Shown here: positions 1 to 64,000 of the stretch, piece by piece | Layout of the letters: each line of letters opens with the position of its first letter | How positions within the stretch are numbered: the first letter of the stretch is position 1 | Source: Enterobacter kobei | GTDB taxonomy: Bacteria > Pseudomonadota > Gammaproteobacteria > Enterobacterales > Enterobacteriaceae | DNA length: 64,000 nt | Reading direction: 5' to 3' | Assembly (NCBI RefSeq): GCF_001729765.1 | Contig: NZ_CP017181.1 | Span: 558,001-622,000 of the forward strand | The notes under the pieces: model-generated | Told to the model about the DNA's origin: nothing | Databases searched by the model: none | What the model saw: only the letters and a program-made list of their open reading frames with translations | Translations under genes and position numbers: made by a program

Positions 1-676
1 TGCCGCCGGTAAAGGAGACGGCGCGCACGTCGTGATGACGCACCAGCGCATCGCCTGCCGTCGCGCCGTAGCCCTGCACCACGTTGAGTACACCCGCCGG
101 AATGCCCGCCTCCAGCGCCAGCTCGCCCAGACGGTCGGCGGTCAGCGGGGAGAGTTCAGACATTTTCAGTACCGCGGTATTACCCAGCGCCAGGCACGGG
201 GCGACCTTCCAGGTGGCGGTCATGAACGGCACGTTCCACGGTGACACCAGCGCGCAGACGCCCACCGGCTGCACCAGGGTGTAGTTGAGCATTTTGTCGT
301 CAACCGGGTAGGTTTTGCCGTTCATCTGCTGACACACCTCGGCGAAAAACTCGAAGTTGTGCGAGGCGCGCGGGATCAGCACGTTTTTAGTCTGGTGGAT
401 CGGCAGGCCGGTGTCGGCGGTCTCCATAGCGGCGATCTCGGGCACGTTCTGATCGATTAGATCGCCCAGACGACGCATCAGCCGCGCGCGTTCCTTCATC
501 GGCAGGTTGGCCCATTTTGGAAACGCCTCTTTCGCGGCGGCTACGGCCTGATGGATTTCGGCTTCACCGCCGGAAGCCACTTCGGCCAGCACCTCGCCGG
601 AGGCCGGATTGGTGGTGTGGAAATAGTCGCTTCCCGCCACGTTTTTGCCGTTGATCCAATGGTTAATTTTTTTCAT
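1..676 (-). CDS. hpaE: 5-carboxymethyl-2-hydroxymuconate semialdehyde dehydrogenase, N-terminal part
   Basis: NAD-dependent aldehyde dehydrogenase of the homoprotocatechuate meta-cleavage pathway, which oxidises the ring-cleavage semialdehyde to the dicarboxylate. Only about 225 N-terminal residues lie in the window; the gene runs off the left edge. Visible aldehyde dehydrogenase motifs are PWNVPF in the cofactor-binding region and FTGG at the edge; the catalytic Glu and Cys lie outside. The start ATG at 676 overlaps the hpaG stop (ATGA), indicating translational coupling in a leftward hpaG-hpaE operon. Identification rests on family resemblance plus the adjacent hpaG and hpaR. Confidence 0.93.
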   Translation of the reverse strand, partial: MKKINHWINGKNVAGSDYFHTTNPASGEVLAEVASGGEAEIHQAVAAAKEAFPKWANLPMKERARLMRRLGDLIDQNVPEIAAMETADTGLPIHQTKNVLIPRASHNFEFFAEVCQQMNGKTYPVDDKMLNYTLVQPVGVCALVSPWNVPFMTATWKVAPCLALGNTAVLKMSELSPLTADRLGELALEAGIPAGVLNVVQGYGATAGDALVRHHDVRAVSFTGG

Positions 677-1950
677 TTTGCCGTCTCCTCACTCACAATT
701 CGGTTTACCAGGCGTCCTACGCCTTCCACTTCCACCACCACTTCATCCCCCGGCACCACGTCGGACAGCCCCTTCGGCGTGCCGGTGGCAATCATGTCGC
801 CCGGTTGCAGGGTCATAAAATCGCTCAGGTAGGCAATCAGGAACGGGATGCTGAAAATCAGATCCGCCGTCGTGCCAAGCTGTCGCAGTTCGCCGTTAAC
901 GAAGGTGCGCAGGGCGAGGTTGTGTGGGTCGGGAATGGCTTCTTTTGGCACGATGTTTGGGGAAATGGGGGTCAGCCCGTCGCGGCTTTTCACCCGCAGG
1001 TTTGGGCGGTAGTAGTTCTCGAGATAGTCGCGGATGGCGTAGTCGTTGCAGACCGTGTAGCCCGCAACAACGTCCATCGCCTCGGCTTCACTCACCTTGC
1101 GGGCGGTTTTGCCGATGACCACCACCAGCTCCGCTTCGTAGTGCATGTAGTCGATGTTGTTCGGGCGCACCGAGGTCTGGTCGTCACCGTTGAAAGTGTT
1201 CGGCGCTTTGATAAACACCAGCGGCTCGGTGGGGGGCTTGAAGTCCAGCTCGCTGGCGTGGTCGGCGTAGTTCAGGCCAAGGGCGAACAGCGTGGCGTGC
1301 GGGGGCGTGCGGTGAGCGATAGCGACGTCGCGTTCGTCCACCACCGGGTTTTCCAGCGGTGGAAAACCTTTTGCCAGAATGCGTACCCGGTCTCCAGGGC
1401 GGATTTCGACGCGGCTGTGCGGGGTGCCGAGCAATATCGCATCGCCGGGATTAAGGGTCGCGAACTCACTCAGGGCGCTCAGCAGCTGCGCGGCGTTGCG
1501 ATGCAAATCGGCCGTATTCCAGTGGTCCGCCTCGCGGCCGTTAATCTCGGTGATGAGGGTCAAGTTATCCACGTTATCAACGTTGACCAGCTCGCCCAGC
1601 GGGCAGAATCCGTCCCGGCATTTCGCCTTGATCGCCGGGCGGTAGAAGCTCTCTTCCGGCAGACTCACCTCGTTGGCCAGCGCATATCCGGCAATGTACG
1701 CCGCCGCGTCTTCCTCGCGCACCTTGCTGGCCGTTTTGCCCACCACCAGCGCGACCGTTGCACCGCTTAGCACCGTTTCACCCTGCGGGAAGGGAATGGG
1801 ATCGCCTGCGCGGATCACGGTGTTATGCGGTTTGATAAACCACACTGCCGTTTTCGGCGGCGTGTTGTAGGGGGCTTTTTCAAACGCCTCAGCCCAGGCA
1901 TCGCGCTGGCTTTGATGATTCAACGCGACGGCAAAAACGGTACCTTTCAT
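673..1950 (-). CDS. hpaG: bifunctional 4-hydroxyphenylacetate degradation isomerase/decarboxylase
   Basis: Cytoplasmic enzyme that decarboxylates and isomerises the product of HpaE in homoprotocatechuate degradation. The 425 residues form two tandem fumarylacetoacetate-hydrolase-like halves (about 1-205 and 215-425), the fused arrangement known for HpaG/HpcE. The metal ligands Glu272, Glu274 and Asp303 are visible in the C-terminal half (YEAEL; CNDY), while the equivalent place in the N-terminal half (TVALVVGK) lacks the acidic pair. It is the first gene of the leftward hpaGE operon, divergent from hpaR, with a palindromic operator candidate 38 bp upstream of its start. Confidence 0.95.
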   Translation of the reverse strand: MKGTVFAVALNHQSQRDAWAEAFEKAPYNTPPKTAVWFIKPHNTVIRAGDPIPFPQGETVLSGATVALVVGKTASKVREEDAAAYIAGYALANEVSLPEESFYRPAIKAKCRDGFCPLGELVNVDNVDNLTLITEINGREADHWNTADLHRNAAQLLSALSEFATLNPGDAILLGTPHSRVEIRPGDRVRILAKGFPPLENPVVDERDVAIAHRTPPHATLFALGLNYADHASELDFKPPTEPLVFIKAPNTFNGDDQTSVRPNNIDYMHYEAELVVVIGKTARKVSEAEAMDVVAGYTVCNDYAIRDYLENYYRPNLRVKSRDGLTPISPNIVPKEAIPDPHNLALRTFVNGELRQLGTTADLIFSIPFLIAYLSDFMTLQPGDMIATGTPKGLSDVVPGDEVVVEVEGVGRLVNRIVSEETAK

Positions 1951-1987
1951 TCACCTGCTCCTCACCCCGGCAGTCCGGGTTATGATT

Positions 1988-2005
1988 TCATTAATATGTT
2001 AATGA
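1988..2005. promoter_or_regulatory. Candidate HpaR operator (18-bp inverted repeat)
   Basis: A perfect inverted repeat, TCATTAA-TATG-TTAATGA, lies between the divergent hpaG and hpaR genes, 38 bp upstream of the hpaG start. Related half-sites (TGTTAACA at 2112-2119 and TTAATGA near 2199) lie closer to hpaR. MarR-family proteins bind palindromes of this size and HpaR is known to repress the hpaG promoter, so this is the likely operator. The assignment to HpaR is inferred from position. Confidence 0.6.
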
Positions 2006-2220
2006 TCTGGTTTTATGCTTTTGCTGTTTATTTCGCAATCAGAAGTGAAAAATTTGTGATATTAATAACAATAAATTTACATATCGGTTTTTATTTTGAT
2101 TAAAATCAGTGTGTTAACAAAATTGTCGGGTTTCTGTTAGACTTTTTGGCAGAAAACGTGTTGTTTATAAAAACATCTTTTATGAATTGTTTACTTGTTA
2201 ATGAAGGGCGGGGAGAGGCT

Positions 2221-2661
2221 ATGCATGATTCATTAACCATCGCGCTGCTGCAGGCGCGGGAAGCGGCGATGTCGTACTTCCGACCCATTGTGAAGCGACA
2301 TAACCTGACCGAGCAGCAGTGGCGGATTGTGCGCGTGCTGGCGGAACATCCGTCGATGGATTTTCACGATCTGGCGTTTCGCACCTGCATTTTGCGTCCC
2401 AGCCTGACCGGCATTCTGACGCGCATGGAGCGCGACGGCCTGGTGCTGCGCTTAAAGCCAGTGAACGACCAGCGCAAGCTGTACGTGTCGCTGACCAATG
2501 CGGGCAATGCGCTGTATGAGCACGCCCAGGCGCAGGTGGAAGAGGCGTACCAGCAGATTGAGGCGGAATACACGCCGGAGAAGATGAAACAGCTGACGAC
2601 GCTGCTGGAAGAGTTTATTGAACTCGGAAACCGGCATAACGCAGCGCGGGAAGAAGAGTAA
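2221..2661 (+). CDS. hpaR: MarR-family repressor of homoprotocatechuate degradation
   Basis: Transcriptional repressor of the hpa meta-cleavage operon, relieved by 4-hydroxyphenylacetate and related aromatics in E. coli. The 146-residue product is a typical MarR winged-helix protein: the recognition region ([15 protein letters not shown]) is at about residues 58-75 and the wing contains the NDQRK basic tip. I chose the ATG at 2221 because a strong GGGGAGAGG ribosome site precedes it and the N-terminus ([11 protein letters not shown]) matches E. coli HpaR; an in-frame start upstream would add 25 residues unlike the family. It is divergent from hpaG across a 270-bp AT-rich regulatory gap. Confidence 0.95.
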
Positions 2662-2744
2662 AAACCACAAATTCCAGGATGATTTTCGTAAAGTTTTCCC
2701 TTTCCAGGCCGAAAATTCTGTATCTGTCTGAGGAAAGAGAAAAC

Positions 2745-4409
2745 ATGTTAAACCGTATCAAGATTGTCACCAGTTTAATGCTGGTTTTAGCTATATTTGG
2801 CCTGTTACAACTCACATCCGGTGGTCTTTTCTTCAATGCCCTTAAGCATGACAAAGAGAATTTCACCGTCCTGCAAACCATTCGCCAGCAACAATCCACG
2901 CTGAATGCCAGCTGGGTGGCGTTGCTGCAAACCCGTAATACCCTGAACCGCGCGGGTATTCGCTACATGATGGATCAGAGCAATATCGGCAGCGGCGCGA
3001 CCGTTAACGATCTGATGCAAATCGCGTCCACGTCGCTGAAGCAGGCGGAAAAAAACTGGGCCGCCTACGAGGCCCTGCCGCGCGATCCGCGTCAAAGCGA
3101 TGCGGATGCCATGGAGATCAAGCGTAACTACGATATCTACCACGGTGCGCTGGCGGAACTGATTCAGCTGCTGGGTGCGGGCAAAATCAACGCCTTCTTC
3201 GATCAGCCGACCCAGAGCTACCAGGATGGTTTTGAGAAGCAGTATGTCAGCTACCTGCAGCAGAACGACAAGCTGTATCAAATGGCGGTTGAAGACAGCA
3301 AGAGCTCCTTCAGCCAGGCCATCTGGGTGCTGATTAGCGTGCTGCTTGCCGTGCTGGTGGTGATCGTGGCCGTCTGGTTGGGTATCAAGCAGGCGCTGAT
3401 TTCGCCGCTGACGCGCCTCATCGACAACATTCGCCATATCGCCAGCGGCGATCTGGTGAAGCGCATTGAAGTGGAGGGCTCCAACGAGATGGGCGAACTG
3501 GCCGATTCTCTGCGTCATATGCAGAGTGAGCTGGTACGGACCGTTGGCGACGTGCGTAATGGCGCGAATGCTATCTACAGCGGCGCGAGCGAAATCGCGA
3601 TGGGCAATAACGACCTCTCTTCCCGTACAGAACAGCAGGCTGCGTCCCTGGAAGAGACTGCTGCCAGCATGGAGCAGCTGACGGCGACCGTGAAGCAGAA
3701 CGCCGAAAACGCCCGTCAGGCGAGCCATCTGGCGCTGAGCGCGTCCGAGACCGCGCAGAAAGGCGGTAAAGTGGTGGACAACGTAGTGCAGACCATGCGC
3801 GATATCGCCGGTAGTTCGCAGAAGATTGCCGACATTATTAGCGTGATCGACGGGATTGCTTTCCAGACCAACATCCTGGCACTGAACGCGGCGGTAGAAG
3901 CGGCGCGCGCAGGCGAGCAGGGCCGTGGTTTTGCGGTGGTAGCAGGTGAAGTGCGTAACCTGGCCCAGCGCAGCGCCCAGGCAGCACGTGAAATCAAGAG
4001 CCTGATTGAAGACTCTGTGGGTCGCGTGGAAGTGGGTTCAACGCTGGTAGAAAGCGCCGGTGAAACCATGGGCGAGATCGTGAATGCGGTAACCCGCGTT
4101 ACGGATATCATGGGCGAAATCGCCTCGGCTTCTGACGAGCAGAGCCGCGGTATCGACCAGGTAGGTCTGGCGGTCGCCGAGATGGATCGCGTGACCCAGC
4201 AGAACGCCTCGCTGGTGGAAGAGTCTGCCGCAGCGGCGGCGGCGCTGGAAGAGCAGGCAAGCCGCCTGACCCAGGCTGTCGCGGTGTTCCGCATTCAGCA
4301 GGAGCAGATGAAAGCGCGCGAGTTCGCTTCGGCGAAAAGCGTTGCTACCCCGGTGATGTCGCGTAAAGCGGCAACCGCTGATGCGGGTGATAACTGGGAA
4401 ACGTTCTGA
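2745..4409 (+). CDS. tsr: Methyl-accepting chemotaxis protein, serine receptor
   Basis: Inner-membrane chemoreceptor that senses serine and controls the CheA kinase. The product has 554 residues: TM1 at about 9-30, a periplasmic four-helix sensor domain, TM2 at about 190-212, HAMP, and the methyl-accepting coiled coil with the conserved hairpin tip. The serine-pocket residues known from E. coli Tsr (Arg64, Asn68, Arg69, Arg73, Thr156) are at identical positions, so serine specificity is well supported. The C-terminal pentapeptide NWETF is the CheR/CheB docking tail. I chose the ATG at 2745 because it follows a GAGGAAAGAG ribosome site; an in-frame start at 2679 would add 22 atypical residues. 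Adjacency of tsr and hpa is also seen in hpa-positive E. coli. Confidence 0.96.
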
Positions 4410-4418
4410 TCGTGCGTG

Positions 4419-4500
4419 TTGTGCCGGGTGGCGGCTTCGCCTTACCCGGCCTACGGTTCAGGGTTTTGTAGGCCCGGTCAGCGCAGCGCCACCGGGCGAT
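4419..4500. repeat. REP/BIME-like palindromic element
   Basis: Two inverted GC-rich units (GCCGGGTGGCGGC...TTACCCGGCCTAC and GTAGGCCCGGT...GCCACCGGGC) are separated by a short linker. This is the pattern of enterobacterial REP pairs, here between tsr and the convergent acetyltransferase gene. Confidence 0.8.
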
Positions 4501-4501
4501 A

Positions 4502-5008
4502 TCAAAGCGGCAGACGCATGGCGCAGCGGGAGTCAAACGCTAAGCCGTGCGCTGTCTCATCTTCCCTTTTCTGACGCAGTTCAGGCGTGAGTTCAGTGAC
4601 GTAGTCAAACCCCAGCCGCGCATAGAACGGCGCATTCCACGGTACGTCGCAGAATGTCGTCAACGTCAGCGACGACAGCCCCCCTTCGCGGGCATGGTCA
4701 GCCACAGTGTTAATGAGCTGCCGACCAATCCCCTTTCCCTGCCAGTCCAGATGCACCGAAAGTTCGACAATAAACAGCGATGTCGCGTGCGCCTCTGCGA
4801 GGATAAACCCAACGGGATGGTCGTTCGCCAGCGCCAGCCAGCTTAGCCCCCGTTCGGCATAGTTGAGATGCTCTTCAGTTGAAATCACCTCACCCCCGGC
4901 AAGCCAGGCGAGAGGGGGGATTTCACGAAAACGCTCGCCCGCCGCGCGTTCAATGGCGGGCAGGGTGGCAGCATCGCTGAAGGTGGTAGGGCGAATGCGA
5001 ATGTTCAT
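4502..5008 (-). CDS. GNAT-family N-acetyltransferase
   Basis: Predicted cytoplasmic acetyltransferase that uses acetyl-CoA; the substrate is unknown. The 168-residue product shows the GNAT fold: motif A with the pyrophosphate-binding QGKGIG at residues 90-95 after the strand LFIVELSVHLD, and the C-terminal motif B region with NAPFYARLGF. The N-terminus (MNIRIRPTTFSDAATL) is typical. It ends the leftward accessory block, 29 bp downstream of the FidL-like gene, but nothing ties it functionally to the pilus genes. I do not recognise a specific orthologue. Confidence 0.85.
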   Translation of the reverse strand: MNIRIRPTTFSDAATLPAIERAAGERFREIPPLAWLAGGEVISTEEHLNYAERGLSWLALANDHPVGFILAEAHATSLFIVELSVHLDWQGKGIGRQLINTVADHAREGGLSSLTLTTFCDVPWNAPFYARLGFDYVTELTPELRQKREDETAHGLAFDSRCAMRLPL

Positions 5009-5037
5009 GGCGGGAAGTATAGCCTGACCCGCCGGTA

Positions 5038-5511
5038 TTATTCTGTGCAGACCAGCACCGGCGAGTAAAAATTGCTGATAACCAGTGCATCATGCGGCGT
5101 GCGCTCTATCGCCAGGAGCCTTTTTTTCCCCTGGGTCAGGCCCGCGACGTATTTCTCAAATACGCCCGGCGGCATGGCGTCATGGCCAAAACGCTCCACT
5201 TTTTGAATAACGATCTCATACAGTTCCCCTTCCACGTGGCGCCATTTAAACATCTCCTGACGGGACACTTCCCAGTGGTTTGGGGCATTCTCCACGTTAC
5301 CGTTTAGCGTGATGTACCCGGTTTTGTTGGGGTGAAACTGCATGATGACCTCCCCGTCAAACGTGAATTCGTGGCTGTCACGTTTGTCGGAGAAGGTCAG
5401 ATATCCATTGCAGGCCACCGACAGCGGTGGCGTGTAGAAATACCACGCCAGTGCAGCGCCGGTAATCATCAGGTTAAGGGCCAGAATGAGCCAGATTTTT
5501 GTGTATTTCAT
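5038..5511 (-). CDS. FidL-like membrane-anchored periplasmic protein
   Basis: A 157-residue protein with one N-terminal membrane segment (about residues 6-26) and a periplasmic beta-rich domain with two cysteines (Cys34 and Cys155) at its ends. It resembles Salmonella FidL, encoded beside the ToxR-like regulator MarT; the same arrangement is seen here. The ATG at 5511 is one base beyond the stop of the regulator gene (TGATATG), so the two are almost certainly co-translated. By analogy with ToxS beside ToxR it may stabilise or modulate the regulator's periplasmic domain; that is inference. An in-frame upstream extension overlapping the regulator gene is rejected in favour of this coupled start. 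Confidence 0.75.
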   Translation of the reverse strand: MKYTKIWLILALNLMITGAALAWYFYTPPLSVACNGYLTFSDKRDSHEFTFDGEVIMQFHPNKTGYITLNGNVENAPNHWEVSRQEMFKWRHVEGELYEIVIQKVERFGHDAMPPGVFEKYVAGLTQGKKRLLAIERTPHDALVISNFYSPVLVCTE

Positions 5512-5512
5512 A

Positions 5513-6253
5513 TCACCACTCGTAATAGTAAAGCGTACGACAGGCGCTCGCTTTCCCCTGCGTGAGCGAGCATTGGGAGAGCACCAGTCGTCCCTCGTGG
5601 CCGTAGAAAAGCGTTCGCTGAATGTGCATGTAGAAAATTGAATTTTCCAGGCACGGAAGGTGACCGTCCTGCTGAAGGCTTTGCGCCAGCGCAGCCGCCC
5701 GCTCGTGAAACACATCCGCCAGCGGCGTAAAGGTATAGACCGGACAGTTCCCGATATGGGTCAGCAGATGAATGTCCTTCTGCCGGGTTTCGGGTTTGAT
5801 AGCCGTTATCCAAAGGCACAGCGCAACGACCGCCAGCGTAAGCGCGCCCCAGAGCAGCCGCTCCGGTCGGGCGGGTACTGCAGTTTTCGCCGTTTCGGCG
5901 GCCGGTGTTTCTTCCTCCAGGGCTGTTACCGTGACGTCTGCGCTGAGCATAAAGCCCGTTTTGGGGACAGTGACGATAAACAGCACGTCGGGAAGCAGGC
6001 TGGCCAGCATTTTGCGCAAGATGCTGATGTACTGGTTTAACGAATTGTTAGACCCCTGGAGCCCACGCCGATCCCAGACGTCATGCAGGAAGGTCTCCCG
6101 CTCGACCACGTTCCCATGATGCTGCACCAGCAGCTTCATAATGCTATTGGCTGTGCAGGTGAGGATCTGCGCATCCTCAGGCGGCACATTGATAAGAGAA
6201 ATAGAACCGTCCTCGTCGTTGTAGACGATGACGTCAGCAAGCAGGTATTTCAT
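5513..6253 (-). CDS. ToxR/CadC/MarT-like transmembrane transcriptional regulator
   Basis: One-component membrane regulator of 246 residues. The N-terminal winged-helix DNA-binding domain spans about residues 5-105 (ERETFLHDVWDRRG, then SLNQYISILRKML as the recognition helix and VPKTGFML as the wing). A linker rich in Glu, Thr and Ala follows, then a single TM at about 133-152 and a periplasmic C-terminal domain containing four cysteines, which could form disulfides as in ToxR. The gene is directly downstream of the archaic pilus operon, on the same strand, and upstream of a FidL-like partner. The MarT/FidL pair of Salmonella controls an adhesin, so control of the neighbouring pilus is plausible but unproven. 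Confidence 0.83.
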   Translation of the reverse strand: MKYLLADVIVYNDEDGSISLINVPPEDAQILTCTANSIMKLLVQHHGNVVERETFLHDVWDRRGLQGSNNSLNQYISILRKMLASLLPDVLFIVTVPKTGFMLSADVTVTALEEETPAAETAKTAVPARPERLLWGALTLAVVALCLWITAIKPETRQKDIHLLTHIGNCPVYTFTPLADVFHERAAALAQSLQQDGHLPCLENSIFYMHIQRTLFYGHEGRLVLSQCSLTQGKASACRTLYYYEW

Positions 6254-6380
6254 AAGTTGTTGTAAAACAGACAGAGATAACGAATAAAAAAGAGAAGGTT
6301 TACGCCTTGTATGCAGAGCTGGTGGCTATTTTAACGCCATTGTTACCGATAACATTGATCCAGACAGGATTTTGGTCTGT

Positions 6381-7337
6381 TTAATAAGTCAGCGTGATTA
6401 TCACGTCATCAATAAATTCCCCTGTACCGCTCAGGGGCTGAGCGGGGACTTCCCCGTAAACGGTGAAGTTCTGGGTGCCGCCAGCGGGATGGGTGACATG
6501 CAGCGCATCGCCGCTGTGCAGATCGCCCCAGCTTTGCGTGGCACCCGCATCCTGCCAGAGCCTGTAGCGCAGGCACTGACCCTCATCGTTACACAGCTGC
6601 CGCTGATTCCCGATGGCATGGTTGCCGTTGCCCATGCCAAGCGTAAACGCTGTACCGGCCGGACAGCGCGTGGTAAGGGTTGCGGTGGAACGCGTCGGGC
6701 GCAGCGTGGCGGTACTGTTCAGGGTGCCGAAGTTAAGCGGGGTGACGCGTTCTATGTAGCAGCCCTGGCTGATTTCGGCCTGCGCATTGGTACCGCCCTG
6801 CACCTGCTCCCCCTCCGCAGAGCCATCCGAGCAGTTTTGCAGTGCATCCTGACGGCTAGCGCTGTGCCAGGCGATGCGCAGATTCATGTTGTAGTTGTAA
6901 TAGTGGTACGCCGGAAGTTGGTTTTGCCCTGCCGGGACGGTGGCGATAAGCGGAAAGCTCCCGCTGATGTTGGCATTGCTGTCGGCGGTCAGAGTCTGCT
7001 GAATGAGTTCCCCGCTGCTGGCGGGACCGAGTTCCTGAGCGCGCGCGTCGCCGTTAAGCAGGCGGAAAAGCAGGGTGTACTGTTTACCCTCCGAATCTCC
7101 CGGTGAGACCATCTGAAAGGGCGGTGCGTCGATACTGCTCAGACAGACGTTGATATATTCCGTCGTGCCGTTGTTGTCAGCCTGACAGCTAAATTTAACT
7201 TCGGTGTTGGTCGACGCGGCATTGCCCGCCACGACATTGCCAAAGTTGATGACGGCAGGTGATGTTATCCAGCATGCGGCGGCCATCGCCTTCAAGGACA
7301 CCGCAAGCAGCAGCAAGAACGGTGCTTTTAATGACAC
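6381..7337 (-). CDS. Archaic (spore coat U type) pilus tip adhesin
   Basis: Secreted pilus subunit of 318 residues with two tandem spore-coat-U (SCPU) domains, roughly residues 20-165 and 180-318, each starting with a Cys-rich strand (ACWITSPAVINFG; GCYIERVTPLNFG) and ending in the hydrophobic beta-strand typical of chaperone-usher subunits (IITLTY). Two-domain SCPU proteins at the end of such operons act as the tip adhesin, as in CsuE. A signal peptide spans the first 20 or so residues. I chose the GTG at 7337 because an AGGAG-like site (GGAGAACAACA) precedes it and it overlaps the usher stop by 10 bp; a longer reading lacks a signal-peptide start. Confidence 0.83.
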   Translation of the reverse strand: MSLKAPFLLLLAVSLKAMAAACWITSPAVINFGNVVAGNAASTNTEVKFSCQADNNGTTEYINVCLSSIDAPPFQMVSPGDSEGKQYTLLFRLLNGDARAQELGPASSGELIQQTLTADSNANISGSFPLIATVPAGQNQLPAYHYYNYNMNLRIAWHSASRQDALQNCSDGSAEGEQVQGGTNAQAEISQGCYIERVTPLNFGTLNSTATLRPTRSTATLTTRCPAGTAFTLGMGNGNHAIGNQRQLCNDEGQCLRYRLWQDAGATQSWGDLHSGDALHVTHPAGGTQNFTVYGEVPAQPLSGTGEFIDDVIITLTY

Positions 7338-9619
7338 TGTTGTTCTCCAATATTCTGTATGGGTGACGCAGTACGGGGGGCCGGAAGCCTGACCCGGCAC
7401 TCACCCTCACCGGTTTTTACCACCAGCTCACCTGGCAGAGGCGGGTCTTCAAGCCAGATAAAACCGTCACGCCCCACAATGGTGGCACCGCGTGGCGTTG
7501 AGACAATGCTGCCGAGCGGGAGCGGATTATGGTGGAGGTCCACCAGTCGGGCCTGAACTGTGACGGCGTGATGGACGTTAAAATCGACTTTTACCGCGCC
7601 GCCGTTGCCCGGTCTGGCCTGCATGTCGGTGACGGGGGCAATCACGTCGGCAGGCAGATCCAGCGGATTGATGCTGACTTTGCTGGCGTGGTAACGCGGC
7701 AGGTCGGTCAGCAGCAGATACCCTTTCTCGTCGGTTTCGCCTGCCGGGCGGTTTTCCAGCATCACCGGCACATGTCCGACACCGTGCGTGGAGACCAGCG
7801 CCAGGCTTTGTTGGCTGTAGCGCAGCGTGTGCAGGCTGCCATCCAGCAGCGTCAGGCTACCCTCGGCTGAGGCATAGTTAGCGCCCTGCGCCATCCCAAC
7901 GTGCCACTCACCTGCGTGGCCCAGATAGCCCACGTCCGCATAGGTTTCCCGGTGCTCGCCAAAGCCTCGCCCCAGCTGCCATGACCAGCCGCCGACCTGA
8001 TCGTCCGGCTGATGGCGATAATCCATGCGCGGCATATCGCGGCTGGCCTGAACGGAGAGGGTATCCTCACGCCCTAACGGGATCGAAAGCATCAGCTGAA
8101 CGTGGCTCGACGCATCCGTAAACGAGCGGGTGTAGCTCAGCGTGGTGGAAATATGCGCCGGCAGCGAGGCGGACCAGGAGGCGTTGAGATAGCGTTGTTT
8201 GGTGCCCTGAATGTTTTGCTGTACCCAGCCCGCACCGAAGGTACCTGAATGGGGTATCGACTGGCTGACCCAAACGCTATCGCTGCGTCTGACGGGGAGG
8301 GTACCGCTCATGCGGGCGTTATCGGCAAATGTGGCATCGGTACGAACGGTACTGGCAGAGATCCCCGTCCCGCGACCGTTCCATTGCCAGCCAAGGCCCC
8401 ACTGTTTTCCCTGACCGTAGGGGCTGTCGCTGATGGCGACATGCTGGCTGATAATCCCTGTCCCGGGCGAGATCAGCCAGTCGACCCCTGTCCCGACATT
8501 GCGCAGTTTACTCTGCTGCTCCGTGTGCAGCGCCAGCGTCAGCTGGTTATTCACCCCGTAGCGCCACCCTGCGTCGAGCATGGGCGAGGCGGCATAGTCA
8601 TTGGATCGCAGGGCGTAGTTTTGTCGCATCCAGCCGATATCCAGCGAGCCGCTGCTGAGTCCTTCCGCCAGCATCCCCGGCGCACCGTAGAGATCGAGCT
8701 GTACGGTACGACGCTGACCGTTGATGTCGGTAATGACCACCTGGGCCTGCCCGCTTCCGGTAAATGAGGGCAGGGTATCCAGCAGAAAATCGCCCGGCGT
8801 GACGCGCTGGCTGCTCTGCTTAAGCCCGTCGATGTACAGATCGACCGTAGAAGGCAGAACCGCCGTGTCGCTGTAACGGCTACGCGGTTCGGTGTTGAGC
8901 TGCGGATTGAGCTCAAAATTACGCGCCCAGTGCAGCCCGCCAAAGCGTACCTGTCGGCTCCAGCGGGCGCCCGTGGTGATGTTGTCGCCCAGCGCCAGGC
9001 TCGTGAGCGAGTCCGTGTTGTCCCACTGCCAGCGGGTTTCAAGGCGTGTGTGGCGGGGCCGACCTGCGCTGTTTTCCTCACCGGCATGGCTCGAAAAGCT
9101 GCTGCTGAACGTCCCGGGAAGCGCCCCGGATGCGGTGAGCGACGTTTGCGCGTTAAGCTGGCGTTTCCCCTCTGCGCCGCTGCCATAAAGCGCATACCCC
9201 AGCGTCAACACGCTGATGGGCTGCGCCTCAGGATAGCGATACTGCGGCGTCGGCCTCCCGACAGACAGATGCTGTTGGCCCTCAAGCGCCTTTGCGTCGG
9301 CGGTAATGGAGACCTGCTGAGCATGCAAATCGAGACTGACTTTCAGACCCGGCAGGGACGTCAGCGCGACCCACTCGTTGGCGTTATCCGGGGCGCGAAG
9401 CCCCAGTTTTTTGAGGTCGCGGTGGTCCATCCACAGCGCATCTCCCACTACCCGGCAGGCCCACAGATCCCCGCGCGGGTCGTGGTTCACGGTGATTGCC
9501 AGCCATTGCAGGGTATCGGCGGCGGGTTCAGTCCGGGCTGACAGCATCAGCGGTAGCCAAAACAGGAGCGCGAGAAGCAAGCGGGCGCAGGGGTATCTGG
9601 CTGGCATGGTGGTCGTCAT
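7328..9619 (-). CDS. Archaic chaperone-usher pilus outer-membrane usher
   Basis: Outer-membrane usher of 763 residues, by position and family the secretion pore for SCPU-type subunits. It has an N-terminal signal sequence (LLLALLFWLPLMLSA), an N-terminal domain that would bind chaperone-subunit complexes, a large beta-barrel with the plug-region motif (ITDINGQRRTVQLDLYG) and C-terminal domains with a terminal Cys pair (ECRVRL; GEQQC). Length and divergence fit the archaic sigma clade (CsuD-like) rather than FimD/PapC. Its first about 90 bp overlap the end of the chaperone gene in another frame; Met at 9619 and Met at 9607 are both possible starts. Confidence 0.88.
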   Translation of the reverse strand: MTTTMPARYPCARLLLALLFWLPLMLSARTEPAADTLQWLAITVNHDPRGDLWACRVVGDALWMDHRDLKKLGLRAPDNANEWVALTSLPGLKVSLDLHAQQVSITADAKALEGQQHLSVGRPTPQYRYPEAQPISVLTLGYALYGSGAEGKRQLNAQTSLTASGALPGTFSSSFSSHAGEENSAGRPRHTRLETRWQWDNTDSLTSLALGDNITTGARWSRQVRFGGLHWARNFELNPQLNTEPRSRYSDTAVLPSTVDLYIDGLKQSSQRVTPGDFLLDTLPSFTGSGQAQVVITDINGQRRTVQLDLYGAPGMLAEGLSSGSLDIGWMRQNYALRSNDYAASPMLDAGWRYGVNNQLTLALHTEQQSKLRNVGTGVDWLISPGTGIISQHVAISDSPYGQGKQWGLGWQWNGRGTGISASTVRTDATFADNARMSGTLPVRRSDSVWVSQSIPHSGTFGAGWVQQNIQGTKQRYLNASWSASLPAHISTTLSYTRSFTDASSHVQLMLSIPLGREDTLSVQASRDMPRMDYRHQPDDQVGGWSWQLGRGFGEHRETYADVGYLGHAGEWHVGMAQGANYASAEGSLTLLDGSLHTLRYSQQSLALVSTHGVGHVPVMLENRPAGETDEKGYLLLTDLPRYHASKVSINPLDLPADVIAPVTDMQARPGNGGAVKVDFNVHHAVTVQARLVDLHHNPLPLGSIVSTPRGATIVGRDGFIWLEDPPLPGELVVKTGEGECRVRLPAPRTASPIQNIGEQQCH

Positions 9620-10304
9620 TGAGATAGGCGCGCAACGCGCTGAACGTGTGGCGCGAAGTGTGCTTTAGCGTTATAAGCGCGGTCTGTCCCGGCAGAACAT
9701 AGCCCGCCAGCCCTTTCAACGACCCGACGACCTGACCGGTGGCCGTCAGAACCTGCAGGTGGCTCAGGCGGATATGGCTGTTTCCGGCGTTATAGCAGCG
9801 GATCGTTCCCGGGGTGTCCGCCTGTTCGCAGCTCAGGGCATCGCGGCTGACGGGCATATTCTGGTTTCCGGCAATGAAGACAGGAATAGAGTAGCGAAGC
9901 AGAAAGTGTATCGCGTTGGGATTGGCCGCACGGGACGTTGCATCCGGTAGCTCATCAATGACCAGCCGGTAACTTTGCTCCTGTTCACGGATCCCTGGCT
10001 GCATCACGATTATGCGCACCAGCTGCTGCTGGCCCGGCGCCAGTGAGGTCATCGCCGGGCTGCTGACCACCTCGTCGGTGGCCGTTAATACATCTTTACC
10101 GTTTTGCTGGGTCCATTCGTAAACCCGTATCTGCGCATGGATGGCCGCTTTACCGCTGTTAGTGAGGTAGACCGCCGAGGCGCTTTGCCCGCTCTGGAGG
10201 TCGAGCGTCACTGGGGCCACCTGAAGCGTGGCGGCCATCGCGTAGCGAGACAGCAGCGCCAGCATCATGAACCACAGAATGAAGCAGGGGAGAAAACGAC
10301 GCAT
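9528..10304 (-). CDS. Archaic pilus periplasmic chaperone
   Basis: Periplasmic PapD-like chaperone that would fold and deliver the SCPU subunits to the usher. It has 258 residues, with a signal peptide ending near ALLSRYAMA. The N-terminal Ig-like domain shows the archaic-family pattern (APVTLDLQSGQSASAVYLTN), followed by VRIIVMQPG and the YRLVIDELPD strand. The ATG at 10304 is 3 bp past the stop of the major subunit gene; a TTG at 10310 overlapping that stop is the alternative. The 3' end overlaps the usher gene by about 90 bp, so the C-terminal tail (DDHHASQIPLRPLASRAP) is encoded in the overlap. Confidence 0.85.
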   Translation of the reverse strand: MRRFLPCFILWFMMLALLSRYAMAATLQVAPVTLDLQSGQSASAVYLTNSGKAAIHAQIRVYEWTQQNGKDVLTATDEVVSSPAMTSLAPGQQQLVRIIVMQPGIREQEQSYRLVIDELPDATSRAANPNAIHFLLRYSIPVFIAGNQNMPVSRDALSCEQADTPGTIRCYNAGNSHIRLSHLQVLTATGQVVGSLKGLAGYVLPGQTALITLKHTSRHTFSALRAYLNDDHHASQIPLRPLASRAPVLATADAVSPD

Positions 10305-10306
10305 GA

Positions 10307-10804
10307 TCAATACACCAGATTCAACGTGACATCATCGCTATAGGCGCCAGCCTGCGCGGTCATCAGGGCACCTGCGTCAATCACGCCATACAGCGTCTCT
10401 TGCTGTTCCATGCCGTTGCCGGTGTCGGTGAGTCCATCGGTGCTGGTAATTTGCGTCTGTTTGCCCTCATCGGCAAAAAGTTTCCAGGCAATCTTCTGTG
10501 CGCCCGTTTCACCGTTTTCTGGCTTCAGCCAGAAGGTGCCGTTGTCACTGCTATCGTTGCTGGTAGCAGAGAGCGTGAACGGCGTCCCGTTGGTACAGAC
10601 GATATCGACCTGCGTTTTGGCTTGAATTTCGCTTGATTCGTCCGAGCCGTGGCGCGAGAAATTGAGGTCGTTGGCTTTGAGCGTGCAGGACTTCACCACC
10701 TCAAGTGAAACGTGCATCGTCGCGCTTGTGGTGCTGTCTGCGGCGATTGCAGCAGCAGGAAGCAGGAGAACGGAACAACATACAACAACAGGGATAATTC
10801 TCAT
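10307..10804 (-). CDS. Archaic pilus major subunit (spore coat U domain)
   Basis: Secreted structural subunit of 165 residues with one SCPU domain. A signal peptide (MRIIPVVVCCSVLLLPAAAIA) is followed by a strand rich in Thr and Ser. Cys40 and Cys70 would form the disulfide, and the C-terminal DDVTLNLVY strand is the usual donor/termination motif. The ATG at 10804 is preceded by AGGAAATACG; a longer in-frame reading would mask the signal peptide and is rejected. As the first and smallest SCPU gene of the operon it probably encodes the shaft subunit (CsuA/B-like role). Confidence 0.85.
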   Translation of the reverse strand: MRIIPVVVCCSVLLLPAAAIAADSTTSATMHVSLEVVKSCTLKANDLNFSRHGSDESSEIQAKTQVDIVCTNGTPFTLSATSNDSSDNGTFWLKPENGETGAQKIAWKLFADEGKQTQITSTDGLTDTGNGMEQQETLYGVIDAGALMTAQAGAYSDDVTLNLVY

Positions 10805-10836
10805 GATCGTATTTCCTGACGTGAATAACAGTGCAA

Positions 10837-11379
10837 TTACAAAGAAGAGGGGAGCGCGTCCAGCAGGCAGAGTTTTTGATGGAATTCCGCCAGGTTCTGG
10901 CAGCAAAATTTGTTCATCGCGTTACGTTTGTGGGTGTAGATCGTTTTAGGTGACTTATTAAGGATTTGCGCAATACGTATCGGGCTGAATCCTTTATGGA
11001 ACAGCATGCAAACCCGCATCTCCTGACAGGTGAGCGTGGCGGTATTCTCGAAAGAGAAGCTTGTGTCGCTAAAACAGAGGCTTAGCTGCGCGAGAGACAC
11101 ATTGTCCGCAACCACTCTGACCCGCGCGTTGTGTAGCCAGGCGTTAATGTCGTTGACCCGGGCCGCGTCCGTCAATAACAGCCAGTTTCCCCCGACGTGC
11201 GTATTGAGCAGCAGTGTCTGCAGACGCATAAGCCCTTGTGGATTAACGTTGTTAATCCAGTACACCTCAGGACGGGGTGATACGGCTGTCGACAGGATCG
11301 AATTCAGGCCAAGCCATAAAAAAGCGTTGCTGCTCAGAACGATAACCTGATAGCCGGCATTTGCGATGAAAGGCGTCAT
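10837..11379 (-). CDS. LuxR-type DNA-binding regulator, coupled to the EAL gene
   Basis: Probable transcriptional regulator of 180 residues. The C-terminal LuxR/FixJ helix-turn-helix is clear (LTCQEMRVCMLFHKGFSP, then IAQILNKSPKTIYTHKRNAMNK, about residues 112-155). The N-terminal half resembles a degenerate receiver of the RcsA/BglJ kind, with no obvious phospho-acceptor Asp. The start ATG (11379) overlaps the stop of the upstream EAL gene (ATGA), and the stop is 32 bp before the pilus major subunit, so the pilus genes are its most likely target. Confidence 0.8.
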   Translation of the reverse strand: MTPFIANAGYQVIVLSSNAFLWLGLNSILSTAVSPRPEVYWINNVNPQGLMRLQTLLLNTHVGGNWLLLTDAARVNDINAWLHNARVRVVADNVSLAQLSLCFSDTSFSFENTATLTCQEMRVCMLFHKGFSPIRIAQILNKSPKTIYTHKRNAMNKFCCQNLAEFHQKLCLLDALPSSL

Positions 11380-12014
11380 TTTAGACCCCACAGATAACCC
11401 TGGCCGTAATCGGCCGCGCTCGCCCGGGCCAGTGCGAAATCGCCCGCCGTTTCGATGCCTTCAATAAGGACTTTACTGGCGACACGCTTGCATTGACGGG
11501 TGAGATGCAGAAACTTCGCCTGCTCTGTGCGCCCGCTCCAGAAAGTATGTTTGTCAATTTTGACGCCACAGAAGCGGATCTGGCTGGCAAGCAGTTCGGG
11601 AAGAATGGCTTCACAGACATCATCAGCCCACACTTCAATTCCCCAAAGATGAAGTGTCGCAATGCAGTTTCGCAGGACCCGGCTTTGCGTATCATCGAGT
11701 TGTACCATCGTATGGAGATCGGTCACTTCGATAGCAAGCCTCTCCGGACAGGGTGTTGCTTCTTTTAGCCTGTCGAGGAAGTCCGTTTCCAGCAGCAAAT
11801 CTGATGTCGCGTTGAGATAATATTTGTCGCCCTCTTCGCAAAACATGGCATGGCGAAGCTGCGCAAAGAAAAGTTGTTTACGCTGCGTCGAAGGCATGGC
11901 GTCAAAATAGTCTTCGAGATTGACGTGGGGCTTTGCCGTGGACAATACCTCCCAGGCAATCACATGTTCACTGCGCAGTGCCCGGATGGATTCGAACTTA
12001 TAGCCGGTTAGCAT
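11376..12014 (-). CDS. EAL-domain protein, probably degenerate, heading the pilus operon
   Basis: Stand-alone EAL domain of 212 residues with no membrane segment. Residues aligning with the c-di-GMP phosphodiesterase signature are present: EVL at 22-24, Asn68, Glu96, the Asp pair 131-132, Lys152, Glu185 and Gln205 (GQGYLWG). However, the loop normally reading DDFGxG is DDVCEA here, so the loop that couples dimerisation to catalysis is altered. It may be a weak phosphodiesterase, a c-di-GMP-binding protein or a protein-interaction domain. Its stop overlaps the start of the LuxR-type gene. FimW in Salmonella fim and MrkJ in Klebsiella mrk are precedents for EAL proteins in fimbrial loci. Confidence 0.8.
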   Translation of the reverse strand: MLTGYKFESIRALRSEHVIAWEVLSTAKPHVNLEDYFDAMPSTQRKQLFFAQLRHAMFCEEGDKYYLNATSDLLLETDFLDRLKEATPCPERLAIEVTDLHTMVQLDDTQSRVLRNCIATLHLWGIEVWADDVCEAILPELLASQIRFCGVKIDKHTFWSGRTEQAKFLHLTRQCKRVASKVLIEGIETAGDFALARASAADYGQGYLWGLK

Positions 12015-12162
12015 GATAAAAGTGTGTCACTCTCCGTCGTTACTTTAGGAGTTACACATTTTATAGAATGGTGTTTTTGCGGGATATTTATAAATAAAAA
12101 TGACTTATATATGGTGTTTTTATCTGATTTATAATCAATTTATAGATTTATTTATTTTTATA

Positions 12163-12188
12163 AGCACCCGGCAGGGACGCCGGGTGCT
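12163..12188 (-). terminator. Terminator of opgB
   Basis: A 10-bp perfect stem (AGCACCCGGC / GCCGGGTGCT) with a 6-base loop is followed, on the minus strand, by an A/T-rich run (TTATAAAAAT). It lies just downstream of the opgB stop. Confidence 0.8.
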
Positions 12189-12194
12189 CAGGCA

Positions 12195-14492
12195 TTAACC
12201 TTGTCTGCTGACAATTTTGATTTCGACCATGCCAATCCCGAGCTCGCGCGGTGAGTGGCCAAGAATATTTCCTTCATTGGTGGACTGCGGGTCTGGCGGC
12301 ACAATCACCAGGGTATTGCTGCGCGATGGGTTGGCAAAATGCAGAGTGTGCGTGCTGACATCATTCCCAAGCGTCAGCGTCTGCTCCTCATCGCCCACGC
12401 GCACCGGCACTGGCTTATTCGCGTTAGGTCCATACGCTCTGGCTGTGATCACCAGGTCAAATTGCTCCGGCAGGGGATGGGTGTACTCAATTTTCACTTC
12501 GTTACCCAACTGCGCGTTTGACCAGCGTCCCCACGACTCCGGACGAGAGATGCCGCTAAACTGCTTCACTTCTTCAGGCGCGCCGGCCACGTTGAAGATG
12601 AAGCTGTCTGCTTTATAGCGAATGTCGTTGTCGACGATTTTCAGCATGTCGATGTTGTGCTGATAGCGTGTGGTATCAATCACCGTATCTTTAAAGGCGG
12701 TTTTGCCTTTCCACTGGGCTTTGTCCACATGCTGCACGGTTTGCTCCCCGCCAAGCTGCCCCTGAGAGACGCACCAGTCGGTCGACAGCGCCAGCGGCTG
12801 TGACCAGAGCTGACCCATTTTGTAACACCTGTCGATCCAGACAAAGTTATCGCGTGGGGCGAAATCGGCCAGCTGGAAACGCAGCGGTGCGGAATATTCA
12901 CTTTCCGGTAGCGGTTCAACGCGACTGTCCGACACCCGTACCAGCAGCGGCAGACGGAAGTTACTGCCAGAGAAGGCAATCGTGTTTTTCTCCCGATCGA
13001 TGGTGAAGTCTTTCATCTCTTTCGGGAAGTTCCACAGCCGGATGATGTCGGGCTTCCAGGCGAGGATTTTCTCCTTCATGTTGAGGAACACTTCCGACAG
13101 GGATTGCCCGGACAGCGTGCTGCGACCCAGGCCAATAAAGTTGTCGCCACCCAGAATGTCCAGCACGGTTGCGCCGTTATCCATGGAGTTGCGTTTGGTG
13201 GCGATCACCTCTTGTTGCGGCTGGTCGCCGCGCAGAACGAAGAACAGGTTGCTGCGATCCTGCTTGTTGAGCTGATCCCAGGCGCTGTTTTTCATCGCCA
13301 GATGGTCAGACGAGACGACGATGACGGTGTTTTTAAAATACGGCGAGGCTTTGATTTTCTCGACCAGCGCGGCGATATGCTCCTGGCTACAGGTCACGGC
13401 GCTGAAGGAGGCGTTGCTTTTGCCGTCCACGTCATAGCGTTTGCGTTTACAGGTGCGCGAGACGAAACCATCCGGATGGTGCGTATCTACCGTCAGCGCG
13501 AAGAGGGAAAAACGCTTCCCGGCGCGGGAAAGCGCCTCGAATTTCTTCCAGGTTTCGTCCAGTACGGTATCGTCATAGAAACCCCAGTCGTTGCGGTAGG
13601 TCGGGTCGGCAACCGTCGTCTTTAACTCTTCTGAGCCGTACAGGTGATCAAAACCGTGGGATTTCAGGAACACATCTTTTCCGGCAAAGCGCAGGTTTGC
13701 ACCCTGCACGAAGTAGTTTTCGTAACCGGAGTTTTTCAGTATATCGCCCAGGCAAATATTCTGCGGGAAGAACGTCGACATCGAGGCTGAAGCGTTACCT
13801 TCAAAAGGTGCGAACAGCGGGATACCGCACTGGGAAGCCACCATCCCGGCGATAGTGTAATCCGTGCCGGGCAACTGCATGGTGTGGCTGAAATCGAGAC
13901 CTTCATCTTTCAGCGCCCCCAGATCCGGGGTCAGGTTCGGGAACGCAGTGTTGTCGAAGTAGGTGCGCTCAAGGCTTTCACCGTAGATATAGACCAGGTT
14001 GAGTTTCGGGTTGGCGATCGTTTTCGATGGCTCTTTGTAGTACGCCACAAAGTCTGGATCGCCGTCACGCGACTGAGATTTCACCAGTTCGGTGATCTGA
14101 TGAAACGCCGGGCTGGCGTCGACGGAGGCTAACGCCAGGAAAAGAGCCAGCAGGCTGTAACCATGATGGTGAGGAAGATGACGACGGCGACGCAGCACCC
14201 AGGCGAGTGCGCCAAAAATGGTTACCAGCGCCACAACCAGGCCCAGCCCCGGAAGAATGTACTTGCCCACTCCCGCGCCCGTCAGGCTGTTCGTCAGGGT
14301 ATAAAGTACCGCATCGTTGATCCCGTCACCGGTGAAGTAATCGCTGGCGTATAAGGTAATGTTTAAAATAATAAAAAAGCCGAGTACGACCAGTGTGGCG
14401 ATAAACCACCAGGTGTTACGGCCGGCTTTCCAGGCATAAACGCCCACAGAAGCCAGAAAAAGGACAAGAGACATGAATTCTGACAACAGCAT
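12195..14492 (-). CDS. opgB: Phosphoglycerol transferase I
   Basis: Inner-membrane enzyme that transfers phosphoglycerol from phosphatidylglycerol to osmoregulated periplasmic glucans. The 765-residue product has about four N-terminal TM segments (residues 5-150), then a periplasmic alkaline-phosphatase-superfamily catalytic domain with [12 protein letters not shown] (metal/nucleophile region), TVDTHHPDG and SSDHLAMKN metal-site motifs. It is close to E. coli OpgB over its full length. It is monocistronic and leftward with its own terminator, and its position beside the tsr-linked accessory block marks the return to conserved gene order. Confidence 0.97.
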
Positions 14493-14695
14493 ATCCTCAT
14501 GACGCCAGGTGCTTCGCTGGCTAACTGTTTATTTTTTGGGTTATACAATGTAATGGCGATGTCGTTTAGCTGCAATTTTAGTGTCACGAAAGTGTGCTGT
14601 TGTTAGGATTTGGTTTAGAAAATCGTTTTTATGAAGAAGGTCGCATCCTGACAAACGGACGCTGAGACGGTGGCAGGTTGGAAAAACGCTCGTTT

Positions 14696-14734
14696 CACGC
14701 CGCGATGCAAGACTATCGCATTAAACGCGGCGTG
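14696..14734. other. Long hairpin in the opgB-yjjA gap
   Basis: The 264-bp gap between yjjA and opgB contains a stem CACGCCGCG / CGCGGCGTG, with an inner ATGC/GCAT pairing, around a loop. There is no T-run on either strand, so it is not an obvious terminator. Nothing else recognisable lies in the gap apart from the expected opgB promoter. Confidence 0.35.
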
Positions 14735-14756
14735 TTGTGGCAGAAAATGGGGGAAA

Positions 14757-15239
14757 TCAGGAGATGAAATTAACGCCTTGTTTCAACACCAGATCGCAGG
14801 CTTTGGTTTTCACCTGTTTCGCCAGAGAAGAGTTGCCGAGGGTGCTCAGGTTAAGTTGCTGACCGTTTTGTGCGTTAAGCAGACCCTGAATGCCATCCAT
14901 ATAGCTGGTATCCGCTTTTTGCTCCTGAGTATCGAGACCCAGTTTACCCAGCACCTGGTTTTTCACGTTTTGCGCGTCGGTCACCGAGGCCAGTTTTTGC
15001 TTCGCGCAATATTCCAGAATCCCCGCCGCGTTGTTCATCGTGCCCGCGCTCAGGCTTTGGGTGCTGTTGCTTAGCAGGCTGGTGAGGGAAGAGGCGGAGA
15101 GCCCACCCTGAGTGCTGCTGCTCTCTTTGGTCAGCTCGTTTGCTGCGCTTGAGAGGGACTCCTGCCAGGACGCCGCTTGCGCTGCGCCGGTAACCAGCAG
15201 CGCGCCTAAAAAGGTGCTGATAAGGATCTGTTTTTTCAT
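14757..15239 (-). CDS. yjjA: Periplasmic DUF2501 protein YjjA
   Basis: Exported protein of unknown function, 160 residues. A clear signal peptide (MKKQILISTFLGALLVTGAAQA) precedes a Ser/Thr/Leu-rich helical region and a C-terminal conserved part with two cysteines (EYCAKQK, KACDLVLKQG). It matches the DUF2501 family member YjjA in sequence and in position between opgB and dnaC. It lies downstream of dnaTC on the same strand. Confidence 0.93.
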   Translation of the reverse strand: MKKQILISTFLGALLVTGAAQAASWQESLSSAANELTKESSSTQGGLSASSLTSLLSNSTQSLSAGTMNNAAGILEYCAKQKLASVTDAQNVKNQVLGKLGLDTQEQKADTSYMDGIQGLLNAQNGQQLNLSTLGNSSLAKQVKTKACDLVLKQGVNFIS

Positions 15240-15323
15240 AATGGCTTTCTCAAAAAGGTCCGTTTTGGGCCGGAAGGGGTTCCAGTATATACCTGTGTCC
15301 CGCTGGCGATTCCTGGAACTGTC

Positions 15324-16061
15324 TTAATACTCTTTGCCGGTAACGCGGCTGCGGTAACTGTCCCAGTCGAAGATGACATACAGACTGTTACCCAGCTTCA
15401 TACGGTCCATGACGCGTTCGCCCAGTAAGCGGGTCATCTCGTCGATGTTGTGGTTTGTGAGCATGCCGGTGGGGCGTTTGGAGGAAGAACGACGATCGAC
15501 AATCTGATTGATGATGACCTTTTCATAACGGGATTCCGTCTGAACGCCAATCTCGTCGATGACCAGTAAATCGACATTACTCAGATCGTTAAGCAGCTGT
15601 TCTTCGCTGGTTTCGCGGTTGCTAAAGGTGTCTTTCATGGCGGACATGATATCGGCCACGGTGATAATGAGCACCGATTTACCGCGCAGAAGCAGTTCGT
15701 TACAGATGGCCGCGGCAAGATGGTTCTTCCCGGTGCCCGGTTTACCGCTAAAAATGAAGCTGGCGATATTACCGTCAAATTCATCCACGTACTGACGTGC
15801 GGCGGCGAGCGCGTTCATCTGCCCGCTGGTTTCAACTTTATAGTTATCAAACGAGCAGTTCTGATGCAGAGGGCGAATACCGGAGCGGTTAAACGTGCGC
15901 TGCATTTTCATCGCCCGGTTTTCGCGGGCGAGCGCGGCGGCACGGATTTTTCCTTGCTCTTTTTGCCACGCCAGCAGTTCTTCCCCCGTCGTGAAAGCGG
16001 GCTTCACGTTGGCTGGCATCATTTTTTGCAGACGTTTCATCAGGTCACCGACGTTCTTCAT
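15324..16061 (-). CDS. dnaC: DNA replication helicase loader DnaC
   Basis: AAA+ ATPase that loads the DnaB helicase at oriC and, with the PriA/DnaT system, at restarted forks. It has 245 residues: an N-terminal DnaB-binding helix, then the AAA+ core with Walker A (GKPGTGKN, residues 106-113), Walker B (LLVIDEIG) and the arginine-finger region near GERVMDRM. The start overlaps the dnaT stop (ATGA), so the pair is translationally coupled as in E. coli. Confidence 0.98.
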
Positions 16062-16603
16062 TTCGCACCTCTGAATCCACTGGGGATCTGTTTATCCGGT
16101 TCTGAAAACGCGTTGATATCGCGTTTTGGCTGGCCGTTATTGCTGGCGCGGGTAATCTGCAGATGACGCGCGAGCTTTTGCTGCCACTGAATATGGGTGA
16201 AAACTTTACCCTCTGCCTGCCACCAGGCCGTAAAGGCGGCGAGCTCTTCCGCGGTGGCCGGTTGGGTTAACGCAATGCCCCACAGCGCGGCCTGCCGTTG
16301 AAAATCGGCGTCGGGCTGCCAGCCCGCATAAAGGGCAAATTTGCCCATCGGAACGGTCACCAGGGCGTTAACCGGTTCATCAAACAACTGGTTATCCAGC
16401 GTGACATCGCTCGCCGGGCGGGATAATTGCGCTTCAGTCTCCAGAAGCTGTGCCAGACGTTCCGGCGTGATTGCGTAAAACGCCGGCGCGTTGTCGGCAA
16501 AAACCGCAACCGTGCCGCCTTCGGCGTGAGTCAACACACCGCGTGGGTCGCGCATAAAGGCATCAATGCCAGCAATGCTGGTGGTCAGAATTCTGGAGGA
16601 CAT
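16058..16603 (-). CDS. dnaT: Primosomal protein DnaT
   Basis: Component of the PriA-PriB-DnaT replication-restart primosome that helps hand DnaB-DnaC to the fork. It has 181 residues, with an N-terminal oligomerisation region and the C-terminal single-strand-DNA-binding domain ([39 protein letters not shown]). It matches E. coli DnaT throughout, with more divergence at the N-terminus. It is the first gene of the leftward dnaT-dnaC operon. Confidence 0.96.
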
Positions 16604-16678
16604 AACGCTTACTCTACTGATAACGACGGGCGTGATAAGGGCTTATGGTAGCACAGAGAGGGGGAAGGGAAGGAGGGG

Positions 16679-16748
16679 ATTTCCCCGGTGGCGCTGCGCG
16701 TACCGGGGCTACAGTCATAGACCTGATAAGCACAGCGCCATCAGGCAT
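16679..16748. repeat. REP-like palindromes between ohr and dnaT
   Basis: Two GC-rich imperfect palindromes (CCCCGGTGGCGCTGCGCGTACCGGGG and CCTGATAAGCACAGCGCCATCAGG) fill most of the short gap. The pattern is that of enterobacterial REP units. Confidence 0.65.
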
Positions 16749-16751
16749 TTA

Positions 16752-17180
16752 TCACGCGATGATATTCAGGGTCACATCGATGTTGCCGCGGGTCGCGTTA
16801 GAGTAAGGGCAAACAATGTGCGCCGCATCGACCAGTTTTTTGGCTTCCGCCTGATCCATCCCTTCAACGTGGATGTTCAGTTTTGCTTCGATACCAAAAC
16901 CGGTTGGCAACGGACCAATACCCACTTCACCTTCAATAAAGGCTTCTTTAGGCAGGGCAAATTTGTCGCGAGCCGCGACAAACTTCATTGCGCCCAGGAA
17001 GCAGGCGGAGTAGCCAGCAGCAAACAGCTGCTCAGGGTTAGTCACTTCACCCCCCATGCCGCCCATCTCTTTTGGCACGCCCAGTTTGACATCCAGAACG
17101 CCATCGGAAGAGGTCGCGCGGCCGTCACGGCCCCCGGTGGCTTTTGCTTTGGCGGTATAAACAACTTTTTCTAAAGACAT
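16752..17180 (-). CDS. ohr: Organic hydroperoxide resistance protein Ohr
   Basis: Cytoplasmic thiol peroxidase of the Ohr/OsmC family that reduces organic hydroperoxides. The 142-residue product has the two catalytic cysteines in the family motifs ([11 protein letters not shown] and [12 protein letters not shown]), and the N-terminal [13 protein letters not shown] strand is typical of the Ohr rather than the OsmC branch. It lies downstream of ohrR on the same strand, with an 84-bp gap that holds a candidate OhrR operator. Confidence 0.95.
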
Positions 17181-17205
17181 GGCAGGTTCCTCATCTTACT
17201 TTTAT

Positions 17206-17221
17206 GTGTGCTATTAAATAG
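17206..17221. promoter_or_regulatory. Candidate OhrR operator upstream of ohr
   Basis: The 16-mer GTGTGCTATTAAATAG upstream of ohr matches GTGTGCGATTTAATTG upstream of ohrR (17734-17749) at 13 of 16 positions. It contains an inverted repeat GCTAT-TAA-ATAGC. A shared site before both the peroxidase and its MarR-type sensor is what is expected of an OhrR operator. Confidence 0.55.
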
Positions 17222-17264
17222 CGTGCGATATACATGGGTAAATAAATACGCGTAAAGTATAGCG

Positions 17265-17717
17265 TCACGCGCGTTGAATCTGTTGTCGCAAAACTTCCAG
17301 CTGCTGCTTGAGTGACAGCATGGTCTCGGTATCACACTGTGCCGCGCATCCCACCGCATGAGGGATCCCTGCGGCCTGCTGCTGTAGGTGACGTCCTGCA
17401 TCAGTCAGGGTGACAGCGACCTGACGTTCGTCTTTACGCGAGCGGTGACGGTTGATGAGACCGGCGCTTTCCAGACGCTTCAGCAGCGGCGTCAGCGTTG
17501 CGGAATCAAGGAACAGCCGTTCACCGATGTCTGATACCGTCACGTCATCCTGCTCCCACAGCACCAGCATCACCAGATATTGCGGGTAAGTCAGGTTTAG
17601 CGGTGCCAGCAACTGCCGGTACAGCTTGTTAAGCGCCAGATTTGCCGAATAGAGGGCAAAGCAGAGCTGGTTATCCAGCAGGAGCGCAGAGGTTGTGTCG
17701 TTCGTTTTCGCGTTCAT
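17265..17717 (-). CDS. ohrR: MarR-family peroxide-sensing repressor OhrR
   Basis: Repressor that releases DNA when its reactive cysteine is oxidised by organic hydroperoxide. The 150-residue MarR-fold protein has the conserved sensor Cys in [10 protein letters not shown] (about residue 19) with the partner tyrosines ([15 protein letters not shown]), a recognition helix ([18 protein letters not shown]) and a wing (RSRKDERQV). I chose the ATG at 17717; a longer reading would add 13 atypical residues and run through the operator-like repeat. It lies 84 bp upstream of ohr on the same strand. Confidence 0.92.
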
Positions 17718-17733
17718 GAGATGAATATAGATA

Positions 17734-17749
17734 GTGTGCGATTTAATTG
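17734..17749. promoter_or_regulatory. Candidate OhrR operator upstream of ohrR
   Basis: This is the second copy of the 16-bp motif found upstream of ohr (13 of 16 identical). It lies in the 41-bp gap between the TetR-family gene and ohrR and is followed by an AATTGC-AA-GCAATT inverted repeat (17745-17758). The layout suggests that ohrR represses itself. Confidence 0.5.
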
Positions 17750-17758
17750 CAAGCAATT

Positions 17759-18400
17759 TTATGGGCAGGTATACCGCAGCGCCACCTGAACGGCCATTTT
17801 ACGGTAGTGCTGGCGCTGAGCCCGCTCGTCGGCACCCTCTTCAAACAGCAGAGTGAAGGTGTAGCTGTTGGCGACGTAGTGAAAGCTGAAGCTGCTTATC
17901 AGGCGGTGGAGATCGCGGGCGTCAACCGTCTGGCTGAACAGCAGTTTCTCTTTGCCGCGACGCAGGATCTCTTCCAGCAGGTCGAGCGCGCTGCGGTTAA
18001 CCTGGCGCAGATAATTCGACTGCTGCATAAAGCGGCCACGCTGCATGTTTTCCATGCAGATGATACGGATGTAATCCGGATGGTCAGCATGATAGTCAAA
18101 GGTGGTTTCAACCAGGTGGACCAGCGCTTCGACGGGGGGCATATCCGCCAGGCTAAGCGCTTTTTCGCTGGCGCGAATTTCGGTGTAAACGTGTTCCAGC
18201 ACCAGCAGATAAAGATTTTCTTTATTCTTAAAATGGTAAACCACCATGCGTTTGGTGGTGCCCGCTTTCTCCGCGATCTGCTCCATGCGGGCGCCGTTCA
18301 GTCCGTATTCGGCAAACAGCGCAATAGCGCTCTGAAAAATTTTCTCTTTCAGGCTGGACTCTTCGTTGTGCTCGGGGTGTTCGCTGCCAGGGTTAGCCAC
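17759..18400 (-). CDS. TetR/AcrR-family transcriptional regulator
   Basis: DNA-binding repressor of 213 residues. The N-terminal TetR helix-turn-helix is clear (IFQSAIALFAEYGLNGARMEQIAEKAG, then TTKRMVVYHFKNKENLY, residues about 20-65), followed by an all-helical ligand domain of the RutR-like C-terminal type. The start is GTG at 18400 with an AGGAAAGG ribosome site close upstream. It is leftward, between yjjB and ohrR, and not part of the E. coli order. The ligand and targets are unknown; ohrR, 41 bp downstream, is one candidate target. Confidence 0.85.
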   Translation of the reverse strand: MANPGSEHPEHNEESSLKEKIFQSAIALFAEYGLNGARMEQIAEKAGTTKRMVVYHFKNKENLYLLVLEHVYTEIRASEKALSLADMPPVEALVHLVETTFDYHADHPDYIRIICMENMQRGRFMQQSNYLRQVNRSALDLLEEILRRGKEKLLFSQTVDARDLHRLISSFSFHYVANSYTFTLLFEEGADERAQRQHYRKMAVQVALRYTCP

Positions 18401-18467
18401 ATCCTTTCCTTATTTTCACCAAACGGACCAGAAAGATTATCTCCACGGCAGCGAAATAACACAAATA

Positions 18468-19708
<1,241 letters not shown>

Positions 19709-20118
19709 GTCGTGTCCTGAAGAGAAGGTGAAGAGTAGCCGCGTGGCCCGTTGTGCCTACTTTTAGCACAAAATGCAGTGGCAGTTGCTGTGGGTCAGAT
19801 CAAGGTTTATGCAAACAGTTGCAGCCTGGCTGACGAAAGACGTTGGGATCAATTTATCAATTCGGTGAATTATTGGTTTGGAAATATAGAATATTTGTAT
19901 TTAGTTATTCTAATTTTATATTGTCGATATTTTAATGATTGTCGAATTAAATTTATTGTCGCTTTGTGAGATATTAGTGCAGTTTTAGGCATTTCTTAAA
20001 CTTAAAACATTTCTCATCTTCTGCTTGTATTAATCAGTTTTACACTCAGGGACGAAAATACGTATAACTTGATGCGTTTTAACGTTACTTATCAAATGAA
20101 AATGGACACGGAGGGTCT
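19709..20118. other. AT-rich intergenic region between yjjP and yjjQ
   Basis: This 410-bp gap carries the divergent promoters of yjjPB and yjjQ-bglJ. Its right half is strongly AT-rich (long runs of A/T around 19860-20050), the kind of DNA that H-NS silences; yjjQ-bglJ is H-NS-repressed in E. coli. I see no credible gene or strong inverted repeat. Confidence 0.6.
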
Positions 20119-20856
20119 ATGTTGTCATTGCACGGTAAGCATGGCGTTGTCATTAGCCGGATACCCGTAATGCAAAATGGGTTAGGGGATGTGGTGACAC
20201 GTCATTTTCCCGATTTTGAATTGACCTATTGCCGCTCACTGCAGGAGTTGACCCTGCTTCAGTTACGCCGCGCAGATGTGATTATTGCCGATGTTTCAGG
20301 CGAATACAGGAACCCGCGGGGTGCGCTCGAAGAGTATTACCGCTTATTGAATCAGTACAGGGATATCCACTGGATCTTTTTGGTTTCCCGGCCATTTTAT
20401 CCTATTGCTGTTGAGCTGCTTATGCGCCCGGAAACCACGTTGCTTTCTGATATGGAACCTATCGAAGGTGTCGTGAACGCTATCCGGGCAGGAAGTGAAC
20501 GCGCAGAGCGGATTAGCCAGACGTTATTAACTCCCGAATCTCAGGAAGGCGAAGAGGAAGACGAACACGTCATTGCGCTTACAAATTCTGAGCGCAAGGT
20601 ACTTCGTCTGTTAGGTAAAGGGTGGGGGATTAACCAAATCGCTACGTTGCTTAAGAAGAGCAATAAAACGATCAGTGCGCAGAAAAACAGTGCGATGCGA
20701 AGGCTGTCATTACGGAGTAATGCCGATATGTACGCCTGGATCAACAGTACACAGGGAATGAGAGAGCTGAATCTCATGTCAGCCTATGGAGAGTTCGAGG
20801 AATGGAAAAAACCGATTCAACACGACATATCGCCATCATCGAAAATTGCACGATGA
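20119..20856 (+). CDS. yjjQ: LuxR-family regulator YjjQ
   Basis: Transcriptional repressor of 245 residues that acts on motility and virulence-type genes in E. coli. The N-terminal half is a receiver-like fold without a clear phospho-acceptor. The C-terminal LuxR helix-turn-helix is at about residues 155-205 ([36 protein letters not shown]). A strong ribosome site (ACGGAGGGTCT) precedes the ATG. Its last 55 bp overlap bglJ in another frame, as in E. coli, so the two form one operon. Confidence 0.92.
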
Positions 20857-21488
20857 GTGCCATTGGGCTGCAGCATCTTTTTGCGCAGTCCGAACTCAGT
20901 CAATATCAACTGCACCTGTTCAATGATTTCGATGGCTTTAAGAAGGCGCTTTATCACGTTAATTTTTTCTCGCTGATCTATTCCCTTTCCGATGCGCGAG
21001 AAGCGCGTCGTAACTGCCTGGCACACCTGAGGGATCTCGCGTTTACGCATAGCCATATTCAGCGCATTATACTGGTATCTGATGAGATGGAGGCGCGGCT
21101 GATTAGCCATCTTTCCCCTTCTCGTCTTCATGGTGTGGTCAGTAAATCAGTGACGCTTGAACACCTGCGGAAAGAATTCATGGTGCTGTTGAGCGAAACG
21201 CTGCGCATAAACGACAATATGCTTAATCACTGGTACTGCAGCCAGAACCGGATGTTAAGCCCGACGGAGAGGGCAATATTGCGTTATATGTCGTGCGGCT
21301 ATTCCATCCCTGAAATCGCGGCGCAGCTTAAGCGCAATATCAAGACTATCCGCGCACATAAGTTTAATGCGATGGTGAAGCTGGGGGTGAATTCTGACGT
21401 CGGGTTGCTCGATGCCGCGGATATTCTTACGCATTTGCCGGTAAGAGAAACGCGTAGTGTGGGGTTAAACAAACCGACATTTTTGTAA
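20802..21488 (+). CDS. bglJ: RcsB-partner regulator BglJ
   Basis: LuxR-family regulator of 228 residues that in E. coli heterodimerises with RcsB to activate bgl and other H-NS-silenced genes. The C-terminal helix-turn-helix is well conserved ([36 protein letters not shown], about residues 150-195); the receiver-like N-terminal half is more divergent. Start ATG 20802 lies within the 3' end of yjjQ. No bgl operon is visible in the window, so its target here is open. Confidence 0.92.
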
Positions 21489-21524
21489 CCTGCCTTTTGC
21501 GCCAGAGATCTTCTGGCGCATCAA

Positions 21525-21983
21525 TCAGATGCACACATCGACCCACTTTGCGGATGTCAGCTCTGCCATTCTGTCCGGAGAAATACGCACAGCACTATGG
21601 ATTGCGCCAGCGGCAGGAAGCACTTCCGCGTACTGTTTTAGAGAGATATCACAGTAAACCGCGAGCGGGTTTTCCAGCCCGAACGGGCAGACGCCGCCAA
21701 CGGGATGGCCCGTCACGGTGACCACTTCATCACTGCTGAGCATGCGCGCTTTTGCGCCAAAGGTGTCTTTCAGTTTTTTGTTATCCAGACGCGCATCACC
21801 CTTCGCAACGACCAGTATCACCTCATTTTTAATCTTCAAAGATAAGGTTTTGGCGATTTGTCCCGGTTCCACACGATGGGCGGCAGCAGCCAGCGCAACG
21901 GTAGCCGTACTCTGGCTAAGTTCTATAACTTCTATCTCCGGCGCGTTGTCGGCAAAAAACTGCTGTACGGACTGCAAACTCAT
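21525..21983 (-). CDS. YbaK/prolyl-tRNA-synthetase-associated domain protein
   Basis: Predicted aminoacyl-tRNA deacylase of the YbaK/ProX editing superfamily, 152 residues. Visible family marks are the conserved lysine in QIAKTLSLK, LVVAKGDARLDNKKLK, and the loop GHPVGGVCPFGL that lines the editing pocket. Such proteins hydrolyse mischarged tRNAs such as Ala- or Cys-tRNA(Pro); which one cannot be told here. An AGGAGG ribosome site precedes the ATG at 21983. It is convergent with bglJ and is not at this position in E. coli. Confidence 0.85.
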   Translation of the reverse strand: MSLQSVQQFFADNAPEIEVIELSQSTATVALAAAAHRVEPGQIAKTLSLKIKNEVILVVAKGDARLDNKKLKDTFGAKARMLSSDEVVTVTGHPVGGVCPFGLENPLAVYCDISLKQYAEVLPAAGAIHSAVRISPDRMAELTSAKWVDVCI

Positions 21984-22101
21984 TATTTCCTCCTGACAAA
22001 TAACCTGCGTAATCTGTCATAAGAATTTATGCTCTGTAAATATCTCTTAAGTAACAAATATCCCGGATGGCTGATTTCTGGATCCCCTTCACAATCACAG
22101 A

Positions 22102-22122
22102 AACCGGTTACAGTAACCGGTT
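22102..22122. promoter_or_regulatory. Perfect 21-bp inverted repeat, candidate LacI-family operator
   Basis: The arms AACCGGTTAC and GTAACCGGTT are exact reverse complements around a single central A. Each arm contains the 8-bp palindrome AACCGGTT, with the central CG usual for LacI-family operators such as that of AscG. The repeat overlaps the -35 box of the predicted promoter for the EIIC gene, so binding would repress. No LacI-family gene is present in the window, so the regulator must be encoded elsewhere. Confidence 0.65.
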
Positions 22123-22149
22123 GCAGAGCGTGATGCGTAGATTAATACT
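22121..22149 (+). promoter_or_regulatory. Predicted sigma-70 promoter of the EIIC gene
   Basis: TTGCAG (-35, 22121-22126) and TAATAC (-10, 22144-22149) are separated by 17 bp. The first two bases of the -35 box are the last bases of the inverted repeat. Transcription would start near 22156 and leave a leader of about 155 bases before the EIIC gene. Confidence 0.55.
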
Positions 22150-22189
22150 GAGTATGTAACGTCCCTGTATCCAATAATAAGAGCCAATT

Positions 22190-22297
22190 ATGAAACCATT
22201 TCGTCTGAGCAGTACCGCGGGTACACAAGCCAGCAAGGTTGTGAAGCTGAGTTATGGAACAACGTGCGGCGCGAGCGCGTCCGTTATAAACGTCTGA
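22190..22297 (+). CDS. Possible 35-codon leader ORF upstream of the EIIC gene
   Basis: An ATG-started frame of 35 codons ends 13 bp before the EIIC start, inside the predicted leader. The translation begins MKPFRLSSTAGTQASK and is hydrophilic with no membrane segment. A weak AAGAG lies before its ATG. It could be a small protein, a leader peptide coupling translation to the transporter, or chance; I do not recognise it. Confidence 0.22.
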   Translation: MKPFRLSSTAGTQASKVVKLSYGTTCGASASVINV

Positions 22298-22310
22298 CAG
22301 GAGAGCTGCC

Positions 22311-23657
22311 ATGTCTGCCAACCATGCTGCGTTTAATCTGATATTCCGTTTCGTTGAAAATTACGTTAGCCCGATTGCCGGGCGCATCTCTTCTCAACGT
22401 CATGTGATGGCTATCCGTGATGGCTTCATCTCCGCGATGCCGTTTATGATTGTGGGTTCATTTTTATTAGTGTTCGCTTACCCGCCGTTTTCGCCTGATA
22501 CCACCTGGGGTTTCGCACGCGCCTGGCTGGATATGGCGAAACAATTTGAAGGCCAGATCCTCACGCCGTTTGATATGACGATGGGGATTATGTCCATTTA
22601 TATCTGTGCGGCCATTGCCTATAACCTGGGCAAACACTATGTCAAAACGCACCAGCTCGATCCGTTTATGTGTGCCATGCTCTCGCTCATGGCATTTTTG
22701 CTGGTCGCGGCACCGAAAACCAAAGGTACACTTCCTGTCGATAGCCTCGGTGGAACCGGTATTTTCACCGCCATTCTGGTCGCGATTTACTGCGTTGAGA
22801 TGATGCGTTTCCTCAAGGCGCATAACATCGGTATTCGCCTGCCAGACCAGGTACCGCCGATGATCAAAAACTCCTTTGACCTGCTGATCCCGGTGCTGGT
22901 GGTGGTGTTAACGCTCTATCCGCTGAGCCTGGTGATTCAGTCTCAGTTTGACATGCTGATCCCGCAGGCGATTATGTCGATCTTTAAACCCCTGGTTTCC
23001 GCGGCAGACTCACTGCCTGCGATTCTGCTGGCGGTACTGATTGGGCATTTGCTGTGGTTCGCCGGGATCCACGGCGCGGCCATTGTCTCCGGGATGCTGC
23101 AGATGTTCTGGCTGACAAACCTTGGGGCTAACCAGACAGCGCTGGCCGCCGGTCAGCCTTTGCCACATATTTTTATGGAAGCCTTCTGGACGTTCTTCAT
23201 CGTGATCGGTGGGTCGGGCGCGACGATGGGGCTGGTGATTTGCTATCTGCGTAGCCGCTCGGCGCATTTACGTTCTATCGGGCGTTTGAGCGTGGTGCCC
23301 AGCTTCTTTAACATCAACGAACCCGTTATCTTCGGCACGCCGATTGTGATGAATCCGGTGTTCTTTATACCGTTCCTGCTGGCCCCCATGGTTAACGCCG
23401 TCCTGGCCTGGGCCGCGATGACCTTTGATTTGATAGGCCGGGTCATTTCCGTCGTACCCTGGACAGCACCGGCGCCGATAGGCGCAGCATGGGCCCTGGG
23501 CTGGGATTTCCGTGCAGCTATTCTGGTTGTCGTTCTGGCCTGCGTATCGGCCATCATCTACTACCCGTTCTTTAAAGTTTACGAGAAACAACTGCTGGAG
23601 CAGGAAGCTGAAGAAGCGCAGCGTAATGCGGAAGAGGATAATCAGCAGGTGGCCTAG
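22311..23657 (+). CDS. PTS cellobiose/diacetylchitobiose-type EIIC permease
   Basis: Inner-membrane sugar-translocating subunit of a lactose/cellobiose-family phosphotransferase system, 448 residues with about ten TM segments. Family motifs are RISSQRHVMAIRDGFISAMP at the N-terminus, WFAGIHGAAIVSGM in the middle, and the substrate-site NINEPVIFGTPIVMNP near residue 330. It stands alone: no EIIA, EIIB or phospho-glycosidase gene is adjacent, so it must borrow the other subunits. A GGAGAG ribosome site precedes the ATG. Upstream lies a palindromic operator, downstream a strong terminator. The sugar is unknown. Confidence 0.9.
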   Translation: MSANHAAFNLIFRFVENYVSPIAGRISSQRHVMAIRDGFISAMPFMIVGSFLLVFAYPPFSPDTTWGFARAWLDMAKQFEGQILTPFDMTMGIMSIYICAAIAYNLGKHYVKTHQLDPFMCAMLSLMAFLLVAAPKTKGTLPVDSLGGTGIFTAILVAIYCVEMMRFLKAHNIGIRLPDQVPPMIKNSFDLLIPVLVVVLTLYPLSLVIQSQFDMLIPQAIMSIFKPLVSAADSLPAILLAVLIGHLLWFAGIHGAAIVSGMLQMFWLTNLGANQTALAAGQPLPHIFMEAFWTFFIVIGGSGATMGLVICYLRSRSAHLRSIGRLSVVPSFFNINEPVIFGTPIVMNPVFFIPFLLAPMVNAVLAWAAMTFDLIGRVISVVPWTAPAPIGAAWALGWDFRAAILVVVLACVSAIIYYPFFKVYEKQLLEQEAEEAQRNAEEDNQQVA

Positions 23658-23666
23658 GTAAAAGCA

Positions 23667-23694
23667 AAACGGCAACTTTCAGGTTGCCGTTTTT
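23667..23694 (+). terminator. Terminator of the EIIC gene
   Basis: Stem AACGGCAAC / GTTGCCGTT with a 6-base loop, followed by TTT. The segment around it is nearly identical to the terminator region of ettA (55350-55380). Confidence 0.85.
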
Positions 23695-23702
23695 AGTGTT
23701 TG

Positions 23703-23749
23703 TTCCCTCTCCCCGTGGGAGAGGGGCAGGGTGAGGGCATCAGGCCGCA
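23703..23749. repeat. Dispersed GGGAGAGGG hairpin repeat, copy 1
   Basis: Inverted repeat CCCTCTCCC-CGT-GGGAGAGGG followed by AGGGTGAGGGCATCAGGC. A copy with a single mismatch lies in the opposite orientation at 55296-55343, and a shorter relative lies at 53194-53233. Confidence 0.75.
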
Positions 23750-23754
23750 CCCAA

Positions 23755-24543
23755 TTACTTCAGCGTACAATCCCCGCACTGCTTAACGTCCGGCAGGCGA
23801 TAGCGCTGGCAGCAGGTGCGGCGCACCAGGAGTCCGTCACGGAGTACAACGGTACGAAAGAGCGGGTTATCGCGGCCGTCTGAAAGCTGTTTTGCAAAGA
23901 AACAGGACTGACGCAGTGCATCAACGTTCTCATCACCAAGCAGCGGTTTCATTTCCGTTAAATACCAGTGGATTAAATATCCGGTATTACTCCAGATAAG
24001 CTTTCCGTTGATCTCCCCCGCCGCTTCAAGCGCATCCACCACCGGGATCAAGGCCTGAATGACAAGTTGCTCCAGTCGTTCCTGGGCAGAGAGGTGTGCC
24101 GCGTTCAGGTCCTCGTGCAGATCGATCCAGAAACAGGCCGCTCGACCGGTTTCGTGGAACTCGACATGGAAATGTTCCGGGGAGAGCGCCAGCATGCTTT
24201 TCTGGGTTAACACCGCCAGCATGAGCGGAGGTACCATCAGCCCGATATACCATTGCGCCCACAGGGAAAGCAAAGGCTTATTTTCTCGCGTCAGGGCTGG
24301 CTGATTGCGATAGATATGGTCGGAATAGGTGGCAAGCAGCGACTGCAGCGTAGAGGGTTGTCGCCACTCCGCGAGGGTCATGGCGTGGTGCGGGGGCGCT
24401 TCATCAAGCCGGATAAAGTCCAGCAGGTGAGCGCGTGTTTCCGCAATCTTATCCCGTATGGCATCCGCAAGCGACGCATTCCCGTTGGTGAGGGGCGCTC
24501 GCCAGAGAAGGGGTTCAACAATGTGTGCGGTATGCGTAGCCAT
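23755..24543 (-). CDS. fhuF: Ferric-siderophore reductase FhuF
   Basis: Cytoplasmic [2Fe-2S] reductase that releases iron from hydroxamate siderophores such as ferrichrome. It has 262 residues, the same as E. coli FhuF. The cluster ligands are the unusual C-terminal CC-x10-C-x2-C (RRTCCQRY ... KQCGDCTLK). A Fur-box-like sequence lies about 20 bp upstream of the start, consistent with iron repression. The gene is leftward and monocistronic. Confidence 0.95.
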   Translation of the reverse strand: MATHTAHIVEPLLWRAPLTNGNASLADAIRDKIAETRAHLLDFIRLDEAPPHHAMTLAEWRQPSTLQSLLATYSDHIYRNQPALTRENKPLLSLWAQWYIGLMVPPLMLAVLTQKSMLALSPEHFHVEFHETGRAACFWIDLHEDLNAAHLSAQERLEQLVIQALIPVVDALEAAGEINGKLIWSNTGYLIHWYLTEMKPLLGDENVDALRQSCFFAKQLSDGRDNPLFRTVVLRDGLLVRRTCCQRYRLPDVKQCGDCTLK

Positions 24544-24563
24544 AGTTGAGATAGGAATCTAAA

Positions 24564-24582
24564 TGATAATGATTGCCAATCC
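24564..24582. promoter_or_regulatory. Fur box upstream of fhuF
   Basis: TGATAATGATTGCCAATCC lies immediately upstream of fhuF. It matches the left and central part of the Fur consensus (GATAATGAT) well, with a weaker right arm. Confidence 0.65.
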
Positions 24583-24637
24583 TAACTATTGCTTATACCA
24601 ATGGCAAGACTTTTGTCCTGATTCAACGCCGACCCGT

Positions 24638-25702
24638 CTACGCGGTTTGCAGCTCTTCGCTCAGAAGAATGTTGTTACGTCCCAGATGCTTTGCTTCATA
24701 GAGCGCTCTGTCTGCTCTCTCTAGCGCGCCTTCGACATCTTCATTTTCAAAAATGGCAATACCGATGCTGATGGTGACATTGGTGGCGACGCTTTCGTTG
24801 AAGAGATGCGGGATTTTCAAATCGTAGACTTTCTGCCGGATCCGTTCTGCCGTATGACGGGCGTGTTCAAGTGAAATATTCGTCAGCAGCACCATAAACT
24901 CTTCCCCGCCGAAACGCGCCACAATGTCACGCGAACGCACGGCGTCGCGGATTGCTGCAGAAACACGTTTTAGGGCCTGGTCACCCATCATATGGCCGTA
25001 GTGGTCGTTATAGGCTTTGAAGTGGTCGATATCCATCAGCAGAACAAAGTGTTCACCGTTTTCCACCGCTGGCAGGTTCTCCAGGCGGCTCTGAAGGCCG
25101 CGCCGATTATAGAGGCCGGTAAGCGGATCCATCATACTGAGATCGGTAAGGGTCTCCCGTTCTTCCAGCAGCCGGGAAAGCAGTTCCTGCGCAAAGCGAT
25201 CGTTGCGTCTTTGCAAAATGTTATGAATAGCGATGGCCACCACAGGAAGTGCGAAAGAATAGGTCATTCTCAGCCACATCTCTGGATCGCTTAACCACAG
25301 ACAGACAATAAACGCGGGGAGTGAATGCAGAGTAAATGCTTTGATATTACTGGCGAATGCCAGCGTTCCGATAAAAAGCACCGTTAATAGGGCGATTAAC
25401 AAATACGTCGCCTGGTTATGGGTAATTAGCGAAAATTTCGAATCAATTTGCCATGCCCACAAAATACCGAAGATCCCTGAAACAACAGGAATATTTATCT
25501 TTCGCGCACACTTTTTCCAGTGCCAGACGAACAGGCCGGTGCTGATGGAAAAAATAGCAATCAGCGGGGCGGAAAACACGCGCACGGAATAGAGCGGATT
25601 TGTTACCGAGAACACCGCTGAGGTTGCATTCAGAAATAAAAATAAACGTAACGATAATTGATATTTTCGTTGAACCAAAGACCGCCAGGATTGTGATGTC
25701 AT
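24638..25702 (-). CDS. Membrane-bound diguanylate cyclase (GGDEF)
   Basis: Predicted c-di-GMP synthase of 354 residues. About six TM segments occupy residues 20-160, a short coiled coil follows (170-190), then a complete GGDEF domain: the active site GGEEF at 265-269, the inhibitory I-site RSRD at 256-259 exactly five residues before it, and the substrate-binding MDIDHFKAYNDHYGH. All signs are of an active, product-inhibited enzyme. It sits between fhuF and yjjZ, two iron-linked genes, where E. coli has no such gene. The N-terminal sensor is not a domain I recognise. Confidence 0.92.
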   Translation of the reverse strand: MTSQSWRSLVQRKYQLSLRLFLFLNATSAVFSVTNPLYSVRVFSAPLIAIFSISTGLFVWHWKKCARKINIPVVSGIFGILWAWQIDSKFSLITHNQATYLLIALLTVLFIGTLAFASNIKAFTLHSLPAFIVCLWLSDPEMWLRMTYSFALPVVAIAIHNILQRRNDRFAQELLSRLLEERETLTDLSMMDPLTGLYNRRGLQSRLENLPAVENGEHFVLLMDIDHFKAYNDHYGHMMGDQALKRVSAAIRDAVRSRDIVARFGGEEFMVLLTNISLEHARHTAERIRQKVYDLKIPHLFNESVATNVTISIGIAIFENEDVEGALERADRALYEAKHLGRNNILLSEELQTA

Positions 25703-25903
25703 AGTCGTGCGTTTTTATTAAAATTTAATTAAAACAGATAAATAGGCGTTGTTTCGCAATAAAATATGCAAAAAACTCAAAGAGTAATTATAAGAAAAAC
25801 TTTATGTGTAGTTAACAGGTGAGCAATTTATCACCTTAGGCTATTCCTGTCATTCTACATAGCGGTAAAGGTCGAACTTTTTTGATTGTCTGCGCTGACA
25901 AAT

Positions 25904-25939
25904 GATAATCTTTATCATATGATATTGTTTATCATTATC
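25904..25939. promoter_or_regulatory. Tandem Fur boxes upstream of yjjZ
   Basis: Two adjoining sites, GATAATCTTTATCATATGA (25904-25922) and GATATTGTTTATCATTATC (25921-25939), resemble the 19-bp Fur consensus; the second matches at 16 of 19. They end just upstream of yjjZ and lie about 200 bp from the divergent diguanylate cyclase start. Confidence 0.75.
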
Positions 25940-25957
25940 GTTATGAAAGGGCGATGC

Positions 25958-26188
25958 ATGTTGAACAGGGTGCTGGGAAGTGCATGGGGGGTACTGCTGC
26001 CGGGCGCCGTGCTTGGCGGTTTGATGTTCGCCGATCTCTCCATTGATGTCTGGAAGACCATTCTTGTGTCGGGATTGCTGGTGACTTCATGCATGATCTG
26101 GCATAAGCAACTACGTCACTTTGTTTTACTGCCATCCGGTATGGCACTGATCGGTGGAATTCTGGTAATACTCATGAGTTTGAAATAA
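25958..26188 (+). CDS. yjjZ: Small membrane protein YjjZ (DUF1435)
   Basis: Small inner-membrane protein of 76 residues with about three hydrophobic segments (WGVLLPGAVLGGLMF, ILVSGLLVTSCMIW, ALIGGILVILM). It corresponds in sequence and position to YjjZ/DUF1435; the function is unknown. The ATG at 25958 follows an AAAGGG ribosome site; a start at 25943 would add five residues, and earlier ones would run through the Fur boxes. Two Fur boxes directly upstream predict expression under iron starvation. Confidence 0.82.
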   Translation: MLNRVLGSAWGVLLPGAVLGGLMFADLSIDVWKTILVSGLLVTSCMIWHKQLRHFVLLPSGMALIGGILVILMSLK

Positions 26189-26230
26189 CAGGGAAAAATA
26201 AGAGGTACAACAGAAGGGATGCAAGATAAT

Positions 26231-26317
26231 TGGTGCGAGGGGGGGGACTCGAACCCCCACATCCGTAAGGACACTAACACCTGAAGCTAGCGCGTCTACC
26301 AATTCCGCCACCTTCGC
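26231..26317 (-). tRNA. leuV/P/Q family: tRNA-Leu (anticodon CAG)
   Basis: An 87-base class II tRNA with encoded CCA, on the minus strand: acceptor GCGAAGG, D-arm GGCGGAATTGGTAGACGC, anticodon loop reading CAG, long variable arm and T-arm GGGTTCGAGTCCC. It is the last of three tandem copies in transcription order and matches the E. coli leuQPV genes at this place beside rsmC. Confidence 0.96.
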
Positions 26318-26349
26318 ACAGTTATCTTACTGATTTGATATCGCCTCGT

Positions 26350-26435
26350 TGGTGCGAGGGGGGGGACTCGAACCCCCACATCCTAAGGACACTAACACCT
26401 GAAGCTAGCGCGTCTACCAATTCCGCCACCTTCGC
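26350..26435 (-). tRNA. leuV/P/Q family: tRNA-Leu (anticodon CAG), variant with shortened variable arm
   Basis: This middle copy is identical to its neighbours in every arm except that one base is missing in the variable-arm loop (reads TCCTAAGGA on the plus strand where the others read TCCGTAAGGA), making it 86 bases. The variable stem is intact, so it should still be functional. Confidence 0.94.
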
Positions 26436-26463
26436 CCAGTGCGAGCAATATCAACGTGATTTA

Positions 26464-26550
26464 TGGTGCGAGGGGGGGGACTCGAACCCCCACATCCGTA
26501 AGGACACTAACACCTGAAGCTAGCGCGTCTACCAATTCCGCCACCTTCGC
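26464..26550 (-). tRNA. leuV/P/Q family: tRNA-Leu (anticodon CAG)
   Basis: First copy of the tandem array in transcription order, 87 bases, identical in sequence to the copy at 26231-26317, with encoded CCA and anticodon CAG. Its promoter lies about 40 bp upstream. Confidence 0.96.
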
Positions 26551-26591
26551 ATACCATCGATACTGTAAAAGTATCGTAACCACGGAGGCGC

Positions 26592-26619
26592 ATTCTAGAT
26601 GTTTTCAGCTTTACGTCAA
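26592..26619 (-). promoter_or_regulatory. Promoter of the tRNA-Leu operon
   Basis: On the minus strand, TTGACG (-35) and TAGAAT (-10) are separated by 16 bp and followed by a GC-rich discriminator (GCGCC). This is the usual form of a growth-rate and ppGpp-controlled stable-RNA promoter. Confidence 0.8.
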
Positions 26620-26674
26620 CAGAAAAGTGCGCACGATTTATTGATCGCTGCAAAAATGGTCGGGAGCGAGGTGC

Positions 26675-26713
26675 CTGTTTGCCGGATAGCGCATGCGCTT
26701 ATCTGGCAAACAG
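26675..26713. repeat. Large palindrome between the tRNA operon and rsmC
   Basis: CTGTTTGCC ... GCGCATGCGC ... GGCAAACAG forms a long, nearly perfect hairpin just after the rsmC stop. It resembles a REP unit and could end rsmC transcription, though a T-run does not follow directly. Confidence 0.55.
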
Positions 26714-26722
26714 AACGGGAGA

Positions 26723-27751
26723 TTACTTTTTGGCCTGACGCGTCATCACGGTGCGATACACCTTAAAGCGGCCGGTCTGGGCGATCACTTCGTGGAAGCC
26801 AAAGGTTTCATCCAGCACTTTCGGATACGCCAGGAAGGCGTTCGCGACAATACGCAGTTCACCGCCACTGTTGAGGTGACGGGTCGCACCACGAATCAGC
26901 GCTTGCGCCGCTTCGAGGCTGGTCTCCATACCGTCGTGGAACGGCGGGTTAGAGATGATCATGTCAAAGCGGCCGGTCACGTCAGAGAAGACGTTGCTGG
27001 CAATAACATCGCCTTCAATGCCGTTTGCCGCAAGCGTTGCACGGCTGGCTTCTACCGCCGGGGCGCTCACATCACACAGGGTTAAACGGACTTTAGGCGA
27101 ATGGCTGGCAAGCACCGTTGAAAGTACGCCCGCGCCGCAGCCCACGTCCAGCACTTTGCCTTTGGTGTGTGGTGTCAGGGTAGAAAGCAGCAGCTTACTG
27201 CCGGTATCCAGCGCATCACGGCTGAACACGCCCGGCAGGGTTTTGATGGTCAGGCCGTCAAGCTGATACTCGTCCCAGTAGGTGTTAGCATCGAATTCTG
27301 TCTGTTTTTCCAGACGACCATGGTACAGACCGCAGCGACGCGCACTGTCGACTTTATTCAGTGGCGCATAGCCTTCCAGCATCTGTTCAGCACTGCGCAC
27401 GCCGCTGCGGTTCTCACCGACAACGAAAATGTCGCAACCCACCGGCAGCAGGGAGAGCAGGTTCATCAGCTGAAACTGGGCTTCCGGCTTGTTCTTCGGC
27501 CAGTAGTAGATCAGCGTATCGCAGTCAGCAATATCGCGCTGCTCCGCCACCAGGCTAAAGCGCGCGCGCTCGCCCATCTGACGGCTCAGCACCTGCCAGT
27601 GGTGGTAGTATTGGGTATGGGCACGGCTTTCAGCACAGTCGAAACGCGCAGGCAGATCATCCTGCATATCTCCGGCAAACAGAATACGGCTTTCTTCGAA
27701 ATCATCACTGTGACGCAGCAAGACTTCACTTGCCGGGGTAAATGCAGACAT
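26723..27751 (-). CDS. rsmC: 16S rRNA (guanine-1207-N2)-methyltransferase
   Basis: Methylates G1207 of 16S rRNA in the 30S subunit using S-adenosylmethionine. The 342 residues form two methyltransferase-like domains: a degenerate N-terminal one and a catalytic C-terminal one with the SAM motif [11 protein letters not shown] (about residue 200) and the amino-methyltransferase signature ISNPPFHDG (about 265). It matches E. coli RsmC in full. It is leftward and monocistronic, divergent from holD. Confidence 0.97.
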
Positions 27752-27853
27752 GAATTGTTCCTCAATAAACTCAGGCGGGGATTATAGTAGGTAGATGGCG
27801 CACTTTCGACACATTTGCTATATTTGCGCGCCTGAGAGACAGGAGTTTTCGCT

Positions 27854-28267
27854 ATGACATCCCGACGAGACTGGCAGTTGCAGCAGCTGGGCATCACCCA
27901 GTGGGCCTTGCGTCGCCCGACGGCGTTGCAGGGCGAAATCGCTATCTCCATCCCGGCGCACGTCAGGCTGGTGATGGTGGCGGAAGAACTGCCTGCCCTG
28001 AATGAACCCCTGATTGGTGATGTCCTTCGCAGCCTGAAGCTGACTTCCGACCAGGTTTTACAGCTGACGCCGGAACGGGTGGCAATGCTTCCTCCTGAGA
28101 GTCGGTGTAACAGCTGGCGCATCGGAGAGACGACCGACATCTCTCTTCAGGGGAGCCAGATCTGCTCGCCAGCGCTGGACGAACTGAAAGCCAACCCAAA
28201 AGCGCGCAGCGCGCTATGGCAACAAATCTGCGAATATGAACACGATTTCTTCCCTCACGACGCCTGA
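27854..28267 (+). CDS. holD: DNA polymerase III psi subunit
   Basis: The psi subunit bridges the clamp-loader complex to chi and thus to SSB. It has 137 residues with the conserved N-terminal MTSRRDWQLQQLGITQW segment that binds the clamp loader. The ribosome site CAGGAG precedes the ATG. Its last 32 bp overlap rimI, as in E. coli, suggesting coupled translation. Confidence 0.95.
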   Translation: MTSRRDWQLQQLGITQWALRRPTALQGEIAISIPAHVRLVMVAEELPALNEPLIGDVLRSLKLTSDQVLQLTPERVAMLPPESRCNSWRIGETTDISLQGSQICSPALDELKANPKARSALWQQICEYEHDFFPHDA

Positions 28268-28679
28268 CCTGACCACCGCGTTCGCGATTGAAACACGCGC
28301 CCACGCGTTTCCGTGGAGCGAAAAAACGTTCGCCAGCAACCAGGGCGATCGGTACCTCAACTACCGGCTGGACGTTGACGGCACTATGGCGGCGTTTGCC
28401 ATAACGCAGGTCGTCCTTGATGAGGCGACGCTGTTTAACATCGCGGTTGACCCTGCGTTTCAGCGCCGGGGACTGGGAAGAGAACTGCTTGAGCATCTCA
28501 TTCGTGAGCTCGAAACCCGTGACGTTTTTACCCTCTGGCTGGAGGTGCGCGCGTCGAATGTCGCCGCCATCGCGCTCTATGAAAGCTTAGGCTTTAACGA
28601 GGCGACAATCCGCCGTAACTACTACCCCACCGCAGAGGGACGTGAAGACGCCATTATTATGGCTCTGCCAATTGGATAA
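28236..28679 (+). CDS. rimI: Ribosomal protein bS18 alanine N-acetyltransferase
   Basis: GNAT enzyme that acetylates the N-terminal alanine of ribosomal protein S18. It has 147 residues with the acetyl-CoA motif [10 protein letters not shown] (about residues 75-84) and the C-terminal [13 protein letters not shown] motif followed by RRNYYPT. The start lies inside the end of holD. It is second in the rightward holD-rimI-yjjG series. Confidence 0.96.
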
Positions 28680-28698
28680 CAAAGATAAGGTTGTAACG

Positions 28699-29376
28699 AT
28701 GAAATGGGACTGGATTTTCTTTGATGCCGACGAAACGCTGTTTACCTTTGACGCGTTCGGCGGCCTACAGCGGATGTTTCTCGACTATAGCGTGACCTTC
28801 ACCGCTGAAGATTTTCAGGACTATCAGGCGGTGAACAAGCCGCTGTGGGTGGATTATCAGAACGGCGCCATCACCGCGTTACAACTCCAGCACCAGCGTT
28901 TTGACGCGTGGGCGGAACGCTTAAACGTCAGTCCGGGCTCGCTGAACGAAGCTTTTCTCAATGCGATGGCAGAGATTTGCTCCCCACTGCCGGGCGCGGT
29001 TTCCCTGCTGGATTCTCTCAAAGGTAAAGCGAAGCTTGGGATCATCACCAACGGCTTTACCGCGCTGCAGCAGATCCGCCTTGAACGCACCGGCCTGCGC
29101 GATCATTTTGACGCGCTGGTGATCTCCGAAGAGGTGGGTGTGCCGAAGCCGGATCCGCGAATTTTTGATTATGCCCTGGCGCAAGCCGGAAATCCTGACC
29201 GCGACCGCGTGCTGATGGTAGGGGATACCGCAGAGTCTGATATTCTGGGGGGTATGAACTCCGGTCTGTCGACTGTCTGGCTGAATGCGCATGGCCGCGT
29301 GAAGCCTGAAGGCATTGAGCCGACCTGGACCGTCACGTCGTTGAACGAACTGGAGCAACTCCTGTGTAAACAATGA
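28699..29376 (+). CDS. yjjG: HAD-family pyrimidine nucleotidase YjjG
   Basis: House-cleaning 5'-nucleotidase that in E. coli dephosphorylates dUMP, dTMP and non-canonical pyrimidine nucleotides. It has 225 residues with HAD motif [10 protein letters not shown] (residues 6-14), motif II IITNGFT, motif III lysine in [11 protein letters not shown] and motif [12 protein letters not shown] chose the ATG at 28699 because it gives the family N-terminus and follows an AAGG site 19 bp after rimI. Confidence 0.95.
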
Positions 29377-29467
29377 TTGCCTGCCCCCCATTGATGGGTA
29401 AAATAGCCGCAATTTTGTATTCCATGACGCGTGGCGTGCTGCCGCGCTTATAAAAGAAGATTTAATT

Positions 29468-31057
29468 ATGACGTTGTCTCCTTATCTGCAAGAGGTGGCC
29501 AAGCGCCGTACTTTTGCCATTATCTCGCACCCGGATGCCGGTAAAACGACCATCACCGAGAAGGTGTTGCTGTTCGGACAGGCGATCCAGACTGCGGGTA
29601 CCGTTAAAGGCCGTGGCTCCAGCCAGCATGCGAAATCAGACTGGATGGAGATGGAAAAGCAGCGTGGTATTTCGATTACCACCTCCGTGATGCAGTTCCC
29701 GTATCACGACTGCCTGGTGAACCTGCTGGACACCCCGGGCCACGAAGACTTCTCCGAAGATACCTACCGTACACTGACGGCAGTGGACTGCTGCCTGATG
29801 GTGATCGACGCCGCGAAAGGGGTAGAAGATCGTACCCGTAAGCTGATGGAAGTTACCCGTCTGCGCGATACGCCGATCCTCACCTTTATGAACAAACTCG
29901 ACCGTGACATCCGTGACCCGATGGAGTTAATGGATGAAGTGGAAAACGAGCTGAAGATCGCCTGTGCGCCAATCACCTGGCCTATTGGCTGCGGTAAGCT
30001 GTTTAAAGGGGTGTATCACCTCTATAAAGACGAAACTTACCTGTATCAAACCGGTAAAGGGCACACCATTCAGGAAGTGCGCATTGTGAAAGGTCTGGAC
30101 AACCCGGATCTGGACGCTGCGGTCGGTGAAGAGCTTGCCGCGCAGCTGCGCGATGAGCTGGAGCTGGTGAAAGGTGCCTCGCATGAGTTCGACAAAGAAC
30201 TGTTCCTGAGCGGTGAAATTACCCCGGTGTTCTTTGGTACCGCGCTCGGTAACTTTGGCGTAGACCATATGCTCGACGGTCTGGTGGAGTGGGCGCCACA
30301 GCCGATGCCACGCAAAACCGACACCCGTGAAGTGGAAGCGAAAGAAGAGAAATTCACCGGCTTCGTCTTCAAGATTCAGGCTAACATGGACCCGAAACAC
30401 CGTGACCGCGTCGCCTTTATGCGCGTCGTGTCCGGTAAGTATGAAAAGGGCATGAAGCTGCGCCAGGTGCGTATTGGTAAAGATGTGGTGATCTCCGACG
30501 CGCTGACCTTTATGGCGGGTGACCGCTCGCACGTTGAAGAAGCGTATCCGGGTGACATCATCGGTCTGCACAACCACGGTACGATCCAGATCGGCGATAC
30601 GTTCACTCAGGGTGAAATGATGAAGTTCACGGGTATCCCGAACTTCGCCCCTGAGCTGTTCCGTCGTATTCGCCTGCGCGATCCACTGAAGCAGAAACAG
30701 CTGCTGAAAGGTCTGGTTCAGCTCTCTGAAGAGGGGGCGGTGCAGGTCTTCCGTCCTATCGCCAACAACGATCTGATCGTCGGTGCGGTCGGCGTACTGC
30801 AGTTCGACGTTGTCGTTGCGCGTCTGAAAAGCGAATACAACGTGGAAGCGATTTACGAATCGGTGAACGTGGCGACGGCGCGCTGGGTTGAGTGTTCTGA
30901 CGTGAAGAAATTCGAAGAATTTAAGCGTAAGAACGAAGTACAACTGGCGCTGGATGGCGGCGATAACCTGACCTATATTGCCCCAACCATGGTGAACCTG
31001 AACCTGACGCAGGAGCGTTATCCTGACGTTCAGTTCCGCAAAACGCGCGAACACTAA
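29468..31057 (+). CDS. prfC: Peptide chain release factor RF3
   Basis: GTPase that removes RF1/RF2 from the ribosome after termination. It has 529 residues, like E. coli RF3. G-domain motifs are G1 SHPDAGKTT (residues 20-28), the switch I region with [10 protein letters not shown]3 DTPGHEDF and G4 NKLD, followed by EF-Tu-like beta-barrel and C-terminal domains. It has its own ribosome site and is followed by a strong terminator. Confidence 0.98.
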
Positions 31058-31066
31058 TTCCCTCTC

Positions 31067-31096
31067 AGAGCACGGCACTCGCCGTGCTCTTCTTTA
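31067..31096 (+). terminator. Terminator of prfC
   Basis: Perfect 10-bp stem AGAGCACGGC / GCCGTGCTCT with a 4-base loop, followed by TCTTTATTT. Confidence 0.9.
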
Positions 31097-31198
31097 TTTC
31101 CTGTCTTATTAGTCCCTTGCGGAATGTTCTTAATTCACTGCGTTTTCACGCCTTTTGCCTATTTTTTGCCCAAATCTGAAAGCGGCATTGTGAGAGTG

Positions 31199-31210
31199 AT
31201 CTATATTTAA
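31199..31210 (+). promoter_or_regulatory. Likely osmY promoter -10 region
   Basis: CTATATTTAA about 150 bp upstream of osmY has the form of a -10 box favoured by sigma-S, with no good -35. osmY is a classic stationary-phase and osmotically induced sigma-S gene. The remainder of the 260-bp gap between prfC and osmY shows no gene. Confidence 0.4.
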
Positions 31211-31356
31211 CTCAGTGTTTAGCACCGGGCGTGGATAAATTAACTGTTCAATGCATGGCTTTAGGTTATCCATTTTGCCCGTGTGTTTATTCGCAATATA
31301 TAAAACTACTAAGGAAGTATGTAGCCCGAATAACGGGTCAACACAGGAATACATCG

Positions 31357-31974
31357 ATGAATATGACAAGACTGAAGATTTCTAAAACTCTGCTGGCTGT
31401 AACACTGGGTAGCGTTCTGGTTAGCGGTTCCGCTCTGGCGGAAAGCAGCACCATGGATAAAGCACAGTCCACGGCCGATAGCGCAGGGCAAAAAATCGAT
31501 AGCTCTATGAATAAAGTCGGTAATTTCATGGACGACAGCTCTATCACAGCAAAAGTGAAAGCCGCACTGGTGGATGACGAAGCGATCAAGAGCACCGATA
31601 TTTCCGTTAAAACCGACAAGAAAGTCGTGACGCTGAGTGGCTTTGTGGAAAGCCAGGCCCAGGCCGAACAGGCTGTCAAAGTGGCGAAGGGTGTTGAGGG
31701 TGTCACCTCCGTGAGCGATAAACTGCACGTTCGCGACAGCAAAGACGCTTCAGTGAAAGGTTATGCCGGGGATGCGGCAACCACCAGCGAAATCAAAGCT
31801 AAACTGTTAGCAGATGACATCGTACCGTCCCGTAAGGTGAAAGTGGAAACCACCGATGGCGTGGTTCAGCTTTCCGGTACGGTTGATTCCCAGGCGCAAA
31901 GTGAACGCGCCGAGTCAATTGCGAAAGCGATTGATGGTGTGAAAAGCGTTAAAAACGATCTGAAAACGAAGTAA
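31357..31974 (+). CDS. osmY: Hyperosmotically inducible periplasmic protein OsmY
   Basis: Periplasmic chaperone-like protein of the osmotic and stationary-phase response. It has 205 residues: a signal peptide ([17 protein letters not shown]), then two BON domains at about 55-125 and 135-205, each with the conserved VKVET/ISVKT ... VQLSG/VTLSG pattern. The ATG at 31357 follows CAGGAATAC; an ATG-started frame from 31231 would mask the signal peptide and is rejected. Confidence 0.96.
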
Positions 31975-32101
31975 ATCTGGACCAGTCGCCCGCCAGGCTC
32001 AACCCTGCGGGCGAAATAAGAACGACTCTGGAAAAACGCCGGTGAGTGACCTGAGCGCTCACGTTTAGCGGCCGACATTAACTATGGTAAAGGAGAAGCT
32101 T

Positions 32102-32263
32102 ATGTTTCGTTGGGGCATTATATTTCTGGTTATCGCGTTAATTGCCGCCGCATTGGGCTTTGGTGGACTGGCAGGTACAGCGGCATGGGCAGCTAAAATT
32201 GTCTTTGTTGTGGGTATTATTCTGTTCCTGGTCAGCCTGTTTACAGGGCGTCGACGTCCATAG
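32102..32263 (+). CDS. ytjA: Small membrane protein YtjA (DUF1328)
   Basis: A 53-residue protein with two hydrophobic segments ([15 protein letters not shown] and [15 protein letters not shown]) around a Gly/Ala-rich turn and a basic tail GRRRP. It matches the DUF1328 protein found after osmY in enterobacteria; its function is not established. A strong AAGGAG ribosome site precedes the ATG. It lies 127 bp downstream of osmY and may share its transcript. Confidence 0.92.
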
Positions 32264-32290
32264 CAAACGCAATATTCCATCAACAAAATA

Positions 32291-32320
32291 AAGCCAGTCA
32301 CCGCGACTGGCTTTTTCTTA
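32291..32320 (+). terminator. Terminator after ytjA
   Basis: Perfect 10-bp stem AAAGCCAGTC / GACTGGCTTT with a 5-base loop and a following T-run (TTTTTCTT). Confidence 0.92.
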
Positions 32321-32383
32321 TTTGCGTTACAGGTCGGGTGCGTTACTGTGGTGTTATAAAATAATCAAAACAGGAAAGCAGAG

Positions 32384-33436
32384 GTGGGGCAACGAATTCC
32401 CGTTACGCTCGGCAATATTGCGCCGCTGACGTTAAAACCGTTTCGCGCGGGTCAACTCGCACTGGTCTGTGAGGGCGGTGGGCAGCGCGGCATTTTCACC
32501 GCTGGCGTGCTGGATGAGTTTATGCGCGCGCAGTTCAACCCGTTTGATCTCTACTTTGGCACGTCTGCCGGGGCGCAGAATCTCTCAGCCTATGTCTGCA
32601 ACCAGCCTGGCTACGCGCGAAAAGTGATTATGCGCTACACCACGGCGAAAGAATTTTTTAACCCGGTGCGCTTTGTGCGCGGCGGCAACCTGATCGATCT
32701 CGACTGGCTGCTGGAGTCGACCTCCAGCCAGATGCCGCTGGCAATGGACACGGCGGCCCGTCTGTTTGATAGCGGAAAAGAGTTTTGGATGTGCGCCAGT
32801 CGGGGGGATGACTATTCCCCGGGCTATTTCTCTCCGCAGAAGGAGAACTGGCTGGACATCATCCGCGCCTCCAGCGCCATTCCCGGTTTTTATCGTACCG
32901 GTGCCCTGCTGGACGGGATCAGCTATCTGGACGGCGGGATCAGTGACGCGGTACCGGTGCAGGAAGCCGCCCGTCGCGGTGCGAAAACGATCGTGGTGAT
33001 CCGTACCGTGCCGTCGCAAATGTACTATACACCGCAGTGGTTTAAGCGGATGGAGCGCTGGTTGGGTGACAGCAGCCTGCAACCGCTGGTGAACATCGCG
33101 AAGCAGCATGAAACCACCTACGGCGCGATGCAGCGTTTCATTGAAAAACCGCCGGGTAAGCTGCGAATTTTCGAAATCTATCCTCCTAAGCCATTGATCA
33201 GCATGGCGCTGGGCAGCCGCGTCCCTGCGCTGCGCATGGACTACAAAACGGGGCGGCTGTGCGGACGCTACTTCCTGGCGACGGTCGGTAAGATGCTGGC
33301 GGAGCAACCGCCTCTGCATCGGCATAAACCCATCATTACGCCCCCTGCAATTGTCGCCAACGACGCCCTGACGATGCCGCTGGTGGACATTCCACAGGCG
33401 AATGACGCTTTATTAGATAACGAGGATCTGGCGTGA
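32384..33436 (+). CDS. yjjU: Patatin-like phospholipase family protein YjjU
   Basis: Predicted acyl hydrolase of the patatin family, 350 residues. The oxyanion loop GGGQRG (31-36), nucleophile motif GTSAG (Ser61) and the catalytic Asp in LDGGISDAVP are all present, so the Ser-Asp dyad is intact. The start is GTG with GAGG close upstream. Its stop overlaps the GTG start of yjjV, as in E. coli. The natural lipid substrate is unknown. Confidence 0.93.
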   Translation: MGQRIPVTLGNIAPLTLKPFRAGQLALVCEGGGQRGIFTAGVLDEFMRAQFNPFDLYFGTSAGAQNLSAYVCNQPGYARKVIMRYTTAKEFFNPVRFVRGGNLIDLDWLLESTSSQMPLAMDTAARLFDSGKEFWMCASRGDDYSPGYFSPQKENWLDIIRASSAIPGFYRTGALLDGISYLDGGISDAVPVQEAARRGAKTIVVIRTVPSQMYYTPQWFKRMERWLGDSSLQPLVNIAKQHETTYGAMQRFIEKPPGKLRIFEIYPPKPLISMALGSRVPALRMDYKTGRLCGRYFLATVGKMLAEQPPLHRHKPIITPPAIVANDALTMPLVDIPQANDALLDNEDLA

Positions 33437-34215
33437 CGCACCGCTTTGTTGATACCCACTGCCACTTTGATTTTCCGCCGTTTACGGGAAATGAGGCGCA
33501 AAGTATTGCGAAAGCCGCTGAGGCAGGCGTTCAGGCGATCGTTGTACCGTCGGTAGAAGCGGCTGATTTTTCGCGTGTGCTGACGCTCTCCACGCGTTAC
33601 CCCGCTCTCTATGCTGCGCTCGGCCTGCATCCGATAGTGATTGAGCGCCACCTTGATGAGCATATTGAGGCACTTGATGAAGCCCTGCAGACCGCAGGAG
33701 ACAAACTTGTCGCTATCGGCGAGATCGGGCTCGATCTCTATCGTGAGGATCCTCGGTTTGAACGCCAGCAGACGATCCTCGACGCGCAGCTTCGGCTGGC
33801 TAAGCGTCACGACCTGCCGGTGATCCTCCATTCAAGACGCACGCACGATAAGCTGGCGATGCACCTGAAACGCATCGCTCTACCGCGTAGCGGCGTGGTG
33901 CATGGTTTTTCCGGCAGCCTGCAGCAGGCGCAGCGTTTTATCGAGCTGGGCTATAAAATTGGCGTGGGGGGCACCATTACCTATCCGCGTGCCAGTAAAA
34001 CCCGCGATGTGATGGCACAGTTGCCACTCTCTGCGCTGCTACTGGAAACGGATGCCCCGGATATGCCGCTGAGTGGTTTTCAGGGCCAGCCGAATCGTCC
34101 GGAGCAGGCTGCGCGCGTGTTTACCACCCTGTGTGAGCTGCGAACGGAGCCTGAAGAGGTGATTGCCGATGCGTTACTGGAAAATACGCGTGCGGTATTT
34201 GGCATCACGCTATAG
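33433..34215 (+). CDS. yjjV: TatD-family metal-dependent hydrolase YjjV
   Basis: Predicted metal-dependent DNase/hydrolase of 260 residues. Metal ligands of the TatD TIM barrel are visible: HCHFD near the N-terminus (DTHCHFD), Glu in IGEIGLD, His in VILHSR and VHGFSG, and Asp in LLETDAPD. Translation starts at a GTG overlapping the yjjU stop (GTGA). Its 3' end overlaps that of convergent yjjW by 6 bp. Confidence 0.93.
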
Positions 34216-35070
34216 GTAAAGTGCCGGACGAATCACCGTTATCTTCTGTTTTTCCAGTGCCTGCGCCAGCGGTTCAATGTCCTCCGGCGTGGCGCTGCGC
34301 CATGACGCCGCCTCACCGTAAACCCCATGCGCATGAAACGCGTTAATACGCACTGGAACATTCCCAAGCCCGCGGATAAACGTGGTCAGCGGCTTAAGAT
34401 GTTCCAGATAATCGCACTGCTCCGGGATAACCAGCAAGCGCAGTTCCGTCAAACGGTGGCGATCGGCAAGCCAGCGAATGCTCTGTTTAATCAGCGGGTT
34501 TTCGCGCCCGGTCAGGAAACGGTGATGCGCGTTTCCCCATGCCTTGAGATCCAGCATCGCCCCATCCAGTACCGGCAGCAGTTTCTCCCAGCCGGTTTCG
34601 CTTAGCAGCCCGTTGCTGTCCACCAGGCAGGTTAAATGCTGCAGTTCAGGATCGGTTTTGATTGCGCTAAAAAGGGCGATTAAAAACGGCAGCTGTGTTG
34701 TAGCCTCGCCGCCGCTGACGGTAACGCCCTCAATAAAGGGGGCAGCTTTTCGGATCTGCGTGAGGATCTCCTCCACGCTCAGGCGGTGCGCCATGGGCGT
34801 GGACTGCTGCGGGCAAAGATGAAGGCAGGTATCACACTGCTGGCAATGACTCTCCTGCCACCATACGCGTCCGGCCTGAATGTTGAGTGCATCATGAGGG
34901 CAGTGGGGCACGCAGTCGCCGCAGTCGTTGCAGCGCCCGATGGTCCATGGGTTGTGGCAGGTTTTACAGCGCAGGTTGCAGCCCTGCAGGAACAGGGCCA
35001 GGCGACTGCCCGGCCCGTCCACGCAGGAAAAAGGAATGACCTGACTAACTAAAGCGCATCTGTTGTTCAT
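34210..35070 (-). CDS. yjjW: Glycyl-radical-enzyme activating protein YjjW
   Basis: Radical-SAM activase predicted to install the glycyl radical on YjjI. It has 286 residues: the radical-SAM cluster Cys31-x3-Cys35-x2-Cys38 (CNLRCKTC), then two ferredoxin-like [4Fe-4S] motifs ([24 protein letters not shown]), and the [14 protein letters not shown]-binding strand. It is translated from within the last 26 bp of yjjI, so enzyme and activase are coupled. Confidence 0.94.
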
Positions 35071-36580
35071 GGCTTATCACGCGCGGCTGACGTTCCAGGA
35101 TGCGGGTATTGCGTGCGGCTTCTTCGCCAAGCCAGGTCGTATTGGTGCGCGAACCGGCTTCGCGGAATTTTTCCAGGTCCGACAGGCGCACCATGTAGCC
35201 CGTCACGCGGACCAGATCGTTACCCGCAACGTTGGCGGTGAACTCCCGCATACCGGCCCTGAACGCGCCCAGACAAAGCTGCACTATCGCCTGTGGGTTG
35301 CGTTTTACCGTCTCATCGAGCGTTAAAATATCGCTGATACCGGAGTGATAGTGTCTGTGATGTGGCGCAACGGCCAGCAGATGGCTGATGGGATCCGGTT
35401 CGTCACCATAAGGCAGACGCGCGCCTGGCGTGGTGCCTGAATCAGAGCTGATGCCCGACTGCGCATGGAGCATGGCGCGCTGTTTCCAGCCGTGCTTCAC
35501 AGGTGTGTTTTCTACAAACGCCGCAAGCTGTTCGCTGATGCGATAGCCCAGCGCGTTAGCCTGCTCGTCTTTGCCATAGCGACCGTTGATTCCGTCCTTC
35601 TCACAGAGCGTGTTTACCGCTTCCGCCAGGCCGTACATGCCAAACATTGGCACAAAACGCCCGGCATCAATCAGCCCCTCTTTTACCAGGAAGCTATTCT
35701 CAAAGAAGCCTGATTGTTGATAGAGAAAATCACAGCGGGCATCAATGATGGCGATTTGCTGCTGACAGTAGTGCGGAAGCGTACGGTTGAAGAAGTCGTC
35801 AACGGAGGTGCTGTGCTCCGCAATGGCTTTGAGGTTAAGGCGCACCAGGGTGCTGCCACCGCCAGCCAGCGGCAGGGAGTTGTAACAGCTCACCACGCCA
35901 AAACGGCCTTTTGTGAAAATTTTATCATTCACGGGGCCGTTTGAAATATGCGGTTTACTGCATTCGCAAATGTTTCTTGCCACCTCAAGCAGCAAATCGT
36001 CCGGGGTGATTTCAGGATCGTAAATAAAGGTCAGATTCGGCGCGACCTGCTTAAGCTCTGCATCTGCACGTAGAATGGCGCGGATGATGGGGCCGTCAGC
36101 GGGCCCGATGTTTGCGTGCATAAACGCATCAGGGAGCGTTCTGTCGAGATAGCGCCAGAAACGTTTTATTCGGCTATCGATTTCTTCTTGTGTTAGAATT
36201 CTAACATATGGATTCAGTATCGCATCAAGCTGCCCCAGATAGACCGGCATAGATGTCACTGAAGGAACATGATGGTAGAGAATGGTTAATAGCGAGAGGG
36301 CATCATCCAGATCCTTTGCCCCTTCCAGCTCCAGCCATTCAGAACCGTTAGCCAGGAATTTTTCATAATCCGGCAGGACGTAGCGCGGTTTGTAAGGCGC
36401 ATGGCCTTCGAACATGTCGCAGATAAATCCCTCGTCCAGCGCGGCGCGGGCGGCTTCAGGAAGTGCCGGATAAGGCAGGTTGTTTTCCGCTTCCAGCGCC
36501 AGAAAATGACGTTTTTGTTCCGGGGTTAACACCGGACTTGTCACAATGTGCTGGCAACGTTGTTGCAGGGTATCTGGCAT
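35045..36580 (-). CDS. yjjI: Glycyl radical family protein YjjI (DUF3029)
   Basis: Predicted glycyl-radical enzyme of 511 residues paired with YjjW. Near the C-terminus it has the radical-loop signature RVTGYMVRL, with the Gly that would carry the radical. A conserved block [19 protein letters not shown] lies mid-protein. The substrate is not settled to my knowledge. The gene is divergent from deoC, and two DeoR-type operators lie inside its coding sequence, so regulatory and coding constraints overlap here. Confidence 0.93.
35912..35927. promoter_or_regulatory. Candidate distal deo operator inside yjjI
   Basis: TGTGAAAATTTTATCA matches the DeoR consensus TGTTAGAATTCTAACA at 12 of 16 positions. 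It lies 279 bp from the perfect site at 36191, about the spacing remembered for the upstream third operator of the E. coli deo operon. Confidence 0.45.
36191..36206. promoter_or_regulatory. Perfect DeoR operator (deoP1 region) inside yjjI
   Basis: TGTTAGAATTCTAACA is an exact 16-bp palindrome and the DeoR consensus itself. It lies within the 5' third of yjjI, about 590 bp upstream of the deoP2 site, close to the roughly 600-bp spacing of O1 and O2 in E. coli. It would form part of promoter deoP1 and of a DeoR repression loop. Confidence 0.9.
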
Positions 36581-36703
36581 GTTCGCTTCCTTGAGTGTTC
36601 TGCTGATGATGAACGAATTGTAGAAAGCCAGCCTGTTGGGGCTTTTGATCCCACAGGGGGTATCTCGGCTTTAGTCAGCAATAAGTGCGATAAAGTTTGA
36701 AGA

Positions 36704-36797
36704 AGATCTCATTACAGTAATGCAAATTTGTACGCAGTTTTCATTAACTGTGATGAATGTCGAAGTGTGGATGCGGGTGGATGTTAAAATACTCACA
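36704..36797 (+). promoter_or_regulatory. deoP2 promoter with CRP/CytR sites and degenerate DeoR operator
   Basis: Two CRP-like sites are visible (ATTACAGTAATGCAAAT around 36711-36727 and TGTGATGAATGTCGAAGTG at 36749-36767), spaced as in the E. coli CytR-controlled deoP2. At 36782-36797 TGTTAAAATACTCACA matches the DeoR consensus at 13 of 16 and contains the -10 box TAAAAT. Sequence around it closely follows the E. coli promoter. Confidence 0.8.
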
Positions 36798-36842
36798 GAC
36801 CCGCAAGGTAAAATTGATACGGCACTGCCGTTGGAGAATGTT

Positions 36843-37622
36843 ATGACCGATTTAACTGCAAGCAGCCTGCGCGCGTTGAAACTGATGGACCTGACTACCC
36901 TGAACGATGACGACACCAATGAGAAAGTCATCGCCCTGTGCCATCAGGCGAAAACGCCAGTGGGTAACACCGCAGCCATCTGTATCTACCCGCGCTTTAT
37001 TCCGATTGCCCGCAAAACGCTGAAAGAGCAGGGCACGCCGGATGTGCGCATTGCAACCGTAACTAACTTCCCGCACGGCAACGACGATATCGAGATTGCG
37101 CTGGCAGAAACCCGCGCGGCCATTGCTTATGGTGCAGACGAAGTTGACGTGGTATTCCCGTACCGCGCGCTGATCGCCGGTAACGAGCAGGTTGGCTTCG
37201 ACCTGGTGAAAGCCTGTAAAGACGCGTGCGCGGCGGCAAACGTGCTGCTGAAAGTGATTATCGAAACCGGTGAGCTGAAAGAAGAAGCGCTTATTCGTAA
37301 AGCGTCTGAAATCTCCATCAAAGCCGGTGCGGATTTCATTAAAACCTCTACCGGTAAAGTACCGGTGAATGCGACCCCGGAAAGCGCGCGCATCATGATG
37401 GAAGTCATTCGCGATATGGGCGTGTCCAAAACCGTTGGTTTCAAACCTGCGGGCGGCGTGCGTACTGCCGAAGACGCGCAGCAGTTCCTGGCGATTGCCG
37501 ACGAGCTGTTCGGCGCCGACTGGGCCGATTCCCGTCACTACCGCTTCGGTGCGTCCAGCCTGCTGGCAAGCCTGCTGAAAGCGCTGGGTCATGGCGACGG
37601 TAAGAGCGCAAGCAGCTACTGA
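36843..37622 (+). CDS. deoC: Deoxyribose-phosphate aldolase
   Basis: Class I aldolase that splits 2-deoxyribose 5-phosphate into acetaldehyde and glyceraldehyde 3-phosphate. It has 259 residues with the Schiff-base Lys167 (DFIKTSTGK), Asp102 and Lys201 at the E. coli positions. I chose the ATG at 36843 from the match to the E. coli N-terminus; the open frame extends upstream through the promoter. It is the first gene of the deoCABD nucleoside-catabolism operon. Confidence 0.98.
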
Positions 37623-37625
37623 TTG

Positions 37626-37702
37626 CCAGGCAATGCCGGATGACGCTTTGCTTATCCGGCCTACAGGGTCGTAGGGCGGGTAAGCGTAGCGCCACCCGCC
37701 AC
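37626..37702. repeat. REP/BIME-like element between deoC and deoA
   Basis: Two inverted GC-rich palindromes (GCCGGATGACG ... TTATCCGGCC and GGCGGGTAAGCG ... GCCACCCGCC). Such elements within operons often stabilise the upstream message. Confidence 0.8.
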
Positions 37703-37731
37703 AATTCCCCCGATTCCGCATGGAGGTTACC

Positions 37732-39054
37732 GTGTTTCTCGCACAAGAAATTATTCGTAAAAAACGTGATGGTCATGCATTAAGCGACGAAGAGATCCGC
37801 TTCTTTATCAATGGCATTCGTGATAACACCGTCTCTGAAGGGCAGATTGCGGCTCTGGCGATGACCATTTTCTTCCACGATATGTCGATGCCCGAGCGCG
37901 TGTCGCTGACCATGGCGATGCGAGATTCAGGAACCGTTCTGGACTGGAAAAGCCTTAACCTTAACGGCCCGATTGTGGACAAACACTCCACCGGCGGTGT
38001 GGGTGACGTGACCTCCCTGATGCTGGGCCCTATGGTGGCCGCCTGTGGCGGTTACATCCCGATGATTTCCGGGCGCGGTCTGGGCCACACCGGCGGTACG
38101 CTCGACAAACTGGAAGCCATTCCGGGCTTCGATATCTTCCCGGATGACAACCGCTTCCGCGACATTATTAAAGACGTGGGTGTGGCAATTATCGGCCAGA
38201 CCAGCTCTCTTGCCCCGGCAGACAAGCGTTTCTACGCGACCCGCGACATCACCGCCACCGTTGACTCCATTCCGTTGATCACCGCCTCTATTCTGGCGAA
38301 AAAGCTGGCAGAAGGGCTGGACGCGCTGGTGATGGACGTGAAGGTGGGCAGCGGTGCCTTTATGCCGACCTATGAACTTTCTGCCCAGCTCGCCGAAGCG
38401 ATCGTTGGCGTCTCCAACGGCGCAGGCGTGCGCACCACCGCGCTGCTCACTGACATGAACCAGGTACTGGCCTCCAGCGCCGGTAACGCGGTCGAAGTGC
38501 GTGAAGCCGTCCAGTTCCTGACGGGGGAATACCGCAACCCGCGCCTGTTCGACGTGACCATGGCGCTGTGTGTAGAGATGCTGATCTCCGGCAAGCTGGC
38601 GAAAGACGAGGCGGAAGCCCGCGCGAAACTGCAGGCCGTGCTGGACAACGGCAAAGCGGCAGAGATCTTTGGCCGTATGGTCGCCGCACAAAAAGGCCCG
38701 ACCGACTTCGTTGAGAATTACGCCAAATACCTGCCAACCGCGACGCTCAGCAAAGCCGTATATGCCGACAGCGAGGGCTTTGTCTCAGCAATGGACACCC
38801 GTGCGCTGGGTATGGCGGTGGTCTCGATGGGCGGCGGTCGTCGTCAGGCGTCAGACACCATTGATTACAGCGTCGGCTTTACCGATATGGCCCGTCTGGG
38901 CGACAGCGTTGATGGCCAACGTCCGCTGGCGGTGATCCACGCCAAAGACGAAGCCAGCTGGCAGGACGCGGCGAAGGCGGTGAAAGCGGCCATTACGCTT
39001 GCTGATAAAGCGCCAGAAAGCTCACCTTCGGTCTATCGCCGTATCACCGAATAG
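37732..39054 (+). CDS. deoA: Thymidine phosphorylase
   Basis: Phosphorolyses thymidine and deoxyuridine to the base and deoxyribose 1-phosphate. It has 440 residues with the family signature [16 protein letters not shown] (about residues 113-128) and the phosphate/pyrimidine-site residues in KHSTGGVGD and [21 protein letters not shown] chose the GTG at 37732 (GGAGG ribosome site), which gives the E. coli N-terminus; a reading four codons longer is possible. Confidence 0.97.
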
Positions 39055-39065
39055 CGGTATACTGA

Positions 39066-40331
<1,266 letters not shown>

Positions 40332-40333
40332 GG

Positions 40334-40409
40334 TCATTGCCCGGTGGCGCTTCGCTTACCGGGCCTACGGTTTTGTAGGCCGGGTAAGGCGTAGCCGCCA
40401 CCCGGCAAA
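40334..40409. repeat. REP/BIME-like element between deoB and deoD
   Basis: Inverted pair GCCCGGTGGCGC ... TTACCGGGCCTAC and GTAGGCCGGGTAAGGCG ... GCCACCCGGC, the usual enterobacterial REP layout. It lies within the deo operon. Confidence 0.85.
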
Positions 40410-40434
40410 AACAACAATGTAAAAGGAACTGAAG

Positions 40435-41154
40435 ATGGCAACTCCTCACATTAACGCAGAAATGGGTGATTTCGCTGACGTCGTATTGATGCCGGGCGAC
40501 CCGCTGCGCGCGAAGCACATTGCAGAAACTTTCCTCGAAGACGTGCGTGAAGTGAACAACGTGCGCGGCATGCTGGGTTTCACCGGTACCTATAAAGGCC
40601 GCAAAATCTCTGTGATGGGCCACGGTATGGGTATCCCATCCTGCTCTATCTACACCAAAGAGCTGATCACCGATTTCGGCGTGAAGAAAATCATCCGCGT
40701 GGGATCCTGCGGCGCGGTGCGCATGGATGTTAAGCTGCGTGATGTGGTTATCGGCATGGGCGCATGCACAGATTCTAAAGTGAACCGTATTCGCTTTAAG
40801 GATCATGACTTCGCGGCGATTGCTGACTTCGACATGGTGCGTAACGCGGTGGACGCGGCCAAAGCGCTGGGCGTTGATGCGCGCGTAGGCAACCTCTTCT
40901 CTGCCGATCTGTTCTACTCCCCGGACGGTGAAATGTTCGACGTGATGGAGAAGTACGGCATCCTCGGCGTGGAGATGGAAGCGGCGGGTATCTACGGCGT
41001 AGCGGCAGAATTCGGTGCGAAAGCGCTGACCATCTGCACCGTCTCTGACCATATCCGTACCCACGAGCAGACGACCGCTGCTGAACGTCAGACCACCTTC
41101 AACGACATGATCAAAATCGCGCTGGAATCCGTTCTGCTGGGCGATAAAGAGTAA
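40435..41154 (+). CDS. deoD: Purine nucleoside phosphorylase DeoD
   Basis: Hexameric phosphorylase that cleaves purine (deoxy)nucleosides. It has 239 residues with the family signature [16 protein letters not shown] (about residues 62-77), the nucleoside-site [10 protein letters not shown] and catalytic Asp in TVSDHIRT. An AAAAGGA ribosome site lies before the ATG. It is the last gene of deoCABD and is followed by a terminator. Confidence 0.98.
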
Positions 41155-41164
41155 TGTTGTGCTG

Positions 41165-41190
41165 CCGGGCGGCGAAAGCCGCCCGGTTTC
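41165..41190. terminator. Terminator after deoD
   Basis: Perfect 9-bp stem CCGGGCGGC / GCCGCCCGG with a GAAA tetraloop, followed by TTTCTGTG on the plus strand. It separates deoD from the convergent fimbrial operon and may serve both. Confidence 0.85.
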
Positions 41191-41196
41191 TGTGAC

Positions 41197-41901
41197 TTAC
41201 AGGTACACCACGCTGATGGTGGCCTGACCATCAAACTCGGTATCTTCTGTCAGAGACAGTTTCTTCAGGTTTTCCACTGCCAGCGAGATGTTCAGCGGGA
41301 AAGAGACGCTGGTCACCGCCATCGGAGCCGTTTTGCCCGCAGAGGCGACGCTCATTAAGCCCAGATCCTTATTGGCGATAGTGCCACCATTGGCTTTTTG
41401 CCAGCGACTCATGCCCACACCAGCAGTGACTGCCGTACGAATCGGTTCAACCGTCGCCCCGTTTGCCGTCACTTCACCCGTGCTGGTATAGATGGAATAG
41501 GCACCGATATTCTTGCCATCGTGCGTTTTGCCAAGGCCAAAGGTCGTCATGCTGCCGCGCAGTTCGCCGCCGTTTGACGTGGCGTTCTGCACCTTCAGGT
41601 TTGAGTCGGTTCCGGTGCTGGCGTTCGAATCCGTCCGGTTGTCGGCAATACTCCAGCCCACTTTGGTAGGGGTAGGGCAGGTGATAGTCAGTGTCAGACC
41701 CTTTTCACCTAACTGCGTGGTCTGGGTTTGCGAGAGATCGCCAACCTGAACGGTACCGAAGTCAATCACGCCATCGTTGCTGAGTTCCGGCGTACAGGAG
41801 TTGCTGGTCAGTGAGGCTTTCACTTTCAGCACTGCCGTATCTCCCGCATGAGCACAGGTCGCTGTCAGCGCCAGCGCAGCGGCAAGGAGACTCTTTTTCA
41901 T
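41197..41901 (-). CDS. DUF1120-family fimbrial subunit (third paralogue)
   Basis: Secreted pilus subunit of 234 residues. A signal peptide (KKSLLAAALALTATCAHAG) is followed by the DUF1120 pattern: Cys in SNSCTPELSNDG, the strand IDFGTVQVGDLS, Cys in TLTITCPTPTKVGWSI, NRTDSNA, and the C-terminal ATISVVYL strand. It is a paralogue of the genes at 45775 and 46731 and shares their translation leader. It lies last in the operon, after the minor subunit gene, with a 112-bp gap that could hold its own promoter. Confidence 0.85.
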   Translation of the reverse strand: MKKSLLAAALALTATCAHAGDTAVLKVKASLTSNSCTPELSNDGVIDFGTVQVGDLSQTQTTQLGEKGLTLTITCPTPTKVGWSIADNRTDSNASTGTDSNLKVQNATSNGGELRGSMTTFGLGKTHDGKNIGAYSIYTSTGEVTANGATVEPIRTAVTAGVGMSRWQKANGGTIANKDLGLMSVASAGKTAPMAVTSVSFPLNISLAVENLKKLSLTEDTEFDGQATISVVYL

Positions 41902-42013
41902 GGTTATTCCTTAACATAGATATATCGTTAAAATAAATGGACGAATCCACGTGCTTTGCCTTTATTTTTCTTCTTTTCTCTTCACCCGAATAATCTATTC
42001 GGCGGTGAATGCG

Positions 42014-42577
42014 TTACTCTGTCGTTAATAGCTCCCAGGCGAGTGCGCTTTCCAGCTCGGTATTATCTGGAATGCCGCGCAGCTGATCGTCATTAATGAC
42101 AGGTATAATTTTTATCGTCACACTCATTTGTTTGCCACGCACCGGCAGGCCATTTTGATATGCAAGGATGCCGTCATTATTCCTCAGAAAGACTTTTTCC
42201 TTGGGGGTTTCCGCAGAGGTGAACGAGACCCGGTCAGAGGTTCTGACCAGATTATAGTGATGACCATCGACCAGAATATTGCTGGCAACCAGCACCAGTC
42301 GGCTCTTCTGACCAAACAGAACGCCCCCGTTGCTGCCGGACGTGGATTGCAGAAAAAGCGCCATCACCCTTGGCTGCGGGCAAAAAACCGTGGCGGTGAC
42401 CTCTTTGCCCGGCATGCGGTTCCAGTTTTTACGCGAGGTGATAATGTCATCCTGTTTGAATCTGCCAAAGGAGACGTTCGGTTGCGACAGCGTAATTTGA
42501 CACGCTTCGGCCACGACATAAGACGAAAAAAGTGATGCTGCACCGATGAGCACTGCGTTAACTATTTTCACTGGCAA
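42014..42577 (-). CDS. Fimbrial minor subunit
   Basis: Predicted secreted subunit of 187 residues with a signal peptide (IVNAVLIGAASLFSSYVVAEA) and a single pilin-like domain (CQITLSQPNVSFGRF; Cys in TVFCPQPRVM). It lacks the DUF1120 CTPELSN start shared by the other three subunits, so it may be a tip or adaptor subunit. Its start overlaps the usher stop by 10 bp. I do not recognise a closer family. Confidence 0.72.
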   Translation of the reverse strand: MPVKIVNAVLIGAASLFSSYVVAEACQITLSQPNVSFGRFKQDDIITSRKNWNRMPGKEVTATVFCPQPRVMALFLQSTSGSNGGVLFGQKSRLVLVASNILVDGHHYNLVRTSDRVSFTSAETPKEKVFLRNNDGILAYQNGLPVRGKQMSVTIKIIPVINDDQLRGIPDNTELESALAWELLTTE

Positions 42578-44985
42578 ACTCCTTCTGCTTTTTCGTAATA
42601 GGCGTCTTTATCTTTTTCGTCTTTCAGGGTGTAAGCGATCTGGCAGAGTTTGGTTAAATTGTCGTCCACCACATAAAGCGCAGGCGTATCCGACGCATCG
42701 GGAATAAATACGCTGCCGTTATCCATTACGCTGACAATATAGTTACCGTCCTGATCCACCACGCTCAGCCCTTTTTCCAGCCATGACCCGTTGACTCGCT
42801 TGACGTCCAGCATGACGCGACGCGTATTCAGTACGTTAAAATCGATCAGCGCAAAAGAGCCATACGCGGCGGAGACGGTCTGAATACCGTTTGATAAATC
42901 CATTCCCTGAGGTAACGAGCTGGCATTAATCACAATTTGCGATTTTTGCCATTCCCGAAGTCCGGGAACCACGGCCTGTCCCCAGCGATCTGTCCAGACG
43001 GTTCCATCGGGGGTGGTGATTTCAATACCGCTTTCCGGTTCGCTTAACCGGGCGATGCCGAATGTCTCTTTTACCGGATAGGGCGAAAACGTTATGCCAT
43101 GACGATGCAGCGCTACGCCACCGTTTAAGGATGCGCTGTAGTTATGCTGATTGCCGTCATTCAGGCCAGCGGATAAACCGAGCTGCGTATAGTGAAGGTT
43201 GGTGGTGATATTGCCGTTAAAGGCGTTACTCTTATCCTGGTTATCGCGGTCTGCGGAGACGTTGTAGTTAAGGTTTTGACCGATAGAGCCGCTTTCCTGA
43301 ACGCCATAATTTTGTTTTTCCCCCTGAGCGCGCATGTAGGTACTGACGCGATCCTCGCCAAAAGGAACGATCAGGCTGACATAAAAGAGATCGTCATCGC
43401 GGCTGGTGCTGCTCTGGTTCTGGGTATCACTATTGCTCATGGCATGCTGCCAGTTTACGGACAGCGAGGTACGCCCGAGACTTTTACTCCAGGAGGCCAT
43501 CAGATAGCGTGAATCACCGCTGTTTTCATCACCGGAATTCACGCTGTATTGCATTGAGATCGCGCCAATGTACTCATTGTTCCAGGTGAGGCTGGCGTTC
43601 CAGTTATTTTCGTAGGTCTGCGCCTCTTCATCCATGGCTTCCGTGAGTTCGCGGAAGCCGCCGCTGAACTGGGACGCGCTTACCCCCATCGTCAGCTGGG
43701 CGGGCAGTAAGATATTGCTACTAAGTTCAGCCTTGCTGCCCTTCAGTCGATCGTAAAAGCGGGACTGGCTCAGTAAAAAGCTCGGTGAGATCGCCCAGTT
43801 TTCGTTAATGGAAACGTCGAGTTTGGCACCGGTAGCCTGATATTTTTCTGCCAGTACGCCGGCGGTTACGGCGGACATTCGTGTGTTCAGCATGGTTCCG
43901 TCAGAGAGCGTAAATACCCAGGGCGTACTTGACTCATCCCCGCTGTCGCGAACCCGTCCGAGAGAGAGGTTTAACCCTTCGGCACGGTTACTTCCCTGTA
44001 TATTGAGGGCGGAAGAGGGGACGGTGAATTGGGTTGTCGAACCGTCCGTTTCCACCACGCTGACGTCAAGATCGACATTTCCGCGCACCACGGGCACGTC
44101 CGTCAGGGAGAAAGGGCCTGCGTTGACCAGGGAAGAGTAGATCAGCTGTCCCGACTGGCGAACCTCTACGCGGGCCTGATTCGTCCGGGCAATTCCCGAC
44201 ACCTCAGTGGCCTGGATATTAGGCTGAAGGCCGGTTTCAGGCATCAGCTGCACGCCGGTGATTTGCGCGCCGCTAAACAGGGCCGAATTGACGTTGATCT
44301 GCCCAACCTGCGCCCGCATTTTCCGCTCTTCAAAAACGTGTTCAGCGTAGGTGTACAGGTTCTCTGTGCTGCGAGTCCCGTTGTCATCCGTCAAAATGAA
44401 ATTGCTGCGCAGCGTCCAGTTCGCAAGGTTAATGCCTGCCCCCAAATTTCCCTGGGCATAACGGCTGCTCCCGCCCGAGCCGTACTCGTTAATGTTACTG
44501 AAGGCGCTATAGTTAATTAAGCCCGCAACACCGCCGTGCGAGTAATATTTCGCGGCATAAAATCCAGTGTCCATTGCCTCTGCGGGAACGAAAATCTCCA
44601 GTGATTCGGTATTCGGTAGAAGCGTTACCGTCGCGGAAGGGTAATCTTTCAGCAGGTTATGACATTTCTCTTTTTCGCTGATATTCAATGGCAGTAGGCC
44701 AGCTGCACGGGTGAAGTCATCATCAATGCAAAGCTGCCCCTCTTCTCCTACCCGAATGGCCAGGCTCCCCTTCTCAACGCCGTTAATTTTGACCTGCACG
44801 GCATGCTGGCCGGGCAGGTAGCGTTGTGCATCAGAGAAGTAATGGGCGAGATTAGTACTGATTCCCCGCGAGGCCAGTATATCGGTATTGAAATCCAGAT
44901 CGGATGCATGCAGCGCCGACGACGGCAGAAAAGCGACCGCCACTGCTGTTCGACGCATCGTGTTTTGCAAAGCGCGCGGTATCAC
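42568..44985 (-). CDS. Fimbrial outer-membrane usher (FimD/PapC family)
   Basis: Outer-membrane assembly pore of 805 residues. A short signal sequence is followed by the N-terminal usher domain (DLDFNTDILASRG, LPGQHAVQVKING), the 24-strand barrel with a plug domain (ATEVSGIARTNQARVEV, VPVVRGNVDLDVSVVETDGS) and C-terminal domains ending with a Cys pair. It is typical of classical chaperone-usher systems and quite unlike the archaic usher at 7328. It lies 18 bp after the chaperone gene. Confidence 0.93.
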   Translation of the reverse strand: MIPRALQNTMRRTAVAVAFLPSSALHASDLDFNTDILASRGISTNLAHYFSDAQRYLPGQHAVQVKINGVEKGSLAIRVGEEGQLCIDDDFTRAAGLLPLNISEKEKCHNLLKDYPSATVTLLPNTESLEIFVPAEAMDTGFYAAKYYSHGGVAGLINYSAFSNINEYGSGGSSRYAQGNLGAGINLANWTLRSNFILTDDNGTRSTENLYTYAEHVFEERKMRAQVGQINVNSALFSGAQITGVQLMPETGLQPNIQATEVSGIARTNQARVEVRQSGQLIYSSLVNAGPFSLTDVPVVRGNVDLDVSVVETDGSTTQFTVPSSALNIQGSNRAEGLNLSLGRVRDSGDESSTPWVFTLSDGTMLNTRMSAVTAGVLAEKYQATGAKLDVSINENWAISPSFLLSQSRFYDRLKGSKAELSSNILLPAQLTMGVSASQFSGGFRELTEAMDEEAQTYENNWNASLTWNNEYIGAISMQYSVNSGDENSGDSRYLMASWSKSLGRTSLSVNWQHAMSNSDTQNQSSTSRDDDLFYVSLIVPFGEDRVSTYMRAQGEKQNYGVQESGSIGQNLNYNVSADRDNQDKSNAFNGNITTNLHYTQLGLSAGLNDGNQHNYSASLNGGVALHRHGITFSPYPVKETFGIARLSEPESGIEITTPDGTVWTDRWGQAVVPGLREWQKSQIVINASSLPQGMDLSNGIQTVSAAYGSFALIDFNVLNTRRVMLDVKRVNGSWLEKGLSVVDQDGNYIVSVMDNGSVFIPDASDTPALYVVDDNLTKLCQIAYTLKDEKDKDAYYEKAEGVCQ

Positions 44986-45003
44986 TAAAAATTCCCTGTG
45001 ATA

Positions 45004-45705
45004 TCAGCGTGTAAGCGCGGAAGTGTACTTATCCACTTCAATCCCGTAGCGACTGGCAGGGTTGAACTCGACGGCATTATCGCCGCTACCGATCGGGGTA
45101 TTTGTCTGCACCTTCATGGTCTCACCCGGCAGGATAAAGGTTTTATTAACCACTCCCTCGGTGTGGGAAGGCAGTAGCGTCACTGATGTGGAAAAACGTA
45201 CAACGTACGGCGAGGTATTACGGACCTGAACCTCTTTCTCTTGTACGGACCAGGTCAGTAATTTCCATGCATCCGTGACAACAGGAAGATTTTTAGGATG
45301 GATCAACACCGGTAAATCCTGACGAAGATTGATACCGACTTTAACGTTTTTATCTTTGGTTTTAGGCGGAATGCCTTCAAAGATCACGCGTTTATAATGT
45401 TCAACGGTCAGCGGTTCTTTGGTTTCAAGAATAAAGCGCACCTGCTGTTCCTGGCCTGGCTCAAGGCGTACAACCGGCTGAGTGACGTTGAGCTTGACCC
45501 CATTCTCCCCCTCGATGTCGTTAATGGAGGTATAAAGCAGGGTGGGGATGGAGTCCGTGTTTTTCACACTCATGACACCGCCGTGGTTGGCTTCATCAAT
45601 CATCAGCAGTGTGGTTTCTGGCACCATGCCTGCAGCATAGACTGTCGCTGGAAGGGTGAGAAAAAGAGCGCAGACCAAAGGAGAAGTTTTCACAATTCTT
45701 TCCAT
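45004..45705 (-). CDS. Fimbrial periplasmic chaperone (PapD family)
   Basis: Periplasmic chaperone of 233 residues for the DUF1120 subunits. It has a signal peptide (LVCALFLTLPATVYA), then two Ig-like domains: GMVPETTLLMIDEANHGG at the N-terminus, the subunit-binding G1 strand (VVRLEPGQEQQVRFIL), and a C-terminal domain with NTSPYVVRFS and ILPGETMKV. It is downstream of the second subunit gene, behind a hairpin, and upstream of the usher. Confidence 0.9.
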   Translation of the reverse strand: MERIVKTSPLVCALFLTLPATVYAAGMVPETTLLMIDEANHGGVMSVKNTDSIPTLLYTSINDIEGENGVKLNVTQPVVRLEPGQEQQVRFILETKEPLTVEHYKRVIFEGIPPKTKDKNVKVGINLRQDLPVLIHPKNLPVVTDAWKLLTWSVQEKEVQVRNTSPYVVRFSTSVTLLPSHTEGVVNKTFILPGETMKVQTNTPIGSGDNAVEFNPASRYGIEVDKYTSALTR

Positions 45706-45731
45706 GAATATTGATATTGAACAATGGGTTA

Positions 45732-45757
45732 AAACTCCCCGCCTGAGCGGGGAGTTT
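45732..45757 (-). terminator. Hairpin between second DUF1120 subunit and chaperone
   Basis: Perfect 11-bp stem AAACTCCCCGC / GCGGGGAGTTT with a 4-base loop; on the minus strand it is followed by TTAACCC after a short T-run. It could act as a partial terminator or mRNA stabiliser so that subunit mRNA exceeds chaperone and usher mRNA. Confidence 0.7.
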
Positions 45758-45774
45758 AGCGTCGTGAATGCGGG

Positions 45775-46491
45775 TTACAGATAAACCAGCGTGATTGTGG
45801 ACTGACCGTCCAGGTCGGTCCTGTCAGTCAGGGTCAGATTTTTGCTTGGCGCAATCGCCAGCGCGATCTTCAGAGGGAAAGCCGCCGTCGTGAAGGCCAG
45901 CGGAGCGCGTTCACCGGTTTTGGCAACGGTCATGACGTCGGTACCATCGTTAGTGAGGATGCCGGTGGCCCACAGGTTGATCCAGCTTCTGCTGCTGATG
46001 GTACCGCCGGTATACATCGCTGCGGCGATAGGCTGAACGGTTGCACCGTCAGCAGTGACCGCGTTCATGTAAGTTGAAACTGAATAGGCACCGATACTTT
46101 CGCCAGCGCTGGTTTTTCCGACACCGTTGAGCTGGTAATCGCCGTATGCCTGCGCGCCGCTTGCGGTAGCGTTATCCACATGGAACTCGCTTGACGTTTT
46201 ATGTGCGCCCGCGTTTGAGTCTTTGCGGTCATCTTTGATTGTCCAGCCGACGCGGGTCGCAGACTGACATGTGATGGTCAGAGTGACATCTTTATGCCCA
46301 GCCTGATAAGCCACACCGGAGGAGAGTGAGTCCAGACCCACTTCGCCAAAATCGGCCACGCCGCCGTTGCTAATTTCAGGAACGCAGCCTGCGCTGGTCA
46401 GCGTACCGTGAACTTTTAACATTGCAGTAGGTTCGGCATAAACTGCTGTCGCCGCCATCATGATAACGGTGGCGAGAAGGCACTTTTTCAT
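45775..46491 (-). CDS. DUF1120-family fimbrial subunit (second paralogue)
   Basis: Secreted pilus subunit of 238 residues: signal peptide (KKCLLATVIMMAATAVYA), conserved CVPEISNGGVADFGEVGLDSLS, TLTITCQSATRVGWTI, DDRKDSNAG, and the final STITLVYL strand. It is closest in layout to the paralogue upstream (46731), with the same 17-base leader before the ATG. It lies between two hairpins, 69 bp upstream of the chaperone gene. Confidence 0.87.
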   Translation of the reverse strand: MKKCLLATVIMMAATAVYAEPTAMLKVHGTLTSAGCVPEISNGGVADFGEVGLDSLSSGVAYQAGHKDVTLTITCQSATRVGWTIKDDRKDSNAGAHKTSSEFHVDNATASGAQAYGDYQLNGVGKTSAGESIGAYSVSTYMNAVTADGATVQPIAAAMYTGGTISSRSWINLWATGILTNDGTDVMTVAKTGERAPLAFTTAAFPLKIALAIAPSKNLTLTDRTDLDGQSTITLVYL

Positions 46492-46687
46492 TGTTATTCC
46501 TTAACCATAGAAAGAGATAATTCGGATATTTTTAATTTGAATGAATCTTGCCAAAAGATAATTTATGGCATAAGAGTCGCGGCCGATTCTATTAACGAAT
46601 CAACGCATTAAATAGTTAGATTTTCTTACGACAGTATTGAGATTTTATAATGTCGATTAAACATTTCTGAACGTATGTTTTATGCAG

Positions 46688-46711
46688 AAACGGCGGAAAT
46701 ATCCGCCGTTG
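46688..46711 (-). terminator. Hairpin between first and second DUF1120 subunits
   Basis: Stem AACGGCGGA / TCCGCCGTT around a short AT loop, followed on the minus strand by TCTGCATAAAA. It lies about 20 bp after the first subunit gene, within a 239-bp AT-rich gap, and looks like an attenuating terminator. Confidence 0.65.
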
Positions 46712-46730
46712 AGTCACGCGTTTTTATCTG

Positions 46731-47441
46731 TTAGAGATAAACCAGAGTGATGGTGGTTTCGCCGCTCAGCTGCGCTTCGTCTGTGGTGGTCAGACGGTCA
46801 GTGTTAACAATGGCCAGAGAGACTTTGAACGGGTAGACAACGCTGGTGATGGCCAGCGGTGCGGTATAACCTGGTCTGGTAGCGGTCATGATCTCGGCGT
46901 TACCGTTGGCAATCACACCGGTGGCCAGGTTACGCCACATATATTCGCCTTTGCTGTTGAGGAAGTTTGGCGCAAAGATCGCCTGAGCAGGCACACCTTT
47001 AGCGGTGATCTCATTGATACGGGTACTGATTGCATAGGCGCCAATTTTATCGCCAGCAGCGGTGGTACCTACGCCGTAGGTGGTACCTGAACCGTAAACG
47101 TCCCCACCATTGTCTGTGGCGTCACGAATGTAAAACTCGCTGGAGTTCAGGTAGGTCGCCGCATTGGAATCTTCTTTGTTATCAGCAATACTCCATGCCA
47201 CTTTAGTCGCTGACGGGCAATTGATCGTCAGAGACATATCTTTATGACCCATCTGGTTGGTCTGGGTTGGAGAAAGCTGGTCCAGCGCGATTGTGCCAAA
47301 ATCAATCGATCCGCCGTTACTGAGTTCCGGCGTACAGGATGCATGGTTCATCTTGCCCTGAACCTTCATGACGATGCTGCCTTCGGCGAATACAGCCGAA
47401 GAGGTCATCGCAATCAGCGTTGCGAGAAGAAGCTTTTTCAT
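46731..47441 (-). CDS. DUF1120-family fimbrial subunit (first paralogue, probably major)
   Basis: Secreted pilus subunit of 236 residues: signal peptide (KKLLLATLIAMTSSAVFA), CTPELSNGGSIDFGTIALDQLS, SLTINCPSATKVAWSI, NKEDSNA, and the final TTITLVYL strand. As the promoter-proximal gene before a hairpin it is the likely major shaft subunit. The AT-rich 234-bp gap upstream, before lplA, should hold the operon promoter. E. coli has yjjJ at this junction, so the fimbrial operon replaces it. Confidence 0.87.
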   Translation of the reverse strand: MKKLLLATLIAMTSSAVFAEGSIVMKVQGKMNHASCTPELSNGGSIDFGTIALDQLSPTQTNQMGHKDMSLTINCPSATKVAWSIADNKEDSNAATYLNSSEFYIRDATDNGGDVYGSGTTYGVGTTAAGDKIGAYAISTRINEITAKGVPAQAIFAPNFLNSKGEYMWRNLATGVIANGNAEIMTATRPGYTAPLAITSVVYPFKVSLAIVNTDRLTTTDEAQLSGETTITLVYL

Positions 47442-47675
47442 TGTTATTCCTTAACCATTAATAAAATAAATGTATAAATTTCCGTGAAGTCATTAACTTG
47501 CTGAAATGCAAGCGCAGGGATTCTATTAATGGTTATTGTTATTTCTGTAATGAGTATTTCTAATCTCTGAATTGAGTTTTATTAAAATGTGTAAATACAT
47601 TCACGGTTGTATTTACACATTCCGGCAGGATAAGAACGGAGGAAGCTATTTTCTCTTCTTAACCGGGGGCGAGAA

Positions 47676-48692
47676 TTATTTTATCGCCTGAGCGATCCAC
47701 GCCGACAATTCCCGAAGTTCCCGCTCTTGTTCCGGATAATGTTCAAGCAACCCGTCGCACACATGTTGCAGCATATCGGGACGGTATACACAGCCCTGCA
47801 GGCGTGACGCCAACGCTTCCAGCGGTGCCGGGTTAAGACTATCCGTAAAAATTTGTGTGCGGGTAATATGACCTTTCTCCACGTCAAAGTGAAGCTCCAC
47901 GCCGCCCCAGGTAAAACGCTCATCCAGCAGATGTGAAAACGCCGGTGCCTGGCCGAAGTTCCACTCCCAGCTGCTCTGGCGGGCAAAGGTTTCAACGAAG
48001 TTGGGCAGGTCAGGCGTTTTATCAGGGGAAATCACTTCCGCCTCCACACGCTCGCCGTAGTGCGCAAAGAAGGCCTCACGGATCGCGTCGCAAATCTGCT
48101 CGTGAGTAATACCCGGCAGAAGCTCCACCAGATTCGCCACGCGGCCGCGTACGGAGGTAATGCCCTTAGCCTGTAACTTTTTCTTGTCAGGATTGAGGTA
48201 GTTAGCCAGCCGGCTGAGATCGGCATTCAGCAGCAGAGTGCCGTGGTGGAAACCGCGATCGATTGTTTCGCGATAGGCTGAGCCGGAGACCTTCCGGTCT
48301 CCCTCGGGGGTCTTGACGACCAGATCGTTCCGGCCTGACGCCTCTGCGGTTACGCCGAGCGCATTCAGCGCGTTCAGCACAATCGACGTAGAGATGCTTT
48401 TGTCGTATTCCGGCTTGCCTGCCATAAAGGTAAAGCAAGTGTTGCCCAGATCGTGAAACACGGCTCCACCGCCGCTGCTGCGGCGCGCCAGGCGGACGTG
48501 GTCCTCTTCCATGCGGCGGGTGTTGCACTCTTTCCACGGGTTTTGCGCGCGGCCAATCACCACCGTGTCGGCATTGCGCCAGAGAAACAGTACGCGCTGG
48601 GTGGCGGGCATCTGGCGGAAGATGCACTCTTCCACCGCGAGATTAAACCAGGGATCGTAAGAGTCAGAGATAAGCAGGCGTAACGTCGTCAT
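47676..48692 (-). CDS. lplA: Lipoate-protein ligase A
   Basis: Attaches scavenged lipoate, through lipoyl-AMP, to E2 and GcvH lipoyl domains. It has 338 residues as in E. coli: a large catalytic domain with the lipoate loop [20 protein letters not shown] (about residues 69-88) and catalytic lysine in [10 protein letters not shown], and the small C-terminal domain. It is leftward, upstream of the fimbrial operon and downstream of ytjB. Confidence 0.97.
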
Positions 48693-48731
48693 GGCAGAGT
48701 TCCTTTTCCATATCCTCCGCCTACTTTATCA

Positions 48732-49376
48732 CTATTCTTTCTTCTCGCTCTCTTCGTCTTCCGGAACCGACTTGCTGGCGGTCAGCAGGAACGGCGACTG
48801 TTGCCATCGGGTGCGCTTACCCTGCAGCAGCGTGCGCGCCAGCACCACGCCAATCGCCAGTGAGAGTAATAACATCAGGCGCAGAATATTGGTGGTGTTA
48901 TCCACCTGCTTGGCTTCGGTCGGCAGGGTGTGAGTGTCGAGCGTCAGGCGCAGATAGCCCAGCGGGCCATTTTTTCCCTGAACAGGTTCGACGAGCTGCT
49001 GGTTGAAATAGCCTCCGGCTTTTTTGCCGTCCAGCGCCAGCCTGTCGCGCACGTCGACGTGCTCACCGGCGCGGGCAATCAGGTCGCCTTTTTCATCGTA
49101 CACGCCCGCATCGAGAATGCGGCTGTTTTCCGTAAGCTGACGCAGGATCTGGCCGATGCGCTTATCGTCCGGCGTCTCGGTGCGCATATAGGGGGCGACG
49201 TTAAGGGTCACCTGACGCGCCAGCGTGCGGGCCAGCTCTTCAAACTGCGGGTTACGCTGCCGCTGATGATTCTGGCTAAACCACGATGCCCCTTGCATCA
49301 ATGCCACTAACAGTGCGAGACAGGAAAGGACAATCACGGCGCGATGAAGCCGGAATTTCAGTTTTGCGCGAGCCAT
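48732..49376 (-). CDS. ytjB: Membrane protein YtjB (Smp)
   Basis: Inner-membrane protein of 214 residues with two TM segments (about 14-31 and 165-182) enclosing a periplasmic domain, and a charged C-terminal tail. It matches Smp/YtjB, encoded divergently from serB in E. coli; the function is unknown. It has a basic N-terminus (MARAKLKFRLHR). The start at 49376 is 117 bp from the serB start across the shared promoter region. Confidence 0.92.
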   Translation of the reverse strand: MARAKLKFRLHRAVIVLSCLALLVALMQGASWFSQNHQRQRNPQFEELARTLARQVTLNVAPYMRTETPDDKRIGQILRQLTENSRILDAGVYDEKGDLIARAGEHVDVRDRLALDGKKAGGYFNQQLVEPVQGKNGPLGYLRLTLDTHTLPTEAKQVDNTTNILRLMLLLSLAIGVVLARTLLQGKRTRWQQSPFLLTASKSVPEDEESEKKE

Positions 49377-49493
49377 ATTCCACCTGCTGAAAATTTAGGG
49401 CTTAATGTTGCCAGAAGTGATGGTTACAGGGTAGCCTCATGCGTTATTTTCCCTCTGGAACCTTCCGGCGCGAACGAAATTACAGGAGCTTTG

Positions 49494-50462
49494 ATGCCGA
49501 ACATTACCTGGTGTGACCTGCCAACGGATGTCTCTTTATGGCCAGGATTGCCGCTCTCGTTAAGTGGCGATGAGGTGATGCCTCTGGATTACCACGCTGG
49601 CCGTAGCGGCTGGCTGCTGTATGGACGCGGCCTGGATAAGCAACGCCTGACCCAGTATCAAACCAAACTGGGTGCGGCAATGGTCATCGTCGCCGCCTGG
49701 TGCGTAGAAGATTACCAGGTTATCCGCCTGGCGGGTTCTCTGACGCAGCGTGCCACGCGTCTGGCGCATGACGCAGGGCTGGACGTTGCCCCGCTCGGTA
49801 AAATTCCGCACCTGAAAACGCCGGGTCTGCTGGTCATGGACATGGACTCCACCGCTATTCAGATCGAGTGTATTGACGAGATTGCTAAACTGGCAGGCAG
49901 CGGTGAGCTGGTGGCGGAAGTCACTGAACGTGCTATGCGCGGCGAGCTGGATTTCACCGCCAGCCTGAGACAGCGCGTGGCGACCCTGAAAGGGGCCGAT
50001 GCTAACATCCTGCGCCAGGTGCGTGATGTGCTGCCGCTGATGCCAGGACTGACGCAACTGGTGCTGAAGCTGCAGTCCCTTGGCTGGAAGGTGGCGATTG
50101 CCTCCGGTGGCTTCACCTTCTTCGCGGATTATCTGCGCGAGAAACTGCATTTGACCACCGTGGTGGCCAACGAACTGGAAATTATGGACGGCAAGCTGAC
50201 CGGACAGGTGATTGGCGACATCGTGGATGCGCAGTACAAAGCTAACACCCTGACCCGTCTGGCCGAAAAATATGAAATCCCGGTGGTCCAGACCGTCGCC
50301 ATCGGGGACGGCGCGAACGACCTGCCGATGATCAAAGCTGCTGGTCTTGGCATTGCCTACCATGCCAAGCCAAAAGTGAACGAAAAGACGGAAGTGACTA
50401 TCCGTCATGCTGACCTGATGGGGGTGTTCTGCATCCTTTCTGGCAGCCTTAATCAGAAATAA
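49494..50462 (+). CDS. serB: Phosphoserine phosphatase
   Basis: Last step of serine synthesis, hydrolysing phosphoserine. It has 322 residues with HAD motif I DMDST (nucleophile Asp116, acid Asp118), motif II IASGGFT, the motif III lysine, and motif IV IGDGANDLPM. The ATG at 49494 follows CAGGAG; the open frame extends upstream into the ytjB promoter region and that extension is rejected. Confidence 0.97.
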   Translation: MPNITWCDLPTDVSLWPGLPLSLSGDEVMPLDYHAGRSGWLLYGRGLDKQRLTQYQTKLGAAMVIVAAWCVEDYQVIRLAGSLTQRATRLAHDAGLDVAPLGKIPHLKTPGLLVMDMDSTAIQIECIDEIAKLAGSGELVAEVTERAMRGELDFTASLRQRVATLKGADANILRQVRDVLPLMPGLTQLVLKLQSLGWKVAIASGGFTFFADYLREKLHLTTVVANELEIMDGKLTGQVIGDIVDAQYKANTLTRLAEKYEIPVVQTVAIGDGANDLPMIKAAGLGIAYHAKPKVNEKTEVTIRHADLMGVFCILSGSLNQK

Positions 50463-50469
50463 CGGTCTG

Positions 50470-50508
50470 CTTTGTAGGCCGGGTAAGCGTAAGCGCTACC
50501 CGGCACGC
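50470..50508. repeat. REP-like palindrome between serB and radA
   Basis: Single GC-rich palindrome GTAGGCCGGGTAAGCG ... GCTACCCGGCAC in the 74-bp gap. Confidence 0.75.
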
Positions 50509-50536
50509 AGTCCGCACAGAAATAACGAGGTACACC

Positions 50537-51922
50537 GTGGCGAAAGCTCCAAAACGCGCATTTGTCTGTAATGAATGTGGTGCGGATTATCCGCGCTGGC
50601 AGGGGCAATGCAGCGCCTGTCATGCCTGGAACACCATCACCGAAGTGCGTGGTGTGGCGGCTTCGCCGAGTGTGGCCCGCAATGAACGCCTGAGCGGCTA
50701 TGCGGGCAATGCAGGCGTGTCGAAGGTGCAAAAGCTTTCAGACATCAGCCTGGAAGCGTTACCGCGCTTCTCCACCGGGTTCAAAGAGTTTGACCGCGTG
50801 CTCGGCGGCGGCGTGGTGCCGGGCAGTGCGATTCTGATCGGCGGTAACCCCGGGGCGGGTAAATCGACCCTGCTGCTGCAAACGCTTTGCAAGCTCGCCG
50901 AGCAGATGAAAACCCTGTACGTCACGGGGGAAGAATCACTCCAGCAGGTGGCGATGCGTGCGCACCGCCTGGGCCTGCCAACCGGCAACCTGAATATGCT
51001 GTCGGAAACCAGCATTGAGCAGATCTGCATGATCGCCGAAGAAGAGCAGCCGAAGCTGATGGTGATCGACTCCATTCAGGTGATGCACATGGCGGACATT
51101 CAGTCCTCGCCGGGCAGCGTGGCGCAGGTGCGCGAAACCGCGGCCTACCTGACACGCTTCGCCAAAACGCGCGGCGTGGCGATTGTGATGGTCGGCCATG
51201 TGACGAAAGACGGTTCCCTGGCCGGGCCAAAAGTGCTCGAACACTGTATCGACTGCTCGGTGATGCTCGACGGCGACGCGGATTCCCGCTTCCGCACCCT
51301 GCGCAGCCATAAAAACCGTTTCGGCGCGGTGAATGAATTAGGTGTTTTTGCCATGACGGAGCAGGGGCTGCGTGAGGTCAGCAACCCGTCGGCCATCTTC
51401 CTGAGCCGTGGCGACGAAGTCACCTCCGGCAGTTCGGTCATGGTGCTGTGGGAAGGAACACGCCCGCTGCTGGTTGAAATCCAGGCGCTGGTGGATCACT
51501 CGATGATGGGCAACCCGCGTCGCGTGGCGGTGGGTCTGGAACAGAACCGTCTGGCGATCCTGCTGGCGGTGCTGCACCGTCACGGTGGTCTGCAGATGGC
51601 GGATCAGGACGTCTTCGTGAACGTTGTGGGCGGGGTGAAGGTCTCGGAAACCAGCGCGGACCTGGCGTTGCTGCTGGCGATGGTCTCCAGCCTGCGCGAC
51701 AGACCGCTGCCGCAGGATCTGGTGGTGTTTGGCGAGGTTGGCCTGGCAGGAGAGATCCGTCCGGTGCCGAGCGGCCAGGAGCGTATCTCTGAAGCGGCAA
51801 AACACGGCTTCCGCCGCGCGATTGTGCCCGCCGCTAACGTGCCGAAAAAAATCCCCGAAGGGATGCAGGTTTTTGGCGTTAAGAAACTCGCAGATGCGTT
51901 AAATGTCTTTGACGACTTATAA
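50537..51922 (+). CDS. radA: DNA repair ATPase/helicase RadA
   Basis: RecA-like ATPase (also called Sms) that drives branch migration in recombination. It has 461 residues: an N-terminal zinc finger (Cys11, 14, 25, 28), Walker A GGNPGAGKS (102-110), the RadA-specific SHKNRFG motif and a C-terminal Lon-like domain with the altered protease site. The start is GTG at 50537 after an ACGAGG site. Confidence 0.97.
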   Translation: MAKAPKRAFVCNECGADYPRWQGQCSACHAWNTITEVRGVAASPSVARNERLSGYAGNAGVSKVQKLSDISLEALPRFSTGFKEFDRVLGGGVVPGSAILIGGNPGAGKSTLLLQTLCKLAEQMKTLYVTGEESLQQVAMRAHRLGLPTGNLNMLSETSIEQICMIAEEEQPKLMVIDSIQVMHMADIQSSPGSVAQVRETAAYLTRFAKTRGVAIVMVGHVTKDGSLAGPKVLEHCIDCSVMLDGDADSRFRTLRSHKNRFGAVNELGVFAMTEQGLREVSNPSAIFLSRGDEVTSGSSVMVLWEGTRPLLVEIQALVDHSMMGNPRRVAVGLEQNRLAILLAVLHRHGGLQMADQDVFVNVVGGVKVSETSADLALLLAMVSSLRDRPLPQDLVVFGEVGLAGEIRPVPSGQERISEAAKHGFRRAIVPAANVPKKIPEGMQVFGVKKLADALNVFDDL

Positions 51923-51957
51923 TTACGTATTCGATTTTGCAGGAGGCACCGTAATTT

Positions 51958-53190
51958 ATGTCATCATTTGACTACATCAAAACCGCAATCCGCCAGAAAG
52001 GCTGCACGTTGCAGCAGGTGGCGGACGCCAGCGGTATGACCAAAGGCTATTTAAGCCAGCTGCTGAACGCCAAAATCAAAAGCCCCAGCGCGCAGAAGCT
52101 CGAAGCGCTGCACCGTTTCCTGGGACTTGAATTTCCCCGTATGCAAAAGAACATCGGCGTGGTGTTTGGCAAGTTTTACCCGCTGCATACTGGTCACATC
52201 TACCTGATTCAGCGCGCCTGTAGCCAGGTGGACGAGCTGCACATCATTATGGGGTACGATGAAACCCGTGACCGCCAGTTGTTCGAGGACAGCGCCATGT
52301 CGCAGCAGCCGACGGTGCCTGACCGCCTGCGCTGGCTGCTCCAGACCTTTAAGTATCAGAAAAACATTCGCATTCATGCTTTTAACGAAGAGGGCATGGA
52401 GCCCTATCCGCACGGCTGGGACGTGTGGAGCAACGGCATCAAAGCGTTTATGGAAGAGAAGGGCATTGCGCCTAACTGGATCTACACCTCTGAAGAGTCC
52501 GATGCGCCGCAGTTCCGCGAGCATCTGGGCATCGAGACGGTGCTGATCGATCCGAAACGGACCTTCATGAACATCAGCGGGGCGCAGATCCGCGAAAACC
52601 CGTTCCGCTACTGGGATTATATCCCGACCGAGGTAAAGCCCTTCTTTGTACGTACCGTTGCGATCCTGGGCGGTGAGTCGAGCGGAAAATCCACTCTCGT
52701 TAATAAGCTGGCGAATATCTTCAACACGACCAGTGCGTGGGAGTATGGCCGCGATTACGTTTTCTCGCACCTCGGCGGTGACGAGATGGCGCTGCAGTAT
52801 TCCGACTACGATAAAATCGCGCTCGGACACGCCCAGTACATTGATTTTGCGGTCAAATATGCCAACAAAGTGGCGTTTATTGATACCGATTTCGTCACCA
52901 CGCAGGCGTTCTGTAAAAAGTACGAAGGGCGCGAGCACCCGTTCGTGCAGGCGCTGATTGACGAATACCGCTTTGACCTGGTGATCCTGCTGGAAAACAA
53001 CACGCCATGGGTCGCTGATGGCATGCGTAGTCTCGGCAGCTCAGTAGACAGGCGCGAGTTCCAGTCCATGCTGGTGGAGATGCTCAACGAAAACAACGTT
53101 GAGTTTGTGCATGTTGAAGAGTCGGACTACGACTCCCGTTTCCTGCGCTGCGTCGAGCTGGTGAAGGAGATGATGGGGGAGCAGGGTTAA
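51958..53190 (+). CDS. nadR: NAD regulator/NMN adenylyltransferase/ribosylnicotinamide kinase
   Basis: Trifunctional NadR of 410 residues: N-terminal helix-turn-helix (about 1-60; LQQVADASGMTKGYLSQLLN) that represses NAD synthesis genes, a central adenylyltransferase domain with GKFYPLHTGH (71-80), and a C-terminal nicotinamide riboside kinase with P-loop GGESSGKST (about 238). A GGAGG site precedes the ATG. It follows radA by 35 bp, as in E. coli. Confidence 0.97.
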   Translation: MSSFDYIKTAIRQKGCTLQQVADASGMTKGYLSQLLNAKIKSPSAQKLEALHRFLGLEFPRMQKNIGVVFGKFYPLHTGHIYLIQRACSQVDELHIIMGYDETRDRQLFEDSAMSQQPTVPDRLRWLLQTFKYQKNIRIHAFNEEGMEPYPHGWDVWSNGIKAFMEEKGIAPNWIYTSEESDAPQFREHLGIETVLIDPKRTFMNISGAQIRENPFRYWDYIPTEVKPFFVRTVAILGGESSGKSTLVNKLANIFNTTSAWEYGRDYVFSHLGGDEMALQYSDYDKIALGHAQYIDFAVKYANKVAFIDTDFVTTQAFCKKYEGREHPFVQALIDEYRFDLVILLENNTPWVADGMRSLGSSVDRREFQSMLVEMLNENNVEFVHVEESDYDSRFLRCVELVKEMMGEQG

Positions 53191-53193
53191 TCT

Positions 53194-53233
53194 TACCCCT
53201 CACCCTAACCCTCTCCCCAAAGGGGAGAGGGAA
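53194..53233. repeat. Dispersed GGGAGAGGG hairpin repeat, short copy
   Basis: Stem CCCTCTCCCC-AAA-GGGGAGAGGG preceded by CCCTCACCCTAA. It shares the hairpin with the longer copies at 23703 and 55296 but not their flanking terminator. It lies between the convergent nadR and dehydrogenase genes and could serve as a bidirectional terminator. Confidence 0.75.
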
Positions 53234-53243
53234 CGATTACCCC

Positions 53244-54245
53244 TCAGAACGCAACCACCACTTTCCCTCGCATATGTCCCTCCAGCACTTTGCGGTGCGC
53301 CTCGGTAATGCTTTCCACGCTCAGTCCGTGAAGCGTTTCGCTGAGCGAGCTTTCCACCACGCCGTTGTCCACCAGCTTTGCAACCTCGTTTAAGATCTCG
53401 CCCTGACGCGCCATATCAGCGGTCTGGTACATGCTGCGGGTGTACATAAACTCCCAGTGCAGGGCGGCGGATTTCGATTTCAGCTTATCCTGGTTCAGCG
53501 GATGCACGTTCTCAACGATGGAGCAGATGTGCCCCTGCGGTGCGATCAGTTCGCTGACGGCATCCCAGTGGCCGTCGGTGTCATTGAGGATGAAAATGTA
53601 ATCCACATAAGTGATACCCTGTTTTGCCAGCTCACCTTTCAGGTCGCGGTAGTTCACGACCCGATCCGCACCGCGCTCGCGGCACCACCGGGCGGAATCT
53701 TCTCTTGATGCTGTCGCGATGATGTTCACCTTGCTGTTGTGCTTTGCAAACGGGATCGCCAGCGAGCCCACGCCGCCCGCGCCGCCAATAATCAACAGCG
53801 TTTTATCCGCGTCCGCATCCTGAATGTTCAGCCGTTCGAACAACCCTTCCCAGGCGGTCAGCGCGGTCAACGGCAATGCGGCTGCTGCCGCCCAGCCAAG
53901 GCTGGCAGGTTTGTGCCCGACAATACGCGCATCGATCAGCTGATGGGTGGTATTGCTGCCCGGACGAGTGATATCCCCCGCGTACCACACTTCGTCACCG
54001 GGTTTAAATCCCGTAACGGCCGTTCCCACGGCTGTTACGATACCGCTGGCATCCCACCCGAGAATGCGCGGCTCGTTCAGCCCGTTTTTGACAATGCCTG
54101 CATGCACCTTGGTGTCGACCGGGTTAACAGACACGGCTTTCACTTCGACAAGCAGATCGTGCTCGCCGGGCTGCGGCATCGGCGGGGCGATTTCAATGAA
54201 CGTGCCGGGATTCGCAGGATTAACGGCAATGGCTTTAACTGACAT
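53244..54245 (-). CDS. Zinc-type alcohol dehydrogenase-like / quinone oxidoreductase family protein
   Basis: NADPH-binding medium-chain reductase of 333 residues. The GroES-like N-terminal domain contains VSVNPVDTKVHAG and LGWDASGIVTAVG, and the Rossmann fold has the dinucleotide loop IIGGAGGVGSLA (about 153-164). Catalytic-zinc cysteines are absent, so it is probably a zinc-independent enone/quinone reductase despite the usual family name. I chose ATG 54245 (MSVKAIAV). It is divergent from a LysR gene 109 bp away, its probable regulator, and absent from this place in E. coli. Confidence 0.87.
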   Translation of the reverse strand: MSVKAIAVNPANPGTFIEIAPPMPQPGEHDLLVEVKAVSVNPVDTKVHAGIVKNGLNEPRILGWDASGIVTAVGTAVTGFKPGDEVWYAGDITRPGSNTTHQLIDARIVGHKPASLGWAAAAALPLTALTAWEGLFERLNIQDADADKTLLIIGGAGGVGSLAIPFAKHNSKVNIIATASREDSARWCRERGADRVVNYRDLKGELAKQGITYVDYIFILNDTDGHWDAVSELIAPQGHICSIVENVHPLNQDKLKSKSAALHWEFMYTRSMYQTADMARQGEILNEVAKLVDNGVVESSLSETLHGLSVESITEAHRKVLEGHMRGKVVVAF

Positions 54246-54354
54246 GGATGGACTCCTCAATGGCATGCGTTTTGTTGAGGCTAGTCTATTAAGTGGTCAG
54301 CTGCATGATAAGATGGACAATCAAGAACGAAGTGTTCTCACAGGATGAACAATC

Positions 54355-55254
54355 ATGTTTAAACAGCTTCAGGATATGGCGCTGTTTGCGCTGGTGGCCG
54401 AGATGGGCAGCTTTACTGCTGCGGCACAGAAGGCTGAACTGCCAAAATCCAGCGTCAGCCAGCGAATAAGCCAGCTGGAGCAGCAGGTAGGAATACGCCT
54501 GCTCAACCGCACGACGCGCAGAATCAGCCTGACTTTTGCAGGCGAGCATTATCTGGTGCACTGTCGCGAAATGCTGGCGGCCAGCGAGCGGGCGGAGTAT
54601 GCCATTCAGCGGCTACGCGAAAACCCGAGCGGGCGGCTGCGCATCACCTGCCCGGCGGGGATTGGTGCGACGCTGCTGGCGCATATGAATGCCGAATTCC
54701 AGCTTCGCTATCCTGACGTGTCGCTGGACGTGTCGATCTCTGATGATGTGGTGGATCTGGTCGAGTCCGGCTTTGACGTGGCGCTGCGTACCGGTAAGCC
54801 GCAGGACTCCTCCCTGATTGGCCGGATGATCGGACATTGTCCGCGCTATATGCTGGCTTCACCCGACTATCTGGTGCGTCGGGAGCCGTTAATCCATCCC
54901 CGCCAGCTGGTGGAGCACCGCTGCATTACCCACAAAGCCTGGTCTGAGTGGCTGCTGCGAAGCGAGAGTGAGGATTACCGCTACCTGCCGGATAACGCGC
55001 ACATGACCGATAATCTGGTCTACGCCCGTGAATGTGCGATTGCTGGCGCCGGGATCACGCTATTACCCGCCTTTCTTCTGGAAGATAAGATTGAGACAGG
55101 GGCGCTGGTGAAGGTGCTGCCGGAGTGGAACGTCGAGGGGAATGATTTGTGGCTGGCTTATCCGAGCCGCAAGCTGAACTCGCCTGCGCTGATGAGCTAT
55201 ATCGACTTTGCGATACAGTTTGACGAGGTGAAGCGGTATTACGTGGACAAATAA
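54355..55254 (+). CDS. LysR-family transcriptional regulator
   Basis: LysR regulator of 299 residues: N-terminal winged helix-turn-helix (MALFALVAEMGSFTAAAQ, LPKSSVSQRISQLEQQVG, residues about 8-50), a linker helix and an effector domain of the type found in small orphan activator/repressors next to reductases. It is divergent from the dehydrogenase gene, the classic LysR layout. The inducer is unknown. Confidence 0.9.
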   Translation: MFKQLQDMALFALVAEMGSFTAAAQKAELPKSSVSQRISQLEQQVGIRLLNRTTRRISLTFAGEHYLVHCREMLAASERAEYAIQRLRENPSGRLRITCPAGIGATLLAHMNAEFQLRYPDVSLDVSISDDVVDLVESGFDVALRTGKPQDSSLIGRMIGHCPRYMLASPDYLVRREPLIHPRQLVEHRCITHKAWSEWLLRSESEDYRYLPDNAHMTDNLVYARECAIAGAGITLLPAFLLEDKIETGALVKVLPEWNVEGNDLWLAYPSRKLNSPALMSYIDFAIQFDEVKRYYVDK

Positions 55255-55255
55255 A

Positions 55256-55290
55256 AAAGCCGGGTGGCGCTGACGCTTACCCGGCCTACG
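55256..55290. repeat. REP-like palindrome after the LysR gene
   Basis: GCCGGGTGGCGCTGACGC ... TTACCCGGCCTAC, a single REP-type palindrome directly after the stop codon. Confidence 0.75.
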
Positions 55291-55295
55291 AACTG

Positions 55296-55343
55296 TGCGG
55301 CCTGATGCCCTCACCCTGGCCCTCTCCCACGGGGAGAGGGAAC
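55296..55343. repeat. Dispersed GGGAGAGGG hairpin repeat, copy 3
   Basis: Inverted relative to the copy at 23703, with one mismatch over about 47 bp. It adjoins the ettA terminator in the same relative order as copy 1 adjoins the EIIC terminator. Confidence 0.78.
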
Positions 55344-55349
55344 AAATAC

Positions 55350-55380
55350 TATAAACGGCAACCGAAGTTGCCGTTTTGCT
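55350..55380 (-). terminator. Terminator of ettA
   Basis: On the minus strand, stem AAACGGCAAC / GTTGCCGTTT closed by a TTCG tetraloop, starting just after the ettA stop. The stem is the same as in the terminator after the EIIC gene. Confidence 0.85.
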
Positions 55381-55381
55381 T

Positions 55382-57049
55382 TTATTTCGCAATACGCTTG
55401 TACTTAATACGCTTCGGCTCCAGCGCGTCAGCGCCCAGCGTGCGTTTCTTGTACTCTTCGTATTCGGTGAAGTTACCTTCGAAGAACTCCACTTTCCCTT
55501 CATCCTGGTAGTCCAGAATGTGGGTCGCGATACGGTCAAGGAACCAACGGTCGTGCGAGATAACCATCGCGCAGCCCGGGAACTCCAGCAGGGCGTTTTC
55601 CAGCGCGCGCAGGGTTTCGATGTCCAGGTCGTTGGTCGGTTCATCGAGCAGCAGTACGTTACCGCCAACCTGCAGCAGCTTCGCCAGGTGCAGACGACCA
55701 CGCTCACCGCCGGACAGCTCGCCCACGCGTTTTCCCTGGTCGGTGCCTTTGAAGTTGAAGCGGCCAACGTAAGCGCGGCTTGGCATCTCGGTGTTGCCGA
55801 TACGCATAATATCCAGACCGCCGGACACTTCTTCCCACACGGTTTTGCTGTTATCCATCGCGTCACGGAACTGATCAACGGACGCCAGCTTCACGGTTTC
55901 ACCCAGGGTGATAGAGCCACTGTCAGGCTGCTCCTGACCGGACATCATGCGGAACAGCGTCGATTTACCCGCGCCGTTCGGACCGATGATCCCGACGATA
56001 GCCCCTTTTGGTACGGAGAAGGTCAGATCGTCAATCAGCAGGCGATCGCCGTATGACTTACGCAGATTGGTGACTTCAACCACTTTATCCCCCAGACGTG
56101 CTCCAGGCGGAATAAACAGTTCGTTGGTCTCGTTACGTTTCTGGTATTCGGTGTTGTTCAGCTCTTCAAAGCGTGCCAGACGGGCTTTGCCCTTAGACTG
56201 ACGGCCTTTAGCGCCCTGACGAACCCACTCCAGTTCTTTCTCGATAGACTTACGACGCGCGGCTTCCTGAGAAGCTTCCTGCGCCAGACGCTGATCTTTC
56301 TGCTCCAGCCAGGAGGAGTAGTTACCTTCCCATGGAATACCTTCACCACGGTCCAGCTCCAGGATCCAGCCTGCGACGTTGTCGAGGAAGTAACGGTCGT
56401 GGGTAATTGCCACCACGGTGCCTTCGAAGTCGTGCAGGAAGCGTTCCAGCCACGCCACGGATTCCGCATCCAGGTGGTTGGTGGGTTCGTCGAGCAGCAG
56501 CATGTCTGGTTTTTCCAGCAGCAGGCGGCACAGCGCTACGCGGCGGCGTTCACCCCCGGAAAGATTGGCGATTTTCGCATCCCAGTCCGGCAGGCGCAGG
56601 GCATCGGCCGCGCGCTCCAGCTGCACGTTCAGGTTATGACCGTCGTGCGCCTGGATAATCTCTTCAAACTTGCCCTGCTGAGCGGCCAGCTTGTCGAAGT
56701 CTGCATCCGGCTCGGCGTATTTGGCATACACTTCATCCAGACCTTTCAGGGCGTTAACCACTTCGGAAACCGCTTCTTCAACGGATTCACGAACGGTGTG
56801 TTCCGGGTTCAGCTGAGGTTCCTGCGGCAGGTAGCCGATCTTGATGCCAGGCTGCGGACGGGCTTCACCTTCGATGTCTGTATCGATGCCGGCCATGATG
56901 CGCAGCAGGGTGGACTTACCGGCACCGTTGAGACCCAGAACACCAATTTTTGCGCCCGGGAAGAAGCTCAGCGAGATATTTTTAAGAATATGACGTTTCG
57001 GCGGGACAACTTTGCCGACACGATGCATGGTATAAACGAATTGAGCCAC
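55382..57049 (-). CDS. ettA: Energy-dependent translational throttle protein EttA
   Basis: ABC-F ATPase that binds the ribosomal E site and gates the first peptide bond according to the ATP/ADP ratio. It has 555 residues: two ABC domains with Walker A GLNGAGKST (39-47) and GPNGAGKST (about 355), signature LSGGERRRVAL and LSGGERGRLHL, an arm insert, and the tRNA-interacting linker (WVRQGAKGRQSKGKAR). It matches E. coli YjjK/EttA closely. It is leftward and divergent from slt. Confidence 0.98.
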   Translation of the reverse strand: MAQFVYTMHRVGKVVPPKRHILKNISLSFFPGAKIGVLGLNGAGKSTLLRIMAGIDTDIEGEARPQPGIKIGYLPQEPQLNPEHTVRESVEEAVSEVVNALKGLDEVYAKYAEPDADFDKLAAQQGKFEEIIQAHDGHNLNVQLERAADALRLPDWDAKIANLSGGERRRVALCRLLLEKPDMLLLDEPTNHLDAESVAWLERFLHDFEGTVVAITHDRYFLDNVAGWILELDRGEGIPWEGNYSSWLEQKDQRLAQEASQEAARRKSIEKELEWVRQGAKGRQSKGKARLARFEELNNTEYQKRNETNELFIPPGARLGDKVVEVTNLRKSYGDRLLIDDLTFSVPKGAIVGIIGPNGAGKSTLFRMMSGQEQPDSGSITLGETVKLASVDQFRDAMDNSKTVWEEVSGGLDIMRIGNTEMPSRAYVGRFNFKGTDQGKRVGELSGGERGRLHLAKLLQVGGNVLLLDEPTNDLDIETLRALENALLEFPGCAMVISHDRWFLDRIATHILDYQDEGKVEFFEGNFTEYEEYKKRTLGADALEPKRIKYKRIAK

Positions 57050-57276
57050 GTTGGACTTCGCCTCTTTTATCGTAATGAGAAGGAATTTCAGCCTCGAAGT
57101 GTAGCCTTTTTCACGCCCTAATCCCAGCCAGGAACGTCGGGAGTGTTAAAACGCGCAAGAAAGGTAAAAAAGTGTCCATAACGTGGCGCGTTGCAGGATG
57201 CCTGGTTAGCATAAGTTGGTGTGACTTTGACGTGGCAAGACGCTGCAATTGACGAAAAAACAATGAGGAAGAGCTT

Positions 57277-59214
57277 GTGGAAAAAGCCAAACAGGTGGTC
57301 TGGCGTCTGCTGGCTGCCAGCGTATGCGTAATGGCGGTAAGCCAGGCGGTGCATGCCGATTCACTGGATGAACAACGTAATCGCTACGCCCAGATTAAAC
57401 AGGCGTGGGACAATAAGCAGATGGATACCGTGCAGGCGCTGATGCCGACGCTGAAGGATTATCCGCTGTATCCGTATCTGGAGTATCGCCAGATCACTGA
57501 CGATCTCATGAACCAGCCGACCGTCACTGTGAATAATTTCATTCAGGCGAACCCGACCCTGCCGCCTGCGCGAACCCTGCAATCTCGTTTTGTGAATGAA
57601 CTGGCGCGTCGCGAAGACTGGCGCGGGCTGCTGGCGTTTAGCCCCGATAAGCCGAATACCACCGAAGCGCAGTGTAACTACTACTATGCGAAATGGGCGA
57701 CCGGACAGCAGGAAGAGGCCTGGGCCGGGGCGAAGGATCTTTGGCTGACCGGCAAAAGCCAGCCGAATGCCTGTGATTCGCTGTTTGGCGCGTGGCGAGC
57801 CTCCGGCAAACAGGATCCGCTGGCCTATCTTGAGCGTATTCGCCTGGCGATGAAAGCCGGCAACACGCGCCTGGTGACCGCGCTGGCGGGGCAGATGCCT
57901 TCCGATTATCAGACGATCTCTACGGCCGTTATCGCGCTGGCAAACGATCCGAACAGCGTCCTGACCTTTGCCCGCAGCACGGGCGCGACCGACTTTACCC
58001 GTCAGATGGCGGCGGTGGCTTTTGCCAGCGTGGCGCGCGACGATGTGGAAAACGCCCGGCTGATGATCCCGCAGCTGGTGCAGGCGCAGCAGCTGAATGA
58101 CGATCAAACCCAGGAGCTGCGTGACATCGTGGCGTGGCGACTGATGGGCACGGATGTGACCGACGAACAGGCACGCTGGCGAGATGATGCCATTATGCGT
58201 TCGAACTCCACGTCGCTGGTGGAGCGCCGCGTGCGCATGGCGCTGGGCACCGGCGATCGCCGGGGGCTGAATACCTGGCTCGCACGTTTGCCGATGGACG
58301 CCAAAGAGAAAGATGAATGGCGCTACTGGCAGGCCGATCTGCTGATGGAGCGCGGTCGTGATGATGAAGCCAAAGAGATCCTCCACGGCCTGATGCAGCA
58401 GCGCGGCTTCTACCCGATGGTGGCCGCGCAGCGCCTGGGCGAGGAGTATACCTTCCGCATTGATAAAGCACCCGCGAATGCGAACCCGGCGCTGACGCAG
58501 GGGCCAGAGATGGCGCGCGTGCGCGAGCTGATGTACTGGAATATGGACAATACCGCGCGCAGCGAGTGGGCGAATCTGGTAACCAGTCGCACCACCGACG
58601 AGAAAGCCCAGCTTGCCCGCTATGCGTTTGATAACCACTGGTGGGATCTGAGCGTGCAGGCGACGATCGCCGGTAAGCTTTGGGATCATCTTGAAGAGCG
58701 TTTCCCGCTGGCGTACAACGATCTTTTCGAACGCTACACCAGCGGCAAAGATATCCCGCAAAGTTACGCGATGGCGATTGCCCGTCAGGAGAGTGCCTGG
58801 AATCCGAAAGTCCGCTCCCCGGTGGGGGCCAGCGGTCTGATGCAAATTATGCCGGGAACGGCGACCCATACGGTGAAGATGTTTAACATTCCCGGGTACA
58901 GTAGCCCCTCACAGCTTCTCGATCCGGATACCAACATCAACATCGGTACCAGCTATCTGCAGTATGTTTATCAGCAGTTTGGCAATAACCGCATTTTCTC
59001 GTCGGCGGCGTATAACGCGGGGCCGGGGCGCGTGCGTACCTGGCTCGGCAACAGCGCCGGACGCATCGATGCCGTGGCGTTTGTGGAGAGCATTCCGTTC
59101 TCAGAAACGCGCGGTTATGTGAAGAACGTGCTGGCGTACGATGCTTACTATCGCTACTTCATGGGGCAGAAAGATACCCTGATGAGCGATGCCGAGTGGC
59201 AGAGACGTTACTGA
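57277..59214 (+). CDS. slt: Soluble lytic murein transglycosylase Slt70
   Basis: Periplasmic exo-muramidase that cleaves glycan strands to 1,6-anhydro-muropeptides. It has 645 residues with a signal peptide ending near AVHA, a long superhelical U/L-domain ring of helices, and the C-terminal catalytic domain with Glu505 in ARQESAWNP (catalytic), [13 protein letters not shown] and [10 protein letters not shown]. The start is GTG at 57277 after GAGGAAGAG, as in E. coli. Confidence 0.97.
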
Positions 59215-59236
59215 TCGGCGTGGGTTGTGTTATGCT

Positions 59237-59254
59237 GTACTCGCTAATGAGTAC
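59237..59254. promoter_or_regulatory. TrpR operator at the trpR promoter
   Basis: Inverted repeat GTACTC-GCTAAT-GAGTAC just upstream of trpR matches the Trp-repressor operator type and has the same position as the autoregulatory operator of E. coli trpR. It lies just downstream of a TATGCT -10-like box. Confidence 0.85.
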
Positions 59255-59269
59255 AAGAGGCAGCATAAC

Positions 59270-59596
59270 ATGACCCAGCATTCCCCGTATTCCTCGGCAA
59301 TGGCCGAACAGCGTCACCAGGAGTGGCTTCGTTTTGTGGAGCTGCTTCGCCAGTCTTACGATCAGGATTTGCACTTACCTCTTATGCAGCTGATGCTGAC
59401 CCCAGACGAGCGTGAAGCGCTGGGCACGCGCGTGCGGATCATTGAAGAGCTACTGCGCGGTGAGATGAGCCAGCGTGAGCTGAAAAATGAGCTGGGCGCG
59501 GGCATCGCGACGATCACCCGCGGCTCGAACAGCCTGAAGTCTGCGCCGGTCGAGCTGCGCCAGTGGCTGGAAGCGGTGTTGTTGAAAAATACCTAA
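59270..59596 (+). CDS. trpR: Trp operon repressor
   Basis: Tryptophan-activated repressor of trp, aroH, mtr and its own gene. It has 108 residues, all-helical, with the helix-turn-helix [20 protein letters not shown] at about residues 67-86. The ATG at 59270 follows AGAGGCAGC and gives the E. coli length. Its stop overlaps the convergent yjjX end by 4 bp. Confidence 0.97.
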
Positions 59597-60108
59597 CGAT
59601 AAATCGCGTTATGGAACGGGCTTAACGCCAAAATCACCGCCTGGTGGTAAACGCCTGAACGCGTGAGCTTGCCCGCAGTAAAGACGCCAATCGCCCCTTC
59701 TTTGCGCCCAATCTCATCAATGCCGGTGTACTGTGACATCACCGGCCCGAGCGCTTCGCCTTCGCGCACTTTGTTCAGAATGATCTCTGGCAGCGGCAGG
59801 GTGGCAGAACGCGCTTCACCGCGCTGCTCTCGGCTTTCTATCACTACCCAGCTAAAGGTGGCACCTTCGTCGATCCCGGCTTCAATGGCGACCCAGAAGT
59901 CCGCCTTTGGGGCCGCGGCTTTAGCATTTGCCACGCGATTTCGTGCGCCAGCGCGCGTTTCCTCGCTGCCAAACGGCTGTTCAGGTACGCCACTCTCGAC
60001 GCCGATGGCTTCGATATGGCAGGATCCTTCGCCGAAAATCTCTTCAAAAGCCTTTAGAATTGCCTGAATTTTGGCAGGATTGGTGGTAGCAGAGACAACA
60101 TGGTGCAT
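59593..60108 (-). CDS. yjjX: Inosine/xanthosine triphosphatase YjjX
   Basis: House-cleaning NTPase that hydrolyses ITP and XTP. It has 171 residues and an ITPase-like fold: N-terminal [12 protein letters not shown] phosphate-binding strand, [23 protein letters not shown], and the acidic catalytic cluster in WVAIEAGID. It is leftward, convergent with trpR, as in E. coli. Confidence 0.95.
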
Positions 60109-60158
60109 AATTAAGCTCGATTCAAAAAAAACTCATCGCAGTATAACGGAAAAAAAGC

Positions 60159-60806
60159 ATGTTACAGGTATACCTTGTTCGCCACGGTGAGACGCAGTGG
60201 AACGCCGAGCGACGTATTCAAGGCCAGTCAGACAGTCCTCTCACTGAGAAGGGGATCCAGCAAGCGTGGCAGGTGGCAGAGCGTGCCAGGACGCTAGGCA
60301 TTACCCACGTGATCACCAGCGATTTAGGTCGCACGCAGCAGACTGCGCGCATCATCGCAGATGCCTGCGGCTGTGACGTGATGCTTGAGCCGCGTCTGCG
60401 CGAGCTGGATATGGGCGTGCTGGAAAAACGCCATATCGATACGCTGACCGAAACGGAAGAGGGCTGGCGTCGTACGCTGGTCAACGGTACCGAAGATGGC
60501 CGCATCCCTGAGGGGGAATCCATGCAAGAGCTGAGCGTGCGTATGCATGCCGCACTGGCGGAATGTCTGAAGCTTCCGGCAGGTAGCCGTCCGCTGCTGG
60601 TGAGTCACGGTATTGCGCTGGGCTGCCTGGTGAGCACCATTCTGGGATTACCGGCTTATGCTGAACGTCGTCTGCGTCTGCGCAACTGCTCTATTTCCCG
60701 AATTGATTATCAGGAAAGTGCGTGGCTGGCGTCGGGTTGGGTCGTGGAGATGGCAGGGGACATTTCGCATCTCGATGCCCCTGCGCTTGATGAACTGCAG
60801 CGTTAA
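60159..60806 (+). CDS. gpmB: Histidine phosphatase family protein GpmB (YtjC)
   Basis: Named for phosphoglycerate mutase, but by motif a histidine-phosphatase family member, probably a phosphatase. It has 215 residues with the phospho-histidine motif LVRHGETQWN (residues 6-15), the second catalytic histidine in LLVSHGIALG, and Glu in LRELDMG. Its 3' end overlaps that of convergent rob by 4 bp. Confidence 0.95.
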   Translation: MLQVYLVRHGETQWNAERRIQGQSDSPLTEKGIQQAWQVAERARTLGITHVITSDLGRTQQTARIIADACGCDVMLEPRLRELDMGVLEKRHIDTLTETEEGWRRTLVNGTEDGRIPEGESMQELSVRMHAALAECLKLPAGSRPLLVSHGIALGCLVSTILGLPAYAERRLRLRNCSISRIDYQESAWLASGWVVEMAGDISHLDAPALDELQR

Positions 60807-61672
60807 CGACGTATCGGAATTAAGAATTCCATCCGCAGATTGATTGGGCCTTCTTCCGGTTTCGCATCCTGCGCCGGGTAGTAGCGCTCAATGTCCTGAC
60901 CTTTACGGCGATTCAGATTCAGCATCGGCATGCAGGTCCCGTAAACGGTCAGGATGAACTCCTGAACGCCCGTTCCCAGTCCTTCATACGAGAACATCAC
61001 GTATTCGCCGCCTTCCAGCACGACCGGTTTAGACCCCTGAATATAACCATTTGCCATCTCTGGCGTCAGCGCGGTGGTGTAGAACACCTCCTGCTCGTCG
61101 TCTTTTTCCTGGCTTGGGTGCGTTTCGTTGAGACCATAGAGGATCGGTGGGATCGCTGGCGCATGACTCAGGAAGTCGCGCCAGAACTGGACACGCATCT
61201 GATGACGGAACTCAGAAATCTGCTCAAGAGAACAGGAGTAGCTCTGGGTCGTACCGATCAGATGGGTTTCCGGCAGCGTGACAATTTCGTATTTCGGCAT
61301 GGCGAACTCGCCCAGACGCAGCGGCGGACGCATACCAAACGAGCTCCAGTCTGGCGAGCGGCGATAGAGCGCTGGCGTCAACGAGAACTGTTTTTTAAAC
61401 GCACGGGTGAAGGTCTGCTGCGAATCAAAACGATACTGCAAGGCAATATCCAGAATGGGCCGCGCGGTCAGGCGCAATGCCACCGCAGACTTGGACAAAC
61501 GACGTGCGCGAATATAGGCCCCGATAGCATGACCGGTGACATCCTTGAACATCCTTTGCAGATGCCACTTGGAATAGCCTGCTTTAGCCGCCACATTATC
61601 CAGTGACAAAGGCTGGTCGAGATGACCTTCCAGCCAGGTGAGCAGGTCGCGAATAATTCCAGCCTGATCCAT
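60803..61672 (-). CDS. rob: AraC-family regulator Rob
   Basis: Right-origin-binding protein of the MarA/SoxS/Rob regulon (efflux, solvent and bile tolerance). It has 289 residues: the N-terminal AraC double helix-turn-helix (NVAAKAGYSKWHLQRMFKD; ARPILDIALQYRFDSQQTFTRAF), then a GyrI-like effector domain that senses bile salts and fatty acids. It is leftward and divergent from creA. Confidence 0.97.
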   Translation of the reverse strand: MDQAGIIRDLLTWLEGHLDQPLSLDNVAAKAGYSKWHLQRMFKDVTGHAIGAYIRARRLSKSAVALRLTARPILDIALQYRFDSQQTFTRAFKKQFSLTPALYRRSPDWSSFGMRPPLRLGEFAMPKYEIVTLPETHLIGTTQSYSCSLEQISEFRHQMRVQFWRDFLSHAPAIPPILYGLNETHPSQEKDDEQEVFYTTALTPEMANGYIQGSKPVVLEGGEYVMFSYEGLGTGVQEFILTVYGTCMPMLNLNRRKGQDIERYYPAQDAKPEEGPINLRMEFLIPIRR

Positions 61673-61883
61673 ATACTATCCTCATCCTTAAAACAGCAGG
61701 TGCCTGATAACAGGTTAGCGGATAATAGCATTTTTTGATGTTTTAGCATTCAGTGTTTTTTTTGCGCATTAATGCCTTTTCTCCCCCGTTTTGGGCGAAT
61801 ATATTCTAATCCTGTGATCTTGCTACATTTTTGTCTAAAGTGTTGAATAATCGCTCAATGCAATTTTAAAGAATGGTAACAAT

Positions 61884-62354
61884 ATGAAATACAAGACTTT
61901 GCTTCTTACCGCTCTGTTGCTGGTTGCTGGCCGTGCGGCGCAGGCGGAACAGATTGGATCTGTAGATACCGTGTTCAAAATGTTTGGCCCGGACCACAAA
62001 ATTGTGGTGGAGGCGTTTGACGATCCAGATGTGAAAAACGTCACCTGCTACGTCAGCCGTGCGAAGACGGGCGGTATTAAAGGCGGTCTGGGGCTGGCGG
62101 AAGATACCTCCGATGCGGCGATCTCCTGCCAGCAGGTGGGGCCAGTTGAGCTGAGCGATAAAATTAAAAACGGTAAAGCGCAGGGTGACGTGGTGTTCCA
62201 GAAACGGACGTCGCTGGTGTTCAAAAAGCTGCAGGTAGTGCGTTTCTATGATGCGAAGCGCAATACGCTGGCTTATCTTGCCTATTCCGACAAAGTGGTG
62301 GAAGGCTCGCCGAAAAACGCCATCAGCGCCGTGCCGATTATGCCATGGCATTAA
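61884..62354 (+). CDS. creA: Periplasmic protein CreA
   Basis: Exported protein of unknown function, 156 residues with a signal peptide ([16 protein letters not shown]) and the CreA-family core ([36 protein letters not shown]). Two cysteines probably pair in the periplasm. It is the first gene of creABCD, 14 bp before creB. Confidence 0.95.
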
Positions 62355-62368
62355 TTCAGGGATGAACC

Positions 62369-63058
62369 ATGCAACAACCTGTGGTCTGGCTGGTTGAAGA
62401 CGAAACCAGTATCGCCGATACGCTTATCTACATGCTTCAGCAGGAAGGCTTTGCGGTAAAGGCGTTTGAGCGCGGTTTACCGATGCTGGAGGAGGCGCGG
62501 CGGCAGATCCCGGCGCTCGCCATTCTGGATGTTGGGCTGCCGGACATCAGCGGTTTTGAACTCTGCCGCCAGCTGCTGGCGCAGCATCCGTCACTTCCGG
62601 TGCTGTTTCTCACGGCACGCAGTGATGAAGTGGATAAACTCCTCGGGCTGGAAATGGGCGCCGACGACTACGTCGCCAAGCCTTTTTCTCCGCGAGAGGT
62701 TTGCGCCCGGGTAAGGACAATTTTACGGCGGATGCAAAAATCCGCCGCGCCAGCAGAAACGATGCGTATCGGGCAATTTGAGCTAAATGAACCTGCCGCC
62801 CGAATAAGCTGGTGCGGTGAAGTTTTACCCCTGACCCGCTACGAGTTCTTGCTGCTCAAAACCTTTTTACAGGCCCCCGGGCGGGTATTTTCGCGCCAGC
62901 AGCTGATGGACAAGGTATGGGGTGAAGACGGCGACAGCTTCGATCGTACCGTGGATACCCATATCAAAACCCTGCGCGCCAAGCTGCGGGCGGTGAACGA
63001 TGAACAGTCTCCCATCAGTACCCATCGGGGTATGGGCTACAGTCTGGGCCTTTACTGA
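62369..63058 (+). CDS. creB: Response regulator CreB
   Basis: OmpR-type response regulator of the carbon-source-responsive CreBC system, linked in some enterobacteria and Aeromonas relatives to beta-lactamase and envelope-stress control. It has 229 residues: receiver with the acidic pocket (VEDETS), phospho-acceptor Asp in ILDVGLPD (about residue 54) and the conserved lysine in YVAKPFSPRE, then a winged-helix domain ending STHRGMGYSL. The stop overlaps the creC start (TGATG). Its cognate kinase gene is interrupted. Confidence 0.96.
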   Translation: MQQPVVWLVEDETSIADTLIYMLQQEGFAVKAFERGLPMLEEARRQIPALAILDVGLPDISGFELCRQLLAQHPSLPVLFLTARSDEVDKLLGLEMGADDYVAKPFSPREVCARVRTILRRMQKSAAPAETMRIGQFELNEPAARISWCGEVLPLTRYEFLLLKTFLQAPGRVFSRQQLMDKVWGEDGDSFDRTVDTHIKTLRAKLRAVNDEQSPISTHRGMGYSLGLY

Positions 63059-64000
63059 TGCGCATTGGGATGCGGTTGTTGCTGGGATATTTCCTGATCG
63101 TGGGCATCGCCGCGTGGTTTGTGCTGTCGATTTTTGTTCAGGAAGTGAAGCCCGGCGTGCGCAGGGCCACCGAGGGGACGTTGATCGATACCGCGACCTT
63201 GCTTGCCGAAATCGGGCGCGACGATCTTCTTTCGGGGAATGCGCAGCAGGGCAAACTGGCGCAGGCCTTTTCACAGCTCCATCAGCGGCCTTTCCGCGCC
63301 AACCTCGGCGGCATCTATAAGGTGCGTAACGAGTATCACGTCTATATGACCGATGCGCAGGGCAGAGTGGTGTTTGATTCCGCCGGTCTGGCCGTGGGGC
63401 AAGATTACTCGCGCTGGAACGATGTCTGGCTGACGCTTCGCGGTAAATACGGCGCGCGCAGCACTCAGAGCAATCCAGACGATCCTGAGAGTACGGTGAT
63501 GTATGTTGCCGCGCCGGTTGTGGAGCAGGGTAAGATTATCGGCGTGCTGTCGGTCGGGAAACCGAACAGCGCGATGGCACCGGTTATCCACCGCAGCGAG
63601 CGGCGGATCCTCTGGGCGGGTGGCGCGTTGCTCGGCATTGCCTTGCTGATCGGTCTTCTTGTCGCCTGGTGGATCAATCGTTCTATCAGTACGTTATCGC
63701 GCTATGCCGATTCGGTGACCACCGACACGCATCTCCCGCTACCTAATCCGGGCAGCAGCGAATTGCACAAGCTTGCCCAGGCGCTGGAGAATATGCGCAT
63801 TCGTCTCTAAGGGAAAAATTACATTGAACGCTATGTCCATGCGCTCACCCACGAGCTGAAAAGCCCGATGGCGGCCATACGCGGCGCGGCGGAAATCCTT
63901 GCCGAGCAGCCGCCGCCGCAGGTGGCAGCACGCTTTATTGATAACATTCTGGTACAAAACGCACGCATGCAGTCGCTGGTTGAAAAACTGCTCGCGCAGG
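63058..64000 (+). pseudogene. creC: Sensor kinase CreC, interrupted by a premature stop (partial at window edge)
   Basis: Membrane histidine kinase partner of CreB. The frame encodes 250 residues: TM1 (about 5-24), a periplasmic sensor domain, TM2 (about 181-203) and a HAMP-like region, then TAA at 63808-63810. Beyond it the same frame is open to the window end and encodes the continuation of CreC, including His265 in ALTHELKSP, the phospho-acceptor motif. E. coli CreC, as I recall it, has Glu at the stop position (KLEGKNYIE), so one G-to-T change would explain it. The product as written has no kinase domain. A sequencing error is the alternative. Confidence 0.85.

What the first reader, a model, noticed from the sequence alone, without database searches (positions are those of the whole stretch)
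63058..64000. creC is cut by a single in-frame TAA just before its phospho-acceptor histidine
Codon 251 reads TAA where the E. coli protein, as I recall it, has Glu; upstream and downstream reading frames are otherwise intact and homologous, including the H-box 14 codons later. The strain would make a membrane sensor without a kinase while keeping CreB. In-frame restart codons before His265 are not visible (the next ATG follows it), so rescue by reinitiation looks unlikely. Loss of CreC could alter the Cre regulon and, by analogy with related systems, beta-lactam responses.
Basis: partly seen in the sequence, partly recalled or inferred. Interest (0 to 1): 0.75.

Follow-up and report, generated by a model that had tools for sequence, protein, structure and literature searches.

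The report
Broken sensor in a dispensable regulator
In this Enterobacter-group genome a stop codon cuts the CreC sensor kinase just before its active histidine, most likely a recent loss of function in a regulatory gene set that a number of related species have dropped altogether.

Summary
Observation confirmed. An in-frame TAA at 63808-63810 ends creC after 250 of 474 codons, at the end of HAMP and 14 codons before the H-box histidine (63850). The rest of the frame, creB and creD are intact. All 80 loci kept from a genome scan have one sense residue there. A same-species-like protein, P0005, has no stop there but two frame breaks of its own. No reads were available.

In the genus, creA is in 61 of 61 genomes, creB and creC in 42, creD in 41; 19 lack creBCD as a block, among them a near sister of this genome. 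Five of the 42 creC-bearing genomes, this one included, carry a cre lesion. On an unlinked rpo-region tree the block changes state at least 11 times, and one genome seems to have acquired it from another species. Best reading: an ordinary, recent CreC knockout in a dispensable module; sequencing error is the main rival. The beta-lactam idea found no support: no exact CreB box lies within 250 kb of ampC; indirect effects were not tested.

The parts
61884..62354 (+). creA, intact (156 aa); matched in all 61 genomes of the genus
   Evidence: NCBIfam NF008026 CreA; genus search 61 of 61
62369..63058 (+). creB, intact response regulator (229 aa)
   Evidence: NCBIfam NF008296 CreB 380.4 bits, cut-off 273
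63058..63807 (+). creC 5' part: membrane sensor plus HAMP, codons 1-250, the part translated from the normal start
   Evidence: NCBIfam NF008312 CreC 1-250 of 477; Pfam HAMP residues 201-250
63808..63810 (+). in-frame TAA at codon 251
   Evidence: sequence; 1 TAA inside the frame
63811..64000 (+). creC 3' part after the stop, up to the window end (continues to window-equivalent 64482)
   Evidence: NCBIfam CreC 252-314 and Pfam HisKA; rest of the frame in L002 up to 6483
63850..63852 (+). phospho-acceptor histidine codon (265) in the H-box, downstream of the stop
   Evidence: sequence and HisKA match
63868..63870 (+). first in-frame ATG after the stop; would give a 204-aa fragment lacking the histidine
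   Evidence: ORF L002 5869-6483; CreC profile 271-475; codon list

Best explanation
A recent, probably strain-level, nonsense mutation has inactivated CreC. Shown from sequence: the product of the normal start is the membrane sensor with HAMP, 250 residues, without the histidine or the ATP-binding domain; creB, creD and the CreB box before creD are intact. Inferred: CreB can no longer be phosphorylated by its partner, so creD and any other CreB target stay at basal level or answer only to non-partner phosphate donors. The cell tolerates this because creBCD is a dispensable module in this genus, lost as a whole many times and at least once regained by recombination between species. The stop would be an early step on that path.
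For: Domain content on either side of the stop. creB and creD intact; the CreB box TTCACN6TTCAC lies within the last six codons of creC, before creD, in 41 of the 42 creC-bearing genomes; the one without it, G011, is also the one without creD. creBCD absent as a block from 19 of 61 genomes, creA matched in 61 of 61. In 15 of the 18 empty sites printed only 53-56 bases lie between the creA and arcA coding ends. In 8 of 10 outgroup loci (Escherichia, Citrobacter, two Klebsiella, Trabulsiella, Kluyvera, Kosakonia, Buttiauxella) the order is creA-creB-creC-creD-arcA; the 2 Serratia loci gave no creA or arcA match next to creBCD in the stretch held; so presence looks older. At least 11 state changes on the rpo-region tree of 59 genomes, 14 if only losses are allowed on the midpoint-rooted tree. 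Recent: dN/dS of the 3' half in 4 pairs with the window genome is 0.147-0.182, inside the 0.116-0.261 of 8 other pairs. P0005 shares 222 of 225 residues, and 3 of the 4 window-private residues of the 5' half, and has no stop at 251.
Against: No reads were seen, so an assembly error is open. P0005 enters the CreC frame only at residue 26 and leaves it after about residue 309, so it is noisy or itself damaged and weak proof of an intact sister strain. In the 3' half the window has 5 private amino-acid changes, the most of the 13 close genomes (others 0-4), beside 5 private silent ones: its branch is long, but some loosened selection before the stop is not excluded. CreB without CreC could still be active through other donors, which sequence cannot tell.
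Confidence: 0.72

Rival explanations
1. The stop is a base-calling or assembly error and the strain makes a normal CreC.
For: 80 of 80 kept relatives are open at this codon; dN/dS of the 3' half is not raised; P0005, same-species-like, has no stop.
Against: The genome is given as 100% complete, 0.1% contaminated, two contigs. creC is the only truncated gene among the conserved genes compared across the window. It is a substitution, not the indel usual in long-read errors (recalled). Lesions or absence of cre genes are common in the genus.
Confidence: 0.2
2. A split kinase: translation restarts at the ATT at 63823 (with UAAGG of the stop itself as a weak ribosome site) and a soluble fragment with the histidine and the ATPase domain still phosphorylates CreB.
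For: ATT lies in frame before the histidine, 12 bases after the stop codon; the 3' frame is intact.
Against: No ATG, GTG or TTG before the histidine; the first ATG gives a 204-aa piece without it. ATT starts are very rare (recalled). No creC with a stop at this place was seen in the 80 loci or the 41 other creC-bearing genomes.
Confidence: 0.04
3. The stop is read through at a useful level, so some full-length CreC is made.
For: Open frame to the normal end.
Against: TAA is an efficient stop in enteric bacteria (recalled) and no other creC examined has a stop at this codon. No search for suppressor tRNAs was made.
Confidence: 0.03

Closest known systems
CreBC two-component system with CreD (E. 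coli; BlrAB in Aeromonas)
   Same: Gene order creA-creB-creC-creD-arcA, CreB, CreC and CreD profiles above cut-off, CreB box before creD
   Different: Here the kinase half is cut off by a stop codon at 251
Absence of CreB/CreC in E. cloacae ATCC 13047 (PMC11004495, Table 1 passage)
   Same: Same system missing in the same genus
   Different: There the pair is listed as absent in one species; here a stop removes the kinase half only, and the survey shows many changes of state across the genus
PBP4-CreBC response of P. aeruginosa (PMC2654508, passages seen)
   Same: Same system, creD as its read-out
   Different: There a PBP4 mutation switches CreBC on, and losing creBC lowers the resistance of such mutants; here the system is cut and no CreB-box link to ampC was found

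Membership tests
CreC sensor histidine kinase | Sequence match to the CreC equivalog model | tested here: met
   5' product 376.6 bits, cut-off 356
CreC sensor histidine kinase | Phospho-acceptor histidine domain in the translated product | tested here: not met
   HisKA lies after the stop
CreC sensor histidine kinase | Partner creB upstream and CreB-boxed creD downstream | tested here: met
   the box motif is recalled
CreC sensor histidine kinase | Phosphorylates CreB | not testable with these tools
   needs biochemistry or a creD reporter
Nonsense pseudogene | In-frame stop at a position open in relatives | tested here: met
   80 of 80 kept loci open at the codon; 41 of 42 creC-bearing genomes of the genus open there: 40 have no stop inside, G054 has one elsewhere, after residue 354
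Nonsense pseudogene | Signs of decay after the stop | tested here: not met
   dN/dS of the 3' half not raised and frame intact, though the window has the most private amino-acid changes there (5)
Nonsense pseudogene | Confirmed in raw reads | not testable with these tools
   no reads held

The most novel reading that the evidence does not exclude
creBCD in the Enterobacter group behaves as a chromosomal on/off cassette: deleted and re-entered many times at the same creA-arcA site by recombination through its conserved flanks, under selection that changes direction with habitat, and point knock-outs such as this creC stop are the first step of an off-switch.
Probability: 0.4. Interest if true: 0.5.

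Novelty: new member of a known kind. Interest (0 to 1): 0.3.

Why it matters
Alone, one knocked-out sensor kinase is ordinary. With the genus survey it gives a natural series (intact, kinase-less, creB- or creD-damaged, creD-less, wholly deleted) for asking what a two-component system of poorly known purpose is for, and it advises caution in carrying Cre-based resistance models from Pseudomonas or Aeromonas over to Enterobacter.

Tried and rejected
Other copies of creC in the genome: the DNA search gave one place, and the CreC protein search one match at E 1e-60. A natural short CreC family: not seen at this codon; in the length-limited protein search 4 of the 120 rows shown (of 423) are 240-260 aa long (P0007, P0042, P0045, P0115), two of them named partial. 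Relaxed selection on the 3' half: dN/dS not raised, private amino-acid changes somewhat many. A CreB link to ampC by exact box: not seen; the genes at the other ten boxes were not examined. Transfer by plasmids: 27 of 72,556 plasmid records encode a CreC-like protein at E 1e-60; the 11 at 60-80% identity are Klebsiella and Escherichia records, several of chromosome size; no Enterobacter is among the 27 by first word of the name. Papers: listings (20 of 57 shown; 20 of 24; 12 of 12; 6 of 6; 12 of 13) held no title or abstract start about a creC stop or repeated creBCD loss in Enterobacter; I saw passages of PMC11004495, PMC7672007, PMC10117078, PMC3962086, PMC4689548 and PMC2654508 and read no whole paper. 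Structure prediction was not used, as the domain profiles answered the question.

Full report
What was checked. The window is G000:C1:558001-622000 of a 4.93-Mb genome in two contigs, given as 100% complete. The name Enterobacter is inferred: contigs of the same genus have the lengths of named records of E. asburiae, E. mori and others, but also of Lelliottia, Leclercia and Huaxiibacter, so 'genus' here is that broad group. creC starts at 63058 and stops at TAA 63808-63810. The 250-residue product matches the CreC equivalog over profile positions 1-250 and ends with the HAMP domain (residues 201-250); the frame after the stop matches positions 252-314 and HisKA. I fetched the stretch beyond the window: the frame runs to a normal end at 474 codons, and creD (450 aa, CreD equivalog 505.9 bits) and arcA follow intact. 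The in-frame codons from the stop to the histidine at 63850 hold no ATG, GTG or TTG, only ATT at 63823; the first ATG is 63868.

Is the stop real? No reads are held. Indirect evidence: of 48 genes of the related genome G020 that are full length in at least 3 of the 4 other regions compared, 41 are full length in the window, 6 have no partner at 70% identity (creD, outside the window, is one; the other five I did not examine) and one, creC, is truncated; with G010 as reference 42 genes gave 35, 6 and 1. G007 also shows one truncated gene in each set, G049 none. This speaks against a generally poor assembly but cannot exclude one wrong base. The 80 creC loci kept from the genome scan (107 found) have one and the same sense residue at this codon, in L068 displaced by a short deletion; two of the 80 frames end early elsewhere, L015 after 354 and L054 after 402 residues.

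Strain or species? The protein search returned P0005 (370 aa, from a 3,346-base contig), 222 of 225 residues identical to the window's 5' part and 58 of 60 to the piece after the stop, with no stop between. It shares three of the four residues that only the window has among 13 close genomes in the 5' half (83, 87 and 130, not 225), so it is probably the same species. But it enters the CreC frame only at residue 26 and leaves it after about residue 309, so it is noisy or damaged in its own way. I take it as fair, not strong, evidence that the stop is not fixed in the species.

Age. Pairwise dN/dS of the 3' part is 0.147-0.182 in four pairs with the window genome and 0.116-0.261 in eight pairs without it. 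On the other side, the window has 5 private amino-acid changes there, the most of the 13 genomes (0-4 in the others), with 5 private silent changes. I read this as a long branch without clear decay: the stop is recent, or false.

The genus. 61 genomes of the genus are held. creA is matched in 61 of 61 (in G001 in two pieces), creC in 42 at E 1e-60, creB in 42 at E 1e-70, creD in 41 at E 1e-20. The 19 genomes without creC are the same 19 without creB, and all lack creD; G011 also lacks creD. Two of the 19 (G001, G043) are under 80% complete, but their creA-arcA interval was in hand and held no creBCD. For 18 of the 19 I printed the junction (G001 left out because its creA is broken): 15 have 53-56 bases between the coding ends of creA and arcA, three have 76, 96 and 97 bases with spacers that look unlike each other. 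In 8 of 10 outgroup loci, E. coli, Citrobacter and Klebsiella among them, the order is creA-creB-creC-creD-arcA; the two Serratia loci gave no creA or arcA match beside creBCD in the stretch held. So deletion looks like the derived state. Of the 42 creC-bearing genomes five show a lesion: the window (creC stop), G054 (creC stop after residue 354; a fragmented genome, 86% complete), G021 (creB frame broken), G038 (creD frame broken) and G011 (creD gone). G031 and G051 have a 481-residue CreC, counted as intact.

How often? On a tree of ten genes at the locus (creA and nine flanking genes, 61 genomes) presence and absence need at least 14 changes, 17 if only losses are allowed; shuffled labels need 16.3 on average, and 114 of 1000 shuffles need 14 or fewer. 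On an unlinked tree of nine genes of the rpo region (59 genomes; G043 and G051 had no match; 12,702 columns) the figures are 11 and 14; shuffles average 15.8 and 4 of 1000 need 11 or fewer, so there is some clustering by descent. The window genome groups there with G020 (intact) and G016 (module absent); on the locus tree these three form a clade with support 1.000. Collapsing branches under 0.9 support leaves at best 13 and 11 changes. The loss-only counts depend on midpoint rooting. Some changes may be one deletion allele passed between species, as the compact junctions are alike; judged by eye, the three long ones differ, so I count at least four separate deletions as safe.

Regain. G027 sits among genomes that lack the module (G022, G028, G030, G037, G039), yet its cre genes are 96.7% identical to those of G020 while the locus genes around are 90.3% (the largest residual, 4.8 sd, of 820 pairs). 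In 500-base bins it is 95.4-97.6% identical to G020 from 8501 to 11500 of its stretch. Outside, bins are 88-100% to G030 and 82-99% to G020 (the last bin, 59%, is an end effect and was dropped); G020 is the nearer of the two in only two flank bins, 5001-6000. I read this as acquisition of the block by recombination in the flanks; retention of an old block in G027 alone would not explain the excess similarity to G020.

Elsewhere. In E. coli 5,374 of 5,426 complete genomes hold a creC match, 5,367 over at least 80% of its length; whether each is intact was not tested. In a sample of 149 genomes of the wider family 32 had CreC at E 1e-60; at most ten candidates of each genome were scored there. 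Absence of CreB/CreC in E. cloacae ATCC 13047 is in print (PMC11004495, Table 1, passage seen). The listings showed no report of repeated loss and regain in Enterobacter.

Function. The CreB box TTCACN6TTCAC (recalled motif) lies within the last six codons of creC, before creD, in 41 of 42 creC-bearing genomes; the exception, G011, has also lost creD. In the whole genome 11 exact boxes were found against 9 for the reversed control pattern, so exact boxes give no sign of a large regulon; the other ten sites were not examined. The ACT-family ampC at C1:337613-338659 has no exact box within about 250 kb. In P. aeruginosa a PBP4 mutation activates CreBC, and creBC inactivation strongly reduced the resistance of such mutants (PMC2654508, passages seen). 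So the likely effect of this stop is loss of partner-driven creD expression; a drug effect is not indicated, and not excluded.

Verdict. Observation confirmed; an ordinary recent loss-of-function mutation (0.72), with sequencing error as the main rival (0.2). The more interesting fact lies around it: creBCD is a come-and-go module in this genus.

Noticed in passing
genus loci L113-L131 (creA-arcA interval): creBCD is missing between creA and arcA in 19 of 61 genomes; the 18 junctions printed fall, by eye, into at least four kinds.
   Followed up: yes
L151 (G027), about 8501-11500 in creA orientation: Block of creBCD nearly identical to that of G020 inside flanks of another species group: probably acquired by recombination.
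   Followed up: yes
L148 (G021) creB, L158 (G038) creD, L169 (G054) creC, L141 (G011) creD: Four further lesions in cre genes of the genus; G011 lost creD and has no CreB box at the end of creC.
   Followed up: partly
creC 3' half versus 5' half in the close genomes: In 8 pairs without the window genome the catalytic half has dN/dS of 0.116-0.261, the sensor half 0.022-0.123: the kinase half changes faster than the sensor, the reverse of what I would expect.
   Followed up: no
empty sites L116, L117, L119, L120, L123, L126, L128, L129, L131: In nine of the 18 empty sites printed creA reads one codon further than in the window before its stop.
   Followed up: no
plasmid records NZ_OK287926, NZ_CP118441, NZ_CP100393: Aeromonas caviae records of 201-244 kb listed as plasmids carry a gene annotated blrB, the CreC relative.
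   Followed up: no
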